A stretch of DNA of 64,000 nt from Microbispora corallina. GTDB taxonomy: Bacteria; Actinomycetota; Actinomycetes; Streptosporangiales; Streptosporangiaceae. The translations under genes were made by a program, and so were the position numbers. The DNA lies in NCBI RefSeq assembly GCF_016863035.1, contig NZ_BOOC01000003.1:372001-436000 (forward strand). Direction: 5' to 3'. Each line of letters begins with the position of its first letter. Position 1 is the stretch's first letter. The notes beneath the pieces are model-generated. The model did not search any database. It had not been told where the DNA came from and saw only the letters and a list, made by a program, of their open reading frames with translations. Of the stretch, positions 1 to 64,000 are shown piece by piece.

Positions 1-652
1 CGCGGGCCAGGTCGTCGGCCGGGTAGAGCCGCCCCTGGGCGCGCAGCGCCGCGGCGCGGGCCTCCCGGCCCACCTCGGTCTGCGGCAGCCCGGGGTTGGC
101 GTTGTCGAGCAGCGGCGTGTCCACGAACCCGGGGCAGACAACGCTGACCCGCACGCCGTGCGCCGCCGCCTCGGCCCGCAGCGCCAGCGACAGCCCCACC
201 ACGGCGTGCTTGGTCGCGGTGTACGGGATCATCAGCGGCGCCGGGGTCAGCCCGGCCAGCGACGCTGTGTTCACGATGTGCCCGTACCCCTGCTCGATCA
301 TGAGGGGGTACGCCGCCCGCACGCCGTGGACCACGCCGCGCAGGTTGACGTCGATCGTCCGGTTCCAGTGGTCGAGCGTGAGCTCCTCCGCGCTGCCCCC
401 GACCGCGATGCCGGCGTTGTTGAACAGGAAGTCGAGCCGTCCGTGCTCGGCCCGCACCCTGCCGGCGAGGGCGGCCACGGCCTCGGCGTCGGTCACGTCG
501 AGGGCGGCGCCGTCGCAGTCGAGCTCCTTGGCGACTCGGTCGGCGTCCCGGACGTCGGCGATCACGACGTGGACCCCGCGCCGGACCAGCCCGGCCGCGA
601 CGGCCCGCCCGATGCCCGACGCCCCACCCGTGACGATGGCGGTCTTCCTCAC
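1..652 (-). CDS. SDR family oxidoreductase, C-terminus cut by window edge
   Basis: Short-chain dehydrogenase/reductase (Rossmann fold, NAD(P)-dependent). Reading leftward from GTG at 652 the protein begins VRKTAIVTGGASGIGRA, the classical TGxxxGIG cofactor loop. The gene runs off the left edge after about 217 residues, so the C-terminus is missing. The GTG overlaps the TGA of the upstream AurF-like gene by 4 bp (GTGA at 652-649), so the two are almost certainly translationally coupled. Substrate unknown; the pairing suggests it processes a product or precursor of the oxygenase. Confidence 0.9.
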   Translation of the reverse strand, partial: MRKTAIVTGGASGIGRAVAAGLVRRGVHVVIADVRDADRVAKELDCDGAALDVTDAEAVAALAGRVRAEHGRLDFLFNNAGIAVGGSAEELTLDHWNRTIDVNLRGVVHGVRAAYPLMIEQGYGHIVNTASLAGLTPAPLMIPYTATKHAVVGLSLALRAEAAAHGVRVSVVCPGFVDTPLLDNANPGLPQTEVGREARAAALRAQGRLYPADDLAR

Positions 653-1641
653 GCTGCTCTCCCGGTGGTCCGCTGGTCGTCCCAGATGCCCATGATCCGC
701 CACAGACGGCGGCTGACGGGGTTCACCATGCCCAGCTCCGCGCACAGCTCCCGCGTCCGGCCCACGGATTCGCGGATCTCGGCCGCCGCCGCGGGGTTGT
801 CCGTGTAGACCTCGCGGACCACGTCGTCCGGGATCCGGAACGCCGCGATGAGCGAGGCGGGCGGGGACAGCATGATCCTGGCCATGACGCCGATGATCAC
901 CGGGGCGATCAGGCTCAGCGCGAGGCGCCGGTAGCCGGGCATCCGGGGGACCCGCCGCCGCAGGTAGTGCCGGGCGAACGAGATGTGCCGCGCCTCCTCC
1001 GCCACGTGGATGCGCATGATGGTCTCCTCCAGCGGGTGCCGGGCCCGGCCGTCCCGCAGGGTCTTGCGCTGCACGTGGTCGATCGGGTCCTCGCCGCCCA
1101 GGACGAAGATGAAGAACAGCTCGGTCGAGATGAGCGGGATCCACGGCACCACCTGCGCGAGCGTGGTCAGCGGCAGCGGCATCCCGCGGATCGGGAGCTT
1201 CGTCCGGTTGACGAACTCCTGGAACATCATCCCGTGATGCCCCTCTTCGATCATCTCGTGGTAGACGTACCGGAACTCGGGGGAGCCGTTCGGCAGCCGG
1301 TAGGCGTAGTTGAGCAGCCCGCGCTTGAGCAGGTTCTCGAACTGCAGGCCCACCTTCATGGCCGTGGCCACCCGCCACAGGCCGATCCGCGCACGGACCT
1401 CGGGCGGCCTGCCGCGGTACCAGGGATGCCCGCCCAGCTTGTCGACGGGCGGCAGCTCCCATCGCGGGTCTGACTGGCTGACCAGGAACTCGGGGTCGTC
1501 CCAGGGGATATCGGCGTAGGGCTCCCAGTGCTTGTCGACCGAGGCCTTCGACAGGCGCTCGATGACGGCCTCGTACGCGCTCCTGTCGGCGACCTTCTCG
1601 TCCTTCTCCCTGCTCGCGGTGGTCCTGGGCGCAGCGGACAT
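649..1641 (-). CDS. AurF-like diiron oxygenase (PF11583-type)
   Basis: 330 aa, ATG at 1641 preceded by GGAAGGGAG. It resembles the AurF family of non-haem diiron N-oxygenases, which includes p-aminobenzoate N-oxygenase. The ligand set of AurF can be traced: E102 (FENLL), E133-x2-H136 (EEGHH), E174 (STELFF), H212 and E216-x2-H219 (HVAEEARH). The spacing H-4-E-3-H matches AurF, so the metal site looks intact. Many actinobacterial members are annotated only as hypothetical or metal-dependent hydrolases, so the amine or other substrate is open. It is coupled to the downstream SDR and diverges from the flavoenzyme at 1786. The reading frame stays open upstream to 2820, but that part is antisense to the flavoenzyme and lacks family similarity. 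Confidence 0.85.
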   Translation of the reverse strand: MSAAPRTTASREKDEKVADRSAYEAVIERLSKASVDKHWEPYADIPWDDPEFLVSQSDPRWELPPVDKLGGHPWYRGRPPEVRARIGLWRVATAMKVGLQFENLLKRGLLNYAYRLPNGSPEFRYVYHEMIEEGHHGMMFQEFVNRTKLPIRGMPLPLTTLAQVVPWIPLISTELFFIFVLGGEDPIDHVQRKTLRDGRARHPLEETIMRIHVAEEARHISFARHYLRRRVPRMPGYRRLALSLIAPVIIGVMARIMLSPPASLIAAFRIPDDVVREVYTDNPAAAAEIRESVGRTRELCAELGMVNPVSRRLWRIMGIWDDQRTTGRAA

Positions 1642-1785
1642 GACGGCACTCCCTTCCGGCGCCGTAATTGTACTTTCGATCCAATAGGCCGGGAAGGGAT
1701 GACTTCCGCCGAGATGGGAGACCGGTCCACCTCCGGCCGCTAGCCTTCCGACTAACCCAGGGACGCCGACGCATCGGGAGCACGT
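1642..1785. promoter_or_regulatory. Divergent promoter region, AurF-like gene / flavoenzyme
   Basis: 144 bp between two divergent starts. It has a locally AT-rich stretch around 1665-1690 with an imperfect inverted repeat (ATTGTAC, 5-nt spacer, ATCCAAT; 5 of 7 positions paired). It must contain both promoters. No convincing -35/-10 pair could be assigned. Confidence 0.4.
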
Positions 1786-2997
1786 GTGCCTGACACCTGC
1801 GATGTCGCGATCATCGGCGGGGGCGTGGTCGGATGCGCCGTCGCGCATCGGCTCGCCGCGGACGGTCGCAGCGTCGTGCTCGTCGAGGGCGGCCCGCGGC
1901 TCGGCCTCGGCGCCTCCGACGCCGCGATGGGCGGCATCACCCCGCAGTCGGAGCCGTCCTGCCTCGGCCCGCTCGGCGCGGTGGCCGGGCGGAGCCGCGA
2001 GCTCTATCCGGCGTGGCTGGACGAGCTCGCCGCGGCGTCCGGGGTCGTCGTCCCCCTGCTCGACGGCGGTGACATCCAGGTGGCGCTCGACGAGGCCGAG
2101 ATGGAACGCCTGGAGACCGAGGTCCTCCCTGTCTGGATGAACTCGCCGTTCGCCGTCGAGCGCCTCACGGCCGCCGACGCCCGCGGGCTGGAGCCGCTGC
2201 TGAGCGAGTCGGTCGCCGGCGGGTTCCTGCTGCCCGACGAGCTCGCCCTCGACCCCCGCGATCTGCTGGCCGCGCTGGCCGCCACACTCGAGGCGAACCC
2301 CGCCGTCCGCGTGCTGACCGGCGTCAGGGCCACGGCCGTGACGTCCGGTCCCCGGGGCGCCCGCGCCTACCTCGACAGCGGCGACCGCGTGTCGGCCGGG
2401 TTCGTCGTCGTCGCGGCGGGCCTGCTGAGCCGGGAGCTCCTCCCCGGCCTCCGTGACCACCTGCTGCCCATCAAGGGCATGGCCTACGACGCCCGCGTGC
2501 CGGAGGCGAGGTCGTACCCGCTGCGCCACCACGTGTACGCGGAGTTCTCGGAGGACGGGGTCGAGCACAGTCCCTACCTCGTCCCCCGGCATGACGGCCG
2601 GGTCGCGATCGGCGTCACGTACGAGATCGGAGCGGACGACCTGACGGTGACCGGCGCCGGGCTCGCGGAGATCAGGCGCGGTCTCGAGGCCCTCATGCCG
2701 GCGGCCGTCTCCTGGCCGGTGGAACGCCGCTGGGCGGGGCTGCGGCCCGCCACGACCGACCGCATACCGATCATCGGCCCGGTGGACGCCAACGGGTACG
2801 TGCTCGCCGCCACCGGCCACGGAGGGCTCGGCATCACCCTCGCCCCCGTCACGGCCGACCTGGTCGCGGCACTCGTCCGCGGAGGCGTCGACGCCGGCGC
2901 GCGCGAGCTACTGCGGATCTGCCGACCCGACCGGCCTCTCGCCCCCTGGGGGCCGGAAGGCGGGCCCGTGGACGGGGAGAGGTCCGCGGCCTCCTGA
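1786..2997 (+). CDS. FAD-dependent oxidoreductase, DAO / glycine oxidase (ThiO)-like
   Basis: 403 aa with GTG start at 1786 and GGGAG six bases upstream. The N-terminus has an FAD Rossmann motif (DVAIIGGGVVGCAVAHRLA, about residues 4-22). The C-terminus has the DAO-family FAD segment GLRPATTDRIPIIGP followed by GHGGLGITLAP. This is the domain order of glycine oxidase and sarcosine oxidase-like amine oxidases, which oxidise secondary amines or amino acids with release of H2O2. No thi genes are nearby, so ThiO function in thiamine synthesis is not supported. It diverges from the AurF-like/SDR pair. Confidence 0.85.
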   Translation: MPDTCDVAIIGGGVVGCAVAHRLAADGRSVVLVEGGPRLGLGASDAAMGGITPQSEPSCLGPLGAVAGRSRELYPAWLDELAAASGVVVPLLDGGDIQVALDEAEMERLETEVLPVWMNSPFAVERLTAADARGLEPLLSESVAGGFLLPDELALDPRDLLAALAATLEANPAVRVLTGVRATAVTSGPRGARAYLDSGDRVSAGFVVVAAGLLSRELLPGLRDHLLPIKGMAYDARVPEARSYPLRHHVYAEFSEDGVEHSPYLVPRHDGRVAIGVTYEIGADDLTVTGAGLAEIRRGLEALMPAAVSWPVERRWAGLRPATTDRIPIIGPVDANGYVLAATGHGGLGITLAPVTADLVAALVRGGVDAGARELLRICRPDRPLAPWGPEGGPVDGERSAAS

Positions 2998-3032
2998 CAC
3001 CGTCGCCGGCGAGGACGGGCGTACGGGGAGCG

Positions 3033-3965
3033 TCACCGCCGCCTCCGTCCGGCTTCGGCCGTGACGCTGAGAAGGGCCAGGGTGTTGACCGTTACCTGGT
3101 CGCGCACGCGGTCCACAAGAGACTGCCACTGGCGGCTGAAGCCGGGACGCCGGTCGAGGCTCTCCCAGTAGGGCGCCATCGCGTCGCCGAGCCGCGCCGC
3201 GGGCATCCACAGGTGCAGGAGGTGGTCGACCGCGGGGGCCAGCCTTGCGGCCGCCTCCGGGCCCGGCACGGCGCCGATCCGCGCCCGTTCCAGCAGGACC
3301 AGGAGCGTGGTGAGCAGCCAGTCGTGCAGCGCGAGGTCCTCGCAGAGGTCGGCCACGGCCGGGGTGAACGCCCCGTCGTGCACGACCAGGACCGACCGTG
3401 TCCGGTCGCTCCGCAGGACGAAGCGGATGGCCGGTTCGCCGCTCTCCGCCACCCAGCGCAGGCGGGTACGGGGGACCTTGAAGGGGGCCCGGCGGTCCAG
3501 CAGCGGGGACGACTGGGCCAGGTCGAGGAAGCGGCCGCTGATCGCGCCGAGGTCGAGGCAGCCGGGCGGCGGGTCGTCGGCGAACCCGTCGGCCAGGTCC
3601 CGCGCCTTCGCCTTGCCCAGCACCTCCACGACCCCCGGCCGGGCCAGGTAGTGCGACCAGGGCAGCCGCCGGTCGGCCTCCGCGCGCGTCAGCCGGACGT
3701 ACGACGAGCCCTGGGCGACCCGTCCGCCCGTGATCGCGCACCGGGACAGGACCGTGCCGACGCCCCTGACGCGGGACTGCGTGGCGGACGGCAGCCGGCA
3801 GTCCACCCCGGTCAGCCGGTCCGGGGAGACGGCGTGCACGATCGGCCGCCGGGAGACCCGCACGGTCTCGCCCGCCGTCAGCGCGAGCACCTGCCGGCAG
3901 GCGGACTCCTCGATCTCCCCCGAGTTCTGCAGCAACCCCGTGTGCACTTCCCCCATGACCGGCAT
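3033..3965 (-). CDS. SCO2521-family protein
   Basis: 310 aa, last gene of the 8615-3033 operon. It matches what I recall of the actinobacterial family named after S. coelicolor SCO2521: an early GEVHTGLLQNS segment, a central PWSHYLARPGVVE, and LCEDLALHDWLLTTLL near residue 220. No enzymatic motif is visible; it is predicted soluble and rich in Arg and Leu. ATG 3965 is chosen because GGGGAG lies about 11 nt upstream; ATG 3956 (MGEVHTG) is the alternative. It starts 23 bp after the SCO2522-like stop, the only real gap in the operon. Confidence 0.75.
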   Translation of the reverse strand: MPVMGEVHTGLLQNSGEIEESACRQVLALTAGETVRVSRRPIVHAVSPDRLTGVDCRLPSATQSRVRGVGTVLSRCAITGGRVAQGSSYVRLTRAEADRRLPWSHYLARPGVVEVLGKAKARDLADGFADDPPPGCLDLGAISGRFLDLAQSSPLLDRRAPFKVPRTRLRWVAESGEPAIRFVLRSDRTRSVLVVHDGAFTPAVADLCEDLALHDWLLTTLLVLLERARIGAVPGPEAAARLAPAVDHLLHLWMPAARLGDAMAPYWESLDRRPGFSRQWQSLVDRVRDQVTVNTLALLSVTAEAGRRRR

Positions 3966-3988
3966 CGGCGGTGCGGCTCCCCGTCTGA

Positions 3989-4945
3989 TCAGCAGAACAC
4001 GTACGAGACGCGGTCGACGAGCTCGTCCTCGAGCCGGACGCCCTCGCTCTCGCTCCGCTCGGCGACCTGCCGCAGGACCTCGGCGTCCACCGCCACCTGG
4101 CCGAGGATGGTCCGTACGGCCAGCTCGACGGGCAGGAACCGGGGCGAGAGAACCGACAGCGTCGTGTACGCGCTGAACGGAGGGGCTTGAGCGTTCACCT
4201 GGACGACGGCGGGCAGGGCGTCCCAGCCCTTCGGCCACGTGTCCGGGGCGGGCACGGGCAGCAGGGGGAGGCGGCCGTCGCTGCGCAGCATCCCGAGCCG
4301 CAGGAGCTGCCAGACCGCGGCCAGGAAGGGGCACGACCACGTGCGCCCCGGACCGTCCTCGTCCCACAGCTCCACGTCGACGAAGATCGAGTGGCCGCGC
4401 TTGGCGTTCTGGCTGGGCGGCGCCCACCGCTGGGCCCTCCCCATCGCCTGCACGGTGCCGTTGCCGGGGGAGCGGGCGCCGTTGCACAGCCACCCCGTCT
4501 CCTGCACCGGCGGCCGCGAGCCGGTGGTCTCCGGCGGGGGATCGGCGACGAGCCGGTCCTCCACCAGCCGGGCCGGCTCCACGTCGTCGGCCTGCGCGCA
4601 GGCCGACTCCCGGGCCAGGTAGTCGACGGACAGGCCCTCCTCGGCCGCCGTGCCGAGGATCATCGGCACCAGCTCGGCGGGGCTGCTGGACCGGCTGAAG
4701 TAGTCGTCCACGAGGAAGCACGTGCTGACCCTGGCCCGGCCCCCGGGCACCCGCTCCTGCCACATCGACCGCACGGTCCGCGCCCAGGGGGCGACGCGGC
4801 GGAACTGCTCGCGCAGCCGTTCCGGGCCGGCCTCGACGTCCTCCATGTAGAGATGGCCGAGCTCGACGGACACGTGGGAGAGGGGGGCGGAGGCGATCCT
4901 GCGCTCCGCGGCCACCTCCCCGAAGGCCGCGTTCACCGACGTCAC
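3989..4945 (-). CDS. SCO2522-family protein
   Basis: 318 aa, GTG at 4945 overlapping the preceding stop by 4 bp (GTGA). Family-like segments are PLSHVSVELGHLYMED near residue 20, RVSTCFLVDDYF near 70, and WSCPFLAAVWQLLRLG near 200. Conserved Trp, Cys and Asp clusters suggest an enzyme or binding protein, but I recognise no catalytic signature. Translational coupling to the P-loop protein suggests the two act together at fixed stoichiometry. No signal peptide or membrane helix. Confidence 0.75.
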   Translation of the reverse strand: MTSVNAAFGEVAAERRIASAPLSHVSVELGHLYMEDVEAGPERLREQFRRVAPWARTVRSMWQERVPGGRARVSTCFLVDDYFSRSSSPAELVPMILGTAAEEGLSVDYLARESACAQADDVEPARLVEDRLVADPPPETTGSRPPVQETGWLCNGARSPGNGTVQAMGRAQRWAPPSQNAKRGHSIFVDVELWDEDGPGRTWSCPFLAAVWQLLRLGMLRSDGRLPLLPVPAPDTWPKGWDALPAVVQVNAQAPPFSAYTTLSVLSPRFLPVELAVRTILGQVAVDAEVLRQVAERSESEGVRLEDELVDRVSYVFC

Positions 4946-5856
4946 AGGCCCTCCCACGCGCTGTCGTCCACGATCTTCCTCGCCAGGTCGTCGAACGCCG
5001 CCGCCGTCTCCGCGTTCGCGATCTTGCTGGCCAGCACGTCCTCGTCGGAGATGAGCTGCTCGCGCCACTGCAGGACGGGGTCGAGCGGGATCCTGCCGAG
5101 CATCGCCGTACGGCCGACTCCGTGGCGGCGGGCGAGCTCGCGCAGCTCGTCGTCGCAGGTGCTCAGCCAGGCCCGCTGCTCGTCGCGCAGGCCGGCCAGC
5201 TCCGCCGCGCCGGGCTCCAGGACGGCGGTCCGCACGAACCGGATGCGGTCACGCAGCTCGTCCGGGTCGTGCCCGAACCGCGCCGCCACGTCGAGCAGCC
5301 CGTCGGCCCCGGTCACCAGGCCGTCGGCGGCGATGATGTGCTGGCGCGTCCAGCGGTGGAACACCAGCCAGCGGAACGGGACGTGGGCCAGCCGCGCGGT
5401 GGCCTGCAGGACCAACTCCGCGGTGAACGACCGGCCGGCGCTGAGGTCGACCACGCACAGGTCGAACTCCTCGTCGAGGCGCCCGAACAGCTGCGCGCAG
5501 CGCCGGACCACCTCCTCGTCCACAGAGGACAGTTCGCCGCCGCCCTCGCTGCCGGGGAGCAGGACGAGCCTGCCCGAGCCGGGCGGCCTGGCGCGCAGCG
5601 CCTCGCGGTCGGACTCGGCCCACACGTCGAGCCGCAGCGGCTCCGCCCGGTAGCCGCGCAGGTACTCGTGCAGGCCGCCCTCCCTGGCCCCCCGGGCCGC
5701 GGCGCCGATGCCGAAGATGGCCCCCGCCGTGGGGGAGCCGAGGTCGTAATCGAGATAGCAGGCGTCGTTACCCTGCAGCGCGTGGCGGTACACGACGTTC
5801 ATCGCGGTGACCGACCGGCCGGTCCCGCCCTTGTCGGAGATCGCGAAGACCAGCAC
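4942..5856 (-). CDS. SCO2523-family variant P-loop (MinD/ParA-like) protein
   Basis: 304 aa, GTG at 5856 directly abutting the TAG of the upstream gene. The N-terminus is a deviant Walker A of the MinD/ParA/SIMIBI type: DKGGTGRS at residues 8-15. The signature lysine (K9) is kept but the usual P-loop lysine is arginine (R14). YLDYDLGSPTAGAIFG near residue 40 corresponds to switch I, and LCVVDLSAG near residue 150 to Walker B. The Arg substitution suggests altered or absent ATP hydrolysis. MinD/ParA relatives position protein cargo or regulate membrane recruitment; here the partners are probably the SCO2521/2522/2524-like proteins and the membrane protein at the head of the operon. Confidence 0.8.
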   Translation of the reverse strand: MLVFAISDKGGTGRSVTAMNVVYRHALQGNDACYLDYDLGSPTAGAIFGIGAAARGAREGGLHEYLRGYRAEPLRLDVWAESDREALRARPPGSGRLVLLPGSEGGGELSSVDEEVVRRCAQLFGRLDEEFDLCVVDLSAGRSFTAELVLQATARLAHVPFRWLVFHRWTRQHIIAADGLVTGADGLLDVAARFGHDPDELRDRIRFVRTAVLEPGAAELAGLRDEQRAWLSTCDDELRELARRHGVGRTAMLGRIPLDPVLQWREQLISDEDVLASKIANAETAAAFDDLARKIVDDSAWEGL

Positions 5857-7692
5857 CTACATCGCCTCCGTGGCGCTGTCGCGTGCGGCGGCCAGGCGTT
5901 CGAGGTCGAGCAGGGCGTCCTGGATCAGAGCCAGCGCGGTCGCCGGGCGGTCGCCGAGGATCGCCCGGGCCCGCTGCAGGGCGGCCTGGACGCCGCGCAG
6001 CTTCGGCTGGACCGTCTGGCCGGCCACCAGCGGCCGGGTGACGAGCTCCCGGTCGAGCAGGTGCTCGGCCTCGCCCAGCATCTGCATGGCCAGGTCGACG
6101 AGCTCCGGGCTGCTCAGCGGCGTCTCCGCCCCGGCGTACGCCGCGGAGACCAGGATCTCCACGACGCGCTCGGTCATGTACCAGGACGGCTCCTCGTGGC
6201 GCGCCTCGACGTCGGGGAACACGTTGCCGGGCTGGTCCCACAGGCCGGCGCTCGGACCGTCGATGAAGCGGCGTCGCGAGATGTGCCGCCAGACGTGGTC
6301 GGCCAGGGTGAGCAGCCGCTCCCGCGTCCCGGTGTTCCGGGCGATCGAAGCGGCCCAGATCGTGCGTTTCAGGAGCTTGACGGCGAAGTCGGAGACGATC
6401 CACACCAGATCGGGACCCAGCTCCTCGCCGCCGAGCAGCCGCACCGGGAGGCCGGGGGAGTGCAGGAGGACGGACGGGTCGCCGGGGATCGCCCTGCGGG
6501 TGATGCGCGCCCGCACGGCGAGCTCCTCCAGCACGCCCGCCACCCGGTCGAGGTCCACGTCCGAGGAGCGATTGCTCACCAGGCTCTGGATCACCATCGC
6601 GCTGACACCCAGGCTGAAGTAGTCCGATTCCCGCTCATCCGTCGTCTGCCACGGGATGTCCTCAAGGGGCCAGGCGCCCCGGCCGGACATGGCGACCGTG
6701 CGCCAGTAGTGCTGGGTGAGGTCCCAGCGCCGCTGGATCGCCTGGGCGAGCGTGAGCTGCTCGTCGTCCAGCAGGCCGAGGACGCGGGTGCGCTCGGAGA
6801 ACAGGTCGGCGATGCCGACGAGGGCGTTCACGGTGAAGTAAAGGAGCGGGACGTCGGCCGCCACGCCCTTCGGCTGGGGGCCGATCGGGAGCGGCGTCGC
6901 GACGTCGGGGGCGTCCTTCACGATGCCCCACGTCCATCCGCACTCGAACAGGAGATTGTCGTTGTCGAGGTCGACCTGGCTGCCCGAGCCGATCGTGAGG
7001 TCGCGCAGCCTCGCACGCACCGGCCGCAGAGCCCTCCGCAGCTCGTCGAGGACCCGCCGGTCCGGGGCGCCGGTCTGGTTGACCTGGCGCAGGAGGGTCA
7101 GGCCCTGTGGGGAGCCGGGATCGAACGCGTTGACCGTGAAGCTGCGCAGCAGGCCGACCATGGCCGCCGACAGCCGGCGGCTCGCCAGGTCCTCCAGCTC
7201 GCGGATCTCCCGGCGGATCGACTCCCGCCTGACGCTCTGCCGGAACACCTTGAGGAAGCCGAGCGTGCCGAGCATGAGCGTGACCGACATCGAGAACGAG
7301 TCCACGACGTCGAGCCGGAGCTGCTCGGCGGTGGGCGTCACGTCCTCGTCCGCCGTGCGGAAGTAGCCGCCACCGGAGAAGACGGGCCGCCCGTCCTCGG
7401 CGGTGTACGTGCGCAGGTAGTCGCCGATGACCTTCAGCAGCAGCTTGGGGATCTCCACGGAGTCGCCCAGGCGCGCCAGCGCGGCCAGCACGTCGTCGGC
7501 CGTCTCGTCGGGCGTGTCCAGCCGGAAGCCCGACAGCTCGGAGGCCGGATACATGAAGCACAGGAGCTGCTCGGCGTCGGAGATGGAGTTGGACCCGTCG
7601 CGTCCTCCCCAGCTCCACGAGCCGTCGCGGCAGGAGACGCGGGCGGCCGCCTCCCAGAGCTCGAGAAGCTGCTGGCGGGGCTGCAGCCTCAC
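5857..7692 (-). CDS. SCO2524-family protein
   Basis: 611 aa, largest gene of the operon. GTG at 7692 overlaps the upstream TGA by 4 bp. The start gives VRLQPRQQLLELWEAAARVS; upstream sequence in the same frame is antisense or out-of-frame to the PLD-like gene. Recognisable segments are DAEQLLCFMYPASEL near residue 45 and several Trp/Arg-rich helical stretches. It is probably an all-helical protein (terpene-synthase or glycan-toroid-like folds cannot be excluded), but I see no DDxxD or other catalytic signature. It is cytoplasmic, without membrane helices. Confidence 0.75.
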   Translation of the reverse strand: MRLQPRQQLLELWEAAARVSCRDGSWSWGGRDGSNSISDAEQLLCFMYPASELSGFRLDTPDETADDVLAALARLGDSVEIPKLLLKVIGDYLRTYTAEDGRPVFSGGGYFRTADEDVTPTAEQLRLDVVDSFSMSVTLMLGTLGFLKVFRQSVRRESIRREIRELEDLASRRLSAAMVGLLRSFTVNAFDPGSPQGLTLLRQVNQTGAPDRRVLDELRRALRPVRARLRDLTIGSGSQVDLDNDNLLFECGWTWGIVKDAPDVATPLPIGPQPKGVAADVPLLYFTVNALVGIADLFSERTRVLGLLDDEQLTLAQAIQRRWDLTQHYWRTVAMSGRGAWPLEDIPWQTTDERESDYFSLGVSAMVIQSLVSNRSSDVDLDRVAGVLEELAVRARITRRAIPGDPSVLLHSPGLPVRLLGGEELGPDLVWIVSDFAVKLLKRTIWAASIARNTGTRERLLTLADHVWRHISRRRFIDGPSAGLWDQPGNVFPDVEARHEEPSWYMTERVVEILVSAAYAGAETPLSSPELVDLAMQMLGEAEHLLDRELVTRPLVAGQTVQPKLRGVQAALQRARAILGDRPATALALIQDALLDLERLAAARDSATEAM

Positions 7693-8615
7693 GGCGTTCC
7701 CTGCCTCCCCACGGGATGGGTGTTCACCGTCAGCTCCAGCAGCTCCTCCGGCTCGTCGAAGGGGACCGACCGGTTCTCCAGGTCGCGCCACATCTGCATG
7801 AACACCTCGAGGAAGTCGGCCTTCGCGTCGAGGACGATCAGCTCTCCCAGGAGCTGGAGGTTCCGGTGCCGGTCGAAGTGCTGCAGGGAGAGGACCAGGG
7901 ACCGACCGTCGACGATGATGAACTTGTAGGGGTACCGCTGCGCGGCGACCCTGATGGACACCATGGTCGGGTCGTCGAGCTCCTGCCGCAGCCGCAGCAT
8001 GGCGAGATAGTGGTCCAGGGCCTCGGTGCGCCCGGCGGAGGCGAACGGCTTGACGGTGGGGCCGTCGCCTCGGCCCGCCTCGTTCACCTCCACCTGGCAG
8101 ATCCGCCGGTAGGCGATGGACGGCATGCTCTGGCGGACGTGCCGGAGCACCGCCTCGTGATGCTTGCGCATGTGCTCCCGGTTGACGCCGCTGTCCGGCC
8201 ACTCCCCGTCCCTGGAGATGAAGTCGAGAACGTGGATGCTCTTCCGCGCCCCGACCAAAAGCTGTGTCAGGGGGTCGGCTTCGAGGTTCGTGAATTTCCT
8301 GATCTTGTCGATGTGCTGGAGTTCGACGCGCATCCCCGATTGGCGGATCAGGTCCGACATCTGGCGTTCGACGGCCTTCAACGCCTGCTCGCGGCTGCCC
8401 AGCATGGCGACCGCGGCGAGGGTGACGAGGCTGAGGAGTCCCAGGGCGGTCAGCGCGATGCGGACGGGACTGTCCAGAAGTCCCTGAACCACGGCGCCGA
8501 GGACCGCTCCCGCGACCGCGCTCGCTATCGCGAGCAGAGTACGGCTCAGTGCACCGGAATTTGTCAATATGCGCTCTCGGATATCGAAATCAGTTATTGG
8601 CTTAAGATCATACAT
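7689..8615 (-). CDS. Membrane protein with degenerate phospholipase D-like domain
   Basis: 308 aa, first gene of the operon. Two adjacent hydrophobic helices at about residues 23-45 and 51-71 form an N-terminal hairpin anchor, followed by a cytoplasmic domain. Near residue 250, PYKFIIVDG resembles the PLD HxKx4D motif (K-x4-D present) but the histidine position is proline; LLVGARKSIHVLDFIS near residue 122 fits the start of a PLD-like fold. Catalysis is therefore doubtful and a sensing or scaffolding role is possible. In S. coelicolor, as I recall it, the fifth gene of this locus is a methyltransferase (SCO2525), so this gene would be a local substitution. The coding start is AT-rich relative to the rest. 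Confidence 0.65.
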   Translation of the reverse strand: MYDLKPITDFDIRERILTNSGALSRTLLAIASAVAGAVLGAVVQGLLDSPVRIALTALGLLSLVTLAAVAMLGSREQALKAVERQMSDLIRQSGMRVELQHIDKIRKFTNLEADPLTQLLVGARKSIHVLDFISRDGEWPDSGVNREHMRKHHEAVLRHVRQSMPSIAYRRICQVEVNEAGRGDGPTVKPFASAGRTEALDHYLAMLRLRQELDDPTMVSIRVAAQRYPYKFIIVDGRSLVLSLQHFDRHRNLQLLGELIVLDAKADFLEVFMQMWRDLENRSVPFDEPEELLELTVNTHPVGRQGTP

Positions 8616-8700
8616 CGGCTGCCGATTGGCATGAAGGGCGAATCATTGCGCTTGTAGGGGTGGACCCCAAGATGTATTTCGGTCTAGCCGCAACGATGGG

Positions 8701-8721
8701 TATCGCATAAAATGAGCGATA
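8701..8721. promoter_or_regulatory. Inverted repeat in divergent intergenic region
   Basis: TATCGC at 8701-8706 and its complement GCGATA at 8716-8721 flank an AT-rich 9-nt spacer. They lie between the five-gene operon (start 8615) and the dehydrogenase at 8812, so this is a candidate operator or promoter element for one or both. The arms are short (6 bp). Confidence 0.35.
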
Positions 8722-8811
8722 TGCCTACACTTGAGACGGAAGTTGCCCGCGCTGCATCGTTGAGGAGCGGAGGCGGCCCTGGTCTCTGAACGGGGGATCG
8801 GCGGCGACCGC

Positions 8812-9852
8812 GTGATGCAGGAGCACGGCGATCACGCCCACCCCGGCGTGAACCTCCCTCCGGAAGCCGCCGCGCGGATCCTGGTCACCGGCGCGTGGAT
8901 CGACGAGTCCCTGTTGTCGCCGCTGCGCGACCTCGGGTACGCCCCGCGCCGGCCGTCCTCGCCGTTCCTCAGCGAGGACGCGCTGATCTCCGAGCTCAGG
9001 GGCGCCGTCGCCTACCTGCACGGCGGCGAGGAGCGGGCGACCCCGCGGGCGCTGAGGGCGGTGCGCGAGACGCTCAGGGTCGTCGCGTTCCTCGGCGTGG
9101 GGTACGAGAACTTCGTCGACGTGGCCGCCGCCGACGAGCTGAGCATCGTCGTCACCAACACGGCGGGCGCCGCGACGGATTCGGTGGCGAGCTTCACGGT
9201 CGGGCAGATCATCAACGCCAACTGGCGTATTCCGCAGGGTCTCGGCAATCGCTTACCGGACTGGCGCGGACCGCACGACCTTCCGCACGAATTGAGCGCC
9301 CGAAGAGTCGGCATCATCGGGCTCGGCGCGATCGGCGCGAGAATCGCCGATATCCTCACCCGATCGTTCGGCGCGGACGTCGCCTATTTCAGCCGGACGC
9401 GCAGGCACGACGTCGAGGAGGCGCTGGGGCTGCGGTTCCTCCCGCTGCACGAGCTCGCCGAGCGCAGCGACATTCTCGTCGTGATGGTCCCGGAGACCGA
9501 GAAGACACGTGCCATGGTCGACGCCGGGGTCCTCGCGCGGATGCGTCCCGGCGCCGTCCTGGTGAACACCGCCCGCCCGGCCATCGTCGACCCGGCCGCC
9601 CTGCACGCGAGCATGCGCAAGGGCGAGGTCCATCTGGCCGTCTTCGACGGCTACTACGGTCCCGACTGCGAGATGGGCCGGCGGCTGCTGGACGACTTCG
9701 GCGACCGCCTCCTCGTCACCGGGCACGTCGCCTCGCACACCCAGGAGGCGACGGCGCGCATGGTCCGTCAGGCGGTGCGTTCGATCGCGAACGTCCTCAC
9801 CGCGGGCGGCGACGAGCACGCCGTGGGCCTGACCAGGAGAGCCCGGCGGTAG
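8812..9852 (+). CDS. D-isomer-specific 2-hydroxyacid dehydrogenase
   Basis: 346 aa (GTG 8812, or ATG 8815 immediately after). It has the NAD-binding Rossmann motif GIIGLGAIGARIADIL near residue 165, followed by VVMVPETEKTRAMVD and VLVNTARPAIVDP, which carries the family's conserved Arg. The substrate loop FLGVGYENFVDV precedes them. A catalytic His is likely in the C-terminal VTGHVASHTQEAT. Family members reduce 2-keto acids or oxidise phosphite, formate or phosphoglycerate; specificity is not readable. An in-frame stop at 8761 limits the start. It may be co-transcribed with the TPP enzyme 71 bp downstream. Confidence 0.88.
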   Translation: MMQEHGDHAHPGVNLPPEAAARILVTGAWIDESLLSPLRDLGYAPRRPSSPFLSEDALISELRGAVAYLHGGEERATPRALRAVRETLRVVAFLGVGYENFVDVAAADELSIVVTNTAGAATDSVASFTVGQIINANWRIPQGLGNRLPDWRGPHDLPHELSARRVGIIGLGAIGARIADILTRSFGADVAYFSRTRRHDVEEALGLRFLPLHELAERSDILVVMVPETEKTRAMVDAGVLARMRPGAVLVNTARPAIVDPAALHASMRKGEVHLAVFDGYYGPDCEMGRRLLDDFGDRLLVTGHVASHTQEATARMVRQAVRSIANVLTAGGDEHAVGLTRRARR

Positions 9853-9923
9853 AGGAGAAGAAGCGGTACTGTCCTCCACGTGGGACGTGGCACCCGGATC
9901 TCCTGCCTGCTGGGAAGTGATGC

Positions 9924-11561
9924 GTGGCCGGTCGAGAATCGATTCCCGCCCCGGCGCCGTCCGCGTCGATGACCGGGGCCGCCGCGCTGGTGGCGGCTCT
10001 GCGGCGGTACGGCGTGGACACGGCCTTCGGCATCCCCGGCGCGCACAACCTCGCGATCTACCAGGAGCTCGACCGCGCCGGCGTCCGGTGCCTCACACCG
10101 CGGCACGAGCAGGGCGCGGGGTACGCGGCGGACGGGTACGCCCGGGTGACGGGCAGGCCGGGAGTCGTGGTCACCACGACCGGTCCGGGCGTGGTCAACG
10201 CGGCGGCGGCCCTCGCGCAGGCGTACTCGGACTCGTCCCCGGTCCTGCTCGTGTCCCCGGGGGTGCCCACCGACCACCCCCGTCACGGCCGGGGCTATCT
10301 CCACGAGAGCAAGGACCAGACGGGCTCGGTCGGGGCGCTGTGCGCCTGGAGCCACCGCGTGTCCTCGGTGCGCGAGATCCCGGCCGCCGTCGCGCGGGCG
10401 TTCGCGTCGTTCGCCGAAGGGCGGCCCCGCCCCGTGCACATCGAGATCCCGGCCGACCTGCTCGACGCGGAGGCCGAGGTCGCGCTGGCGCCGCCGTACC
10501 GGATCTCCCCGCGCACCCCGGACCCGGACGCGCTGGACGAGGCCGCGCGGCTGCTGGGCGGGGCGCGGCAGCCGGGGGTGGTGCTCGGCGGCGGGACGCA
10601 GACGCCGGGCGATGACGGGCAGCCGGTGGGCCTCCTCGCCCTGCGCGTCGCCGAGCGGCTCGGCGCCCGGATCGTCACCACGGTCAACGGCAAGGGCGTG
10701 GTGCCCGAGAGCCATCCGCTGGCCCTGGGGACGACGCTCCGGATCGACGTGGTCCGCAGGTGGCTGGCCACGTGTGACGTCGTCCTGGCCGTCGGCACGG
10801 AGCTGGGGCCCGCGGACCTGTGGGAGGACGGGTTCGCCCTCGGGGGACGCCTCATCCGGGTGGACGTGGACCCCGCCCAGATGTACGGCGACCACGTGGC
10901 CGACGTGCCGATCGTCGCGGACGCCCGGCTGGCGCTGGCCGGCCTCGCCCGGCGGCTGGACGAGACGCCGTCCTCCTCGCCGAATGAGCCGCGCGGGCAT
11001 CCGATACCGGATCACCGCGCCGAGCTGGCGGACGTCACCCGGCGGTGGGCGGGGCAGATCGCGGCGCTGCGCCGGGCGCTGCCCGACGAGACGATCATCG
11101 TCGGCGACAACTCGATGATGGTCTACCACGGCGCCCTGGTCGCGCTGCCGATGGACCCGCCGGGCCGGTTCCTGTTCCCCACCGGGTACGGCACGCTGGG
11201 CTTCGCCCTGCCGGCGGCCATCGGCGCCAAGACGGGCAGGCCCGACCGGCCGGTGGTCGCGCTGGCCGGCGACGGGGCGTTCCAGTTCAGCCTCCAGGAG
11301 CTCGCCACGGCCGTCGAGCTTCGGCTGGCCCTGCCGATCGTGATCTCCGACAACGGCGGCTTCGGGGAGATCCGCGACGAGATGCGGCTGCGGGGCATGC
11401 GGCCGGTCGCCGTCGATCTCCACGCCCCCGACTTCGCCGCCCTCGCCCGCGCGTACGGCGCGAAGGGGCGGGCCGTGAAGACGCCGGCCGAGCTGGAGGA
11501 GGCGGTCGCCGAGGCGCTGGAGGCCGCGGTCCCGACCGTCATCGTGGTCCCGGAGGGCTGA
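9924..11561 (+). CDS. Thiamine pyrophosphate-dependent enzyme (acetolactate synthase / 2-oxoacid decarboxylase family)
   Basis: 545 aa from GTG 9924 (ATG 9969 is an alternative start). Domain order is TPP N-terminal, central Rossmann-like, TPP C-terminal. The catalytic Glu lies in RHEQGAGYAADGYARVTG near residue 55, GPGVVNAAAALAQAYSD follows, and the C-terminal ThDP/Mg motif is AGDGAFQFSLQELATAVE...NGGFGEI. The RGYLHESKDQ segment resembles proteins annotated as 5-guanidino-2-oxopentanoate decarboxylase (AruI) rather than true IlvB, and no IlvN partner is nearby. Function is most likely decarboxylation or carboligation of a 2-oxo acid, which would suit a neighbouring 2-hydroxyacid dehydrogenase. 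Confidence 0.85.
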   Translation: MAGRESIPAPAPSASMTGAAALVAALRRYGVDTAFGIPGAHNLAIYQELDRAGVRCLTPRHEQGAGYAADGYARVTGRPGVVVTTTGPGVVNAAAALAQAYSDSSPVLLVSPGVPTDHPRHGRGYLHESKDQTGSVGALCAWSHRVSSVREIPAAVARAFASFAEGRPRPVHIEIPADLLDAEAEVALAPPYRISPRTPDPDALDEAARLLGGARQPGVVLGGGTQTPGDDGQPVGLLALRVAERLGARIVTTVNGKGVVPESHPLALGTTLRIDVVRRWLATCDVVLAVGTELGPADLWEDGFALGGRLIRVDVDPAQMYGDHVADVPIVADARLALAGLARRLDETPSSSPNEPRGHPIPDHRAELADVTRRWAGQIAALRRALPDETIIVGDNSMMVYHGALVALPMDPPGRFLFPTGYGTLGFALPAAIGAKTGRPDRPVVALAGDGAFQFSLQELATAVELRLALPIVISDNGGFGEIRDEMRLRGMRPVAVDLHAPDFAALARAYGAKGRAVKTPAELEEAVAEALEAAVPTVIVVPEG

Positions 11562-11594
11562 CCGCGCGGGGGGCGCGAGCCGCCGCAGTGGAGG

Positions 11595-12944
11595 TCAGTC
11601 CTCGTCGACGGCCGGGAGGCGGAGCACGAACCGGGCGCCGCGCGGGCTGTCCTCGATGGCCAGCGTGCCGCCGTGGGTCTCGGCGATCTGGCGGGCGATG
11701 GACAGGCCGAGGCCGGTCCCGCCGGCGTCCCTGCTGCGCGCCGCGTCCAGCCGGGTGAACCGCTGGAACACCAGCTCGCGCTTCTCCGGGGCGATGCCCG
11801 CGCCGTCGTCGAGAACCTCCACGATCCCCGTGCCGTTCTCGCGGTAGACGGTGACCTTGAGCGTCGACTCGGCGTGCCGCTCGCCGTTGTCGAGGAGGTT
11901 GTTGAGCAGGCGGGCGAGGCTCAGCCGGTCGCCGACGACGACCACCCCGCCCTTGAGATCGCGCAGCACCTCCACCTTGCGCTGCCGCCGGTCGAGCTCG
12001 CGGGCGGTCAGCTCGCCGAGGTCCGTCGGCTCCATCCGGGGCGGCTGTCCCGCGTCGAGCCGGGCGATCTGGAGCAGGTCGGTGACGAGCGCCTGCAGCC
12101 GTTCCAGGCTGTCGAGGAGCGCCTCGGCGGTCTGCGGCCAGTCGGTCTGGTGGGGGTCGAGCAGCGCCGCCTCGATCTCCGTCCGCATGGCCGTGAGCGG
12201 GCTGCGCAGGTCGTGGGAGGCATCGGAGGCGAACCTGCGCTGCTGCTCGACCGCCATCTCCGCCCGGTTGAGGGTCTGGTTGGCCGTCTCGGCCAGCCGC
12301 CGGATCTCGTCGCGGTACTTCGGGACGGGCACCCGCTGGCTGAGGTCCGTCGCCGTGATCACCCCCAGTGTGTCGGTCATCGCGTCCACCGGGGCCAGGG
12401 CCTTGCGCACGGTCTGGTACGTCCCGAACGCCGTCAGCAACACGAGGAGTAGCGACCCCGCCAGGAGACCCGCGACCAGCGGGGTGCTGACGTGCCACGG
12501 CACCTCGTCGTCGGCGGCGTACACCGTCCACATCTCGTCGCCGCGCTGATAGCGGAACGCCGCCACGATCATGCAGCGGTCGGGGAACGCGGGGGAGTGG
12601 CACAGGATCCTGGTGGCCTGCGGCGCCACCGGGCTCGGCCGGAAGGCCGCCATCCGGGGCCGCCCGACGAGGGCGGCGTTGGTCGACACGATCCGGCCGT
12701 CGGCGTCGACGACCTGGACGCCGGGCAGCCGCTCGTCCAGCATGATCGGCGCCAGCCGGTCGCGCCCGGCCTGGTACGCGATCCGGATGGCGGTGCCCAT
12801 GGTCTCCTCGGTCTTGTACTTCTCGGCCGTCCCCCGGACGGCGGACAGCACGAAGACAGAGGCGGCCACGCAAAGCACGGCCATCACCGCACTGGCGATG
12901 ACCGTCAGGCGGACCCTGACGGACCATCCGTGCCACAAGCTCAC
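11595..12944 (-). CDS. Orphan sensor histidine kinase
   Basis: 449 aa. TM1 is about residues 10-33, followed by an extracytoplasmic sensor of about 120 residues (with two Cys, RILCHSPAFPDRCM), TM2 near 155-177, a HAMP linker, then the HisKA H-box SDASHDLRSPL near 245. The ATPase has an N-box (NNLLDNGERHA), G1 (DDGAGIAPE) and G2 (GGTGLGLSIARQ). All catalytic motifs are present, so the kinase should be active. No response regulator flanks it: upstream is an acyl-CoA synthetase and downstream the convergent TPP gene. It is therefore an orphan whose partner lies elsewhere. Confidence 0.92.
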   Translation of the reverse strand: MSLWHGWSVRVRLTVIASAVMAVLCVAASVFVLSAVRGTAEKYKTEETMGTAIRIAYQAGRDRLAPIMLDERLPGVQVVDADGRIVSTNAALVGRPRMAAFRPSPVAPQATRILCHSPAFPDRCMIVAAFRYQRGDEMWTVYAADDEVPWHVSTPLVAGLLAGSLLLVLLTAFGTYQTVRKALAPVDAMTDTLGVITATDLSQRVPVPKYRDEIRRLAETANQTLNRAEMAVEQQRRFASDASHDLRSPLTAMRTEIEAALLDPHQTDWPQTAEALLDSLERLQALVTDLLQIARLDAGQPPRMEPTDLGELTARELDRRQRKVEVLRDLKGGVVVVGDRLSLARLLNNLLDNGERHAESTLKVTVYRENGTGIVEVLDDGAGIAPEKRELVFQRFTRLDAARSRDAGGTGLGLSIARQIAETHGGTLAIEDSPRGARFVLRLPAVDED

Positions 12945-13033
12945 CTGATTCCCCCCGGCAATCAGACGATCACACTAGGTCAACCCGCAGCCAATTTCAG
13001 GAGATTCCCCACTAAACCTAGACAAATCCCATC

Positions 13034-13048
13034 CAGAGCAATGCTCTG
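13034..13048. promoter_or_regulatory. Perfect 15-bp palindrome, candidate operator
   Basis: CAGAGCA-A-TGCTCTG, two perfect 7-bp arms around one base, 64 bp upstream of the acyl-CoA synthetase ATG and in the divergent region with the histidine kinase. Size and symmetry are typical of a TetR/GntR-type repressor site for fatty-acid or acyl-CoA genes; the cognate regulator is not in the immediate neighbourhood. Confidence 0.5.
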
Positions 13049-13112
13049 TACGGCGGGTGGCAGGCTGGTTAGAGTGAGTCGCCAGCCGCTTCCGGCCTCT
13101 GGGAGGTACGCC

Positions 13113-14645
13113 ATGCCCGTGACCGGCATGCCGCCCGGTTTCTACGCGATCGCCCACCGGCACCCGGACCGCAGGGCCCTGGTCGACGGCGACGGCTCGC
13201 AGATGTCGTACGGCGAGCTGGGCGCCCTCGTGAACCGGGTCTCCCACGGTCTCCGGGCGCGCGGCCTGCGCAGGGGCCACGTTGTCGCCGGGGTGCTGCC
13301 CAACGGCCTCGACGCGGTGGTCATGCTGCTGGCCACGGGGCAGATCGGGCTCTACTACGTGCCCGTCAACTGGCACCTGACGTCGCCGGAGATCGCCTAC
13401 ATCTTGAAGGACTGCGACGCCCGGCTCGTCGTCCACGGGCCTGCCTTCGCCGATGGCGTGCGGGCGGCCTGCGCGGACGCGGGGGTGGACGTCGTCGTCG
13501 AGGGTACCTCACCCCTGGCACAGGACAGGCCGGTCGACGACCCGCCGGACCGGTCGGCAGGCTCGGTCATGTGGTACACCTCCGGCACCACCGGCTTCCC
13601 CAAGGGCGTCCAGCGACCGCTCCCCGGCCGTGCGCCGGAGGAGATCGTGCCGCTGTACACCTGGTTCCTGCGCGAGGTGTGCGACCTGGAGCCGGGCGAC
13701 GGGGTCCACCTGGTCACCTCGCCCATCTACCACTCCGCGCCCTGCGCCCACGTGAGCTTCGCCCTCAACCTGGGGCACACGCTCGTGATCGCCCCGCGCT
13801 TCGAGCCGGAGGGCATCCTTGAGCTCGTCGACCGCCACCGGGTCACGAACGCGATGATGGTCCCGACGATGTTCCACCGGATGCTGCGGCTCCCGCGGGA
13901 GGTCCGCGAGCGGTACGACGTGTCGTCGCTGAAGCAGGTCATGCACACCGGCGCCGCCTGCCCGCCCGCGGTCAAGCGGGAGCTCATGGAGTGGTGGGGG
14001 CCGGTGCTGTACGAGTACTACGGCTCGACCGAGTCGGCCATCGCGTTCGCCGTGAAGCCGCGGGAGTGGCTCGACCGCCCCGGCACCGTGGGCAGGCCGG
14101 TGCCCACGTTCGAGGCGCGGATCCTCGGCGACGACGGCGAGGAGCTCCCCCCGGGCGAGCCCGGCATGGTGTACGTCCGGTCGGGCACCAACCGCTTCGA
14201 GTACCGCAAGGACGCCGCCAAGACCGCGGCCAGCATGCGGGGCGACTGGTACGCCCCGGGCGACGTCGGCTATCTCGACGAGGACGGCTACCTGTTCCTC
14301 TGCGACCGCCGCACCGACCTCATCGTCTCGGGCGGGGTGAACGTCTATCCGGCCGAGGTCGAGGCCGCCCTCCTCGGCCACCCGGGCGTCGCGGACGCGG
14401 CGGTGATCGGCGTGCCCGACGAGGAGTGGGGGCATCGCGTGGTGGCCCTCGTCCAGCGGCAGGCCGGCCCGGGGGAGCCGGTGACGGCCGGGGAGCTGCT
14501 GGAGCACCTCGGCCCCCGGCTGGCCCGGTTCAAGCACCCCCGGGTGATCGAGTTCCGGGACGAGCTGCCCCGGACCCCGACCGGCAAGCTGTCCCGTTCG
14601 GCGGTCAGGGAGGACTACCTGTCCCGTGCCGGCACGACCACATAG
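13113..14645 (+). CDS. Acyl-CoA synthetase (AMP-binding, FadD-like)
   Basis: 510 aa, ATG 13113 with GGGAGG six bases upstream. ANL-superfamily ligase forming acyl-AMP then acyl-CoA. Visible motifs are WYTSGTTGFPKGV near residue 153 (P-loop-like A3), YEYYGSTE near 300 (A5), GDWYAPGDVGYLDEDGYL near 380 (A7), DRRTDLIVSGGVNVYPAEVE (A8), and PRTPTGKLSRS with the catalytic Lys (A10). Length and motifs are complete. Acyl specificity (medium/long-chain, aryl or steroid side chain) cannot be read. Its last 31 bp overlap the convergent GNAT gene. Confidence 0.93.
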   Translation: MPVTGMPPGFYAIAHRHPDRRALVDGDGSQMSYGELGALVNRVSHGLRARGLRRGHVVAGVLPNGLDAVVMLLATGQIGLYYVPVNWHLTSPEIAYILKDCDARLVVHGPAFADGVRAACADAGVDVVVEGTSPLAQDRPVDDPPDRSAGSVMWYTSGTTGFPKGVQRPLPGRAPEEIVPLYTWFLREVCDLEPGDGVHLVTSPIYHSAPCAHVSFALNLGHTLVIAPRFEPEGILELVDRHRVTNAMMVPTMFHRMLRLPREVRERYDVSSLKQVMHTGAACPPAVKRELMEWWGPVLYEYYGSTESAIAFAVKPREWLDRPGTVGRPVPTFEARILGDDGEELPPGEPGMVYVRSGTNRFEYRKDAAKTAASMRGDWYAPGDVGYLDEDGYLFLCDRRTDLIVSGGVNVYPAEVEAALLGHPGVADAAVIGVPDEEWGHRVVALVQRQAGPGEPVTAGELLEHLGPRLARFKHPRVIEFRDELPRTPTGKLSRSAVREDYLSRAGTTT

Positions 14646-15430
14646 CCGCCGTCTTCGTAGCCGGTCACCCGGGCCCCGGACGCCATCAGGCCGCCCAGCA
14701 CGTCCCGTACGGCGTGCCGCCAGGCCTTGGCCGTGCCCGGGTCGTCGCGGCGGAGGGCCTCGACGTCCTCGGGCAGGGCCACGAGGACCGCCGGCCCGTC
14801 CGTCCCGCCCCGCACCGGGCGACCGTCCCGCGCGGCGAGCCCGGCGACCGCGCCGTCCGGGACCTCCGGCCGGTACGGCCGTCCCGAGCAGGCCTCGGCC
14901 ACGTGCGGCAGGCCGAGCCGCCACACCGCGAGCACCCGGTCGGACTCGTCGCCCGCGTTCAGCGCGTCGGCCATCGGCCCGTAGAACTCGGGCAGGTACT
15001 CCTCGGGGAGGGCGCCCAGCTTGGCCAGGTTGAAGTAGGCGTTGCGCCGCACGAGGGGGTCGTAGGTCCAGGTGATCCGGGTCAGGCCGCGGGCGACGGC
15101 CCAGGCCCGCTGGTGGAGCTTCAGCGCGTACCCGACCCCGCGTCTGACGGCCCCGGTCACATGAGAGTGGAGGACCTCGCCCGCCGGGGCGGCGAGGAAG
15201 GCGGCGGACGCGCCCACGACCCGGTCGCCCTGGAACGCCGCGGCGACGTAGTTCCCGGCATGGGAGAGCGCCCGCATCAGCTCGACGGTCACCGGCGGAT
15301 TGGACGGGTCCGGGCGCCAGATCTCGGTGAAAAGGCGGTGCACGAGGAGGAACTCGGCGATCGTGCCGACCTCGCGGACGGTCACCCCACACCGCTCCGC
15401 CGCCACCCGGGCCTGCTCACCGGGGGTCAT
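14615..15430 (-). CDS. GNAT-fold acetyltransferase (COG3375-like)
   Basis: 271 aa. ATG 15430 overlaps the M20 peptidase stop by 4 bp (ATGA). The N-terminal half is a GNAT-like fold with FQGDRVVGASAAFL, followed by HSHVTGAVRRGVGYALKLHQRAWA, which corresponds to the acetyl-CoA motif. TWTYDPLVRRNAYFNLAKLGA is typical of the COG3375 predicted acetyltransferases. Substrate unknown. As the third gene of a dipeptidase/M20 operon, it may acylate or deacylate amino acids or peptides released by those enzymes (inference). Confidence 0.8.
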   Translation of the reverse strand: MTPGEQARVAAERCGVTVREVGTIAEFLLVHRLFTEIWRPDPSNPPVTVELMRALSHAGNYVAAAFQGDRVVGASAAFLAAPAGEVLHSHVTGAVRRGVGYALKLHQRAWAVARGLTRITWTYDPLVRRNAYFNLAKLGALPEEYLPEFYGPMADALNAGDESDRVLAVWRLGLPHVAEACSGRPYRPEVPDGAVAGLAARDGRPVRGGTDGPAVLVALPEDVEALRRDDPGTAKAWRHAVRDVLGGLMASGARVTGYEDGGYVVVPARDR

Positions 15431-16548
15431 GGCCGTCCGCCGCCGGCCGACAGGACGTGGGACGCGAGCGCGGCGACCAGATGGGCCCGGACGGGCATCT
15501 GCGCGACCACGACGTGCTCGCCGGACGCGTGGGCGCCGCCGCCGACCGCGCCCAGGCCGTCGAGGGTTGGGCAGCCGACCCCGGCGGTGAAGTTGCCGTC
15601 CGAGCCGCCCCCGACCGCGACCCCGCGCAGCGGTCCCAAGCCGAGGTCGTCCGCGATCCGGGCGGCGATCTCGAACAGGTCCGCCGAGGCCGTGGGGTCG
15701 AGCGGCGGCCGGTTGGGGCCGCCCTTCAGCTCCAGCCGGGTGCCGGGCGTCCGTGGGGTGAGCGCGTGCATGAGCTCGTCCACCCGTGCCTGGGCGGCGG
15801 CGTCGGGGACCCGGACGTCGATGGCCACCCGGCCCACGGCGGGCACGGTGTTGGTGCTCGTCCCCGCCGACAGCATGGTGGGCGTGACCGAGGTGAGCCC
15901 GGCCCGCGACGACGAGTCGATCCGGTTGGCGATGTCGGCGATCGCGAGCACCTGGTGGGCCAGCTCGACCCCGGCGTTGGCCCCGCGCTCGGGTTCGAGG
16001 CCGGCGTGGGCGGCCCGGCCGTGGATCGTGAGCTCGTACCGGGACACACCCTTGCGGGCCGTCTTGAGCGCCCCGCCGTCCGCGCTGGCCTCCAGGACGA
16101 AGGCGGCGGCGCAGCCGGAGGCGCTCCCCTCGATCAGCGGCCGGGAGGTCGGCGAGCCGAGCTCCTCGTCCCCCACGACCAGGACGGTCAGGCCGTCAGG
16201 GTCGGGCAGCGAGGCGACGGCGTGGAAGAGCTGGACGAGGCCCGCCTTCATGTCGAACACGCCCGGGCCCCGCGCCACCCCGTCCACGACCGACCAGGGG
16301 TGGTCGCGCAGCGACCCGACCGGCCACACCGTGTCGTGGTGGCCGAGCAGCAGGACCCGCGGCGCGCCGAACGACCACCGCAGGTGCGTCACGCCGCCGA
16401 GGACGATCGTCTCGGGCCGTGCCCCGAGCAGCCGGCGACCCTGGTCGCCCACCACCTGGGCGCTGCGCGCGACCGCCTCGTGGTCCGAGGAGTACGACTC
16501 GCAGAGCACGAGCTCCTCGAGGTCGTCCAGCATCGCGTCGAGGTTCAC
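15427..16548 (-). CDS. M20 family metallopeptidase (carboxypeptidase G2 / ArgE-DapE-like)
   Basis: 373 aa, GTG 16548 overlapping the dipeptidase stop by 4 bp. The di-zinc site is intact: first His/Asp in LLLGHHDTVWP near residue 70, bridging Asp in GPGVFDMKAG near 97, catalytic and ligand Glu pair in VGDEELGS near 130, and C-terminal His in GGAHASGEHV near 345. The dimerisation domain (ARKGVSRYELTIHGRAAHAGLEPERGAN) is the carboxypeptidase G2 subtype. No signal peptide, so cytoplasmic. It probably hydrolyses N-acyl amino acids or dipeptides alongside the M19 dipeptidase. Confidence 0.92.
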   Translation of the reverse strand: MNLDAMLDDLEELVLCESYSSDHEAVARSAQVVGDQGRRLLGARPETIVLGGVTHLRWSFGAPRVLLLGHHDTVWPVGSLRDHPWSVVDGVARGPGVFDMKAGLVQLFHAVASLPDPDGLTVLVVGDEELGSPTSRPLIEGSASGCAAAFVLEASADGGALKTARKGVSRYELTIHGRAAHAGLEPERGANAGVELAHQVLAIADIANRIDSSSRAGLTSVTPTMLSAGTSTNTVPAVGRVAIDVRVPDAAAQARVDELMHALTPRTPGTRLELKGGPNRPPLDPTASADLFEIAARIADDLGLGPLRGVAVGGGSDGNFTAGVGCPTLDGLGAVGGGAHASGEHVVVAQMPVRAHLVAALASHVLSAGGGRP

Positions 16549-17591
16549 GACCCGGGCCGTCCCAGCTCGGCGCGGAACAGCCGCATGACGTTCGAGCCGA
16601 GCACCTTGACCGTCTCCTCCTCGGAGAACCCGCGCTTCAGCAGCGCCTCGGTCACCATGGGGAGGCCGCGCGGGCCCTCCAGCCCGGGGATGGCGGCGTT
16701 CGCGTCGATGCCGGAGTAGCTGAAGCCCTCGCAGCAGGGCGGGGTGAGGTCCTCGTTGACCTCCCGCATGAAGTCGGGCCCGAGACCCACGTGGTCGACG
16801 CCCGCGACCTCGGCGACGTGCTCGATGTGGTCCACGAGGTGGTCGAGGGTGGCGGCCCCGGCGTCCTCGGTCAGGAACGCGGCGAGGAAGTTCACGCAGA
16901 TCACGCCGCCTCCCGCCGCCACCCCCCGGAGCTGCTCGTCGGTGAGGTTGCGGTGGTGGTCGCGCAGCGCCCTGGCCGCCGAGTGCGTCGCGATGACCGG
17001 CCGCGTCGCGATCTCCAGCACGTGCGCCACGCCGGTGGCTCCCAGGTGCGACACGTCGAACACGATCCCGAGCCGCTCCATCTCCCGCAGCGCCTCCACG
17101 CCGTGGCTGGTCAGCCGGGAACCCGTGCCGTCCTGGCCGCTGCCGTCCGCGAGAGCCGTACGGCCCCAGTGGGCGATGGACGCGACGCGGACGCCGAGCC
17201 GGTGGAGGGTCGGCACCAGCTCCACGCTCTCGTCGATGCCCGGCATGCTCTCCAGCGCCAGGACCAGCGCGATCCGGCCGAGCGCGAGGGCCTCGTCGAT
17301 CTCCTGGCCGTCCCGGCACAGGGCCACGGCGTCCGGGTTGCCCTCGGCCAGCACGTGGGCGCACTCGATCATGCGCAGCGTCTGGCGCAGCGCGCCCTCC
17401 GGCCTGAACTGGCTCTCCACGAACACCGGCAGCACCTGGACGTCCACCCCGCCCTCGGACAGCTGGGGGAGCCACCGGTCCCGGAAGAACGAGGCCCACA
17501 GGTGCGGGGGCCGGGCGGATACCGCCATGAGGAGGTCGTTGTGGGTGTCGGCGACGACTGCGTGGGTGTGCAGGCTCCGGTCAACGGGCAC
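16545..17591 (-). CDS. Membrane dipeptidase-type peptidase (M19, renal dipeptidase family)
   Basis: 348 aa, GTG 17591 with GGAAGGA eight bases upstream. M19 zinc ligands are visible: ADTHNDLL near residue 14, the bridging Glu in LALESMPG near 113, and His in DVSHLG and THSAAR near 190-215. A late Asp occurs in GLGPDFMRE. These enzymes cleave Xaa-Xaa or Xaa-D-amino-acid dipeptides and can open beta-lactams. No signal peptide is seen despite the family name, as is usual in bacteria. First gene of the three-gene peptidase operon, divergent from the Nif3-like gene. Confidence 0.92.
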   Translation of the reverse strand: MPVDRSLHTHAVVADTHNDLLMAVSARPPHLWASFFRDRWLPQLSEGGVDVQVLPVFVESQFRPEGALRQTLRMIECAHVLAEGNPDAVALCRDGQEIDEALALGRIALVLALESMPGIDESVELVPTLHRLGVRVASIAHWGRTALADGSGQDGTGSRLTSHGVEALREMERLGIVFDVSHLGATGVAHVLEIATRPVIATHSAARALRDHHRNLTDEQLRGVAAGGGVICVNFLAAFLTEDAGAATLDHLVDHIEHVAEVAGVDHVGLGPDFMREVNEDLTPPCCEGFSYSGIDANAAIPGLEGPRGLPMVTEALLKRGFSEEETVKVLGSNVMRLFRAELGRPGS

Positions 17592-17664
17592 GTCGGCTGT
17601 CCTTCCTTGCCGAGGGACGTCAAAGGGGACGTTACCCTTCCCGGGACGTGCCGCCGCCAGGCTG

Positions 17665-17676
17665 TAGGGTGCGCGG
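17665..17676 (+). promoter_or_regulatory. Probable leaderless promoter of the Nif3-like gene (-10 TAGGGT)
   Basis: TAGGGT at 17665-17670 ends six bases before the GTG at 17677, and no Shine-Dalgarno sequence intervenes. This is the usual geometry of leaderless actinobacterial transcripts. No good -35 hexamer is present. Confidence 0.45.
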
Positions 17677-18543
17677 GTGGCATTGATCTCCAGCACGCTC
17701 GCCGAGGTCGTCGCCTCCATGGAGGCGCTGTACGACCCCTCCTGGGCCGAGTCGTGGGACGCGGTCGGCCTGGTCTGCGGGGAGCCCGGGCAGCCCGTGC
17801 GCAAGGTGCTGTTCGCGGTCGACCCGGTCGCGGCCGTGGTGGACGAGGCGCTCGCCTGGGGCGCCGACCTGGTCGTCACCCACCACCCGCTCTACCTGCG
17901 GGGGACCACCAGCGTCGCGGCGACCACGTTCAAGGGCCGGGTCGTCCACCGGCTGATCAGGAACGACGTGGCCCTCTACACGGCCCACACGAACGCCGAC
18001 GTGGCCGACCCCGGCGTGTCCGACGCCCTGGCCCGGGCCGTCGGCCTGTCCGGCCCGCTCCGCCCCCTCCAGCCGTCCGCCGCCGACCCGCGCCGCGGGC
18101 TCGGCCGCGTGGGGGACCTGCCCGCTCCGGTCACGCTCGGCGAGTTCGCCGCGCGGGCCGCGGCGGGGCTGCCCCGGACGGCCGGGCCGCTGCGGGTCGC
18201 CGGGGACCCCGGACGCCCGGTCCGCTCCGTCGCGGTGTGCGGGGGCGCGGGCGACTCCCTCCTCGGCACGGCCAGGGCCGCCGGCGTGGACGTGTATCTC
18301 ACGGCCGACCTGCGGCACCACCCCGCCAGCGAGCACATGGAGGCCGAGGGCGGCCCCGCCCTGGTCGACGCGTCCCACTGGGCCACCGAGTGGCCCTGGC
18401 TCGCGGACGCCGCCGGGCGTCTGACGTCAGCCTTGGCCGCCGGTGGCATTACTGTTGAGGCGCGCGTCTCGGACGCCGTCACCGACGCCTGGACGGCGAC
18501 GACCACCGACTTGACCCCCGAGCATCTTGAGGGATTGGGATGA
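17677..18543 (+). CDS. Nif3-like dinuclear metal centre protein
   Basis: 288 aa. Family hallmarks are LVVTHHPLYLRG near residue 68 (paired His metal ligands) and VDASHWATEWPWL near 230 (the D/SHxxTE motif), together building the di-metal centre of the hexameric YbgI/Nif3 fold. The biochemical function is unsettled; GTP cyclohydrolase 1 type 2 is a common but weak label. It overlaps the zinc-ribbon gene by 4 bp (ATGA), the usual actinobacterial arrangement. Confidence 0.92.
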   Translation: MALISSTLAEVVASMEALYDPSWAESWDAVGLVCGEPGQPVRKVLFAVDPVAAVVDEALAWGADLVVTHHPLYLRGTTSVAATTFKGRVVHRLIRNDVALYTAHTNADVADPGVSDALARAVGLSGPLRPLQPSAADPRRGLGRVGDLPAPVTLGEFAARAAAGLPRTAGPLRVAGDPGRPVRSVAVCGGAGDSLLGTARAAGVDVYLTADLRHHPASEHMEAEGGPALVDASHWATEWPWLADAAGRLTSALAAGGITVEARVSDAVTDAWTATTTDLTPEHLEGLG

Positions 18544-19280
18544 AGGCCGCACCCGAAGCACAGAAGCGCCTGCTCGATGTGGCGGAGCTCGACGCCGCTG
18601 CCGACCGGCTCCGGCACCGGCGCCGGTCGCTGCCGGAGCTCGCCGAGGTCGAGGAGCGGTCGAAGCGGCTCGCGCAGCTGGCGACCCAGATCATCGCCGC
18701 CGAGACCGAGGCCGGTGACCTCGGCCGCGACCAGGCCAAGGCCGAGTCGGACGTCGACGCCGTCCGCACCCGCGTCGACCGCGACCAGAAGCGGCTCGAC
18801 TCCGGCCAGGTCACCTCGCCCAAGGACCTGGCGAGCCTGCAGTCCGAGATCGTCTCCCTCCGCCGGCGGCAGTCGGACCTGGAGGAGGTCGTGCTCGAGA
18901 TCATGGAACGGCGGGAGGCCGCCGACGCCCGCGTCTCGACCCTCAAGGCCGACCGCGACACGGTGACCGCCGCCCTGCGCGAGTCCGAGGACCGCCGCGA
19001 CGCCTCGTTCGCCGAGATCGACAAGGAGGGCGCCGAGGTCCAGGGCCGGCGCTCCACCCTCGTCGCCGATGTCCCGGCCGACCTGCTCGCCCTGTACGAG
19101 AAGCTGCGTGAGCAGTCGGGCGTCGGCGCGGCCATGCTCCACGGCGGCCGCTGCCTCGGCTGCCGTACGAGCCTGTCGATCGCCGACCTCAACCGCATCA
19201 GGGCCGCCGCGCCGGACGAGGTGGTCCGGTGCGAGGAGTGCCGCCGGATCCTCGTCCGTACGCCCGAGTCAGGGCTGTGA
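18540..19280 (+). CDS. Coiled-coil C4 zinc-ribbon protein (DUF164 / CdsZ-like)
   Basis: 246 aa. Residues about 10-190 form a long heptad-rich coiled coil full of Glu, Arg and Leu. The C-terminus is a zinc ribbon with CLGC near residue 205 and CEEC near 235. This architecture matches the CT398/CdsZ-like family present in most actinobacteria between nif3 and the RNase H gene. The role is probably as a scaffold or nucleic-acid-associated protein; no enzyme activity is implied. It is coupled on both sides: ATGA overlap upstream and TGATG downstream. Confidence 0.9.
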   Translation: MKAAPEAQKRLLDVAELDAAADRLRHRRRSLPELAEVEERSKRLAQLATQIIAAETEAGDLGRDQAKAESDVDAVRTRVDRDQKRLDSGQVTSPKDLASLQSEIVSLRRRQSDLEEVVLEIMERREAADARVSTLKADRDTVTAALRESEDRRDASFAEIDKEGAEVQGRRSTLVADVPADLLALYEKLREQSGVGAAMLHGGRCLGCRTSLSIADLNRIRAAAPDEVVRCEECRRILVRTPESGL

Positions 19281-20518
19281 TGGCCGGGCCGCGGTTCGTC
19301 GTCGAGGCCGACGGGGGTTCGCGGGGCAACCCCGGCCCTGCCGGGTACGGCGCCGTGGTCAAGGACGCCGACGGGACCGTCCTCGCCGAGGCCGCCGAGT
19401 CCATCGGCACCGCGACCAACAACGTGGCCGAGTACCGCGGGCTGATCGCCGGGCTGCGGTCCCTGCTCGCGCTCGGCGGCGAGGGCGGGCAGGTCGAGGT
19501 CAGGATGGACTCCAAGCTCGTCATCGAGCAGATGGCGGGCCGCTGGAAGGTGAAGCACGAGGGGCTGCGGCCGCTCGCGCTGGAGGCCGCGGCACTGGCC
19601 CGTCGCCTGCGCGTGACGTGGACGTGGATCCCGCGCGAGCGCAACACGCACGCCGACCGCCTGGCCAACGAGGCCATGGACGCGGCCGCCCGGGGCGAGA
19701 CCTGGAGAGCCACGGGCGTCACCGGAGCTGCGGGGGTCACGGGTTCCGCGGGGGTCGCGGGTTCCGCGGGCGTCGCGGGTTCCGCGGGCATCACCGGAGC
19801 TGCGGAGGTCGCGGAGGCTGCGGAGCCGCCCAACACCGACGCGGCGGACACCTCGGACCGCGGCCGGCGCGGCCACGGATGGATGCCCAGGGCCACCCGG
19901 GTTGCCACCTCACTGCTGCTCCTGCGGCACGGCGAGACCCCGCTGTCGGTCGAGAAGCGGTTCTCCGGGCTCGGCGACCCCGCCCTCACCTCGAACGGCC
20001 TGTCGCAGGCCGAGTCCGCCGCCCTCCGCCTGTCGCGCAAGCCGTACGACATCGAGGCGATCGTGAGCTCGCCGCTGACGCGCGCCCGGCAGACGGCCGA
20101 GGCGGTGGCGGCCCGGACCGGCCTGACCGTCCTCGTCGAGGAGGACCTGCGCGAGATCGACTTCGGCGCGTGGGAGGGACACACGTTCGCCGAGATTCAG
20201 CAGCGGTGGCCCGACCAGCTGGCCGCCTGGCTCGCCGACCCGGACACCGCACCGCCCGGCGGGGAGAGCTTCACCGCCACCGCCCTGCGGGTCGACCGGG
20301 CCAGGGACCGGATCGTGCGGGCCCACGAGGGCAGGAGCGTCGTGGTGGTGTCCCACGTCACGCCGATCAAGATGCTCGTCCGGTCGGCGCTCGGAGCGCC
20401 CCTGGACTCCCTCTACCGCATGCACCTCGACCTCGCCTGCCTGTCGGCCGTCGACTACTACGCCGACGGCCCGGCCGTCGTACGGCTCCTGAACGACACC
20501 GCGCACCTCCAGGATTGA
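19280..20518 (+). CDS. Bifunctional RNase H / histidine phosphatase
   Basis: 412 aa fusion like M. tuberculosis Rv2228c. RNase HI domain (about 1-140) with DGGSRGNPGPAGYG, NNVAEYRGL, MDSKLVIEQM and NTHADRLANEAMD, giving the D-E-D-D active site. Histidine phosphatase domain (about 205-412) starts LLLLRHGETPLS, with the second His in VVSHVTPIKML; it is of the CobC/alpha-ribazole phosphatase type. The linker is a degenerate six-residue repeat (see 19717-19836). ATG 19280 overlaps the previous stop by one base; GTG 19277 is also possible. RNase H removes RNA-DNA hybrids; the phosphatase substrate is uncertain. Confidence 0.93.
   Translation: MAGPRFVVEADGGSRGNPGPAGYGAVVKDADGTVLAEAAESIGTATNNVAEYRGLIAGLRSLLALGGEGGQVEVRMDSKLVIEQMAGRWKVKHEGLRPLALEAAALARRLRVTWTWIPRERNTHADRLANEAMDAAARGETWRATGVTGAAGVTGSAGVAGSAGVAGSAGITGAAEVAEAAEPPNTDAADTSDRGRRGHGWMPRATRVATSLLLLRHGETPLSVEKRFSGLGDPALTSNGLSQAESAALRLSRKPYDIEAIVSSPLTRARQTAEAVAARTGLTVLVEEDLREIDFGAWEGHTFAEIQQRWPDQLAAWLADPDTAPPGGESFTATALRVDRARDRIVRAHEGRSVVVVSHVTPIKMLVRSALGAPLDSLYRMHLDLACLSAVDYYADGPAVVRLLNDTAHLQD
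19717..19836 (+). repeat. Degenerate 18-bp coding repeat in the RNase H/phosphatase linker
   Basis: About six imperfect copies of an 18-bp unit encoding GVxGSA or GVTGAA (for example GVTGSAGVAGSAGVAGSAG). It sits exactly between the two catalytic domains and makes a flexible Gly/Ala/Val/Ser linker. Copy number is likely strain-variable. Confidence 0.75.
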
Positions 20519-20521
20519 TCG

Positions 20522-20550
20522 TCGGGAAGGGATCGGGGAGCCGCTACGCT
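20522..20550 (+). promoter_or_regulatory. Likely rnpB promoter
   Basis: TACGCT at 20545-20550 is a fair actinobacterial -10 about 14 nt before the P1 helix. A matching -35 is poor (TCGGGA around 20522). Placed by position relative to the RNA start. Confidence 0.35.
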
Positions 20551-20563
20551 TTGTATTACGGTG

Positions 20564-20955
20564 GACGAGCCGGCCGGGCGGCCGCGTCGGGGCCTTGCGG
20601 CCCCGCCGAGGAAGGTCCGGGCTCCACAGGGCAGGGTGGTCGGTAACGCCGACCCGGGGTGACCCGCGGGACAGTGCCACAGAAAGCAGACCGCCCCCTT
20701 CGCGGGGGTAAGGGTGAAACGGTGGTGTAAGAGACCACCAGCGCCCACGGTGACGTGGGCGGCTCGGTAAACCCCACCCGGAGCAAGGTCAAGAAGGGAT
20801 GTTCTCCGGAACGTCCCGCGCGCGACGTTCGAGGGCTGCCCGCCCGAGCCGCGCGGGTAGACCGCTTGAGGCCGCCGGCAACGGCGGTCCTAGATGGATG
20901 GCCGCCGGCCGGCCACACGGCCGGCCACAGAACCCGGCCTACAGGCCGGCTCGTC
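20564..20955 (+). ncRNA. rnpB: RNase P RNA, bacterial class A
   Basis: Catalytic RNA that matures tRNA 5' ends. The P1 helix closes between CGAGCCGGCC (20566-20575) and GGCCGGCTCG (20944-20953), a perfect 10-bp pairing that sets the ends. The conserved core follows P1/P3 as GAGGAAGGTCCGGGCTCC at 20608, and ACAGAAAGCAGACCG at about 20679 and CACAGAACCCGGCCTAC at about 20926 give the other universally conserved segments. It lies directly downstream of the RNase H gene on the same strand. Exact ends may be off by a few bases. Confidence 0.95.
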
Positions 20956-21001
20956 CTCCTACCACCCCTCTGAGCTGGGCCGACTTCCGGATCACTCCTG
21001 C

Positions 21002-21026
21002 TCGGGGGCACATCGGGGGCACATCG
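21002..21026. repeat. Short tandem direct repeat downstream of rnpB
   Basis: CGGGGGCACAT occurs twice in tandem. The 270-bp stretch between rnpB and the PH-domain gene shows no credible gene and marks the border to a lower-GC accessory patch. It may be a recombination scar, but nothing proves it. Confidence 0.4.
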
Positions 21027-21225
21027 AGCACGCAACTCGCGCCGCGGCCGGCTGCGCTGGACGTCCTGATCGCTCGCCTGTCACCGGGCCAGGCCGAGCC
21101 CCAGCAGTCCGGTTCCTCCAGGTCAAGCCCAGCCGCAACCAGCAGGCGAGGAAGGCCGGCGGACTCTGAAAGTGCTAGTGAAACAGACACTGGTCAAGTG
21201 CGGCGCCGTTGGAACAGGTCTTGCG

Positions 21226-21594
21226 CTACTGCTGGGTGATGAAGTGCAGGATGACACTGTGGACGTGATGAGCCTTCTGCTCACCACGGAAGTCCATCTC
21301 GTACACGTGAGTACCGACATTGATGGCAATCGATCCGGAGGAGAAGAAGGATCCGGCGAACGACTTGTTGCTGATCGCACTAACGCTGGTGATTTTTGCA
21401 TACGGGATGCTCGTGATCGCGATCTTCTTTCCGACAAAGGACTTGTCCTGAATGATGACCCGCCGGTCGGTCAATCCCAGGAATCCCGTGCCCACGCCGA
21501 TGGCATCGTAGACGGCGATGATCTGCTCACCTTGCATCAGCCCGCTCTTAACCTGCTGCAACTGCTCCGGTCGGTCGTGGGGGATGCCCTGCAT
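21226..21594 (-). CDS. Small bacterial PH-domain protein
   Basis: 122 aa, ATG 21594 with AGGAG five bases upstream; a longer frame to 21645 lacks a good ribosome site. The body matches a bacterial pleckstrin-homology fold (YokE/bPH type): GEQIIAVYDAIGVGTGFLGLTDRRVIIQD, then KIAITSIPYAKITSVS. No membrane helix. Codon use and GC are visibly lower than in flanking genes, suggesting acquisition. Function unknown; such domains bind lipids or proteins or form rings. Confidence 0.75.
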   Translation of the reverse strand: MQGIPHDRPEQLQQVKSGLMQGEQIIAVYDAIGVGTGFLGLTDRRVIIQDKSFVGKKIAITSIPYAKITSVSAISNKSFAGSFFSSGSIAINVGTHVYEMDFRGEQKAHHVHSVILHFITQQ

Positions 21595-21723
21595 GCGTGC
21601 TCCTGACGTGAAGGGAGGCGCCGACCGCCGGAGGCGATGCGGCACATGATCAGACTCGTACTGTGTGGATCCGGCGTCGCGCCGTGATTGGTCACTGGCG
21701 GGTTCCGTCGGTGCCCCGGAAAT

Positions 21724-23259
21724 TCATGAGGCGGGATTGACGAAGAATTCGTACTGTCCATCCCAGAGTGAATCACCGTCACGGTCGACAGCCTGCACAT
21801 ACAGCGTGTCCTGGTCTGCCGAGATCGGTGTGACGGTCACGGCGGCCGATCCGTCGGCGCCGGCCGCCACCTCGGTCGTCACGCCGTCGAAGGTGTACCG
21901 GTAGGCTGCGATCACATCCGAGAATCCGTTGGCGCTGAACGTGAACGAGCCTGGCACGCCGATTCCGCCGCCGTACTCCCACTCCGGGTAGTCTGCCGAT
22001 CCGATCGTGGGTGATTCGACGCTGTTCACGTAGAACGCGTAGACGTGGATGGGCCCAATGTTCCCTGCCCGGTCCACACTGGCCACCGACAGACTGTTTC
22101 CCCAGTCCATGCGCGGTTTGATCAGTACCTTCGCGGATCCGTCCGCTCCGGCGGGCACCTGGTGGGAGATGTCACCCGACAATCCGTAGCGATAGCCTGC
22201 GACATCGTCCACACCGTTAGGGGTGAAGGTGAACTCGCCTGCGAGGCCGACGTGGCCACCGAGACCGTTCTCGGGGTAGTCGACGGAGGTGACGTCGGGT
22301 TGCCGGTCTGGAGCTGTCATGTCAACCGTGAACGCGCACCATTGGCTCCACGGGCCGGACTCGGTCGCGTCCTGGGTCCGCACCCGCCATCGGTAGGTGG
22401 TGCCGTCGGCGAGTTGTCCGCTGAGGATTCGCACCGAGGCGTCGTTCGGCGCCAGGGCCGTGAGACTGGCCTGTTCGCCCAGTGTCGCGCCGTCCAGCGT
22501 CCCCCATTCGAATTGCGCGGTAACCTGCTCCGCCGTCGCATCGGAGTCGGGATCGGTCAGCCTCGCGTGCAGTTCCGGCGTCGACGTAGGGAGATAGGGC
22601 CGCGAGGCTGACGAGCAAGGGATAGCGGACTGCCCGACGGTGAGGGCGGATGGTACGTCAGGGGGTGTGTTGTAGGTGACTTGCAGGCCGGAGCTGTCCC
22701 AGGTGGAGTCGTTCGTGAACAGGTACCACGCTGCGGAGTTCGTCTCGTCCTCGGCTCGAAGCCCGAGAGTGACGTACTTCCTGCCGGTGGCCGCCGCATC
22801 CGCTACGGCAGCCGTGGCGTCCCATTCCACCGAGCCGCCGTCGCACACGCCCGCTCCGCCGACCGCCGGGATGGCGAGGTCGAGCTTCTTGAGCCAGCGA
22901 GGCTGTTCCTTCCACGTGGTCTCCGGGCTGATCCGCGTGGTCTTCCACAGCTCTATGCCCTGATTGCAAGCCATGTTGGTATGGATCAGCCGCAGGGTTG
23001 CACCCACGATGTGCTTGCCGGCGTATTGAGAGACGTCGAACTGGAAAAACGAACGGTTGACCGTGTGCGTGCCCGCGTTATAGCCGACGGGTGCTGTCTT
23101 TTCCTGCCAGTATGACTGGTTTTGGTGTTTCGACGACACGTAGGTCATCACCACCGGTTTGCCCGTCTGTACGACCGCAGCGTCGGCGTGGGAGATGCCG
23201 ACCAGGGGCGGCAAGAGCAGCAGCACGCTTGCACGACGGATCCACGTCACCGACTTCAT
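21724..23259 (-). CDS. Secreted DNRLRE-domain protein with fibronectin-like modules
   Basis: 511 aa, ATG 23259 (CGGAG five bases upstream). The Sec signal peptide MKSVTWIRRASVLLLLPPLVG has a cleavage site near ADA-AV (residue 28). Residues about 30-205 form a DNRLRE-type beta-sandwich (ending in a SSGLQVTYN strand). Then come an FN3-like module with TTYRWRVRTQDATESGPWSQW and two similar modules (VDYPENGLGGHVGLAGEFTFTPNG / ADYPEWEYGGGIGVPGSFTFSANG). In actinomycetes such N-termini often precede YD/RHS repeats and a toxin domain; here the protein stops after the beta modules. It may be a truncated polymorphic-toxin shaft or a stand-alone adhesin. Lower GC than the neighbours. Confidence 0.75.
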   Translation of the reverse strand: MKSVTWIRRASVLLLLPPLVGISHADAAVVQTGKPVVMTYVSSKHQNQSYWQEKTAPVGYNAGTHTVNRSFFQFDVSQYAGKHIVGATLRLIHTNMACNQGIELWKTTRISPETTWKEQPRWLKKLDLAIPAVGGAGVCDGGSVEWDATAAVADAAATGRKYVTLGLRAEDETNSAAWYLFTNDSTWDSSGLQVTYNTPPDVPSALTVGQSAIPCSSASRPYLPTSTPELHARLTDPDSDATAEQVTAQFEWGTLDGATLGEQASLTALAPNDASVRILSGQLADGTTYRWRVRTQDATESGPWSQWCAFTVDMTAPDRQPDVTSVDYPENGLGGHVGLAGEFTFTPNGVDDVAGYRYGLSGDISHQVPAGADGSAKVLIKPRMDWGNSLSVASVDRAGNIGPIHVYAFYVNSVESPTIGSADYPEWEYGGGIGVPGSFTFSANGFSDVIAAYRYTFDGVTTEVAAGADGSAAVTVTPISADQDTLYVQAVDRDGDSLWDGQYEFFVNPAS

Positions 23260-23593
23260 TCGATCTCCGACGTTCGCCACCCGCGGGGCGCCGGAGTGCG
23301 GACCTTTTCCCGTCTTGAACCATCGGGCCCCCTGATCATTAGCTTCATCGGATGTGTCAGGGAAAGTGTTTCAACGCGCTGTTTCGATGGGGGACCTGCC
23401 CATTGATCTCGCTTTCGCCCGTCGGCCGCTGGCACAGCCGGCCCGGCACGTACGGGGCTGGCGGGCAGGCTGTAGTGCGCCGGCAGGCAACGGGATGGAC
23501 AGGCAGCGGGGCGTCGTTCACTGGATAGAGCCGACGGTGCGTTCGACCAGTTGCGCTATCTGGGCCCAAGCCGGCTCGGAAGGAGAACGACCG
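23260..23593. other. 334-bp intergenic region with a tRNA-like fragment
   Basis: No credible protein gene. On the minus strand, 23567-23523 reads GGGCCCA followed by TAGCGCAACTGGTCGAACGCA, which resembles a tRNA acceptor strand and D-arm. There is no T-arm or matching 3' acceptor strand. The rest presumably holds the promoters of the divergent secreted protein and reductase genes. Confidence 0.4.
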
Positions 23594-24508
23594 ATGGGTG
23601 CCAGAGACCTTGTTCTCGTCGCCGCCGCCGGTGGCACGGGCCGTACGGTGCTCGACCACCTGCGGGCGCAGGACGTGCCGGTGCGCGCGATGGTCCGCCG
23701 CGACGACGAACGTGCGGCTGAGTTGCGCGCCCTCGGGGCGGACGTCGTCGTCGGCGACCTGACCCGGCCCGAGAACGTCGCGGCCGCGCTGGAGGGTGTC
23801 GGGCGGATGTACTTCGCGATGCCCGTGTCGCCGGACCATCTGCTGGCGGCGACCGTGGTGGCCACCGTGGCGCGGGAACGCGGGGAGTTGGACGCTCTGG
23901 TGGGCATGTCACAGATGGCGGTGTCGGAGATGAGCGCCACCGGCACCGGCAGGGCGGAGTCACACCAGCACCGGCTGCACTGGCTGGCGGAGCAGGTATT
24001 CGAATGGTCGGGCCTGCCAGTGGTGCACATCCGCCCGACGGTTTTCCTGGAAAATCCGCTGTTCACCACATTCGCGGCCCGGTCGATCCAGGAGAACGGC
24101 ACGATCACGCTGCCGTTCGGCACCGGGCGCACGGCGCCGATCGCCGTTGACGACGTCGCCCGGGTGGTCACCGCCGTGCTCCGCGACCCGGCTCCGCACG
24201 TCGGGCACGCGTACGAGCTTGCGGGGCCGCGCATGGTCGACATGACCGAGATTGCAGAGGACTTCTCACGGGCGTTGGAGCGTCCGGTGTCCTATGTGGA
24301 TGTGCCGCTGGACCGGTGGCGGGCCGAGGTGCTCGCCAAGGCGGGCCTGCCGCCGCACATCGAACAGCACCTCGCCACCATCGTGATCCGGCTGCACGAG
24401 GAGAACCGCTACGACGACGCGTCCGACGACGTCGAACGCGTGACAGGCGTACCCGCCCAGACGATCGAGTCGTTCGTGGCCGCGCGCAGGGACTTCTACC
24501 TGGGCTAG
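23594..24508 (+). CDS. NmrA-like NAD(P)H-binding reductase
   Basis: 304 aa, ATG 23594 after AAGGAG. The N-terminal dinucleotide motif is VLVAAAGGTGRTVLDHL (GxxGxxG), then VRAMVRRDDERAAELRALGADVVVGDL. Atypical SDR of the NmrA/HSCARG type, which either reduce quinones or sense the NADP+/NADPH ratio. The family's usual catalytic YxxxK is not evident: the segment reads SHQHRLHWLAEQVFEWSG. Its stop codon (24506-24508) overlaps that of the convergent winged-helix regulator within CTAG. Confidence 0.85.
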   Translation: MGARDLVLVAAAGGTGRTVLDHLRAQDVPVRAMVRRDDERAAELRALGADVVVGDLTRPENVAAALEGVGRMYFAMPVSPDHLLAATVVATVARERGELDALVGMSQMAVSEMSATGTGRAESHQHRLHWLAEQVFEWSGLPVVHIRPTVFLENPLFTTFAARSIQENGTITLPFGTGRTAPIAVDDVARVVTAVLRDPAPHVGHAYELAGPRMVDMTEIAEDFSRALERPVSYVDVPLDRWRAEVLAKAGLPPHIEQHLATIVIRLHEENRYDDASDDVERVTGVPAQTIESFVAARRDFYLG

Positions 24509-24828
24509 CCGTCCTGGCGCGCCGCGGGTCTGCCCGGGACGTCGGCGGCCGCGACGATCCTTTCCAGCGCCGCCGCGTGCCTCTGGAATGCGTGCCGTCC
24601 TTGCGGGGTGAGCTGCACGTAGGTACGCCGTGCCCGGCTTTGCTGATCCTTCCGGACCGTGACGTACCCGGCCTCGGCCAGTGCCGACAGTTGCTTGGAC
24701 AGCGCCGAATCGCTGGTCCCGATCGTGTCCCTCAGGAAGCCGAAGTCCACCCAGTCGGCCGGCGCCAGCAGGGCGACGATCGACAGCCGTGCGGAGACGT
24801 GGAGGAACTCGTCGAAGTGCGGATCCAT
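24505..24828 (-). CDS. Winged-helix transcriptional regulator (MarR/ArsR-like, PF13601 type)
   Basis: 107 aa. The wHTH core reads LSIVALLAPADWVDFGFLRDTIGTSDSALSKQLSALAEAGYVTVRKD, followed by a wing (RRTYVQLTPQGRHAFQ). This is the compact single-domain class that typically sits with a membrane protein partner. It overlaps the upstream membrane protein gene by one base (TGATG at 24830-24826). The twin palindromes at 25330-25370 ahead of the operon are the obvious autoregulatory operator. Confidence 0.88.
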   Translation of the reverse strand: MDPHFDEFLHVSARLSIVALLAPADWVDFGFLRDTIGTSDSALSKQLSALAEAGYVTVRKDQQSRARRTYVQLTPQGRHAFQRHAAALERIVAAADVPGRPAARQDG

Positions 24829-25301
24829 CAGACGCGTCCGCCCTCGCGCCGCGTGACCGTGATGAGGGTCCGACGAGCCAGGGGCGTCACCGCGAGATAC
24901 GTCACGGCCGTCGCCGCGGCGGCGACCGTGCCCTGCGACAGCAGTCCCTGTGCCGGGAGGGCGAACCACGCCCAGGCGGCGATCCGCAGGACACCGAACA
25001 GCAGCATGAGCCCGGCCGACAGCCCCGCCCAGAACAGCCATTCGGGGCCGGTGGGCTTCCTGTGGACGAGGGCGCGGTGCTCCTGGACGATTCCCACTCC
25101 GGCAAACAGGCCGAATCCGATCAGCAGGGCGGCGGAGCGCCAAGGGTTCTCGAGGTCCAGGGAGACCAAGCCGACGAAGAGCCCAAGAGCTGCGAGCAGG
25201 ACGTAGGGACGGGCGAACTTCTGGCGGACCATCTCCTGCCGGGTCCTCCCCTCCAGGCGGCGGATCTCGTCGAGCGAGGACTGGGCGTCCTGAGGGTTCA
25301 T
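24828..25301 (-). CDS. Four-helix membrane protein paired with the winged-helix regulator
   Basis: 157 aa, ATG 25301 with CAGGG nine bases upstream (ATG 25310 possible but without spacing). A short charged N-terminal helix (LDEIRRLEGRTRQEMVRQKFA) precedes four hydrophobic segments at about 36-50, 58-75, 90-110 and 118-138. Such proteins often share an operon with PF13601 regulators. Function unknown; possibly a signal-dependent anti-regulator or transporter accessory. Confidence 0.75.
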   Translation of the reverse strand: MNPQDAQSSLDEIRRLEGRTRQEMVRQKFARPYVLLAALGLFVGLVSLDLENPWRSAALLIGFGLFAGVGIVQEHRALVHRKPTGPEWLFWAGLSAGLMLLFGVLRIAAWAWFALPAQGLLSQGTVAAAATAVTYLAVTPLARRTLITVTRREGGRV

Positions 25302-25324
25302 GAGGGCCATCCCTGGTCGATATG

Positions 25325-25375
25325 ACTGCTTTCCTCTGAGGAAAGTACCATGGACTTTCCTCAGAGGAAAGCAGT
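25325..25375. promoter_or_regulatory. Twin palindromic operator
   Basis: Two 22-bp arms (25325-25346 and 25354-25375) are exact reverse complements separated by 7 bp. Each arm contains its own 15-bp palindrome: TTTCCTCTGAGGAAA at 25330-25344 and TTTCCTCAGAGGAAA at 25356-25370, centres 26 bp apart. It lies 24 bp ahead of the membrane protein/regulator operon. The pattern fits two regulator dimers binding about 2.5 helical turns apart. Confidence 0.75.
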
Positions 25376-25557
25376 TGTCCATCGCGCTGTCCGATCGTCT
25401 TCGGGGCGACCCTCACAGCTCTGAGCGGCTGGGGCCGCCGGTGTAAACATCTCGCCCTCTGCTCGCCCCGCCCGCTACGATCGCGGGATCGTTCTGGCCG
25501 ACGGGGCCCGGCGTTCGGTCTCTCCGGCAGCTCCCAGACTGAGAGTGGGTTTCGTCC

Positions 25558-25938
25558 ATGGCGTGTCGCATCAGTGAGCTCGTGCTCGGTTGCCGCGACC
25601 CTGAGGCGCTGGCGCGGTTCTGGTGCGAGGTCCTGGACTTCGTCGTGCTCGATCGCGAGGACGACGGCTCGCTGGAGATCGGGCCGCGCGAAGGGTTCGG
25701 CGGTCCGCAGCCGACGATCATCCTCAGTCGCAGGGACGAGCCGGAGAAGGGGAAATCCCGGCTGCACATCGACGTCAACGCCACCGATCGCGATCAGGAC
25801 GCCGAGCTCGACCGCCTTCTGAAGCTCGGTGCGCGCCCGGCCGACATCGGCCAGACGGGGGACGAGCAGTGGCATGTCCTGGCCGACCCGGAAGGCAATG
25901 AGTTCTGCCTGCTCAAGGCCCGCCTCAACCCGCTCTGA
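25558..25938 (+). CDS. VOC/glyoxalase-like protein (Glyoxalase_6 type)
   Basis: 126 aa, ATG 25558. It has two beta-alpha-beta-beta-beta half-folds: CRISELVLGCRDPEALARFWCEVLDF at the start and RLHIDVNATDRDQDAELDRLL with VLADPEGNEFCLL at the end. The terminal Glu region matches the metal-binding Glu of the family. Most members of this subfamily are of unknown substrate; resistance or dioxygenase-like roles are possible. Stand-alone gene. Confidence 0.88.
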   Translation: MACRISELVLGCRDPEALARFWCEVLDFVVLDREDDGSLEIGPREGFGGPQPTIILSRRDEPEKGKSRLHIDVNATDRDQDAELDRLLKLGARPADIGQTGDEQWHVLADPEGNEFCLLKARLNPL

Positions 25939-26114
25939 CGATCATCGGTCGCCTCGACGCCAACCACGCGCTCGCCAACGCCACCGCGCCGTCCGCCACG
26001 AGGACATCCTCAACCGACGGGAGCGCCGGAGCCGAGCGCCCCGGCCCGCGATCGGGCCGAGGCCGCCGGCTCGCGTACGCGTGACGCTCGGGCTCGTCGG
26101 CGAATCCCCGTTCG

Positions 26115-26612
26115 TCAGGCGACGACCTTGTCGACGAAGGAGAACAGATGGGCCCGGGTGCGGGCCACCTTCTCCTCCACGGTGAGGGACTCGTCGACCG
26201 GCGAGGCACCCGCCGCCTCCTTCTTTCCGCGGGCGTAGAGGGAGCAGGCGAAGTCGGTGCACAGGTACTGCCCGACCGAGTTGCCCTGACGGCCCGCGTC
26301 GCCGGTCCGGCGTGCCGTCATCAGCGCCACGCCGCCGTTGGTGTGCGTGGTCAGGCACAGCGAGCACATGCTGCGCGCGGTGAAGCCGCGTGCCGTCCCG
26401 GACGTCGCCCTGAGCGCGAGGCCGACGAGGGAGCCGTCGCGTTCGGCGACCAGGTAGGCGCGTCCGGGCGCCCCCGGATCTCGCCAGCCGAGGAAGTCGA
26501 GGTCGTCCCACGGCTGATCGGCGAGATCTCTGGGAAGACCGAGCCGTTTGGCCTCACCCTTGGAACAGTTGACGAACGACGTGCGGATGTCCTGCTCGGT
26601 TACCGGTCTCAT
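26115..26612 (-). CDS. FBP-domain protein (EF-G/fusidic-acid-resistance-like treble clef)
   Basis: 165 aa. The C-terminal half carries a treble-clef zinc finger: CSLCLTTHTNGG near residue 82 and CTDFACSLYARG near 118, as in FusB/FusC-type EF-G-binding proteins. FusB binds EF-G and frees it from fusidic-acid-stalled ribosomes. Actinobacterial FBP proteins are shorter relatives with unproven activity. Divergent from the TetR gene, with a shared inverted repeat at 26624-26643. Confidence 0.82.
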   Translation of the reverse strand: MRPVTEQDIRTSFVNCSKGEAKRLGLPRDLADQPWDDLDFLGWRDPGAPGRAYLVAERDGSLVGLALRATSGTARGFTARSMCSLCLTTHTNGGVALMTARRTGDAGRQGNSVGQYLCTDFACSLYARGKKEAAGASPVDESLTVEEKVARTRAHLFSFVDKVVA

Positions 26613-26623
26613 GGCCGGGGAGG

Positions 26624-26643
26624 CTAGCCTTCCTTAAGGCTAG
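26624..26643. promoter_or_regulatory. Inverted repeat between FBP and TetR genes
   Basis: CTAGCCTT and AAGGCTAG are perfect 8-bp arms around CCTT. The repeat sits 12 bp from the FBP start and 41 bp from the TetR start. Candidate operator by which the TetR protein controls itself and the FBP gene. Confidence 0.55.
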
Positions 26644-26684
26644 TAGGCAACTGCTTAAAAGCTGTAAGTAAGAGAGGGTGGCGC

Positions 26685-27257
26685 ATGGCGCGTGCGGGGC
26701 TCACCGCGGAACTCGTGACCCAGGCGGCGGCGGATCTGGCCGACGAGATCGGCTTCCACAACGTGACCGTCTCGGCGCTCGCGCGACGCTTCGGCGTCAA
26801 GCCCGCGGCTCTGTACTCCCACGTCAAGGACGTCCAGGACGTACGGGTCAGGGTGGCGGTCCTGGCCCTGGCGGAACTCGCCGACGGCGCCGCCGCCGCG
26901 CTCGCCGGTCGCGCGGGCAAGGACGCGCTGGTGTCCTTCGCCAACGCCTACCGGAGCTACGCGAAACGGCACCCGGGGAGGTACGCGGCGATGCAGACCG
27001 AGCTCGACCTGGAGACGGCGCTCGCCAGCGCGGCACGGCGGCACGCCGAGATGACGCGGGCCATCCTGCGCGGCTACGAGCTGCCGGAGCCCGATCAGAC
27101 GGATGCGGTGCGGATGCTGCACAGCACGTTCCACGGGTACGTGAGCCTGGAGACGGCGGGCGGGTTCCGCCGGCACCCGCGCGAGGTGGACGCCTCCTGG
27201 TCCAGGACTCTGGACGCCCTCGACGCCGTCCTCAGGAACTGGCCGCCGGTCCGATGA
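26685..27257 (+). CDS. TetR/AcrR family regulator
   Basis: 190 aa, ATG 26685. N-terminal HTH: AAADLADEIGFHNVTVSALARRFGVKPAALYSHVKDVQDV, with the typical LY.H.K recognition-helix end. The C-terminal domain (ANAYRSYAKRHPGRYAAMQTE and STFHGYVSLETAGGF) matches the WHG/TetR_C_13 ligand domain. It probably represses the divergent FBP-domain gene. Confidence 0.92.
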   Translation: MARAGLTAELVTQAAADLADEIGFHNVTVSALARRFGVKPAALYSHVKDVQDVRVRVAVLALAELADGAAAALAGRAGKDALVSFANAYRSYAKRHPGRYAAMQTELDLETALASAARRHAEMTRAILRGYELPEPDQTDAVRMLHSTFHGYVSLETAGGFRRHPREVDASWSRTLDALDAVLRNWPPVR

Positions 27258-27309
27258 CGCCCCCCGCCTGTGGCATGCTGGTCCGACGGCGATCAGGAGG
27301 AGATCCGCG

Positions 27310-27591
27310 ATGACCCAGCCCCTCGGCACCCACCCCGTACCCCGGCGCACCCCTCTCGACGGGGACGAAGCGGCACGGGCCGAGGCGACCTTCTCCACGC
27401 TGGTCGCCCACCACCTCCAGACGGACGGGCGGTTCAGGGTGAGCGCCGACACCCCGGACATGGTGGAGCTGTTCCAGAACGTCGCCCGCAGGGTGGGGGA
27501 CATGCTTCAGCGGCCCGTGGTCAGCTACGCCAACGGCCGGTACATCGTGATCACCTTCGCGCAGGAGCAGCCCCCCGGACTCACCGGCTGA
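27310..27591 (+). CDS. Hypothetical protein, 93 aa
   Basis: ATG 27310 preceded by AGGAGG. Small acidic protein, LVAHHLQTDGRFRVSADTPDMVELFQNVARRVGDMLQRPVVSYANGRYIVITFAQ. No membrane segment or known motif. A good ribosome site and typical codon use support that it is real. I do not recognise the family. Confidence 0.65.
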   Translation: MTQPLGTHPVPRRTPLDGDEAARAEATFSTLVAHHLQTDGRFRVSADTPDMVELFQNVARRVGDMLQRPVVSYANGRYIVITFAQEQPPGLTG

Positions 27592-27603
27592 CGCGAGGTC
27601 GCA

Positions 27604-28341
27604 TCAGGAGAAGCGCTCGACGGTGACCGGGATCAGGCCCTCGTGACGCATGGTCGTGGTCAGCTCCCGCAGGAGGGGGCCGAGGGCCGCGTCGGATGAC
27701 GTGCCGAGACAGGCCGTCAGGTCGAGCGACCAGGCGACGCCGGGGCCGATCCGGCGAAGGTCCCAGGTGAACGCGTCCCGGGCCGTGCGGCGCCCGGCTC
27801 GGCCGGCCACGCCCGGATCGGCGCGGTCGTCCGGGGGCGTCATGCCCCACAGGCCGCGGAGGCGTCCCGGGCAGCCGTCGTCCGGCTCGCCGGCGAACAG
27901 CAGCCGATAGACCCGCCTGTCGTGGTAGCCCTCGGGCACGTCCGCCGGGCCGAACCGCAGGGGAGGGGCGACCGGGAGCGGCTGAGGGTCGCGGAAGCGG
28001 GCTCGCAGGCCGGTCTCGTCCGGCAGGTCGCCGCCGCCGAGCCGGCGGTACGCCGCCTCGGCCTCCTGGCGGCGTGCCGCGACGACCCGGGAGCGCAACC
28101 GGGGATCGCGGCGCATCTCACGGCCGAAGGCGGCCGAACTCCACCACTCGCCGTCCGCGGCGGTCCACCCGGCGCCGTTGAGGGCCGTCGTCGTGAAGTC
28201 GCCGGCCAGGTCGAACTCCTCGACGACGATCCCCTCCACCCGCGACGCGGACGAACCGTGGGGACCGCCCTCGGGCAGGACGAGGTAGTAGTCCAGCCCG
28301 GTGTCCTGGGACCGGCGGAGGGCGGGAAGCACGGGCGACAT
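27604..28341 (-). CDS. Hypothetical protein, 245 aa
   Basis: ATG 28341. Soluble, Arg- and Asp-rich. Segments include LDYYLVLPEGGPHGSS, GWTAADGEWWSSAAFGREM and WGMTPPDDRADPG. No motif that I can assign. It ends 12 bp before the convergent 27310 gene and follows the small membrane protein gene by 10 bp on the same strand, so the two probably form an operon controlled from the 28715-28782 region. Confidence 0.65.
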   Translation of the reverse strand: MSPVLPALRRSQDTGLDYYLVLPEGGPHGSSASRVEGIVVEEFDLAGDFTTTALNGAGWTAADGEWWSSAAFGREMRRDPRLRSRVVAARRQEAEAAYRRLGGGDLPDETGLRARFRDPQPLPVAPPLRFGPADVPEGYHDRRVYRLLFAGEPDDGCPGRLRGLWGMTPPDDRADPGVAGRAGRRTARDAFTWDLRRIGPGVAWSLDLTACLGTSSDAALGPLLRELTTTMRHEGLIPVTVERFS

Positions 28342-28351
28342 TGTCCTCCAC

Positions 28352-28714
28352 TCACCGTCCGGCCGGAACGGGGGCGAGGGCCTCCGCAGTCTCCGCGGCC
28401 TCCGCGGCCTCGGCCGCGCGCCGGCCCGCCAGGCGGCAGGCGAGGCAGTCGCGGTGGCCCGTCATCGGGTCCCGCACCCGCCAGTCCCACTCCTCCGCAG
28501 GGCGGACGCCGCTCGGCTTGCCCCAGCCCATCAGGTGCAACGCCCAGGTCGCCAGGCCGGCGAACACGACCAGGCCGGCCCCCAGCCAGATCCCGGCCGG
28601 CCGGCCCGCGCACAGGGCCGCCCCGGCCGTGGCGAATCCGGCGAGGGCGATGGCGCACCCCGCCCATCCCGCGACCGTGTGCCCCAGGTCGACGTCGTCA
28701 TGCAGCGCGCTCAT
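28352..28714 (-). CDS. Two-helix membrane protein, divergent HGxxPAAW-like
   Basis: 120 aa. LGHTVAGWAGCAIALAGFATAGAALCAGR followed by a second helix (GIWLGAGLVVFAGLATWALHLMGWG) resembles the actinobacterial HGxxPAAW family of two-TM proteins that usually sit next to trpC, with the motif degraded to GHTVAGW. The C-terminal tail has CLACRLAGR, a possible metal or thiol site. No trp genes are nearby. Diverges from the MarR gene. Confidence 0.6.
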   Translation of the reverse strand: MSALHDDVDLGHTVAGWAGCAIALAGFATAGAALCAGRPAGIWLGAGLVVFAGLATWALHLMGWGKPSGVRPAEEWDWRVRDPMTGHRDCLACRLAGRRAAEAAEAAETAEALAPVPAGR

Positions 28715-28730
28715 CGTTCTCCTCGCTCCG

Positions 28731-28748
28731 GTGAGATACTTATCTCAC
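28731..28748. promoter_or_regulatory. MarR-type operator: perfect inverted repeat
   Basis: GTGAGATA-CT-TATCTCAC, 18 bp with perfect 8-bp arms. A second repeat CTTAG-ATG-CTAAG (28760-28772) overlaps the MarR Shine-Dalgarno. Both sit between the divergent membrane-protein and MarR genes, the standard place for MarR autoregulation. Confidence 0.65.
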
Positions 28749-28782
28749 GTACTAATTATCTTAGATGCTAAGGAGAATGCGC

Positions 28783-29265
28783 GTGGAGGGCAAACCGCGT
28801 CCGCGGGCGTCGGCCCGGGAGGCGATGGCGGGGATGGACCGGCTCATCGCGCTCAGCCTGGTCGGCCAGCATGACATCGCCCAGCGGCTGGGCCTCAACA
28901 TCACCGACCTGACCTGTCTCGGTCACATCCTGGGAGCCGCGGACGACCCGCTGACGGCGGGTGAGCTGGCCGAGCTGGCCGGCCTGACCACCGGCGCGGT
29001 GACGGGGGTGCTCAACCGGCTGGAACAGGCCGGTTACGCGCGCCGGCAGGCCGACCCCGGCGACCGGCGGCGCGTGCGGGTCGTCGCCGACCCGACGGCG
29101 GCCGAGCGGGTGTCCGCCGTGTACGAGCCGTTCTACGGGCGGCTCGCCGGCCTGTTCGCCGATTACACCCCCGACGAGGTCGGCGTGCTGGCCGACTGGT
29201 TCACGCGTGCGACGGACCTGATGCGGAGCTCGCTGGAGGAGATCCGCCGCGGATCCGGCCGGTGA
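28783..29265 (+). CDS. MarR family transcriptional regulator
   Basis: 160 aa from GTG 28783, chosen because AAGGAG (28770-28775) then lies seven bases upstream; ATG 28777 would leave only one base. The wHTH is LTAGELAELAGLTTGAVTGVLNRLEQAGYARRQADPGDRRRVRVV, with the classical DxRxxR wing (DPGDRRRVRV). Dimerisation helices at both ends. Likely controls the divergent genes at 28714-27604. Confidence 0.92.
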   Translation: MEGKPRPRASAREAMAGMDRLIALSLVGQHDIAQRLGLNITDLTCLGHILGAADDPLTAGELAELAGLTTGAVTGVLNRLEQAGYARRQADPGDRRRVRVVADPTAAERVSAVYEPFYGRLAGLFADYTPDEVGVLADWFTRATDLMRSSLEEIRRGSGR

Positions 29266-29286
29266 GCGGGCCCCCGCCCCGCTCAC
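29262..29286. terminator. Bidirectional hairpin between convergent genes
   Basis: GTGAGCGGG and CCCGCTCAC, 9-bp perfect stem with a 7-nt loop. It overlaps the MarR stop codon and lies just beyond the stop of the minus-strand YiaA/B gene. No U-tract, as usual in actinomycetes. Confidence 0.6.
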
Positions 29287-29289
29287 GGC

Positions 29290-29574
29290 TCAGTCGACGC
29301 GGAACGGGTCGTGCTCGGCCAGCAGCTTGTCGAGCCTGGCCTGGTCGACCCGGCTGACGACGGACTCCTCCTCGTGGCGGTCGCGCACGCACTTGGCGAG
29401 CGTGAACGCCGAGGTGACGACGTACATCAGCCCGAGGGCGAGGAACGCGCGCACCCACGCCGTGACGGGCAGGTACGCGATGGCGACCGCCAGCGCGCCG
29501 AGCGACAGCGCGAACGAGATGACGGACTGAACGTAGAACGCGGTGGTGGTGGTCGTCTTCACCGGTTGGGTCAT
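29290..29574 (-). CDS. YiaA/YiaB family two-helix membrane protein
   Basis: 94 aa. It has two hydrophobic segments (FYVQSVISFALSLGALAVAIAYLP and WVRAFLALGLMYVVTSAFTLAKCVRD), as in the PF05360 YiaA/B domain, then a charged cytoplasmic tail. Function unknown. It follows the ATP synthase subunit a gene on the same strand after 66 bp. Confidence 0.85.
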   Translation of the reverse strand: MTQPVKTTTTTAFYVQSVISFALSLGALAVAIAYLPVTAWVRAFLALGLMYVVTSAFTLAKCVRDRHEEESVVSRVDQARLDKLLAEHDPFRVD

Positions 29575-29640
29575 GCACCCATGCTCGGGAAACGGCGCGG
29601 ACGGCGCGTGAGCGCGCGTACTCAGAACGCGGTGAGTACG

Positions 29641-30429
29641 TCAGTGGTCGGGGTGCAGGGACCCGCCGATGAACATGGCGGCGAGCATGGTGAACAGGAA
29701 CGCCTGGAGGAACTGGATGAAGATCTCCAGTCCCGTCATCAGGACGGCCATGACCACGCTCAGGATGCCGACCGGCACCCCCGGCAGGGTCGGATGCTCG
29801 ACGACGAACCAGAACCCGACGGCGCTGAAGAACGCCAGCAGCAGGTGTCCGGCGAACATGTTCGCGAACAGCCGCACGGCGTGGGTGAACGGCGAGGTGA
29901 CGAACGTGTACAGCAGTTCGAGCGGGGCGAACAGGGCGATGGCGAGTGGCTTCGGCAGCCCGGGCGGGAACATCAGGCCGGTCAGGTAGCCCTTGAGACC
30001 CTGGTGTCGCACGCCCAGATAGATCTTGATGACGTACACGATCAGGGCGAACACCACCGGGAACGAGATGCGCGCGTTCACCGGGAACTGCAGCCCGGGG
30101 ACGACCCCGAACAGGTTCCACAGCAGGATCAGGAGGAACAGGCTCAGCAGCAGGGGCATCCACCGGTCGGCGTCCGCGCCCAGGAACGGGCGGGCCACCT
30201 GGTCGCGGACGAACGGGTAGCCGTACTCGCCGGCGTTCTGCAGGCCGCGGGGGACGAGCGCGGGGCGGGCGAACGCCGCCCAGGCGAGAACGCAGAGCAC
30301 GGCCACCCCGGCAAGGCCGAGCACGACCGGCTTCGTCAGCCAGTACGGCGCGCCGGACCAGAGCGGGGGGAAGTCGAACAGGCCGACGTCGGGAGGCGTG
30401 AAGACGTCTGAGGCGAGGATCGCGGGCAT
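29641..30429 (-). CDS. atpB: Isolated F0F1 ATP synthase subunit a
   Basis: 262 aa, ATG 30429 with GAGGG seven bases upstream. Subunit a forms the proton half-channels against the c-ring. The essential arginine is in HAVRLFANMFAGH, and the C-terminal QAFLFTMLAAMFIGGSLHPDH helix is typical. Five to six TM segments, so full length. No atpE, atpF, atpH or F1 genes flank it, so it is not in the usual operon. It is probably a second copy, with the complete operon elsewhere. Divergent from a TetR gene with an intervening palindrome. Confidence 0.9.
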   Translation of the reverse strand: MPAILASDVFTPPDVGLFDFPPLWSGAPYWLTKPVVLGLAGVAVLCVLAWAAFARPALVPRGLQNAGEYGYPFVRDQVARPFLGADADRWMPLLLSLFLLILLWNLFGVVPGLQFPVNARISFPVVFALIVYVIKIYLGVRHQGLKGYLTGLMFPPGLPKPLAIALFAPLELLYTFVTSPFTHAVRLFANMFAGHLLLAFFSAVGFWFVVEHPTLPGVPVGILSVVMAVLMTGLEIFIQFLQAFLFTMLAAMFIGGSLHPDH

Positions 30430-30455
30430 GAGGGTCCCCTCGTCCGGGCGTGACA

Positions 30456-30480
30456 AAACTGGGTACGACGTACTCGGTTT
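30456..30480. promoter_or_regulatory. 25-bp imperfect palindrome between atpB and TetR genes
   Basis: Arms AAACTGGGTACG (30456-30467) and CGTACTCGGTTT (30469-30480) around A30468; 10 of 12 positions pair. It lies 26 bp ahead of the atpB start and 67 bp ahead of the TetR start. Size fits a TetR dimer site, so the TetR protein may control the lone atpB. Confidence 0.6.
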
Positions 30481-30547
30481 GTGCCCTCGACCCTAACCCG
30501 CCCGGTACGGTGTACGCAATACCGCTGCCGAGACGGGACGAAGGGCG

Positions 30548-31285
30548 ATGACGGGTCGCGAGAACCTCTGGATGCGGCCGGAGCGGCCCGCGCGGGGGCC
30601 GCGGCCGAGCTTCAGCCGCGCCCGCCTGGCCGAGGTGGCCGTCCAGGTCGCCGACGCGGAGGGCCTCGACGCGATCTCCATGCGGCGGCTCGCGGGCGAG
30701 CTCGGGGCGGGGACGATGTCCCTCTACCGGTACGTCTCCGGCAAGGACGACGTGATCGAGCTGATGATCGACCTCGTCGTGGGCGAGTACCTGCCCGGCG
30801 AGACGACCCTCACTGGGGAGTGGGCGAGCGATCTGCGCGATCTCGCCTGGCAGGCGAGGCGGACCATGCTGCGCCATCCCTGGCTCGCGCCGCTCGCGGC
30901 GAGCCGCCAGCAGGCCAGCCCGACGCGGTTGCGGCTCATGGAGACGGCGCTCGGCATGCTGGACGGCCTCGGCCTGGGCGTCGACGAGATGCTGACCATC
31001 GTCGGCGGGGTCTTCGCCTACCTGAACGGCTTCGTCCAGAGCGAGCTGGCCGACGCCGAGGCCTTGCGGCGCACCGGGCTCACCCTTCAGGAGTGGATGA
31101 CGACGCAGCTGCCGTACATCCAGTCGCAGATCGCGACCGGGCGCTATCCGATGCTGCTGCGCATGACGACCGAGGGCGGCCGGGAGCTCGTCGACGCCGA
31201 CGAGCGGTTCGCCTACGGCCTCGACCGCCTCCTGGACGGCATCGCCGCCCGCCTTCCCCGCCCGGGCACCCCGCCCGTGCCGTAG
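30548..31285 (+). CDS. TetR family regulator (TetR_C_1 type)
   Basis: 245 aa, ATG 30548. HTH: RARLAEVAVQVADAEGLDAISMRRLAGELGAGTMSLYRYVSGKDDVIELM. The C-terminal domain with GLTLQEWMTTQLPYI and FAYGLDRLLDGIAARL matches the tetracycline-repressor-like ligand domain. An N-terminal arm of about 25 residues is Arg/Pro-rich. Divergent from the isolated atpB. Confidence 0.92.
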   Translation: MTGRENLWMRPERPARGPRPSFSRARLAEVAVQVADAEGLDAISMRRLAGELGAGTMSLYRYVSGKDDVIELMIDLVVGEYLPGETTLTGEWASDLRDLAWQARRTMLRHPWLAPLAASRQQASPTRLRLMETALGMLDGLGLGVDEMLTIVGGVFAYLNGFVQSELADAEALRRTGLTLQEWMTTQLPYIQSQIATGRYPMLLRMTTEGGRELVDADERFAYGLDRLLDGIAARLPRPGTPPVP

Positions 31286-31306
31286 CCCGGCCGGCGGCCG
31301 CGGGGG

Positions 31307-32011
31307 TCAGCGGACGGGGATCCGGTGGAGCTCGCAGACCCGCTGCCAGATGTGCGCGTCCAGCGTGCCCGCCCTGTCGTCGAAGGAGGCGGCGGGCACC
31401 CGGATCGGGCCCGTGAGGTCGAGGAAGCTGTTGTGGTCGGCGTCGCGGTCCCAGGCGCGGGTGGGGATCTCGATGTGGTCGGACCGACGGCTCTGGTCCT
31501 GGCTGGTGATCTTCAGCACCTCGGCCCCGCCGCGGTGGGTCCGGAGCACGAGGCAGGGACGCACCTTGGACCCGGGGCCGTCCTCGAACGGCACGTCCGC
31601 CCACCAGATCTCGCCGGGCCGCGGGCCGGCCGCGGCCTCCTCCGGCGCGCCGGCGTGCCCGGCCGCCGGCCCGCGCGCGGACGTGCGGGACGGCGCCTCG
31701 CCTGTCGCCGCCGCCCGGCCGCGGGGTCGCCGTCCACCGCCCGCGTGCTCGTCGCGCGACCCCCGGGTCTCGGGCCCCGCGTCCGGCCGCCGGTCACGGC
31801 CGGACCGCCCGTCGCGCGTCACGCTCCGGCGGCCGCTCCCGCGTCCCGCGGGAGGCCGCCGCGCGCCTCTCCGAGCCGGCGAGCCGTCGCCCCGGCCGGG
31901 CGAGTCGCCGGACCGCCCCGGCCGGCGGCGCGGTGCGGAGCGACGGAGAAGCGCGCCGCCGACGCAGGCGAGCAGCACGAGCGCGACCACGATCAGACCG
32001 ATCCACAGCAT
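31307..32011 (-). CDS. Membrane-anchored PemK/MazF-like protein
   Basis: 234 aa, ATG 32011. One TM helix at residues 2-22 (LWIGLIVVALVLLACVGGALL), then about 100 residues of Arg/Pro/Gly-rich disordered linker. The C-terminal PemK/MazF fold (about 120-234) has GEIWWADVPFEDGPGSKVRPCLVLRT and ITSQDQSRRSDHIEIPTRAWD. The KVRPCLVL strand is diagnostic; MazF enzymes are mRNA endoribonucleases. No antitoxin gene is adjacent. Either an orphan anchored toxin, a solitary regulator, or a non-toxic family member. TTG 32041 would extend the N-terminus but is less likely. Confidence 0.8.
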   Translation of the reverse strand: MLWIGLIVVALVLLACVGGALLRRSAPRRRPGRSGDSPGRGDGSPARRGARRPPAGRGSGRRSVTRDGRSGRDRRPDAGPETRGSRDEHAGGGRRPRGRAAATGEAPSRTSARGPAAGHAGAPEEAAAGPRPGEIWWADVPFEDGPGSKVRPCLVLRTHRGGAEVLKITSQDQSRRSDHIEIPTRAWDRDADHNSFLDLTGPIRVPAASFDDRAGTLDAHIWQRVCELHRIPVR

Positions 32012-32044
32012 GACCGTCAGCCTAGGACCCGCCGCCGACAAATC

Positions 32045-33058
32045 TCAGGAGCGGGCGTCCCACTCCGCCAGGATCCGGGCCTCCTTGTCCGGGTCGATCC
32101 CGTGGCGCAGCCGCTGCGAGCCGAAGCTGCGCCGCTCCTCGGGGACGTCCTTGAGCCACTCCCAGGTGTCCCTGACCGTCTCGTCGACCGGACGGCAGGT
32201 GAGACCGGCCGCCAGCGCCTTGGCCGACGAGTGCGACCACACGCCGGCGCCGGACTGCGACGTGGCCCACAGGGGCAGCTCGGTCCACTCCTGCACGTCC
32301 CGGTCCAGGAGGAACCGGTCGTCGACCCACACCAGCTCGGCGTCGGAGCCGGTGACCTCGACGCAGGCGCCGAGCCAGCTCCCGAACGTCGCGTTGCCCG
32401 GCACCCCGCCCGTCATGTAGCGGCCGGCCGCGCCGTTCGCCGCCTGGGTGACGGTGAACGCGGCGATGTCGCGGGCGTCGATGAGCTGGATCGGCAGGCC
32501 GGGATCGCCCGGGGCGAGGACCCGGCCTCCCTTCGCGATGCGGGTGAGCCACCAGGGCAGGCGGCCGACGTTCTCGTGGGGGCCAAGGATCAGGCCCGGC
32601 TGGACGATCAGGGCGGCGCCGTCGAAGTGCTGCTCCACGGCCCGCTCGCACCCGGCCTTAAGGACGCCGTACTCGCCGAAGCCGGCCTCCGCGTCCGGTG
32701 GGCAGTCGAACAGGGGGGACTCCTCGGTGACGCCCGGTTTGCCCGGCCAGTCGGCGTACGCGGAGATGCTGGAGATGAACGTGTACTGCGCGGCGTGCCC
32801 CGACAGCGCCCGCACCGAGTCGAGGACGACCCGGGGAGTGAACCCGCAGACGTCGACGACCGCGTCCCATCGCCGGCCGTCCACCAGGCGTTCGAGGTCG
32901 GCGGCGACCTCGCGGTCGCCGTGCACGGCCTCCACCCCCGGCAGGTCGGGCCCGCTCCTGCCCCGGTTGAACGTCGTCACCTCGTGGCCCCGGCCCAGCG
33001 CGTCCTCGACGATGGCCCGGCCGAGGAAGACGGAACCGCCGATTACCAGAATTCTCAT
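32045..33058 (-). CDS. NAD-dependent epimerase/dehydratase family protein
   Basis: 337 aa, ATG 33058. Extended SDR: MRILVIGGSVFLGRAIVEDALGRGHEVTTFNRG (GxxxFLG variant). Serine near FISSISAYADW and Tyr/Lys in YGVLKAGCERAV near residue 130 (YxxxK) form the catalytic set. The C-terminal WEWLKDVPEERRSFG is typical of actinobacterial NAD-dependent reductases of unknown substrate. Ends 33 bp upstream of the MazF-like start, same strand. Confidence 0.88.
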   Translation of the reverse strand: MRILVIGGSVFLGRAIVEDALGRGHEVTTFNRGRSGPDLPGVEAVHGDREVAADLERLVDGRRWDAVVDVCGFTPRVVLDSVRALSGHAAQYTFISSISAYADWPGKPGVTEESPLFDCPPDAEAGFGEYGVLKAGCERAVEQHFDGAALIVQPGLILGPHENVGRLPWWLTRIAKGGRVLAPGDPGLPIQLIDARDIAAFTVTQAANGAAGRYMTGGVPGNATFGSWLGACVEVTGSDAELVWVDDRFLLDRDVQEWTELPLWATSQSGAGVWSHSSAKALAAGLTCRPVDETVRDTWEWLKDVPEERRSFGSQRLRHGIDPDKEARILAEWDARS

Positions 33059-33148
33059 GCCGCCATCCTTCGCGCGGGCGGCGCCGCCGTCTGCGGGGTT
33101 TCACGGTCGGCGGACGTGATCCGCTGAGAGCGAAGGCGGCGCCCCCGG

Positions 33149-35377
33149 TCAGCCCCCGCTGAGCTCGGGGACCGGCGTGAACCGTTCCCGGTCGAGCAGG
33201 TGGACCCGCGCCGCGCCGATGTCGAAGTAGAGCCCCGCGAGCTCCAGGTCGCCCGAGCGGACGAGCGCGTCCACGAAGGGGTACGTCCGGAGGTTGTCGA
33301 GCTGCTGGATGACGTTGACCCGGCAGAGCCGGTCGAGCGGACCGGCGTCGTCCTCGTCGCCGGGGTGGGCCACGAACCGGGCCAGGCTCTGGCGGCCGTG
33401 CCGCAGCCAGCTGCGCAGGGCGGGCAGGTCGGGGACCTCGCCCAGCAGGGCCGCCATCGCGCCGCAGCCCGAGTGGCCGCATACGGTGATGGTCCGCACC
33501 CCCAGCACCGTCACCGCGTACTCGACAGCCGCGGCCACGGAGTCGTCCGGCGGCGCGCTCGGCGCCCGGGGCACGAAGTTGCCGACGTTCCGCACGGTGA
33601 ACAGGTCGCCCGGCCCGCTCGCCGTGATGATGTTCGGCACGATCCGCGAGTCGGCGCAGGTGACGAACAGGTGGGACGGCGTCTGACCACGGGCCATCCG
33701 GTGGAGCAGCGGGCGCACGAGCGGCGCCGTACGGCGCTGGAACTCGCGCGTCCCGTGCAGCAGATCGGGCATCGGCACGTCCGGGTGGACGGCGGCGTCG
33801 TGCCCGCCCGCCGGGAGTGGGGGCCGTGCGGTCCGCCGGTACGCCCAGGGGAGCCACCAGCGCTCGTGGCGCGGCGGGATGCGGGCGGGGAACATGCGGG
33901 CTCCGCTGACCCCGGCGGCGTACCAGTCCCCGTGCACCTCGTCGACGTCGACCGCGCCGCCGCCCCGCTCGTGCTCCAGCCGCCACGCGTGCAGGGCCTC
34001 GAAGGCGGCGTTGTCCATGAAGTCGAGGTGCAGGTCGAGCTCGACGCCGGCTCCCGGCGGCACCGCCGCGAGCGCCTCGGTCAGGCGCGGCACGCCGAGG
34101 AACGTGAGCGACCCGGTGACGGCGACCCGGCGGCGGCCCTCGCCCGTGTCGCGCACGTCGACCGACACCCAGGCGAGGCGGCGCAGCGCGAGCAGCGCGG
34201 CGAGGCCGAGGCCGATCGCGACGCCCTCGGCGAGCCCGATGAACACCACCCCGCCCATCGTCACGACGTACACCGGGACCTCCCGGTGGCCCCGCAGGTT
34301 GCGCACGTGGGCGAGGTTAACCATCTGCACGCCGATGAACAGCAGCAGCGCGGCCAGCGCCTCCAGGGGGATCAGCGCGATCATCCAGGCGAACGCCGCG
34401 GTGAACAGCAGCACCCACACGCCGTGCAGCACGGCGGACCAGCGGCTGCGCGCCCCCGCCCGCACGTTGGTGGTGGTGCGGACGACGACGCCCGCCACGG
34501 GAAGCCCTCCGAGGGCGCCGGACACGAGGTTGGCGGCGCCCTGCGCCGTCAGCTCGCGGTCGAGGTCGGCCCGCGGGCCGTCGTGGAGGCGGTTGGAGGC
34601 GACGCAGGTGAGCAGCGACTCCACCCCGGCGAGGAGCGCGACCAGCAGCACGGCCCCCGCGATCGCGTGCCAGTCACCCTTCGGCAGCAGGGGCCCCTGG
34701 AGTCCGGAGAACCCGGCGCCGAGGTCCACCCTGGTCAGGTCCCAGCCCAGGAGCGTGGCGACGACCGTGGCGACGACCAGGGCCGCGAGGGGCGCCGGCA
34801 CCACCTTGAGACGCGGGATCCGGCTCCAGGCCATCAGAACGGCGATGGTCAGCGTCCCGGCCATCACGGCGTGGCTGTGGTTGCGGGCGATCTGCCCGGG
34901 GAGCTCCACGATGTTCTCCAGCGCCGAGCGCTGAGGGGTGCCGCCGAGCACGATGTGCAGCTGCGACAGGGCGATCACCGCGCCGACCCCGGCCAGCATG
35001 CCGTGCACGACCGCGGGGGAGACGCCGAGGGCCGCCCTGGCCACCCGCAGGCCGCCCAGGAGCAGCTGGACGACCCCGGCCATCAGCGTGATGCCGCACG
35101 TGGCCCGCCAGCCGTACGTGTCGACCAGCTCGGCCACCACCAGCGACAGGCCGGCGGCGGGGCCGCTGACCTGGACGACCGAGCCGCCGAGGGCTCCCGC
35201 GACGACGCCTCCGACGACGGCCGCCACGAGCCCGGCGGCCGGCGGCGCGCCGGACGCGAGCGCGATGCCGAGCGACAGCGGGACCGCCACCAGGAACACC
35301 ACGAGCGAGGCGGGCACGTCGTGCTTGAGCATCGAGGTCAACACACCGTGTGAGATCGCGTGACTACGCACAGTCAT
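33149..35377 (-). CDS. SulP-family anion transporter fused to beta-carbonic anhydrase
   Basis: 742 aa. Residues about 1-400 are SulP membrane helices (start VPASLVVFLVAVPLSLGIALASGAPPAAGL; GVESLLTCVASNRL near 250). A STAS-like region follows near 430-500 (DLHLDFMDNAAFEALHAW). Residues about 530-742 are a beta-class carbonic anhydrase: CADSRIVPN near 570 and CGHSGCGAM near 632 supply the zinc Cys-His-Cys ligands. The fusion suggests bicarbonate import with immediate CO2/HCO3- interconversion, so bicarbonate is the likely substrate rather than sulfate (inference from fusion). Confidence 0.93.
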   Translation of the reverse strand: MTVRSHAISHGVLTSMLKHDVPASLVVFLVAVPLSLGIALASGAPPAAGLVAAVVGGVVAGALGGSVVQVSGPAAGLSLVVAELVDTYGWRATCGITLMAGVVQLLLGGLRVARAALGVSPAVVHGMLAGVGAVIALSQLHIVLGGTPQRSALENIVELPGQIARNHSHAVMAGTLTIAVLMAWSRIPRLKVVPAPLAALVVATVVATLLGWDLTRVDLGAGFSGLQGPLLPKGDWHAIAGAVLLVALLAGVESLLTCVASNRLHDGPRADLDRELTAQGAANLVSGALGGLPVAGVVVRTTTNVRAGARSRWSAVLHGVWVLLFTAAFAWMIALIPLEALAALLLFIGVQMVNLAHVRNLRGHREVPVYVVTMGGVVFIGLAEGVAIGLGLAALLALRRLAWVSVDVRDTGEGRRRVAVTGSLTFLGVPRLTEALAAVPPGAGVELDLHLDFMDNAAFEALHAWRLEHERGGGAVDVDEVHGDWYAAGVSGARMFPARIPPRHERWWLPWAYRRTARPPLPAGGHDAAVHPDVPMPDLLHGTREFQRRTAPLVRPLLHRMARGQTPSHLFVTCADSRIVPNIITASGPGDLFTVRNVGNFVPRAPSAPPDDSVAAAVEYAVTVLGVRTITVCGHSGCGAMAALLGEVPDLPALRSWLRHGRQSLARFVAHPGDEDDAGPLDRLCRVNVIQQLDNLRTYPFVDALVRSGDLELAGLYFDIGAARVHLLDRERFTPVPELSGG

Positions 35378-35429
35378 GTCGCGACCCTACGACAGCGGCC
35401 GCCCGGGCTTCAGGCAAGCCGGAGGAAAA

Positions 35430-37502
35430 TCAGCGGTAGTAGTCCGGATAGTCGGTGTCGGGGGTGCGGTGGCTCCCACGGCGCGCGGTCGAGGTGGAGG
35501 CGTCGCCGTACAGCTCGTCGTAGGACGGCCAGCCCGCCCCGGCGCCCTCCTGGGGCCACGCCGCCTGCTGGGCGTCGCCGCCACCGGCGCCGTTCGCCTG
35601 CTGGTCGTAGCCGTAGTAGCTCTGCCCGGACGGCACGTCGTACCCGGCCGACTCGTAGGCGGAGACCGCCCGTCCGGAGCCGGTCGGCGTGCCGGAGCCC
35701 GGCCCGGCCGCGCTGTCGGAGTCGTCGATGGTCGCCCAGCCGGCGCTCACCTCGTACGACGAGGAGGCCGAAGACGACGGGGACGACGTGGAGCCGGACG
35801 GCGCGGGCGGGGACGCCGGGGAGCCGTACCCGCCGGTGCCCGAGTACGTCGACGAGTAGTCGTCGTACGAGGGACTCTGGTAGGTCTCCGCGTTGGGCCA
35901 GGAGGACGCGCCGCGCGGCGGCTCCGGATCGTCGAGGACGTCGCGGGCCGCCGGCCAGCCGCCAGCCGGGGTGGAGGCGGCGGGGACGGGCGGATAGCTG
36001 CCGCTCACCGGCCAGCCGGGCTCGGCGGCCGGAGCGGCCGCCGTCCCGGACACGCTGGTCGAGGACGGGATGGTGTACGAGGGGCCGGTGTCGGCCGCCG
36101 GGAACGGTCCGGTCGAGCCGCGCGTCGCGTCGAACGCGTCGGCCCGCGGCGCGTCGTAGGCGTTCCAGCTGTCGAAGGAGCCGCCGGTGCTCCGGGGGGC
36201 GAGCGCGTCGGTCCCCGGGGTCGCGAGCGGGTCGGGCACGGAGAGCGAGGGAGACGTGGCCGGGGACGCGGGCGCGTCGAACGGGCCGGTGCCCCGGGTC
36301 GTGGCGTCGAAGGACCCGGTGCCCCGCGCCGCCTCGAACGGGCCGGTGCCCCGGGCGGTGGCGTCGAAGGACCCGGTGCCGCGGGCGGACTCGAACGAGC
36401 CCCCGGCGTCATAGGCGCCTGTCCCGTACGAACCGGTCGAGGCGGCCTCGAAGGGGCCGGTGCCACGGGTCGTCGCGTCGAACGGACCGGTCCCGCGGAC
36501 CGCATCGAACGAGCCGCCGGCGCGGCCGGCGTCGAACGCGCCGTTGGTGCGGTCCGCGTCCAGCGGCGAGGCGGACGACGCGGACGAGGCCGGGGAGGCC
36601 GAGGCGGCGCGACGGGACGCGGCGCGGGAGGAGCGGCTCGACCGGCCGGAGCGGGCCGGGCGCGGCCCGGTGAGGGGGTCGGCGGCGGGTGGCGGCGGCG
36701 CCTCGAAGGAGCCGCTCGACGTCCCCGTCGTACGGCGGCCGGAGGACCCGGCGTCGAACGCCTCGAACGAGCCGGTCTCGAACAGGCCGGAGGCGGGGGA
36801 GGCCGGGGCGGCGCCGGAGGGGGTCAGGGGGTCAGGGGAGCCGAGCGAGGTGAGGAGGTCGGGGGTGGGCGCGGAGAACGTCACGGTCTTCTGGTCGGCC
36901 AGTGAGGCGGCGCTGGGCCGGGTCGTCTCGGCAGGGTCGGCCACGGGCCGCGGGGGCAGGGGGGCCTGCACGGTGACCGCGTCGGCGTCCGCCCCGGCGG
37001 GGGAGTCGTCACGGCCGGCGGCCGAGGGGCGGTCGGGCTGGGACACGGGCCGGGGGGCGCCGACCCGGGCGGCGATGCTGCCGCCGAACCCGCCCTCGTC
37101 CGCCCGCACGCGGGACCAGTAGTCGTCGTCGTAGTCGTCGGGCTCGCCCCACTCGTCGACGCCGCGGCGTCCACGGGCGGCGGCCGGCTGCTGCTTGCCA
37201 CCGCGCTGGGCGGGCCGGGCCTGACGGCCGCCCGGCCGGGCCGCGGGGCGGGCGGCCCCGGAGCGCTGCTTGGAGGCGCCGCGCTCGGCCGGCTCCTCGA
37301 ACGCGTCGAACCCCTTGGGGAAGCTCTCGAAGAACGTCTCCTCGGCGGGCCGCCGGGGCTTGGGGCCCTTGTTCTCCGCCATCGCCTTGATCCGCTCGGC
37401 CGAGAGCGCACTCTCCCTGCGGTTCATCGACCGCATGCCCAGTGCCACGACCAGCAGCACAAGGAGCACGACGGCGACAAGACCCATAATGACCGCAGTC
37501 AT
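35430..37502 (-). CDS. Single-pass membrane protein with long low-complexity repeat tail
   Basis: 690 aa. N-terminal TM (AVIMGLVAVVLLVLLVVALGM, residues 3-23), a charged stretch, then more than 550 residues rich in Ser, Pro, Ala, Gly and Thr. The core (about residues 320-415, DNA 36250-36540) repeats RGTGPFDA/RGTGSFDA-like units. The C-terminus is Tyr-rich (ending TDYPDYYR). No catalytic domain. Cytoplasmic or extracellular placement of the tail is not clear; positive residues after the TM favour cytoplasmic. Probably disordered. Confidence 0.75.
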   Translation of the reverse strand: MTAVIMGLVAVVLLVLLVVALGMRSMNRRESALSAERIKAMAENKGPKPRRPAEETFFESFPKGFDAFEEPAERGASKQRSGAARPAARPGGRQARPAQRGGKQQPAAARGRRGVDEWGEPDDYDDDYWSRVRADEGGFGGSIAARVGAPRPVSQPDRPSAAGRDDSPAGADADAVTVQAPLPPRPVADPAETTRPSAASLADQKTVTFSAPTPDLLTSLGSPDPLTPSGAAPASPASGLFETGSFEAFDAGSSGRRTTGTSSGSFEAPPPPAADPLTGPRPARSGRSSRSSRAASRRAASASPASSASSASPLDADRTNGAFDAGRAGGSFDAVRGTGPFDATTRGTGPFEAASTGSYGTGAYDAGGSFESARGTGSFDATARGTGPFEAARGTGSFDATTRGTGPFDAPASPATSPSLSVPDPLATPGTDALAPRSTGGSFDSWNAYDAPRADAFDATRGSTGPFPAADTGPSYTIPSSTSVSGTAAAPAAEPGWPVSGSYPPVPAASTPAGGWPAARDVLDDPEPPRGASSWPNAETYQSPSYDDYSSTYSGTGGYGSPASPPAPSGSTSSPSSSASSSYEVSAGWATIDDSDSAAGPGSGTPTGSGRAVSAYESAGYDVPSGQSYYGYDQQANGAGGGDAQQAAWPQEGAGAGWPSYDELYGDASTSTARRGSHRTPDTDYPDYYR
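36250..36540 (-). repeat. Coding repeat: GTGPFDA-type units
   Basis: At least eight imperfect units of roughly 30-36 bp encoding RGTGPFDATT, RGTGPFEAAS, RGTGSFDATA and variants. The DNA is also repetitive (GGGCCGGTGCCCCGGG recurs), so slippage or recombination could vary the number. Confidence 0.75.
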
Positions 37503-37685
37503 AGCACCACCCTCAAGGCCATGGCCTTCCTGCGGCGCCGGTGAGGTCGCGCGGCCATCGACGCGACCTGCCCCCTTTGACCACCTGCGCTCAGCAATTG
37601 GATCCGATTCTGCTCGACCACAATGACCGTTGTCACACAGTAGGTGAAGATTGGTGTAGCACGACTACCTCCGGTGTCCAGCATG

Positions 37686-38231
37686 TCACTCGATGGTGGA
37701 CGCCGTGAGGCGTCCGCGAGCGATGGTGTGGTCGGCGATGTCCTCCAGCGTTTTGGCCAGGGAGGCTCCCTGCTGGAGGTTCAGCTTGACGTTGAGGGCG
37801 TAGACGGTGAAACGGTAGCTGCCGTCGGTCTCGCATGGGGGCGCATAGCCGATCTTGCCGTCCGTCGTCATGCCCTGCCTGGCGCCCCGGGGGACGTCGT
37901 TCTCGGCGAGCTCCGTGGTGTCGGGGTCGATGTTGAACACCACCCAGTGGACCTCCGAGCCCGTTCGCGGGTTGTTGTCGTCGACCACGAGGGCCACCGA
38001 CTTGGCGCCCGACGTTCCCGACCAGCGGAGGGGCGGGTTGCCCTGCCCTCCCTTGCAGGAGTAGTCGTGCGGCAGTGGGGTGCCGTCCCGGAACCGGGGG
38101 CTCGACACACTGATGACGTCGAGGTTCCTCGGCGATCCGCCGCCGAGGATTCCACACCCCGACGCGGCGAGCGTCACCGTCGTCAGGGCGATGACGCCTC
38201 GCGCGACCGCTGATTTTCTCGGCCACCCCAT
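37686..38231 (-). CDS. YbhB/YbcL-type Raf-kinase-inhibitor-like lipoprotein
   Basis: 181 aa, ATG 38231. Lipoprotein signal peptide with lipobox LAASGC (Cys near residue 26). The PEBP fold is recognisable from DGTPLPHDYSCKGGQGNPPLRWSG and SVALVVDDNNPRTGSEVHWVVFNID (the DPD/GxxHW ligand pocket variant). TSYAPPC-like GYAPPCETDGSYRFTVYAL closes the domain. Bacterial members bind small anions or proteins; function unknown. Exported and lipid-anchored. Confidence 0.88.
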   Translation of the reverse strand: MGWPRKSAVARGVIALTTVTLAASGCGILGGGSPRNLDVISVSSPRFRDGTPLPHDYSCKGGQGNPPLRWSGTSGAKSVALVVDDNNPRTGSEVHWVVFNIDPDTTELAENDVPRGARQGMTTDGKIGYAPPCETDGSYRFTVYALNVKLNLQQGASLAKTLEDIADHTIARGRLTASTIE

Positions 38232-38342
38232 GCTCGATGATGCTACGCGGATCAGAATGGTGCCCCGACCCGATCGCGCCGATCCGTACGGTTATCTACG
38301 CCCCTCCAGCTCTGCCACCTGCACATACTGCCATGGGGAGGA

Positions 38343-38360
38343 CTTTCGTCCCTTTCGTCC
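38343..38360. repeat. 9-bp tandem repeat upstream of the SARP gene
   Basis: CTTTCGTCC twice in tandem, about 80 bp ahead of the ATG. CACAAT at 38425-38430 ends six bases before the ATG, so the gene may be transcribed leaderless. The tandem repeat could be a regulator site. Confidence 0.35.
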
Positions 38361-38436
38361 GGGCGATTCGGCCGGTCATGAGGCCGGGTGGCCCTTGTGA
38401 ACGCGGGGGAGGCCCTGCTTCCGCCACAATCGAGGC

Positions 38437-41400
38437 ATGGAGGGGGCGACGCTGGACACGCGGGTTCGCTTCGCCGTGCTCGGCCCCCTCGAGGTGCGCG
38501 CGAAGGACGGCCGGCTCGTCGAGATCGGCGGGCGGCGGGTGCGCGCCCTGCTGACGCTCCTGCTGCTCGACGCGGGCCGGGTCGTCTCCACAGACGCCCT
38601 GGTCGCCGGCGTGTGGGACGACCGCCCGCCGAGCGGCGTCGGCAACGCGCTGCAGGCGCTGGTCTCCCGGTTGCGCGCGGTCGTCGACCGCGACCTCGTG
38701 GTGGGCGGGCCGTCCGGGTACCGGTTGGCCGTCCCGCGGGACCAGGTGGACGTGCACGTCTTCACGCGCCTGGCCCGGGAGGGCGGCCGCGCGCTCGCCG
38801 CGGGGGAGGCGGGCCGGGCCGCGGCCGCGCTCCGGGAGGCGCTCGGGCTGTGGCGGGGGACGCCGCTGGCCGACCTGCCGGGCGGCGAGGTCGAGGTGGC
38901 CCGCCTGGAGGAGTTGCGCGTCACGGCCACCGAGGACCGCGTCGAGGCCGACCTGCTGCTGGGGCGGCACGGCGACCTGGTCCCCGAGCTGTCCCTGCTC
39001 ACCGCCGCCCACCCGCTGCGCGAGCGGCTCCGCGGCCAGCTCATGCGGGCCCTGTACGGCTCGGGACGGCACGTCGAGGCGCTCGCGGCGTACGAGGAGG
39101 CGAGGGAGGCGTTCGCCGACAGGCTCGGAACCGACCCCTCACCCGCTCTGTCCGCGCTCCACCTCGCGATGCTCCGCCGCGACCCCGCGCTGCTCACGCC
39201 GTCCGCGGCCCACCCCACCGCCGCCGACCCGCCCACCCCCGCCTCCGGCCACGCCCCTGCCCCCGAGCACACGCCCGGCCCCGGCCAGGCCTCCGGCCAC
39301 GCCCCTGCCCCGGGCCGCGCGCCCACCGCCCCGGAGCACGCCGCCGCGCCGGGCCATGCGTCCGTCTCCGACCAGGCCTCCGGCCCCGCGCCCGCCTCCG
39401 GTGAGATGCGGGTCCCCGGGCACGCGGCGCCGCCGTCCGCGGCCCCTCCCGTACGGCTCTCGCAGGGGGCGGCCGACGCCGTCCCCCTGAGCCGTACCGG
39501 GGAGAACAGGGACGGCGAGGACCACGTCGCGCGCCGGGGCAACCTGAGGGCGCGGCTGACCAGCTTCGTCGGCCGGGACGAGGACGTGGCGCGGGCGGGC
39601 GAGCTGCTGGCGTCCACCCGGCTCGTCACGCTGCTCGGCCCCGGCGGCGCCGGCAAGACGCGGCTCGCGGTCGAGTCGGCGGAGGCGTTCGCGTCCCGGA
39701 TGGCCGACGGCGCCTGGCTGGTCGAGCTGGCGTCCGTCCGCGACCCGGAGGAGGTGCCCCGCACCGTATTGGCCGCGCTCGGCCTGCGCGACACCGGCCT
39801 GGTGGCCGTCCGGGCGGCGCAGCAGCACGCGGGGGAGGCCGACGCCGCCACCCGGCTCGTCGCCTGGGCCGCGCCGCGCACGCTGCTGATCGTGCTGGAC
39901 AACTGCGAGCACGTGATCGGCGCCGCCGCCGCGCTCGCGGACCGGCTGCTGGCCGAGTGCCCGAACGTGCGCGTCCTCGCCACCAGCCGCGAACCCCTCG
40001 GCATCACCGGCGAGACGCTCTGGCCCGTCCGGCCGCTCGACCTCGGCCCGGCCGTCCGCCTGTTCGCCGACCGCGCACGGGCCGTGCGCCCCGGCTACCG
40101 GGTCGAGGACGAGCGGGACGCCGTGGAGCGCATCTGCGGCGGGCTCGACGGGATGCCGCTCGCCATCGAGCTTGCCGCGGCCCGGCTGCGCGCCCTGTCC
40201 GCGGCCCAGATCGCCGACCGGCTCGGCGACCGCTTCCGGCTGCTCACCGGAGGCAGCCGTACGGCCATGCCGCGCCACCAGACGCTGCGCGCCGTCGTCG
40301 AGTGGAGCTGGGACCTGCTCGACGAGGACGAGCGCACGCTCGCGGCGCGGCTGGCGGTCTTCGCGGGCGGCGCCACCCTCGACGCGGCGGAGCTGGTGTG
40401 CGAGGGCGACATCGACGTGCTCGGCAGGCTCGTGGACAAGTCCCTCGTGGTGTTCGAGGCGGGCCGCTACCGGATGCTGGAGACGATCCGCGCGTACGCC
40501 GCCGAACGGCTGGCCGAGTCGGGCGAGGAACGGCGGATGCGGCGCGCGCACGCCCTGTTCCACGCCGGCCTCGTCGAGACGGCCGAGCCGTACCTGCGGC
40601 GGACCGAGCAGGTGGAGTGGCTGCCCCGGCTGTCGGCCGAGCACGACAACCTCTCCGCCGCGCTCCGCTGGGCGACCGAGGAGGGCGAGGTCGACCTCGC
40701 GCTGCGCCTGGTCGGCGCGATGGGCTGGTACTGGTGGCTGGTGGGCCACCGGCTGGAGGGCGCCCAGCGGGCCGCCGAGGTCGTCCGGCGGGCACGGGAC
40801 GGCGACCCCCGGCGGCTCGCCCTCGCGTACGCGGTGCACGGCATCCTGCGCGGCGGCGCCATGCAACTGGAGGAGGCGGGCGAAAGCCTCGCCGCAGCAC
40901 TCCGGATCGCCGCCGAGGACGACGGGCCCCCGCCGCACCCGTTGGTGGCGCTGGCCAGGCCGATCCTCGCGCTCTTCGTGGGCGGTGAGCCGGAGGCGGA
41001 GGCGCACCTGGTGGAGCTGCTGGAGCACCCCGACCCCTGGGTGGGGGCGGCCGCCCACATGTTCCGGGGCCACCTGCGCTTCAACTCCGGACGGACCGAG
41101 GAGGGGGAGCTCCACCTGAGGACGTCCCTCGACCTGTTCCGCCAGGTGGGGGACCGGTGGGGCGTCGGCAACTCGCTCGCCGCCCTGGCCGAGGTCAGCA
41201 CCATGCGCGGCAGGCCGGCCGAGGCCGTCCCCGTGATGGAGGAGGCCATCGCCCTCGTCACCGAGGTCGGAGCCGTGGAGGACACCCCGTACATGCGGAC
41301 CCGCATGGCGCTCGCGCTCGACGCGTGCGGCCGGCGTGAGGCCGCGCTCGCGGCGCTCGACGAGACCGAGCGGTTGTGCGAGGACACCCGCGACCTGATG

Positions 41401-41913
41401 GGCGTCGCGGGCGTGACGCACATCCGGGGGGACTTCGCCCGCGCGGACGGCGACCTGGAGGCCGCGCGGCGCCACTACCTGCGGGCGTTGGAGCTGGCGG
41501 ACGGCGTGGGCGGGGCGCCCGGCGCCCAGGCGCTGCCCGCGCAGTTCGCCGCCGTCCTGCGCTCGTCCCTCGCCCTGCTGGCGGAGCAGGAGGGCGACGC
41601 GGCCCGGGCGCGCAGGCTCCAGGGCGAGGCGCTCGACCTGGCCGTCGAGTCCCAGGACGGGCCGGTGCTCGCGCAGGTGGTCGTCGCGTCCGCCGCGCTG
41701 GCGGCCCGGGAGGGCGACCACGCGGCCGCGGCCGCCCTGCTCGGCGGGGCCGGGACGATCCGGGGGTTCGTCGAGGTGGTGGGCTTCGACCACGAACGGG
41801 TGGTGGACGCGGCGACGGCCGCGCTCGGCCCTGAGGAGTTCTCCCGGTGCCACGAGCGCGGCCGCGCCATGGTCCGCGACGAGATCCTCGCCCTCGCCGA
41901 CCGCCGCACCTGA
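38437..41913 (+). CDS. AfsR/SARP-family transcriptional regulator (BTAD - NB-ARC - TPR)
   Basis: 1158 aa. N-terminal OmpR-like winged helix (RFAVLGPLEVRAKDGRLVEIGG, RALLTLLLLDAGRVVSTDALV) and BTAD domain to about residue 250. A Pro/Ala/His-rich linker follows (about 255-345). The NB-ARC ATPase has Walker A LLGPGGAGKTRLA near 405 and LLIVLDNCEHV near 487 (Walker B). The C-terminal half is helical TPR-like. SARPs activate antibiotic clusters by binding heptamer repeats. A matching repeat array precedes the adjacent ABC exporter (43847-43905), making that operon a likely target. Large SARPs with ATPase/TPR parts integrate nucleotide or peptide signals. Confidence 0.93.
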   Translation: MEGATLDTRVRFAVLGPLEVRAKDGRLVEIGGRRVRALLTLLLLDAGRVVSTDALVAGVWDDRPPSGVGNALQALVSRLRAVVDRDLVVGGPSGYRLAVPRDQVDVHVFTRLAREGGRALAAGEAGRAAAALREALGLWRGTPLADLPGGEVEVARLEELRVTATEDRVEADLLLGRHGDLVPELSLLTAAHPLRERLRGQLMRALYGSGRHVEALAAYEEAREAFADRLGTDPSPALSALHLAMLRRDPALLTPSAAHPTAADPPTPASGHAPAPEHTPGPGQASGHAPAPGRAPTAPEHAAAPGHASVSDQASGPAPASGEMRVPGHAAPPSAAPPVRLSQGAADAVPLSRTGENRDGEDHVARRGNLRARLTSFVGRDEDVARAGELLASTRLVTLLGPGGAGKTRLAVESAEAFASRMADGAWLVELASVRDPEEVPRTVLAALGLRDTGLVAVRAAQQHAGEADAATRLVAWAAPRTLLIVLDNCEHVIGAAAALADRLLAECPNVRVLATSREPLGITGETLWPVRPLDLGPAVRLFADRARAVRPGYRVEDERDAVERICGGLDGMPLAIELAAARLRALSAAQIADRLGDRFRLLTGGSRTAMPRHQTLRAVVEWSWDLLDEDERTLAARLAVFAGGATLDAAELVCEGDIDVLGRLVDKSLVVFEAGRYRMLETIRAYAAERLAESGEERRMRRAHALFHAGLVETAEPYLRRTEQVEWLPRLSAEHDNLSAALRWATEEGEVDLALRLVGAMGWYWWLVGHRLEGAQRAAEVVRRARDGDPRRLALAYAVHGILRGGAMQLEEAGESLAAALRIAAEDDGPPPHPLVALARPILALFVGGEPEAEAHLVELLEHPDPWVGAAAHMFRGHLRFNSGRTEEGELHLRTSLDLFRQVGDRWGVGNSLAALAEVSTMRGRPAEAVPVMEEAIALVTEVGAVEDTPYMRTRMALALDACGRREAALAALDETERLCEDTRDLMGVAGVTHIRGDFARADGDLEAARRHYLRALELADGVGGAPGAQALPAQFAAVLRSSLALLAEQEGDAARARRLQGEALDLAVESQDGPVLAQVVVASAALAAREGDHAAAAALLGGAGTIRGFVEVVGFDHERVVDAATAALGPEEFSRCHERGRAMVRDEILALADRRT

Positions 41914-41985
41914 CCCCTCACCGTTGACGCGGCGGGATCCCCGCCCGCGCCGCCCGCCGCACCTGCCCCCACCACGGCCCGGGGG

Positions 41986-42798
41986 TCAGATGCGGGTGCG
42001 GAAGGCGCGGACGGCGAGGGGGGCGAACACGACCGTGATGCCCGCCGCCCACAACAGCGAGGTGACGGCGTCGGAGGCCACCGGACCGCCGCTGAGCAGC
42101 CCGCGCACCGCGTCGGCGAGGTGGCTGACCGGGTTGATCTCCACCCACTTCTGCAGCCAGGACGGCATGGTGTCGGTGCGGACGAAGGCGTTGCTGGTGA
42201 AGGTGATCGGCATCATCAGCGAGAACATCATGATCTGCACCTTCTCCTGGTCGGCCGCGGTGACCCCGACCAGGACGGCGGCCCACGACATCGCCAGCGC
42301 GAACGTCAGCAGCAGCGCCAGCGCCCCAAGGACGCCGGCGACGCCCGTGTGCACCCGGAACCCGAGGACCAGCCCGAGGCCCAGGAACAGGGCGAACGCC
42401 CACACCTGCTTCAGGGTGTCGGCCACGATCCGCCCGGCCAGCGGCGCCGACCGCGCGATCGGCAGGGTGCGCAGCCGGTCGAACACGCCCTTGGTGATGT
42501 CGGTGTTCAGCCCGACCGCCGTCGTCATGCTGGCGAACAGCATGTTCTGCGCGACCAGGCCCGGCAGCGCGAACTGCAGGTACTGCCCGGTGGACCCGGC
42601 GATCGCGCCGCCGAACACGTACGTGAACAGCAGCAGGAACATGATCGGCTGGACGCTGAGGTCCAGCAGCTCCATCGGGTTGTGTTTGATCTGCACGAGG
42701 CTGCGCCACGCCAGCGTCGCCACGTGGCGGGCGGTGGCCGCGGGCCGCACCCGGGGGGACGCGACGACCGCAGGCGCGGTCCGCGTGATCGTCGTCAT
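41986..42798 (-). CDS. ABC transporter permease (DrrB-like)
   Basis: 270 aa, ABC-2 type with six TM segments. MELLDLSVQPIMFLLLFTYVFGGAIAG, the periplasmic QYLQFALPGLVAQNMLFASMTTAVGLNTDITKG loop, and SNAFVRTDTMPSWLQKWVEINPVSHLADAVRGLL near the end are typical of DrrB/NodJ-like exporters. It follows the ATPase gene after 43 bp. Exports drugs or lipids with DrrA. Confidence 0.92.
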   Translation of the reverse strand: MTTITRTAPAVVASPRVRPAATARHVATLAWRSLVQIKHNPMELLDLSVQPIMFLLLFTYVFGGAIAGSTGQYLQFALPGLVAQNMLFASMTTAVGLNTDITKGVFDRLRTLPIARSAPLAGRIVADTLKQVWAFALFLGLGLVLGFRVHTGVAGVLGALALLLTFALAMSWAAVLVGVTAADQEKVQIMMFSLMMPITFTSNAFVRTDTMPSWLQKWVEINPVSHLADAVRGLLSGGPVASDAVTSLLWAAGITVVFAPLAVRAFRTRI

Positions 42799-42841
42799 GG
42801 TCTCTCCTCAGATGTCGGGGATGCCGGTCGCCGTACGGTGG

Positions 42842-43804
42842 TCACGCGGCGGCCTCGCCCTGCTCGCCGGGCTCCTCGGCGCGGTGGCCGGTGAGCGCGA
42901 GGAAGACCTCGTCGAGGCTCGCCTTGCGCAGGGACAGCTCGGCGGCGACCACGCCGAGGTCGTCGAGGCGGCGGACGATCGCGGGGACGATCGCGGGATC
43001 GGGCACCGAGCCCGTCACCAGCCCGCCCGTCACCTCGGGGGGGACGCCGAGCAGCTCGCCCACGACCCGTTCGACGAGGTCGAGGTGGGCCTTCTCGGCC
43101 GGCCGCACCTCCAGGACCTGGGCGCCCGCCGTGGCCTTGAGCTCGTCCGGCGTGCCGCCGGCGATGACTTTGCCGTGGTCGAACACCACGATGTCGTCGG
43201 CGAGCTGGTCGGCCTCCTCCAGGTACTGCGTGGTGAGCAGGACCGTCACTCCGTCGCTCTGCAGGGCTCGCACGACGCCCCACAGCTCGGTGCGGCTGCG
43301 GGGGTCGAGCCCGGTGGTCGGCTCGTCCAGGAAGAGCACCTGCGGCCTGCCGACGAGGCTCGCCGCGAGGTCGAGGCGGCGCCGCATGCCGCCCGAGTAC
43401 GTCTTGGCGGCCCGGCCGCCCGCGTCGGTCAGGCCGAACCGGTCAAGCAGCTCGGCCGCCCGGCGCCTGGCGTCCGCGCGCGGCATGTCCAGCAGGCGGC
43501 CGATCATCACCAGGTTCTCCACGCCGGTCAGGGTCTCGTCGACCGCGGCGTACTGGCCGGTCAGCCCGATCAGCGACCGCACCTGGTGCGCCTGCTTGAC
43601 CACGTCGAACCCGCACACCTGCGCCCGGCCCCCGTCCGGACGCAGCAGCGTCGCCAGGATCCGCACCGCCGTCGTCTTGCCCGCACCGTTGGGACCGAGC
43701 ACCCCCAGCAGACGGCCCTGCGGCACCTCGAGATCCACCCCGTCGAGGGCCTTCGTCTCCCCGTAATGCTTGGCCAGGTCCCGTGCCTGGATCGCGTGCG
43801 TCAT
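42842..43804 (-). CDS. ABC transporter ATP-binding protein (DrrA-like)
   Basis: 320 aa, ATG 43804. Walker A GPNGAGKTT near residue 38, Q-loop LTGQYAAVDE, signature YSGGMRRRLDLA near 140, Walker B VLFLDEPTTGLD near 160, H-loop TTQYLEEAD. The C-terminal extension of about 90 residues, with EVFLALTGH, is the daunorubicin-resistance (DrrA) type. Probably self-resistance or export of a metabolite; no biosynthetic genes lie within the window. Confidence 0.94.
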   Translation of the reverse strand: MTHAIQARDLAKHYGETKALDGVDLEVPQGRLLGVLGPNGAGKTTAVRILATLLRPDGGRAQVCGFDVVKQAHQVRSLIGLTGQYAAVDETLTGVENLVMIGRLLDMPRADARRRAAELLDRFGLTDAGGRAAKTYSGGMRRRLDLAASLVGRPQVLFLDEPTTGLDPRSRTELWGVVRALQSDGVTVLLTTQYLEEADQLADDIVVFDHGKVIAGGTPDELKATAGAQVLEVRPAEKAHLDLVERVVGELLGVPPEVTGGLVTGSVPDPAIVPAIVRRLDDLGVVAAELSLRKASLDEVFLALTGHRAEEPGEQGEAAA

Positions 43805-43846
43805 CGACTCTCCTCAGTTCGCGTCACCCCCCACCGTGGACCACGC

Positions 43847-43905
43847 CACTGACACTTCGCTGAGCGACGCCCGAGGCCACCGCCGTCCGCTGACAGATCG
43901 CTGAC
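43847..43905. promoter_or_regulatory. Two pairs of heptamers with 11-bp spacing, candidate SARP site
   Basis: CACTGAC (43847-43853) and CGCTGAG (43858-43864) start 11 bp apart. CGCTGAC (43888-43894) and CGCTGAC (43899-43905) also start 11 bp apart. Direct heptamer repeats phased by one DNA turn are the binding pattern of SARPs. They lie between the exporter gene (start 43804) and the divergent PH-domain gene (43943). Confidence 0.6.
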
Positions 43906-43942
43906 ATACCGCGGAAGGCGCCGGGCTCCTAGGGTGGGGAGC

Positions 43943-44458
43943 GTGACAGGCCCCCTCCGGGATCCGGCCCACCGCGTCTCGCGGCGGGCGATCGCGCTGT
44001 GGCTGGTCGAGGCTCTGATCGGGTTCGTCCTGCTGGTGGGCGGCGCGGCCGCCGCCGCGCTGTGGATCGACGGCGCCGCCCTGCCGGGCGTCGCGGGATG
44101 GCTGTCGCGGCACGCCTGGACGCTGCCCGTCGCCGTCGGGGCCGTGATGCTGCCGTTCGTCGTGCTGGAGCCGCTGCTCCGGTACGCCGTCCACCGGTGG
44201 GAGCTGTCCGGCGACGTCGTGTACGCCCGGTCCGGCTGGCTGAGCAGGGAGTGGGTCTTCGTCCCCGTCGGCCGGATCCAGACGGTGGACACGGCGCAGG
44301 GCTGGTTCGAGCGGGCGCTGCGGCTGGCCACGGTGCGGATCCGCACCGCCTCCCACGCCGGCTCGTCCACGATCAAGGGGCTCGACGCGGAGGTGGCCGG
44401 CCGGCTGGCCGAGGAACTGGCCCGCCGCGCGGAACTGCTGAGGGACGACGCCACATGA
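43943..44458 (+). CDS. PH-domain membrane protein, short subunit (YdbS-like)
   Basis: 171 aa from GTG 43943 (AGGGTGGGGA just upstream; GTG 43934 possible). Two TM helices (AIALWLVEALIGFVLLVGGAAAAALW; LPVAVGAVMLPFVVL) are followed by one bPH_2 domain (YAVHRWELSGDVVYARSGWLSREWVFVPVGRIQTVDTAQ). In Bacillus, YdbS/YdbT give resistance to the bacteriocin amylocyclicin; a similar envelope role is plausible. Overlaps the next gene by 4 bp. Confidence 0.88.
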   Translation: MTGPLRDPAHRVSRRAIALWLVEALIGFVLLVGGAAAAALWIDGAALPGVAGWLSRHAWTLPVAVGAVMLPFVVLEPLLRYAVHRWELSGDVVYARSGWLSREWVFVPVGRIQTVDTAQGWFERALRLATVRIRTASHAGSSTIKGLDAEVAGRLAEELARRAELLRDDAT

Positions 44459-45984
44459 GCGGCCCCGCACGCCCCGCCCCCTCGCCGTACGACGGGAGAC
44501 CGTGCCGGCTGAGCCCGCGGGTCCTGCTCATCGACCCGATACGGACGCTGCCGTCGCTTCTGCTCCCGCTCGCGGGCGTGCTGCTGGCCGGGGGGTTCTC
44601 ACCCCGGTCGTTCGGCTGGGCGGCGATCGGCGTCGCGGGGTCGGTCGTCTACGCGGTCGTCCGATGGGCCACCTTCACGTACCGCGTCCACGGTGACCGC
44701 CTGGAACTCACCCGCGCCTTCGTCGGGCGCTCGGTCCGGACCATCCCCCTCGACCGCATCCGGGGCGTGGACGTCACGGCGTCGCCTCTCCACCGGCTGC
44801 TCGGGCTCGCCGTCCTGAAGCTCGACACGGGCGCGGGCGGCGACGAGCAGGAAGGTGTGCTCGACGCCGTGACGGCGCGTGAGGCGGAAACGCTCCGTGG
44901 CGTCCTGCTGGCCCGCCGGGCTCCCGGCGCCGCGATCACCACGGAGGCCGCCGCCGGGGCCGCCGCCGGGGTCACCGGAGCCGCCGCCGGGCCGCCTGAA
45001 CGGCTGCACGCGCGTGTCCCCCCGTCCTGGCTGCGGTACGGCCCGCTGTCGGGCGCCTACCTGCTGACGCCGTTCGCGCTGGCGGCCGGCGCGGCCGGGT
45101 TCGTCCTGCAATGGGGTGAGGAGTTCGGGCTGACCGGCCGTACGGCCCGGCGGGCCGCGGGCTGGGTGTGGGAGCACCCCACCCTGCTGTTCGCCGCCGT
45201 CGTCCTCCTCGTGCTCGCCATGCCCGTGGCCGGCGGACTCACCTACGCGATCTTCAACTGGAACTTCACGCTCCGCTCCCGTGAGGGCTACCTGGTGGCC
45301 GAGCGCGGGCTGCTCACCCGCCGCGCCGTGTCGCTGGAGCGCCGCAGGATCCGCGGGTACGAGCTGGCCGACGGTCTGGTGGAGCGGTGGGCCGGCGTCG
45401 TCCGGCTGTGGGCGCTGGTGACGGGGCTCGGCGACTCCGCGACCCGCGGCCAGCTTCTGCCGGTGACGCCCCGGGCGTACGCCGAGCGGGTGGCGGCCGA
45501 GGTGGCCGGGCCCGTTCCGGGTCCGCTGCGGTCCCACCCCCGGCCCGCGCTGCGCCGGCGGCTGTTCCGGGCGGTCGCGCCCTGGCTCGCGGTGGCGGCC
45601 GTCGCACTCGCGCTCGGCTGGCGGGTGGTGGCGGTCGCGGCCCTCGTGCCGGCCGTCCTGGGCGTGCCGCTGGCGTTCGACCGCTACCGGAGCCTGGGAC
45701 ACGGGTACGACGGCCTGCGGCTCTCGGTCCGGTCGGGGTCCCTGCGCCGTGCCCAGGCGGTGGTCGAACGCCCGGCGCTCGTGGGGTGGCGGATCAGGCA
45801 GACCGTGTTCCAGAGGAGGTCGGGCCTCGTGACGGTGGTGGCGGGCGTCGGCGCGGGCAGCGGCGGCTACGCCGCGGTCGACGCGGGGGAGGACCAGGGG
45901 GTCGCGTTCGCCGCCGAGGTCACCCCCGACTGGATCACTCCGTTCCTCGCCCGCCCGCCCTCGTCCAGCCTTCCGCTTTCCTGA
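44455..45984 (+). CDS. PH-domain membrane protein, large subunit (YdbT-like)
   Basis: 509 aa, ATG 44455 (ATGA overlap). Repeated module: paired TM helices followed by a bPH_2 domain, seen at FTYRVHGDRLELTRAFVGRSVRTIPLDRIRGVDV (near 75), FTLRSREGYLVAERGLLTRRAVSLERRRIRGYEL (near 275), and DGLRLSVRSGSLRRAQAVVERPALVGW (near 415). Three PH domains match YdbT. It forms a complex with the preceding short subunit by analogy. Confidence 0.88.
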   Translation: MSGPARPAPSPYDGRPCRLSPRVLLIDPIRTLPSLLLPLAGVLLAGGFSPRSFGWAAIGVAGSVVYAVVRWATFTYRVHGDRLELTRAFVGRSVRTIPLDRIRGVDVTASPLHRLLGLAVLKLDTGAGGDEQEGVLDAVTAREAETLRGVLLARRAPGAAITTEAAAGAAAGVTGAAAGPPERLHARVPPSWLRYGPLSGAYLLTPFALAAGAAGFVLQWGEEFGLTGRTARRAAGWVWEHPTLLFAAVVLLVLAMPVAGGLTYAIFNWNFTLRSREGYLVAERGLLTRRAVSLERRRIRGYELADGLVERWAGVVRLWALVTGLGDSATRGQLLPVTPRAYAERVAAEVAGPVPGPLRSHPRPALRRRLFRAVAPWLAVAAVALALGWRVVAVAALVPAVLGVPLAFDRYRSLGHGYDGLRLSVRSGSLRRAQAVVERPALVGWRIRQTVFQRRSGLVTVVAGVGAGSGGYAAVDAGEDQGVAFAAEVTPDWITPFLARPPSSSLPLS

Positions 45985-45998
45985 CCCACCCCCTGGCG

Positions 45999-46090
45999 TC
46001 ACCCGCCTGGCCCCGCTCGCCGTGGTCCGGCCCTTGGCTTCCTGACTCACCGGCTTGGCCCCGCTCGCCGTCGTCGGGCCTTTGGCTTCC
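45999..46090. repeat. Two imperfect 44-bp tandem copies, 48-bp period
   Basis: Copies at 45999-46042 and 46047-46090 differ at five positions; each contains TGGCCCCGCTCGCCGT. A partial third copy (TTCCTGACCCACC) overlaps the end of the preceding gene. The 292-bp stretch 45985-46276 has no credible gene. It also holds the 10-bp palindrome CGTGATCACG at 46214-46223. Confidence 0.6.
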
Positions 46091-46276
46091 CGCTCCTGGC
46101 GCAGCTCGCGTCGCGGGTGGCGCTCGCCGTGTTTCAGCCGTGCTCCCGCCCGCCGCGCGACGGTCCGGCGCGAGAGATTTATGCCCACTTTCCGCGTACG
46201 TCTGGCCACCTATCGTGATCACGGCTAGCGTGATCTGCGGTTCCCTGGTGCATCCCGCCCCCGTGGAGGTGGCCCC

Positions 46277-46507
46277 GTGAACGCGAACGGACGGGTCCTG
46301 CTGTTCATCGTCGTCGCCTTCGCGGTGTTCGCGGCAGGTCGCCAGTGGCAGCGCTCCGCCGACCTGTGGCGGACGTGGCGGCAGGCCGTCAAGAACGTTC
46401 CGGCTCGGCGTACGGCGGCCTGGGGCGGTGTGCGCGCCATGGTCAAGGTCGGCCTGGTCGCGGCCGTGATCCTCTGGGCCGTCGCCAACCTCAACTACTT
46501 CCTCTGA
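46277..46507 (+). CDS. Small two-helix membrane protein, 76 aa
   Basis: GTG 46277 with GGAGGTGG upstream. Helix 1 RVLLFIVVAFAVFAAG, a basic loop (RQWQRSADLWRTWRQAVKNVPARR), helix 2 MVKVGLVAAVILWAVANL. Conserved-looking but of unknown function. A terminator follows at 46589. Confidence 0.7.
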   Translation: MNANGRVLLFIVVAFAVFAAGRQWQRSADLWRTWRQAVKNVPARRTAAWGGVRAMVKVGLVAAVILWAVANLNYFL

Positions 46508-46588
46508 CCGCCCTCCCGCCGGCCGGGGCGGGGACGTCCCTGAGAGCGACGCCCGGGACAGGTGGCCGGCTCACACGGGCGCGGAGAC

Positions 46589-46623
46589 GGTGATGGCGGG
46601 GGTCGAAGGCCCCCGCCATCACC
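46589..46623. terminator. Bidirectional terminator hairpin
   Basis: Perfect 14-bp stem (GGTGATGGCGGGGG at 46589-46602 and its complement at 46610-46623) with 7-nt loop. It lies between the convergent small membrane protein and sepH. Confidence 0.85.
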
Positions 46624-46631
46624 GATCGTCG

Positions 46632-48803
46632 TCAGTCCTGCTTGCGCGCGCCGAACATGATCTCGTCCCACGTCGGCACCGAGGCCCGGCGCCCGCGCGA
46701 CTTGCGGGGACGCGGGGGAGCGGGCTTCGGAACGGGCGGGGCGGGTGTCTCGGGCTTGCCGTCCTTCGGCGCGTCCTTGGGTCCCTCGGTCGTGGCGGCC
46801 ACCGCGGGACGCTTCGGCGCGGGCGCCGCCGGAACCGGCGCCGCAGGCGTGGGCGCCGCCGGAGCAGCGGCAGCCGGTGGCACAGCGGGAGCCGGCGTCG
46901 TCGTGGGCGCGGCGGGAGCCGGCGTCGCAGGTCCGCCCGGGGCCCGCTCACCCGTGTCCCGCGACGGCGCCGGGCGTCCGGCGGGAGCGGAAGTCTCCCG
47001 GGTCTCCTTGTCCCGTCCGCTGTCGGCCGTCGGCCGCGCGGCGGCGTCCTCGGTCGCGGGCCGGGCGCTCGGAACGGTCACCGGGACGGGCTTGGCCGTC
47101 TCCCGTCCCGCGGGCGGGCGCGCGTCGGCCCCGGCCGGCTGAGCCGACGGGGTGTCCTCGTCGCGCCGCCGCTGGGACTGCTCGCGTGCGGGTGCGGCGC
47201 TCGCGTCGCGGGCGGTGTCCGTCGCGCTCGGGCCGGCCGTGGACGTCTCCGCCTCGTCCGATCCGGTCTTCACCCCGGCGGTGACGTCCGTGTCCGGAGC
47301 CTCGGCGTTCCCCGCCCGCGCGGTCGCGGCCTTCTCGGGCCGATCCGCACCCGCACCCGCCGGAGCGCCGTCGGTGTCCTGGGCTTGCGAGCCGTCGGCC
47401 TCGGCCTGGGCCGGAGTGCCGTCGGAGGTGGTGCGCGCCGCAGTGCCGGCGCCGGTGGTCGCGACGGCCGCTCCGTCGGTCTCGGCCGAGCCGGTGGCGG
47501 CCCGGTCCGCCGCGGAAACGGCGGCCGCGGCGGCCGCCTCCTCGGCCCGCCGCGCCTCGCGTTCGGCGTCCTCGCGGGCCTTACGCTCGGCCGTCTCGCG
47601 GGCCTCGCGTTCGGCTGTCTCGCGGGCTTCCCGCTCGGCGGCCTCTCGGGTCGCGCGTTCGGCGTCCTCCCGGGCCTTACGCTCGGCCGTCTCGCGGGCC
47701 TCGCGTTCGGCTGTCTCGCGTGCCTCGCGCTCGGCGGCCTCTCGGGTCGCGCGTTCGGCGTCCTCCCGGGCCTTACGCTCGGCCGTCTCGCGGGCCTCGC
47801 GCTCGACAGCCTCCCGGGTGGCGCGTTCCGCCGCTTCGCGGGCCTCCCGTTCGGCCTGCTCGCGAACCGCGCGCTCGGCGGTCTCGCGTGCTTCCCGTTC
47901 GGCGGCATCGCGGGCCTCCCGCGCCTGCCGGGCGGCCGTCTCGCGCTCCGCCGCCTCCCGGGCCGCGTCCTCGGCGCGCGCGTCCCGCTCGTAGTCCGGG
48001 ACGTCACCGGGACGGGCGAGGGGGTCGGGCAGCCGGAACGGCACCGGGGTCAGCTCGGGGCGGTAGCCCGCGGGCTCGGCCAGGGCGGCGGGCTCCTGCC
48101 GCACGGAGGGCAGGTCGGCCTCGGCGCGCCGGTAGGGGTCCTCGGGCAGCGACGGCACGGGGGCGAGCTTGGACGCGAGCCGGGGCACGAACGGGCGGAC
48201 CGTCGCGTCGTCGGCCCCGGGATCGACGTACTCGGCGGCCGACAGGCGCATCGCCTCGTCGTCGTTCGGGGTGATGTGGCGGCGGCGGGGATCGAACAGC
48301 CACTCCGCGTGACGCGTGTGGCCGTTCCAGACGAAGCCGAGCCTGACCCGCCACAGGTTGTCGTCGCGCTTGCTGGAGTCCCAGTCGATCTCGTCGGCGG
48401 GGACGCCGCGCCTGGTGAGGCGCTCGGCGACCAGCTCGCCGAGGGTGGGCCCGGGGGTCGTCTCGCCGGGCATCCGGACGGACACCCGCTGGGCCTGCTG
48501 GGCCATGTACTCGCGCTCCTGGAGAACGGGCCCCTCGAACCAGCGGACTCGTTCCACCGGGATGCCCGCGGTGGCCGCGATCTCCTCCGCCGTCTCGCCT
48601 GCGCGGATCCGCGCCTGGATCTCCTTGGGACGCAACGGACTCTCCACTTCGATCTCGTACTGGCCGAGACGGGAGAAGTTGCCGCGGACGGCAGCACGGA
48701 GCCGGTCGTCGACGGGGAGCGTGAACCGCGTGCCCCGCCCGGCCGTCGCCAGGACGAGGTACGTGCCGTCCTCACTGACCGCGACGAGACGGAGCTCCTG
48801 CAT
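46632..48803 (-). CDS. sepH: Septation protein SepH, expanded
   Basis: 723 aa, ATG 48803. N-terminal DUF3071 domain (about 1-250): MQELRLVAVSEDGTYLVLAT, IQARIRAGETAEEIAATAGIPVERVRWFEGPVLQERE (an HTH-like segment), GELVAERLTRRGVPADEIDWDS and LWRVRLGFVWNGHTRHAEWLFDP. The C-terminal tip GRRASVPTWDEIMFGAR is the conserved tail. In Streptomyces, SepH (about 340 aa) binds FtsZ and promotes division. Here a Glu/Arg/Ala helical repeat (about 290-430) and a Pro/Ala/Thr-rich segment (about 430-690) double its length. A CRP-type site lies 127 bp upstream. Confidence 0.93.
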   Translation of the reverse strand: MQELRLVAVSEDGTYLVLATAGRGTRFTLPVDDRLRAAVRGNFSRLGQYEIEVESPLRPKEIQARIRAGETAEEIAATAGIPVERVRWFEGPVLQEREYMAQQAQRVSVRMPGETTPGPTLGELVAERLTRRGVPADEIDWDSSKRDDNLWRVRLGFVWNGHTRHAEWLFDPRRRHITPNDDEAMRLSAAEYVDPGADDATVRPFVPRLASKLAPVPSLPEDPYRRAEADLPSVRQEPAALAEPAGYRPELTPVPFRLPDPLARPGDVPDYERDARAEDAAREAAERETAARQAREARDAAEREARETAERAVREQAEREAREAAERATREAVEREARETAERKAREDAERATREAAEREARETAEREARETAERKAREDAERATREAAEREARETAEREARETAERKAREDAEREARRAEEAAAAAAVSAADRAATGSAETDGAAVATTGAGTAARTTSDGTPAQAEADGSQAQDTDGAPAGAGADRPEKAATARAGNAEAPDTDVTAGVKTGSDEAETSTAGPSATDTARDASAAPAREQSQRRRDEDTPSAQPAGADARPPAGRETAKPVPVTVPSARPATEDAAARPTADSGRDKETRETSAPAGRPAPSRDTGERAPGGPATPAPAAPTTTPAPAVPPAAAAPAAPTPAAPVPAAPAPKRPAVAATTEGPKDAPKDGKPETPAPPVPKPAPPRPRKSRGRRASVPTWDEIMFGARKQD
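47550..47930 (-). repeat. 96-bp tandem coding repeat within sepH
   Basis: About two and a half nearly identical 96-bp units encode 32-residue blocks built from EREARETA, ERKAREDA and ERATREAA octads, preceded by more diverged octads. The protein would be a long single charged alpha-helix or coiled coil. Confidence 0.85.
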
Positions 48804-49309
48804 GCGAGTCCCTTCGTCGTCGTGCTCTGTCTTCCCCCGGACCCTTGAGTCTCTCGCGTGAACCGGTTGCCTGCCAGCACCGTACCCGGCATGTCCGAAC
48901 ATCGCCTCGCCCGGGGGCGCGGCAGGTGTTGTGACGCCGGTCACATTTCTGGCGTTCACCTTTACGCTACCCGCCGGACATGTGTGAGCGGCCTGCTTCC
49001 GGATGCCATCCTGTGCGGCCGGACCCCGCCGAAGCGGGGACGACGGCTCAGGAGGCGAGAGCGAGGGTCGTGTCCTCTCGTCTGACGCGCGCCCGCGGCC
49101 CGTCCGTCCGGCGCCGGCGTCGCCGCGGCGTGGACGGTCGTGCCGTACCTGGGGGAGGGTCTCATCCTCTGCTTGCTCCCTCGGTTCGAGTGGCGCGCCG
49201 GGCTCAGGAGTGCCCGTGCCCCGCACTGTGCCCGCCCACAGGCCGGCGCGGGCAACGCGACACGCGCACGGCGCAGGACCGTGGAGAGGGACTTTACGCG
49301 GCCTTGGCC
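48804..49309. other. 506-bp intergenic region upstream of sepH
   Basis: No credible protein gene on either strand. It contains the CRP-type site, plus a plus-strand promoter-like pair GTCACA / TACGCT (48940-48945, 48963-48968, spacer 17). A short hairpin, CCCCG-CCGAAG-CGGGG, lies near 49024-49040. A small RNA reading rightward is possible but unproven. Confidence 0.4.
48930..48945. promoter_or_regulatory. CRP/GlxR-type site
   Basis: TGTGACGCCGGTCACA is an exact TGTGA-N6-TCACA match, the consensus of CRP-family regulators including actinobacterial Crp/GlxR. It is 127 bp upstream of the sepH ATG. Confidence 0.6.
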
Positions 49310-50602
49310 TCAGCTCTCCCGCGACGCGCCGAGCACCCGGTCCAGGTAATCGTTGGCGAAGACCCCGTCCGGGTCGAGCGTGTCGCGCAGCGCGACGAAG
49401 TCGCCGAACCTCGGGTAGACGGTCCGCAGGTAGGAAGCGTCGCAGGTGTGCAGTTTGCCCCAGTGGGGACGGCCCTCCAGCCGCTGCATGATCTCCTCCA
49501 CGCCGTCGAAGTAGGCCTGGTTGGGCGTGGGCCGGTAGATGTGGCACGCGACGTACGCCGAGGACCGGCCGTACGCGGTGGACAGCCAGGCGTCGGACGG
49601 CGGCGTCACGCGGACCTCGACCGGGAACGTGACCGGCCAGCCCGAGCGCTCCATGAGGTCGCGGGTCTCGCGCAGGGCGCGGGCCAGGTGCTCGCGCGGG
49701 ACCGCGTACTCCATCTCCAGGAACCGCACCTCCCGCACGGAGGTGAAGACCTTGTACGACGTGTCCACGCACTCGGACGCCCCGAGGGCGCGGGCCGACA
49801 GGGCGTTGATCCGGGGGACGGTGCGGGGGAGCCGGGCGCCGACGGCGCAGGCGGCGCCGAAGACGGTGTTCTCCAGGAAGACGTTGTCGAGCCACCGCTT
49901 GACGGCGGCCGGCGGCCGGGCGGGGCCGGGTGTGCGGTTGTTCCGCTTGACGAGGCAGGTGTCGGTGTGGGGCAGCCAGAAGAAGTCGAGGTGGTCGTTG
50001 CCCGCCGTGAGCTCGTCGAGCGAGTCGAGGATCGCGCTGAACGCCATGGGCGCCCGCCGGTGGTGCAGCAGGAACGCCGGCTCGACCCGGAACGTCACGG
50101 CCGTGATGATCCCGAGGGCGCCGAGGCCGACGCGGGCGGCGTCGAACAGGTCGCCCTCGCGCACGGTCGCCGCCGAGCCGTCGGCGAGGACGAGGTCGAG
50201 TTCGAGGACCTGGTCGGCCAGGCCGCCAACGTGGCGCCCGCTGCCGTGGGTCCCGGTCTGGATCGCCCCGGCGGCCGTCTGCGCGGTGATGTCGCCCATG
50301 TTGGCCAGGGCCAGCCCGCGCCGGTCGAGCTCCTCGTTCAGGGTCCTGATCGGCGTCCCCGCGGCGACCTTGACCCAGCCCTCGCCCGCGTCCAGGACGC
50401 CGGTGAGCGCGGTGGGCCGCAGCAGGATGCCGTCGGTGAGCGCCACCCCCGTGAACGAGTGCCCCGAGCCGATCATCCTGACCCGGCGGCCGGTCTTCGC
50501 GGCGTCCCGGACCGCCTGGGCGACCTCACCGGCCGACGCGGGCGTGCGGACCTCCGCGGGCGCGGCCGACTGGTTGCGCGCCCAGTTCACGAAGGCGTCC
50601 AT
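49310..50602 (-). CDS. D-arabinono-1,4-lactone oxidase / L-gulonolactone dehydrogenase family
   Basis: 430 aa, ATG 50602. VAO-type FAD domain: RVRMIGSGHSFTGVALTDG near residue 43 (His of GSGHS is the usual covalent flavin site) and AAGAIQTGTHGSGRHVGGLAD near 112. The C-terminal ALO domain has RPHWGKLHTCDASYLRTVYPRF, whose HWGKxH motif is diagnostic. Oxidises aldonolactones; physiological acceptor unknown in actinomycetes. Followed by the MFS gene 93 bp away in the same direction, which is transcribed toward it. Confidence 0.92.
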   Translation of the reverse strand: MDAFVNWARNQSAAPAEVRTPASAGEVAQAVRDAAKTGRRVRMIGSGHSFTGVALTDGILLRPTALTGVLDAGEGWVKVAAGTPIRTLNEELDRRGLALANMGDITAQTAAGAIQTGTHGSGRHVGGLADQVLELDLVLADGSAATVREGDLFDAARVGLGALGIITAVTFRVEPAFLLHHRRAPMAFSAILDSLDELTAGNDHLDFFWLPHTDTCLVKRNNRTPGPARPPAAVKRWLDNVFLENTVFGAACAVGARLPRTVPRINALSARALGASECVDTSYKVFTSVREVRFLEMEYAVPREHLARALRETRDLMERSGWPVTFPVEVRVTPPSDAWLSTAYGRSSAYVACHIYRPTPNQAYFDGVEEIMQRLEGRPHWGKLHTCDASYLRTVYPRFGDFVALRDTLDPDGVFANDYLDRVLGASRES

Positions 50603-50695
50603 GCTCCTCCTCGCGGAGGCCTGTCGCGGATCCTCCGCCTGCGGCCCACCCTATGGGCCGGAAGGGAACATGAACAGTGCTCATGAAGCGGCGCG

Positions 50696-51886
50696 TCAGC
50701 GCGCGCTGTGCCGGGCCCGGACGAGCGCCGAGCCGCCCAGTCCCACCGCCACGGCCAGCAGCGCGCTGGCGTAGGCGAACCCGTACGCGTTGGACGCGCC
50801 GTAGAGGTCGGTGAGCCGGCCGCCGGCCCAGGCCCCGATCGCCACGCCGAACCCGATGGACGTCGAGATCCACGACATCCCCTCGGTGAGCTGCCGGGCC
50901 GGGACCAGCCGCTCGATCAGCGAGAAGCCCGTGATGAGGGTGGGGGAGATCGACAGCCCCGCGAAGAAGAGGGCGACCGCCATGAACCGGATGTCGTCCA
51001 CCAGCAGCACCGGCGTGAGCCCGGCGGCGAACAGCGACAGCGCGCGCACGAACCGGCTGCGCAGCGTGATCTTCCAGTGCCGGGAGCCGAACCACAGGCC
51101 CGAGACCATGCTGCCGCACGCGATCGACGCGAGCAGCAGGCCGGCCGCGCCCTTGCTGCCGTGCTCGTCGGCGAACGCGACCGAGATCGTGTCGACCGAG
51201 CCGAAGACGGCGCCCATCGCGAGGAACACGGCCGACAGCAGCGCGACGCCGGGGATGGCGATCGGCGACCCCGCCGTCCCGCGCTCGCGCACGACCGGGG
51301 GCTCGGTGGAGCGCATCGCGGCGAACGCCAGCGTGCCGCCCACCGTGAGGACGATCGCCACGATCAGCCCGGCGTACACGTTCACCCCGGTCGTCAGCGC
51401 GGTCACGAACGCCGGGCCGCTCACGAAGACGACCTCGTCGGCCACCGACTCGAAGGAGAACGCGATGTGCAGCCGGGAGGGGTCCTGGAGCACGTGGGAC
51501 CACCGGGCCCGGACCATCGAGCCCAGCGAGGTGGCGGTGGCGCCGGCCGCGGCGCCCGTGGCGTACAGGGTCCACTGCGGTTCGTGGGCGTGCGCGCACA
51601 GCAGGAGCCCCGACAGCGAGGCCGCGTGCAGGAAGACGAACGGCACCAGCACCCGGGCCTGGCCGAACCGGTCCACCAGGCGGCCCGACAGCGGCGCGGC
51701 CACGGCGTACGCGAGCGACACGACGGCCGCCACGGCGCCGGCGGTCGCGTAGGAGCCGGTGAGCGCGGAGACGAGCAGCACGACGCCGATGCCCAGCATG
51801 GACATGGGCATCCGCCCGACGAATCCCGCGACGACGAACCCCTTGGTTCCTGGCGCGCCGAACAGCCCTCGATACGGCCCGACCAT
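50696..51886 (-). CDS. MFS transporter, 12 TM
   Basis: 396 aa, ATG 51886 with AAGGGA about eight bases upstream. Twelve hydrophobic segments; the cytoplasmic loop after TM2 is LSGRLVDRFGQARVLVPF, a GxxxDRxG-like MFS motif A variant. The C-terminal half mirrors it with GGRLTDLYGASNAYGF. This is the drug-efflux type common in actinomycetes (DHA1-like). Substrate unknown. Confidence 0.88.
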   Translation of the reverse strand: MVGPYRGLFGAPGTKGFVVAGFVGRMPMSMLGIGVVLLVSALTGSYATAGAVAAVVSLAYAVAAPLSGRLVDRFGQARVLVPFVFLHAASLSGLLLCAHAHEPQWTLYATGAAAGATATSLGSMVRARWSHVLQDPSRLHIAFSFESVADEVVFVSGPAFVTALTTGVNVYAGLIVAIVLTVGGTLAFAAMRSTEPPVVRERGTAGSPIAIPGVALLSAVFLAMGAVFGSVDTISVAFADEHGSKGAAGLLLASIACGSMVSGLWFGSRHWKITLRSRFVRALSLFAAGLTPVLLVDDIRFMAVALFFAGLSISPTLITGFSLIERLVPARQLTEGMSWISTSIGFGVAIGAWAGGRLTDLYGASNAYGFAYASALLAVAVGLGGSALVRARHSAR

Positions 51887-52058
51887 CACGCGTTCCCTTC
51901 GGCGCCTGAGCTGTCCGGGCCGGCCGTTGGGGGAGCTCGGCGGCCACGGGGTCATTGCTTCCCGGGGCACGCGGACTGCGATTTTTCCAGTTTGACCCTG
52001 ACGCACATGCCTAAGGTGTGGCAAGTGATTTTTCCGTCTTTGGGGTGAAGGGTTTAAC

Positions 52059-53228
52059 GTGAGCGGCGTGCCCACTCTTCCCGCCGCGACGCTTCGCACG
52101 TTCGTGGCAGGACTGGCCGCACTCATCACCGCCGTGATCGCCCTGGGCAGCCTCGTCCTCGTGACGGAGGACGGACGGCCGGCGGCGACGATCCAGCAGG
52201 ACGGCGACCCGGCGGCGGCCGGCGGGCTGCGGCCCGACCCCACGCTGCCGTCGAACTCGCCGGTCATCGGCGGCCCGGGGATCCAGGTCACCCCGCCGGA
52301 CCTGATGGCCATCAGCCCGGCCGCCGTGTCGATGAGGACGCTGCGGAAGATCGCGAAGCTCCGCCACGTGCAGAAGGTCGCGGCGGCCGACGGCGGCACG
52401 GTGCGCGTGTCGGGCACCGCCCTGCAGTTGCTGGCCGTGGACCCGGCCCAGTTCCGGTCGTGGACGCCCAAGGCGGTCGCCGAGCATCCGGAGGTGTGGA
52501 GCGCGCTCGCGCGCGACGAGTTCGTCGCCGACGGGGGAACGATCAAGCGGCTGGGCATGGTCCTGGGCGCGGAGTACCAGCTCGACGGCGGCCCCCGGCT
52601 GCGCGTGGCCGCCTCGGCCTCGCTCGGCCTGCCGGGGGTGGACGGCCTGGTGGGCAAGGACCTCGGACGGCGGCTCGGGTTCTCCTCCGCGGTCGTGGTG
52701 CTCGTCCACGGCGACTCGCCCTCGCTCGACGCCCACGCCGTCGCGCGCCTGCTCGGCCCGAAGGCCCAGGTGGTCAGGGTCGGCGCGGCCGTACGCCGGG
52801 CGGCCGCCCCCACGCCGTCCGCGCCGCCGGCCCAGGCGCTCGTCGGCCGGCCCGAGAGCTACCTGGAGCTCTACCAGCGGTCGGCGGGCGTCTGCCCCGG
52901 CCTGTCGTGGACGGTCCTGGCGGCCATCGGCCAGGTGGAGAGCGGCCACGGGCGCAACAACGGGCCCTCGTCGGCCGGCGCCCTCGGGCCCATGCAGTTC
53001 ATGCCCGCCACCTGGAAGGCGTACGGCGTGGACGGCGACGGCGACGGCGACGCGGACATCTGGAGCGCCTACGACGCCGTCCCGACGGCCGCGAAGTACC
53101 TGTGCGCGAACGGCGCCGGCCAGGGCGGCGACAAGCTCAGGAAGGCCGTGTGGTTCTACAACCACTCCTGGGACTACGTGGACAAGGTCCTGTCGCTCGC
53201 CGACGCCTACGCCCGCACCTACTCCTGA
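52059..53228 (+). CDS. Membrane-anchored lytic transglycosylase
   Basis: 389 aa, GTG 52059. N-terminal TM/signal anchor (LAALITAVIALGSLVLV, residues 19-35), then an extracytoplasmic domain. The SLT domain (about 270-389) has the catalytic Glu in LAAIGQVESGHGRNN and the supporting GALGPMQFMPATW. An Asp-rich DGDGDGDADIW loop may bind calcium. Cleaves peptidoglycan glycan strands with anhydro-muramyl products. Its end overlaps the convergent ferrochelatase by 10 bp. Confidence 0.92.
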   Translation: MSGVPTLPAATLRTFVAGLAALITAVIALGSLVLVTEDGRPAATIQQDGDPAAAGGLRPDPTLPSNSPVIGGPGIQVTPPDLMAISPAAVSMRTLRKIAKLRHVQKVAAADGGTVRVSGTALQLLAVDPAQFRSWTPKAVAEHPEVWSALARDEFVADGGTIKRLGMVLGAEYQLDGGPRLRVAASASLGLPGVDGLVGKDLGRRLGFSSAVVVLVHGDSPSLDAHAVARLLGPKAQVVRVGAAVRRAAAPTPSAPPAQALVGRPESYLELYQRSAGVCPGLSWTVLAAIGQVESGHGRNNGPSSAGALGPMQFMPATWKAYGVDGDGDGDADIWSAYDAVPTAAKYLCANGAGQGGDKLRKAVWFYNHSWDYVDKVLSLADAYARTYS

Positions 53229-54199
53229 CGGGCCGGCCGGACCGGGGCGGGGCAGCAGGTCGCCGCGCACGGAGCGGGCTCCGGCTCCTCCAGCAGCTCG
53301 CGGACCATCGAGACGAACCTCGGGTGGACGCCGGCGGTCGCGGCCCGCGTCAGCGGCATGCCGAGCTTGTCCGCGGTGGCGGCCGCCTCGACGTCGAGGT
53401 CGTACACGACCTCCATGTGATCGGAGACGAACCCGACGGGCACGAGCACGGCCGCCGGGACCCCCTCGCCGTGCAGCGCCTCCAGATGGTCGCAGACGTC
53501 GGGCTCCAGCCAGGGCACGTGCGGGGGGCCGCTGCGGCTCTGCCAGACCAGGTCCCACGACCGGCCGGGGTCCACCTGCTCCGTGACGAGCGCCGCGGCC
53601 GTCCGCAACTGCGCCTCGTACGCCCCGCCGGTGGGGCCGGCCGTACGGGCCATGGAGACGGGGATGCTGTGCGCGGTGAAGACGAGCCGGGCGTCGTCGC
53701 GCACGCCCTCGGGCAGCCGGGCGAGCGCCTCGCGCGTGTGGTCGGCCATCGCGGCGACGAAGCCGGGGTGGTCGTAGTAGTGCCGCAGCTTCACGATCTC
53801 GGGCGCGCCGGGCACTGCGGCGCGGGCGCGCGCGATGTCGTCGAGGTACTGCCGGCAGCTCGAGTAGGAGCTGTACGCCGCGGTGACGAACGCGGCCGCC
53901 TTGCGGACCCCGTCCTGCGTCATCCGCCGGACCGTGTCCTCCAGGAACGGGTGCCAGTTCCGGTTGCCCCAGTAGACGGGCACGTCGACGTCGAGGGCCG
54001 CGATCAGGTCACGGCACTGCCGGTTGATCGGGCTGACCCCGCCGAAGCCCTGGTAGTGGGCCTCGACCTCGAGCAGCCGTTCGCGGGGCACCCCCCGGCC
54101 GCGCACCACGTTCTCCAGGAACGGCATGACGTCGCCGGGCTTCTCCGGCCCTCCGAAGGAGACGACGAGCAGGGCGTCGTACCCGTTTGTGCTCCCCAT
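53219..54199 (-). CDS. hemH: Ferrochelatase (coproporphyrin type expected)
   Basis: 326 aa, ATG 54199. LLVVSFGGPEKPGDVMPFLENV at the N-terminus, FVTAAYSSYSSCRQYLDD, VFTAHSIPVSMA (catalytic His) and VPVGFVSDHMEVVYDLD (catalytic Glu) are ferrochelatase motifs. An internal Cys (SSCRQ) plus the C-terminal CAATCC cluster match the [2Fe-2S] ligands of actinobacterial ferrochelatases such as M. tuberculosis. In actinobacteria the enzyme usually inserts iron into coproporphyrin III (CpfC). Stand-alone here, without other haem genes. Confidence 0.95.
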   Translation of the reverse strand: MGSTNGYDALLVVSFGGPEKPGDVMPFLENVVRGRGVPRERLLEVEAHYQGFGGVSPINRQCRDLIAALDVDVPVYWGNRNWHPFLEDTVRRMTQDGVRKAAAFVTAAYSSYSSCRQYLDDIARARAAVPGAPEIVKLRHYYDHPGFVAAMADHTREALARLPEGVRDDARLVFTAHSIPVSMARTAGPTGGAYEAQLRTAAALVTEQVDPGRSWDLVWQSRSGPPHVPWLEPDVCDHLEALHGEGVPAAVLVPVGFVSDHMEVVYDLDVEAAATADKLGMPLTRAATAGVHPRFVSMVRELLEEPEPAPCAATCCPAPVRPARQE

Positions 54200-54252
54200 G
54201 TCCCCACACCCTACGCGGGCTGACCGGCGGTCCGGCGCGTGACGGCGGCCCC

Positions 54253-54288
54253 TTGGGCTCCTCCGCTGGATGGCGATAGGTTCGACCG
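54253..54288 (+). promoter_or_regulatory. Leaderless promoter of the S9 peptidase gene
   Basis: TTGGGC (54253-54258), 18-bp spacer, TAGGTT (54277-54282), then six bases to the GTG at 54289. No Shine-Dalgarno is present, consistent with a leaderless mRNA. Confidence 0.55.
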
Positions 54289-56265
<1,977 letters not shown>

Positions 56266-56281
56266 TCCCTCAGAGCCGGGA

Positions 56282-57541
56282 TCAGGGCCGCCAGCCGTAG
56301 ACGACGGAGGTGGACGCGGACATGTCCGGCGCCGCCGGGTAGGCCGCGCCCACCGCCCAGAAGCGGCCGGTCCCCGGGACTCGTGCCAGCCCCCGGAGCA
56401 CCACCCGCCCGCCCGGGATCGGCGGCTCGGCCGACGTGGCGGGGCCGGTGGGCGTCAGGGTCAGCACGGCGGTGTCGGCCGCGACCGCGTCCTCGTCGCC
56501 GATCGTGCTCGCCACCACGGCCCGCAGCCCGCCGTGCCCGTCGACGACCGCCGCGCCGGTGAACCGCCAGCCCTCGGGCACGGCCACGGCCCGCCAGGCC
56601 CGCCCGTCCCAGTGCGCGGCGATCGGGTCCCTCACCGGGTCGCCGTCCCCCTCCGGATCGGGGCGCCGTCCGTACGTGCCGTACGCCCAGACGTCGCCGT
56701 CCGAGGCGGCCACCACCCCCTGGAGGTCGAGCGAGTTCTCACGGGTGTCCGCCGGCAGCGCCCCCCCGAACCCGACCGGCTGCCACCGGCCGCCGGGCGG
56801 ACGCCGGTACAGCCCCGAGTCCCAGCGCCGCATGTCCTTCGTGACCGCCCAGTACGTCCCGGACGGCGGCACGGAAAGCGCCTGGACCGCCAGGCGCGCC
56901 CCGGGTCCCGGCATCCACCGCCAGGGGCCGCCCTCGGACAGCCAGACCGCGGTGTCCTCGCCGCTCAGCGCCCATGCCTGCCCCCGGCCCGCCGAGCCCA
57001 GGGAGGCGAACGACCCGTCGCCGGCCGGCGACCACCGCGCCCCGTCCCAGTGCAGGACCTGGCCGCCGTGACGTCCCGCCCGCAGCATCAGCCAGACGTC
57101 GTCCGGCCCCGAGGCGGCCGCGGCCACCGGAGCGGCGGTCGTCTGCGCCAGGTCGTACCTGGTCCAGCGGGCTCCGTCCCAGCGCAGCGCGACCGGATGG
57201 CTGCGCTGCGTCCCTGTGACCCCGAACGCCCAAGCCGCTCCGGGAGCCGTGGCCACCACGCAGGTCATCTCGTCGAAGACGCCGTAGTCGGCGAGCACGC
57301 GCAGCCGCCACGGTCCCGACTCGTCGGCCGGGACCGTCACGGGCCGGTGCTCCGCCGGCGGATTGTCGGGATACAGATAGTCCCAGGCGCCCCGGAAGCC
57401 CGTCCCCGGGGTGGCCGAGGCGGTCGCCGGCGGCCGCGCGGACCCGCGTTCGCGGGCGTGCGGCGTGGCGCAGGCGGCGGTCAGCACGGCCACGGCGGCG
57501 GCGACCGCCAGCGCCGGAGCGGGCAACGCACGGGGGCTCAT
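56282..57541 (-). CDS. Secreted lipoprotein, beta-propeller-like
   Basis: 419 aa, ATG 57541. Lipoprotein signal: VAAAVAVLTAACATPH, lipobox LTAAC with Cys near residue 24. The mature part contains several WDGARW/WRYD blocks (VALRWDGARWTRYDL, VLHWDGARWSPAG, AAHWDGRAWRAV), spaced as propeller blades and linked by DVWAYG/AWAFG turns. No catalytic residues assigned. Surface protein of unknown role. Divergent from the inositol phosphatase gene. Confidence 0.78.
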   Translation of the reverse strand: MSPRALPAPALAVAAAVAVLTAACATPHARERGSARPPATASATPGTGFRGAWDYLYPDNPPAEHRPVTVPADESGPWRLRVLADYGVFDEMTCVVATAPGAAWAFGVTGTQRSHPVALRWDGARWTRYDLAQTTAAPVAAAASGPDDVWLMLRAGRHGGQVLHWDGARWSPAGDGSFASLGSAGRGQAWALSGEDTAVWLSEGGPWRWMPGPGARLAVQALSVPPSGTYWAVTKDMRRWDSGLYRRPPGGRWQPVGFGGALPADTRENSLDLQGVVAASDGDVWAYGTYGRRPDPEGDGDPVRDPIAAHWDGRAWRAVAVPEGWRFTGAAVVDGHGGLRAVVASTIGDEDAVAADTAVLTLTPTGPATSAEPPIPGGRVVLRGLARVPGTGRFWAVGAAYPAAPDMSASTSVVYGWRP

Positions 57542-57719
57542 GGAGCATGGGACGCGCGAATGCGTCGTGAAGTTCGGGCCGGCCCGATCCTGCCGACCGT
57601 TGCATGGGCGCGGAGCCGCACGGCGGGCGGCCGTCGCTCCGCTGATCGCCCGGGTGACCTTCCGTTCACCCCGGTTTGGCAGGATGTGGTGCGAATCGGA
57701 CGAGGAGGGGGCGGTCGGA

Positions 57720-58556
57720 GTGGCCGAGTACGGACAGGGACCGGAACGGGACGAGGCGGAGCCGCCGGACAGGGAGACGCTGCTGGCGCTCGCTGTGGAG
57801 ATCGCCGAGGAGGCCGGCGAGATGCTCCTCGCCAAGCGGCCCGACCGGCCCGAGGTGCTCGCCACGAAGTCCAGCCCCACGGACGTGGTGACCGCGCTCG
57901 ACCGGGCCGCCGAGGAGCTGATCCGCGCCCGCATCGGCGAGGCCAGGCCGCACGACGCGATCCTGGGCGAGGAGGGCGGCGACACGCCCGGCACGGGCCG
58001 CGTGAAGTGGGTGGTCGACCCGATCGACGGCACCGTGAACTTCCTGTACGGCCTGCCCGACTGGGCCGTGAGCATCGGGGTCGAGGTGGACGGGGAGATC
58101 GTCGCCGGGGCCGTGCACAACGTGCCCCGGGGCGAGCTGTTCTCCGCCTCCAAGGGCGGCGGGGCCTGGCTGAGGGGTGAGCGGCTGAGCTGCAACACCG
58201 GCGTCCCGCTCGACCGGGCCCTGATCGCGACCGGGTTCGGGTACGGCGTGGCCCGCCGCCGCGTCCAGGCCGAGGTGGTGGCGCAGGTGCTCCCGCGGGT
58301 GCGCGACATCCGGAGGATCGGCTCCTGCGCCCTCGACCTGTGCGCGGTCGCGACCGGCCGGGTCGACGGCTACTACGAGCGCGGCGCCAACTACTGGGAC
58401 CACGCGGCGGCCGGGCTGGTCGCCACCGAGGCCGGCGCCCGCGTCGGCGGGCTGAACGGCAGGCCGGTAGGCGTGGACATGCTCCTGTGCGCGGCGCCGG
58501 GCCTGTTCGAGGACCTGCACGACCTGCTCGTGCCCCTCGACCCCGAACGCGACTGA
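57720..58556 (+). CDS. Inositol monophosphatase family protein
   Basis: 278 aa from GTG 57720 (GAGGAGGGGG about ten bases upstream; ATG 57684 possible). The Li+-sensitive phosphatase fold motifs are LGEEGGDTPGTGRVKWVVDPIDGTVNFLYGLPDWAVSIG (metal-binding Glu, DPIDGT) and NYWDHAAAGLVATEAGA (WDxAAG). Acts on inositol-1-phosphate or related sugar phosphates (SuhB, ImpA, HisN-like). Followed by a terminator at 58591. Confidence 0.92.
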   Translation: MAEYGQGPERDEAEPPDRETLLALAVEIAEEAGEMLLAKRPDRPEVLATKSSPTDVVTALDRAAEELIRARIGEARPHDAILGEEGGDTPGTGRVKWVVDPIDGTVNFLYGLPDWAVSIGVEVDGEIVAGAVHNVPRGELFSASKGGGAWLRGERLSCNTGVPLDRALIATGFGYGVARRRVQAEVVAQVLPRVRDIRRIGSCALDLCAVATGRVDGYYERGANYWDHAAAGLVATEAGARVGGLNGRPVGVDMLLCAAPGLFEDLHDLLVPLDPERD

Positions 58557-58590
58557 CCGTCCGCCCGGGCCGGTACGGCTCCGGACACGG

Positions 58591-58625
58591 CTGAGGGGGC
58601 CCGCCGTCGCGGCGGGCCCCCTCAG
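58591..58625. terminator. Strong bidirectional terminator
   Basis: A perfect 15-bp stem (CTGAGGGGGCCCGCC, its complement at 58611-58625) with GTCGC loop. It separates the phosphatase gene from the convergent 54-aa gene. Confidence 0.9.
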
Positions 58626-58635
58626 TCACGAATGG

Positions 58636-58800
58636 TCAGCGCTGGATCGGGATGCCGTGATCCTCCGCGAGGCGGTGCAGATCCTCGATCTCGGCGGTGA
58701 GGGTGTCGGCGAGGAAGTCGTCCCCGCTCGTCGTGGCCTCTTCAAGACCCTTGTAGGCCTGGTCGAGCCTGGTTTCGATCGTGGTCGTGAACTCGCCCAT
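58636..58800 (-). CDS. Small hypothetical protein, 54 aa
   Basis: ATG 58800 with AAGGTGAG upstream. Sequence MGEFTTTIETRLDQAYKGLE continues as an acidic helical protein ending HGIPIQR. No membrane helix. The good ribosome site and the dedicated terminator support a real gene. Family not recognised; the pattern resembles conserved streptosporangial small proteins. Confidence 0.65.
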   Translation of the reverse strand: MGEFTTTIETRLDQAYKGLEEATTSGDDFLADTLTAEIEDLHRLAEDHGIPIQR

Positions 58801-58949
58801 CTCACCTTCTTTCTCAGGGGGCGAATGTGCCGTGCGTGGTCCCCGAACGCGGATCCTGGAGAGAGCGCGCCCTTCCCCGGCACACGACAATGAGGTGTAG
58901 CCCCGGGCCTACCCACCTTCGGGCTTGCCTCAAACCACCCAATTCCTGT

Positions 58950-58968
58950 GCTCTACCTCACGTAGAGC
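58950..58968. promoter_or_regulatory. Inverted repeat upstream of the two-component pair
   Basis: GCTCTAC-CTCAC-GTAGAGC, 7-bp perfect arms, 76 bp upstream of the response regulator start. Candidate autoregulatory site or part of a 5' leader hairpin; the TTACCG...GAATAT stretch after it may be the promoter. Confidence 0.45.
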
Positions 58969-59043
58969 GCCGGAACCGCTTACCGGCGTCTTACGTCGAA
59001 TATGGCCACAATGAAGGCGTTGTGCCTGATGAGGAGGACTTCG

Positions 59044-59697
59044 ATGCGTGTGCTAGTGGTGGAGGACGAGCGGGTGCTCGCGGACGCGATCGCCACCGGC
59101 CTCCGCCGTGAGGCGATGGCCGTGGACGTGGCCTACGACGGCGCCGCCGCGCTGGAGAAGACCGGGTACATCGACTACGACGTGATCGTGCTCGACCGCG
59201 ACCTGCCCAGGGTCCACGGCGACGAGGTGGCCCGCCGACTCGTCGCGCAGCGTTCCGCGTCGCGGATCATCATGCTGACGGCCGCCGGCGACGTGGACGC
59301 CAAGGTCGAGGGCCTGGAGCTGGGGGCCGACGACTACCTCGCCAAGCCGTTCGTGTTCATGGAGCTGGTCGCCCGGGTGCGGGCGCTCGGCCGCCGCTCC
59401 GCGCCGCCCCTGCCGCCCGTCCTCGAACGGGCGGGCATCAGGCTCGACCCGGGCAAGCGCCTCGTGACGCGGGACGGCAACGAGGTGCCGCTCACGAAGA
59501 AGGAGTTCGCGGTGCTGGAGGAGCTCATGCGCGCCGAGGGCGCCGTGGTGAGCCAAGAGGACCTGCTCGACAAGGCGTGGGACGAGAACATCGACCCGTT
59601 CACCAACGTCGTCCGGGTCACGATGATGACGCTGCGCAAGAAGCTCGGCGAGCCCCAGGTGATCGAGACCGTGCCGGGAGTCGGGTACCGACTGTGA
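59044..59697 (+). CDS. cutR: OmpR-family response regulator, CutR-like
   Basis: 217 aa, ATG 59044 with GAGGAGG seven bases upstream (an upstream ATG at 59002 has no ribosome site). Receiver domain: VLVVEDERVLADAIATGLRR, phospho-Asp in VIVLDRDLPRVHG near residue 53, KPFVFMELVARVRALGRR. Winged helix: LTKKEFAVLEELMRAEGAVVSQEDLLDKAWDENIDPFTNVVRVTMMTLRKKLGEP. Length and the DPFTNVVRVT block match Streptomyces CutR closely as I remember it. CutRS has been linked to secretion-stress and protein quality control. Co-transcribed with the kinase 37 bp downstream. Confidence 0.9.
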   Translation: MRVLVVEDERVLADAIATGLRREAMAVDVAYDGAAALEKTGYIDYDVIVLDRDLPRVHGDEVARRLVAQRSASRIIMLTAAGDVDAKVEGLELGADDYLAKPFVFMELVARVRALGRRSAPPLPPVLERAGIRLDPGKRLVTRDGNEVPLTKKEFAVLEELMRAEGAVVSQEDLLDKAWDENIDPFTNVVRVTMMTLRKKLGEPQVIETVPGVGYRL

Positions 59698-59734
59698 TTG
59701 TGATTCGTACCTGCGGATGCCGGGAGGTGGGGAC

Positions 59735-61174
59735 GTGAGCGAGCGGGGCGAGCAGCGCGACCGGTCGTCGGGGCGCCCCGAGGGGCCCACCGCGCCCCAG
59801 ATCCTGCCCGCCCCCACGTCCGAGTGGCGCGGGGACGACACGCAGCCCGGCGGCTCGGGCCGGCGCATGGCATCGGCCATGGGCACCGGCCCGTACCGCA
59901 GCCAGGTCCCGCCGCCGCCGAGCGGCCCGCCCGCCTGGGACGGCCCCCCGCCCCTCACGGCCCACCCCATGCAGCGCGCCAATCTCCTCGACGAGATCAA
60001 GGCGCTGTCGAATCGCATGAGCGTGCGATGGAGGCTCACGCTCACTTACAGCGCCCTGTTCTTCGTCGCCGGCGCGCTGCTGCTCTTCGTGATGTACCTC
60101 CTGGTGCGGCCCGTCCTCGACACCGCGCTGCACGTGCGCCTCTCGGTTCCGGACGACACGCCCCAATGGCTGATCGACTACTGGAACCAGGAGATCACGG
60201 TCAGGAACGCCTCGGTCACCGACACCGTCCTGCAGAGTTTGATCACACGAGGCCTCATGGCGCTGCTGGGGGTGGGAATCCTGGCGCTGATCCTGGGGTA
60301 CGTGGTGGCCGACCGGGCGCTGCGGCCGATCAAGAAGATGACGGGGACCGCGCGCAAGCTGTCGGAGACCTCGCTCGCCCACGAGCGGATCGACCTCCAG
60401 GGCCCGGACGACGAGCTGAAGGAGCTGGCCGACACCTTCGACGCGATGCTGACCCGGCTCAACACCGCCTTCGACGCCCAGCGGCGGTTCGTCGACAACG
60501 CCTCCCACGAGCTGCGGACCCCGCTCGCGATCAACCGGACCGTGCTGGAGGTGGCGCTGTCCGACCCGGAGGCGTCCGAGGACCTCAAGGTGCTCGGCCG
60601 CACCCTGCTCGGCACCACCGCCCGCAACGAGAGGCTGATCGAGGGACTGCTGCTGCTCGCCCGCAGCGAGCGCGAGCTGTCGGTCCGCAAGCCGGTGGAC
60701 GTCCAGGAGGTGGCGCGGACCGCGGTCGAGCAGCTGACGCCTTTCGCCGAGGAGGAAGGGGTCACGGTCGAATACGACCTTCATCCGGCGGCGACGACAG
60801 GAGATCCCGTTCTCATCGAACGGTGTGTCTCGAACCTCGTCGAGAACGGTATTAAGCACAACATCGGCGCATCCGGAAAAGTCTGGATCCGTTCGGGAAT
60901 TGTCGACGGGGGTGCCGTTGTTCAGGTCGCGAACACGGGACCGCATGTTCCCGCGTACGAGGTGGAGAGCCTGTTCGAGCCGTTCCGGCGACTGAACGCC
61001 GACCGGGTGCAATCCGCCAAGGGCGCGGGTCTCGGGCTGTCCATCGTGCGCGCGATCGTGCGCGCGCACGGGGGCCGCGTGGCCGCCGTTCCCCGAGACG
61101 GCGGGGGGCTCGTGGTGACGGTACGTCTATCGGGAACCGGGGTGACTCCTGGGTTGCCGCAGTCGGCGCGCTGA
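59735..61174 (+). CDS. cutS: Sensor histidine kinase, CutS-like
   Basis: 479 aa, GTG 59735 after GGGAGG. A long Pro/Gly/Ser-rich cytoplasmic N-tail (about 1-95), TM1 (LTYSALFFVAGALLLFVMYLLV), a short extracytoplasmic loop (about 50 residues, containing two Trp), TM2 (LMALLGVGILALILGYVVA), HAMP. H-box VDNASHELRTPLAINR, N-box CVSNLVENGIKHN, G-box GAGLGLSIVR. The small sensor loop is typical of CutS-like kinases. It forms a TCS with the regulator upstream. Confidence 0.92.
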   Translation: MSERGEQRDRSSGRPEGPTAPQILPAPTSEWRGDDTQPGGSGRRMASAMGTGPYRSQVPPPPSGPPAWDGPPPLTAHPMQRANLLDEIKALSNRMSVRWRLTLTYSALFFVAGALLLFVMYLLVRPVLDTALHVRLSVPDDTPQWLIDYWNQEITVRNASVTDTVLQSLITRGLMALLGVGILALILGYVVADRALRPIKKMTGTARKLSETSLAHERIDLQGPDDELKELADTFDAMLTRLNTAFDAQRRFVDNASHELRTPLAINRTVLEVALSDPEASEDLKVLGRTLLGTTARNERLIEGLLLLARSERELSVRKPVDVQEVARTAVEQLTPFAEEEGVTVEYDLHPAATTGDPVLIERCVSNLVENGIKHNIGASGKVWIRSGIVDGGAVVQVANTGPHVPAYEVESLFEPFRRLNADRVQSAKGAGLGLSIVRAIVRAHGGRVAAVPRDGGGLVVTVRLSGTGVTPGLPQSAR

Positions 61175-61312
61175 TGGAGCGTGCGCGCCGCACATGTGGT
61201 TGGATGTGCCGTCGAACACGGTGGGGTCATACCGTCGATACTGTGGTTTGCGCCATATTTGGCTAACCAGAGCCTTAGGCGGCATACCCCTCCCGTGCCG
61301 GAAGGTTCATCG

Positions 61313-61341
61313 TTCGTCCAAGCGGGTACCGATTGCACAAT
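61313..61341 (+). promoter_or_regulatory. Candidate promoter of the DUF4193 gene
   Basis: TTCGTC (61313-61318), 17-bp spacer, CACAAT (61336-61341), about 95 bp ahead of the ATG. The 261-bp stretch 61175-61435 shows no coding gene. Confidence 0.35.
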
Positions 61342-61435
61342 TTCCCGGCCCCCGCGGGCACAACGACGGCCTCCCGAGCGTTGAAGACGCGCGACACAGG
61401 CGCAGGCAGATAGATGAGGGGGATGGAGTACGCAG

Positions 61436-61735
61436 ATGGCTACCGACTACGACAGCCCGCGTAAGACCGACGACGACCTGAGCGAGGACAGCCTTCAGGA
61501 GCTTCAGGCACGACGGAGCGACAAGTCGTCGGGCAGCATCGACATCGACGAGACCGACCTCGCCGAGTCGCTCGAGCTGCCGGGGGCGGACCTGTCGAAC
61601 GAGGAGCTCTCGCTGCGGGTGATTCCTCGGCAGGCAGACGAGTTCACCTGCTCGCGGTGCTTCCTGGTGCACCACCGCAGCCAGCTGGCCTCAGAGAAGA
61701 ACGGCCAGCAGGTGTGCCGGGAGTGCGCCGCCTAG
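61436..61735 (+). CDS. DUF4193 protein
   Basis: 99 aa, ATG 61436. The acidic N-terminal half (TDDDLSEDSLQELQARRSDKSSGSIDIDETDLAESLELPGADLS) and the C-terminal zinc-ribbon-like FTCSRCFLVHHRSQLA...CRECAA (CxxC...CxxC) are the hallmarks of this actinobacteria-specific family. Its role is unknown; it may bind RNA polymerase or zinc. 20 bp upstream of the next gene, so an operon. Confidence 0.93.
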   Translation: MATDYDSPRKTDDDLSEDSLQELQARRSDKSSGSIDIDETDLAESLELPGADLSNEELSLRVIPRQADEFTCSRCFLVHHRSQLASEKNGQQVCRECAA

Positions 61736-61755
61736 GAGACCCATAGGAGGATCCG

Positions 61756-62508
61756 TTGACTTCAGACGCGGATCGATCGAACGACGAGGTGGCCGACCTG
61801 GTCGGCAAGCTCGTGGCCCCTGGGGAGACGGACGGGGCCGAGCGGCGTCGGCTGCTCGGCCGCCTCAGCGGAGCGCTCGCGGAATCGGCGAGGAAGGCGC
61901 GCGCGTCGGGGGCGGGACGGGGACGATGGCTCGCCGACGTGTTCATGAACATCGCCCCGCGGTTACCGGTCAGAGACTACGCCACCCTGCAGGAGCACCA
62001 CTACGGGCTGACCGGCGAGCAACTCGCCGACGACCTCGTCCGCACCGCCGGCAAGGCGACCATGGCGGTCGGCGCGGTCGGCGGAGCGCTCGCCGCTGCC
62101 GAGTTCGCGGCGCCGCCGCTCCTGCTGTCGGCCCCCGCCCAGATCGTCGCCGAGACCCTCGTCGTCGCCGCGATCGAGGTCAAGCTCCTCGCGGAGCTCC
62201 ACGAGGTGTACGGCGTGAAGGTCCCCGGGAACGGCTCCCAGAGGGCGACCGCCTTCGCCCTCGCCTGGTCCAAGCAACGCGGCGTGACCCCCCTCGCGCC
62301 AGGCTCGGCCACCCTCGCCCTCGGCACCGCCGCCAAGACCGCCCTGCGCAACCGCCTGATGCGCACCCTCGGCCGCCACCTCACCACCCTCGGACCCTTC
62401 CTCACCGGCGCCGTCGCCGGAGGCGCCCTCAACCGGGCCGCCACCCGCAAGCTCGCCGAGGCCGTACGGGCCGACCTTCGCCACCAGCGCGCCCTGCCCC
62501 CCGCCTGA
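61756..62508 (+). CDS. Conserved hypothetical membrane-associated protein, 250 aa
   Basis: TTG 61756 with AGGAGG six bases upstream, a clear start. Segments VGAVGGALAAAEFAAPPLLLSAPAQIVAETLVVAAIEVKLLAEL (about 92-140) are long hydrophobic helices, and GPFLTGAVAGGALNRAATRKLAEAVRADLR closes the protein. It resembles EcsC-like helical membrane proteins but I am not certain. Co-transcribed with DUF4193. Confidence 0.72.
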   Translation: MTSDADRSNDEVADLVGKLVAPGETDGAERRRLLGRLSGALAESARKARASGAGRGRWLADVFMNIAPRLPVRDYATLQEHHYGLTGEQLADDLVRTAGKATMAVGAVGGALAAAEFAAPPLLLSAPAQIVAETLVVAAIEVKLLAELHEVYGVKVPGNGSQRATAFALAWSKQRGVTPLAPGSATLALGTAAKTALRNRLMRTLGRHLTTLGPFLTGAVAGGALNRAATRKLAEAVRADLRHQRALPPA

Positions 62509-62520
62509 ACCCTTCGCTCT

Positions 62521-62702
62521 GTTTGCCTGCCTCGCCTCCGGCGAGGCGGGCTCGGGGCGCGCTTCAGGCCGCGGGTCGTGCCGGAGGCGCGCCATGAGCA
62601 CTTCCTTCGTCGCGCTCTGGTCGCTGCGCTCCCGCGCGCTCCTCAGTCCAGACACGGCCGCGCCCCTCGCTGTTTGCCTGCCTCGCCTCCGGCGAGGGGG
62701 CT
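62521..62702. repeat. Two REP-like copies
   Basis: GTTTGCCTGCCTCGCCTCCG begins at 62521 and again at 62671. About 32 bp of near identity, 150 bp apart. Each folds as CCTCGCC-TCC-GGCGAGG. Possibly a genome-wide intergenic repeat. Confidence 0.7.
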
Positions 62703-62765
62703 CGTCGTGATCTCGCCGGGCCGAATCGGGGCCTCCGGGCCGACCCCATCGGGGGGTAGGGAACT

Positions 62766-62803
62766 GTCACCCGCAGGTCCGACGCTTGGAGACCTCGGGT
62801 GAC
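62766..62803. terminator. Long hairpin with one bulge upstream of otsA
   Basis: GTCACCCG-C-AGGTC pairs with GACCT-CGGGTGAC: 13 bp, one bulged C, 11-nt loop. May terminate the DUF4193 operon (250 bp after its last stop) or be a regulatory structure, since it is just upstream of the otsA promoter. Confidence 0.5.
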
Positions 62804-62833
62804 GCCGATGAGATCATCCTCACACGTCAGAGC

Positions 62834-62858
62834 GTGAATTGTGCACGTCCTTACGGGT
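62834..62858 (+). promoter_or_regulatory. Sigma-B-like promoter match for otsA
   Basis: GAAT (62834-62837), 15-bp spacer, GGGTAT (62853-62858) fits the Streptomyces sigma-B pattern GNNT-N14-16-GGGTAC/T as I recall it. It lies 56 bp before the ATG. The -35 part carries little information. Confidence 0.35.
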
Positions 62859-62913
62859 ATGGGTGGCCTTGGTGGCTTTCCGTTTGGTGGTCACAGGCGA
62901 CCCTGGAGGGTTA

Positions 62914-64000
<1,087 letters not shown>

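Follow-up and report, generated by a model that had tools for sequence, protein, structure and literature searches.

The SCO2521–SCO2525 families (NCBIfam NF040564–NF040568) are found in many filamentous actinomycetes, and we know of no function for the core proteins. SCO2521–2524 form a known set of four genes, so far without explanation, in filamentous soil bacteria, and our literature searches, whose coverage lay mostly outside subscription journals, found no study of its mechanism among the papers listed. Published work on the operon, in the accessible parts of the papers, describes SCO2525 as needed for normal growth or morphogenetic in role, places it under HrdB and assigns the sco2521–sco2526 operon to the HupS regulon (PMC11472566, PMC3017869, PMC6344877).

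The locus studied here lies in a 64,000-nucleotide stretch of the Microbispora corallina genome (the window, in whose numbering all coordinates are given) and carries four of these five families with their order kept. The operon runs on the minus strand, from P0001 at its head (7689–8615; 308 aa) through SCO2524 (5857–7692; 611 aa; NF040567, 931 bits against a cut-off of 300), SCO2523 (P0003; 4942–5856; 304 aa; NF040564, 496 bits, cut-off 200) and SCO2522 (3989–4945; 318 aa; NF040566, 455 bits, cut-off 200) to SCO2521 (3033–3965; 310 aa; NF040565, 420 bits, cut-off 150). Its junctions measure −4, 0, −4 and +23 bp from head to tail, as the initial annotation had given them, and the 3′ end of P0001 overlaps SCO2524 by 4 bp. 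The family assignments made there lie far above the curated cut-offs, and the order 2524-2523-2522-2521 is conserved across the clusters of relatives; missing family matches and lost synteny, which that annotation had named as fatal to its reading, were not what we found. It was also right that the head gene is odd. A 196-bp divergent intergenic region (8616–8811, 60% GC) lies upstream of P0001, and at the other end a gene for a DAO-type FAD oxidoreductase (1786–2997, plus strand) converges on SCO2521. Compared with the described set, this cluster is without SCO2525, which is normal in close relatives, and without the 2TM-DUF6879 tail gene (its product is labelled TMPLD below), which is unusual.

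What sets this locus apart is that it has lost that tail gene and gained P0001. SCO2521 and the oxidoreductase gene are separated by only 35 bp here (2998–3032), compared with 0.96–1.12 kb, occupied by a 2TM-DUF6879 gene, in nine measured relatives; in the same nine, a dehydrogenase gene directly precedes SCO2524, 223–397 bp away between alignment ends. In the window, the exchange added about 0.7–0.9 kb at the head and removed about 1 kb from the tail, within syntenic flanks. No copy of TMPLD was found elsewhere in this genome by a search that was positive in all nine sampled congeners. The initial annotation overlooked the missing tail gene and took a missing methyltransferase to be the remarkable absence. 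This is normal for the group: no methyltransferase lies within 6 kb of the core in 27 TMPLD-bearing clusters of Microbispora, Planotetraspora, Microtetraspora, Sphaerimonospora, Sphaerisporangium and Acrocarpospora, although for one of them (L007) the sequence available upstream of SCO2524 is short. The SCO2525 methyltransferase is absent from the window cluster, a whole-genome search run without a positive control gave no match, and the gene is not a defining feature of the SCO2521–2524 system. Because close relatives without a methyltransferase are also without P0001, we reject the idea that P0001 replaced one; it takes the place of the missing tail gene. Across all clusters, a methyltransferase within 6 kb accompanies 68 of 100 with TMPLD and none of 14 with an NLR or second-membrane-family gene, an association that is confounded by taxonomy and includes one locus (L063) also cut by a contig end.

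P0001 has two N-terminal hydrophobic segments (residues 27–45 and 53–71), belongs to a rare family and has a GC content of 65%, compared with 72–75% in the four core genes. The degenerate PLD-like domain previously attributed to it was not confirmed: a Pfam search up to E = 10 gave no PLD match and DUF4231 alone (E = 0.33), a profile search of the PDB gave no support for the fold, and the AlphaFold2 model, built on an alignment of only three sequences, failed (pLDDT 36). Assignment to SLATT/DUF4231 was rejected at 11.8 bits, below the gathering score of 24.7. A divergent 2TM-DUF6879 identity likewise found no support: 10 of 100 column shuffles reached the hhalign score of 18.9, and higher scores came from two of the seven decoy families and from the profile in reverse. 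P0001 and TMPLD thus show no significant sequence relation. Nor was any relative of P0001 found on viral contigs that would suggest a viral origin. Homologues occur in five of 200 sampled genomes of the family, all five carrying SCO2523 (39 of 200 over the cut-off; p = 2e-4), and are found in three of the four SCO2523-positive genomes without TMPLD and two of the 35 with it (p = 0.004). The window and G172 cores are sisters (97% in the core tree), so both may go back to one TMPLD loss, and few events underlie the P0001 p-value. In genomes G051 and G172 the homologue is unlinked to the core, and two clusters (L014 and L026) carry P0001 together with TMPLD, the L014 copy having an internal deletion.

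The P-loop of SCO2523 reads SDKGGTGRS, departing from the canonical deviant Walker A motif KGGxGK[ST], and this variant, already reported in the initial annotation, proves to be a family trait: SDKGGTGR (positions 7–14) is invariant in all 31 aligned SCO2523 proteins, and all 130 motif matches in predicted gene sets read KGGTGR[ST] (127 GRS, three GRT) in a count that left the K/R site free, covered the first 30 residues and included some loci twice. Like the MinD/ParA/Mrp SIMIBI ATPases, SCO2523 retains the first lysine, and Mrp- and MinD-like PDB chains align to its N-terminal ~70 residues (best E 1.2e-4); unlike them, every SCO2523 protein examined has arginine for the P-loop lysine, and the remainder is family-specific. 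A plasmid origin found no support, as a search for SCO2523 on plasmids gave no match at 1e-20. SCO2524 has no Pfam domain and no convincing PDB relative by profile (best E 0.15); for SCO2521, no Pfam domain exceeded the cut-off and no PDB relative was found by profile. SCO2522 has many invariant D, E, H and R residues in its alignment, and its AlphaFold2 model (pLDDT 78) has no confident fold match in the PDB (best E 0.2) or BFVD (best E 0.12).

A wider survey places the exchange in context. TMPLD is present in 100 of 122 clusters and absent in 22, so it is the usual partner rather than a defining one. Another candidate partner is present in 17 of the 22 TMPLD-less clusters, with slot classes that were defined after looking at the data: a NACHT/STAND-type gene in nine, a second membrane family in five, a third in two and P0001 in one, leaving five with no recognized substitute, where Pfam scanning covered some of the neighbours. 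The second (5/22) and third (2/22) membrane families are found near none of the 100 TMPLD clusters. A P-loop plus NACHT-type motif lies within three genes of the core at eight of 22 TMPLD-less loci versus none of 100 TMPLD loci, and a wider NLR/conflict set gives 9/22 versus 4/100, a NACHT link that comes from the first 80 loci plus G051; a further 38 loci included six without TMPLD, of which four had a second-membrane-family gene, two had nothing and none had NACHT. At locus L096, 2 bp separate the predicted SCO2524 start from the end of a gene that matches NNH7 (NACHT N-terminal helical domain) and AAA. On a core tree of 82 of the 122 clusters, TMPLD presence changes at least eight times and the NACHT/NLR label at least four times. 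Hydrophobic segments are predicted in 30/30 TMPLD proteins, 5/5 and 2/2 members of the second and third families, and P0001, which fits the earlier suggestion of a membrane-associated complex. The second family, which has no Pfam or PADLOC match, is perhaps channel-like, judging by eye from a GxGD stretch in three of its five members. One DUF6879 protein of 30 matched 'inactive HKD' at E = 0.028, too weak for use.

That the usual membrane partner is replaced by other membrane or immune-receptor-like genes suggests a switch with exchangeable outputs. Family membership, synteny, the exchange in this genome and the recurrent slot changes on the core tree are observed. On this basis we give roughly even chances to the reading that the conserved SCO2524–2521 core works with one exchangeable partner slot, usually filled by 2TM-DUF6879, and that here this partner was lost and P0001 sits at the head instead. 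The core would sense or process a signal, the variant P-loop protein SCO2523 would serve as a nucleotide-dependent switch, and the slot protein would provide the output, either in or at the membrane or as an amplifier resembling an NLR, on the pattern of modular conflict systems. Elsewhere the slot would be filled, depending on the lineage, by one of the other two membrane families or by a protein of NACHT/STAND type. Mycelial actinomycetes might use the core and its exchangeable, mostly membrane-bound output as a stress or conflict module. A more specific version, in which the core is the constant part of an immune-like or programmed-response system whose output swaps among 2TM-DUF6879, channel-like, other 2TM and NLR (NACHT) proteins, with P0001 a new output class at the head rather than the tail, is tentative and somewhat doubtful. 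Of the functions proposed earlier, defence is possible given NACHT, TIR, Roc and EAD neighbours, and positioning and secretion find nothing beyond the MinD-like family of SCO2523. Repeated replacement of the partner by membrane and NLR-type genes turns these unknown families into a testable core-plus-output hypothesis and guides the pairing of genes for deletion; it also changes how this operon should be read, the gene that was lost being the tail partner and not a methyltransferase.

Other explanations fit parts of this evidence. The core could be a developmental or morphogenetic membrane complex in which the MinD-like protein sets the place or timing of a step in hyphal growth or sporulation, the slot variants being lineage-specific anchors or regulators. 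The developmental and regulatory slant of the literature cited above favours this, as do the set's retention at one syntenic place in many close relatives and the largely mycelial habit of the named actinomycete carriers. However, the published phenotype is that of SCO2525, which is absent from the window cluster; the distribution is patchy (39 of the 200 genomes sampled within the family, 21 of 121 from a second family and 37 of 394 across the class); and NACHT, TIR and Roc partners are not predicted by such a role, which we consider unlikely.

We regard as improbable a small-molecule amine pathway, in which an NNMT/PNMT-type methyltransferase, the DAO-type flavoenzyme, a GNAT protein and SCO2522 share a metabolite that the membrane protein senses or moves. 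The SCO2525-type protein of cluster L032 does match NNMT_PNMT_TEMT (1.1e-13), the invariant residues of SCO2522 are enzyme-like, and the FAD oxidoreductase, overlooked at first, is a recurrent partner of the core, with DAO genes lying, variously arranged, within three genes of it in 63 of 122 clusters, GNAT genes near 41 and both near only one, in varying positions. Yet DAO and GNAT mostly track taxonomy, each of the three enzymes is absent from many clusters, and SCO2522 has no enzyme fold match. There might, finally, be no functional slot at all, the neighbours reflecting chance synteny and P0001 being a passenger; the rarity of P0001, its unlinked homologues and the five TMPLD-less clusters without a recognized substitute favour this. 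The four-base overlap of P0001 with SCO2524, the confinement of the second and third membrane families to TMPLD-less clusters and the recurrence of slot changes on the core tree argue against it, and we think it very improbable.

The preferred core-plus-output reading has parallels among described conflict systems. In the accessible part of their paper, Kaur et al. 2020 describe, from developmentally complex bacteria, conflict systems with varied effectors and with MinD/ParA-like domains for which inactivity is predicted (PMC7159879). A point of similarity to these NTP-dependent systems is the presence of NACHT, TIR, Roc and EAD1 genes beside some clusters here; the strings 'SCO2' and 'KGGVGR' have no occurrence in the main text of PMC7159879. 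Pfam found no vWA-MoxR or TRAFAC core among the five window proteins, and a PADLOC scan of the five gave no convincing match, with SCO2523 alone matching (best 0.0017, residues 6–46). A constant core with an exchangeable membrane effector also characterizes CBASS-like modular immunity. Unlike CBASS, the SCO2521–2524 system has no identified nucleotide cyclase and is not a member; at most, it would work similarly, by joining a constant core to a membrane effector that can be exchanged.

All five minus-strand genes of the operon (3033-8615) lie where the initial annotation placed them, with its junctions of -4, 0, -4 and +23 bp, and the four families that it named are borne out by NCBIfam matches of 931 (SCO2524), 496 (SCO2523), 455 (SCO2522) and 420 bits (SCO2521), against cut-offs of 300, 200, 200 and 150 bits; a Pfam scan of the five proteins returned no match over cut-offs. 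The predicted synteny also holds: these core genes are grouped in other genomes at loci drawn from the SCO2523 scan, with SCO2521 inverted in many Micromonosporaceae clusters. The altered P-loop of the MinD/ParA-like SCO2523 protein is indeed present, but it is a family trait rather than a peculiarity of the window, because NCBIfam itself uses the title 'variant P-loop protein', all 31 proteins in an alignment share SDKGGTGR at positions 7-14, and arginine stands at the P-loop lysine site in 130 of 130 motif matches (predicted gene sets, some loci counted twice; the pattern, SDKGG or GDKGG, any residue, G, any residue, S or T, covered the first 30 residues and misses any protein that starts late or has a different motif). 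SCO2522 carries invariant D, E, H and R residues; a search with its structure model (mc47306c21a8b; pLDDT at least 90 at 156 of 318 residues) found no confident fold match, and the protein is a candidate for a new fold.

One extra gene adjoins SCO2521 in most clusters. Its product, TMPLD (a label whose 'PLD' is a guess), has about 316 aa and one or two N-terminal hydrophobic segments; on a simple scale 15 of 30 members have one and 15 have two, the second being internal in one of the latter. The C-terminal part matches Pfam DUF6879 in all 30 (best 3.7e-10), the match in L002, the first member, lying below the gathering score. From gene order in Streptomycetaceae we infer that TMPLD would correspond to SCO2520. 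Outside the Microbispora group, many clusters begin with the SCO2525 methyltransferase gene. TMPLD is also found paired with an SCO2525-type methyltransferase gene in G016 (L105:9176-11114), where the core is missing, and in an additional pair at L049:16176-17832; the two genes may be a sub-module of their own. At L102:8683-11919 (G001), SCO2522-like, TMPLD, methyltransferase and second SCO2522-like genes lie on a stretch with no SCO2523 or SCO2524.

The operon in the window departs from this arrangement at both of its ends. Twelve relatives were compared with it and nine were measurable, distances being taken between alignment ends. The dehydrogenase-SCO2524 spacing is 223-397 bp in the nine against 1119 bp in the window, where it is filled by P0001, the 308-aa head-gene product (7689-8615); the spacing from SCO2521 to the FAD oxidoreductase is 0.96-1.12 kb in the nine, filled by TMPLD, against 35 bp. 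A search of the window's genome found no TMPLD copy elsewhere, and TMPLD is present in nine of nine sampled congeners. The P0001 gene has 65% GC, compared with 72-75% for the core genes. P0001 homologs are rare: among 200 genomes sampled from the family, 5 have one, and each of these also bears SCO2523, which is over cut-off in 39 of the 200 (co-occurrence p = 2e-4). Homologs occur in 3 of 4 SCO2523-bearing genomes without TMPLD against 2 of 35 with it (p = 0.004). As a count of events this is weak, because the window's core and that of G172 pair as sisters in the tree and the P0001 homologs of G051 and G172 lie away from the core. Adjoining these unlinked homologs is a protein of about 196 aa with a similar sequence start (L097:10297-10887 in G051; L099:10464-11057 in G172). 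At L014:7264-8166, beside a TMPLD-bearing cluster, a homolog has an internal deletion and may be decaying. Sequence comparison gave no significant link between P0001 and TMPLD, and P0001 belongs to no Pfam family and lacks a usable structure model; its likeness to TMPLD is therefore one of layout, in which a soluble part follows N-terminal hydrophobic segments.

Our survey covered 122 clusters: the window, 79 loci of a first set (the best 80 of 310 SCO2523 relatives from a scan of genome contigs), L096, L098, L104 and L106, and 38 of 42 loci from searches of the class and two other families, which were added after 15 regions and of which four were already in the first set. It leaves out L005, cut by a contig and continued in L110, which has TMPLD; second copies of counted genomes; stretches that lack SCO2523; and the TMPLD-bearing L108 (G116), whose WD40 protein resembles that of L107. 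TMPLD is present in 100 clusters and absent from 22, one of them the window. Five of the 22 (L075, L122, L124, L130, L152) carry a second membrane family of 247-294 aa, with two C-terminal hydrophobic segments in four proteins and one in L075. YLNP is invariant, followed by GxGD in three (L075, L122, L130), and by eye the sequence resembles a 2TM channel pore; Pfam (four of five proteins) and PADLOC (all five) were silent bar one chance-level Pfam match. Two clusters (L046, L058) have a third, 2TM family, and neither family occurs in the 100 TMPLD clusters. NACHT/STAND-type genes lie at most three genes away in nine: NACHT-FGE in L018, DUF4062-NACHT-HEAT in L036-L040 (L036 scanned, the other four by clustering with it), NA-iREase3-NACHT with a WD40 protein in L043, DUF4062-NACHT cut by a contig in L063, and, in L096, a gene 2 bp from the predicted SCO2524 start that matches NNH7 and AAA, with no listed match to the NACHT model. 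L036 and L043 score slightly under the gathering threshold for NACHT, and the core of L096 is reduced to SCO2524 and SCO2523. The remaining five (L060, L067, L098, L125, L150) showed no recognised substitute, part of their neighbours having been Pfam-scanned.

In a control scan of neighbours of at least 400 aa within three genes, a P-loop followed by the NACHT-type hhhDGxDE motif occurs at 8 of 22 TMPLD-less loci against 0 of 100 TMPLD loci (40 and 181 genes scanned), the motif missing L018. Pfam places other conflict-type neighbours in 4 of 100 TMPLD loci (WD40-Roc-TIR in L066, WD40-KAP in L081, EAD1-TIR in L114 and, inferred from clustering with L114, in L076), from 39 representatives of 92 genes of at least 500 aa, without L104 and L106, and with the 25 commonest families shown, such that a single hit could escape; L107, with WD40-Roc-TIR, keeps TMPLD. 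Conflict-type neighbours number 9 of 22 against 4 of 100 (p = 2e-5), or 5 of 18 against 4 of 100 with L036-L040 taken as one (p = 0.004). The NACHT pattern comes from the initial loci, where it was first noticed, and is absent from the 38 loci added later: of their six TMPLD-less clusters, four have the second membrane family and two show no substitute. What these later loci did repeat is the exchange of TMPLD for a different membrane-type protein. On a tree of SCO2524 plus SCO2523 (82 loci, chosen from the 122 by manual thinning; quick method, no bootstrap), TMPLD presence requires nine changes, at least eight by starred branches, the NLR label four and the second membrane family one, its clusters falling to a single side of a branch (98). 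L096, L150 and L043 sit on long branches and their placement is unsure.

Of the 122 clusters, 63 have a DAO-type FAD oxidoreductase no more than three genes away (1786-2997 in the window) and 41 have a GNAT gene in the same range; they occur together only in L075 and are otherwise nearly exclusive neighbours, which is probably taxonomy in part. The window also encodes an AurF-family (P-aminobenzoate N-oxygenase) protein on the minus strand at 649-1644 (Pfam 5e-95).

How these parts might work together can be sketched. The core would form a complex, read as cytosolic because hydrophobic segments are rare or absent in three of its four families, the exception being SCO2524, with at least one in 14 of 30 proteins. 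SCO2523, with its non-standard P-loop, would serve as the nucleotide switch, SCO2522 might, given its invariant residues, be an enzyme, and the protein in the exchangeable slot would be the output, at the membrane or as an NLR-type protein. A morphogenetic role for the operon remains the chief rival, because published hints on SCO2525 and the operon are developmental. A bolder reading, an immune-like or programmed-response system, is possible but rather doubtful, its odds set lower by the limited conservation of the channel-like motif. Such a system would keep one core and swap its outputs, among them TMPLD, channel-like proteins, NLRs and P0001.
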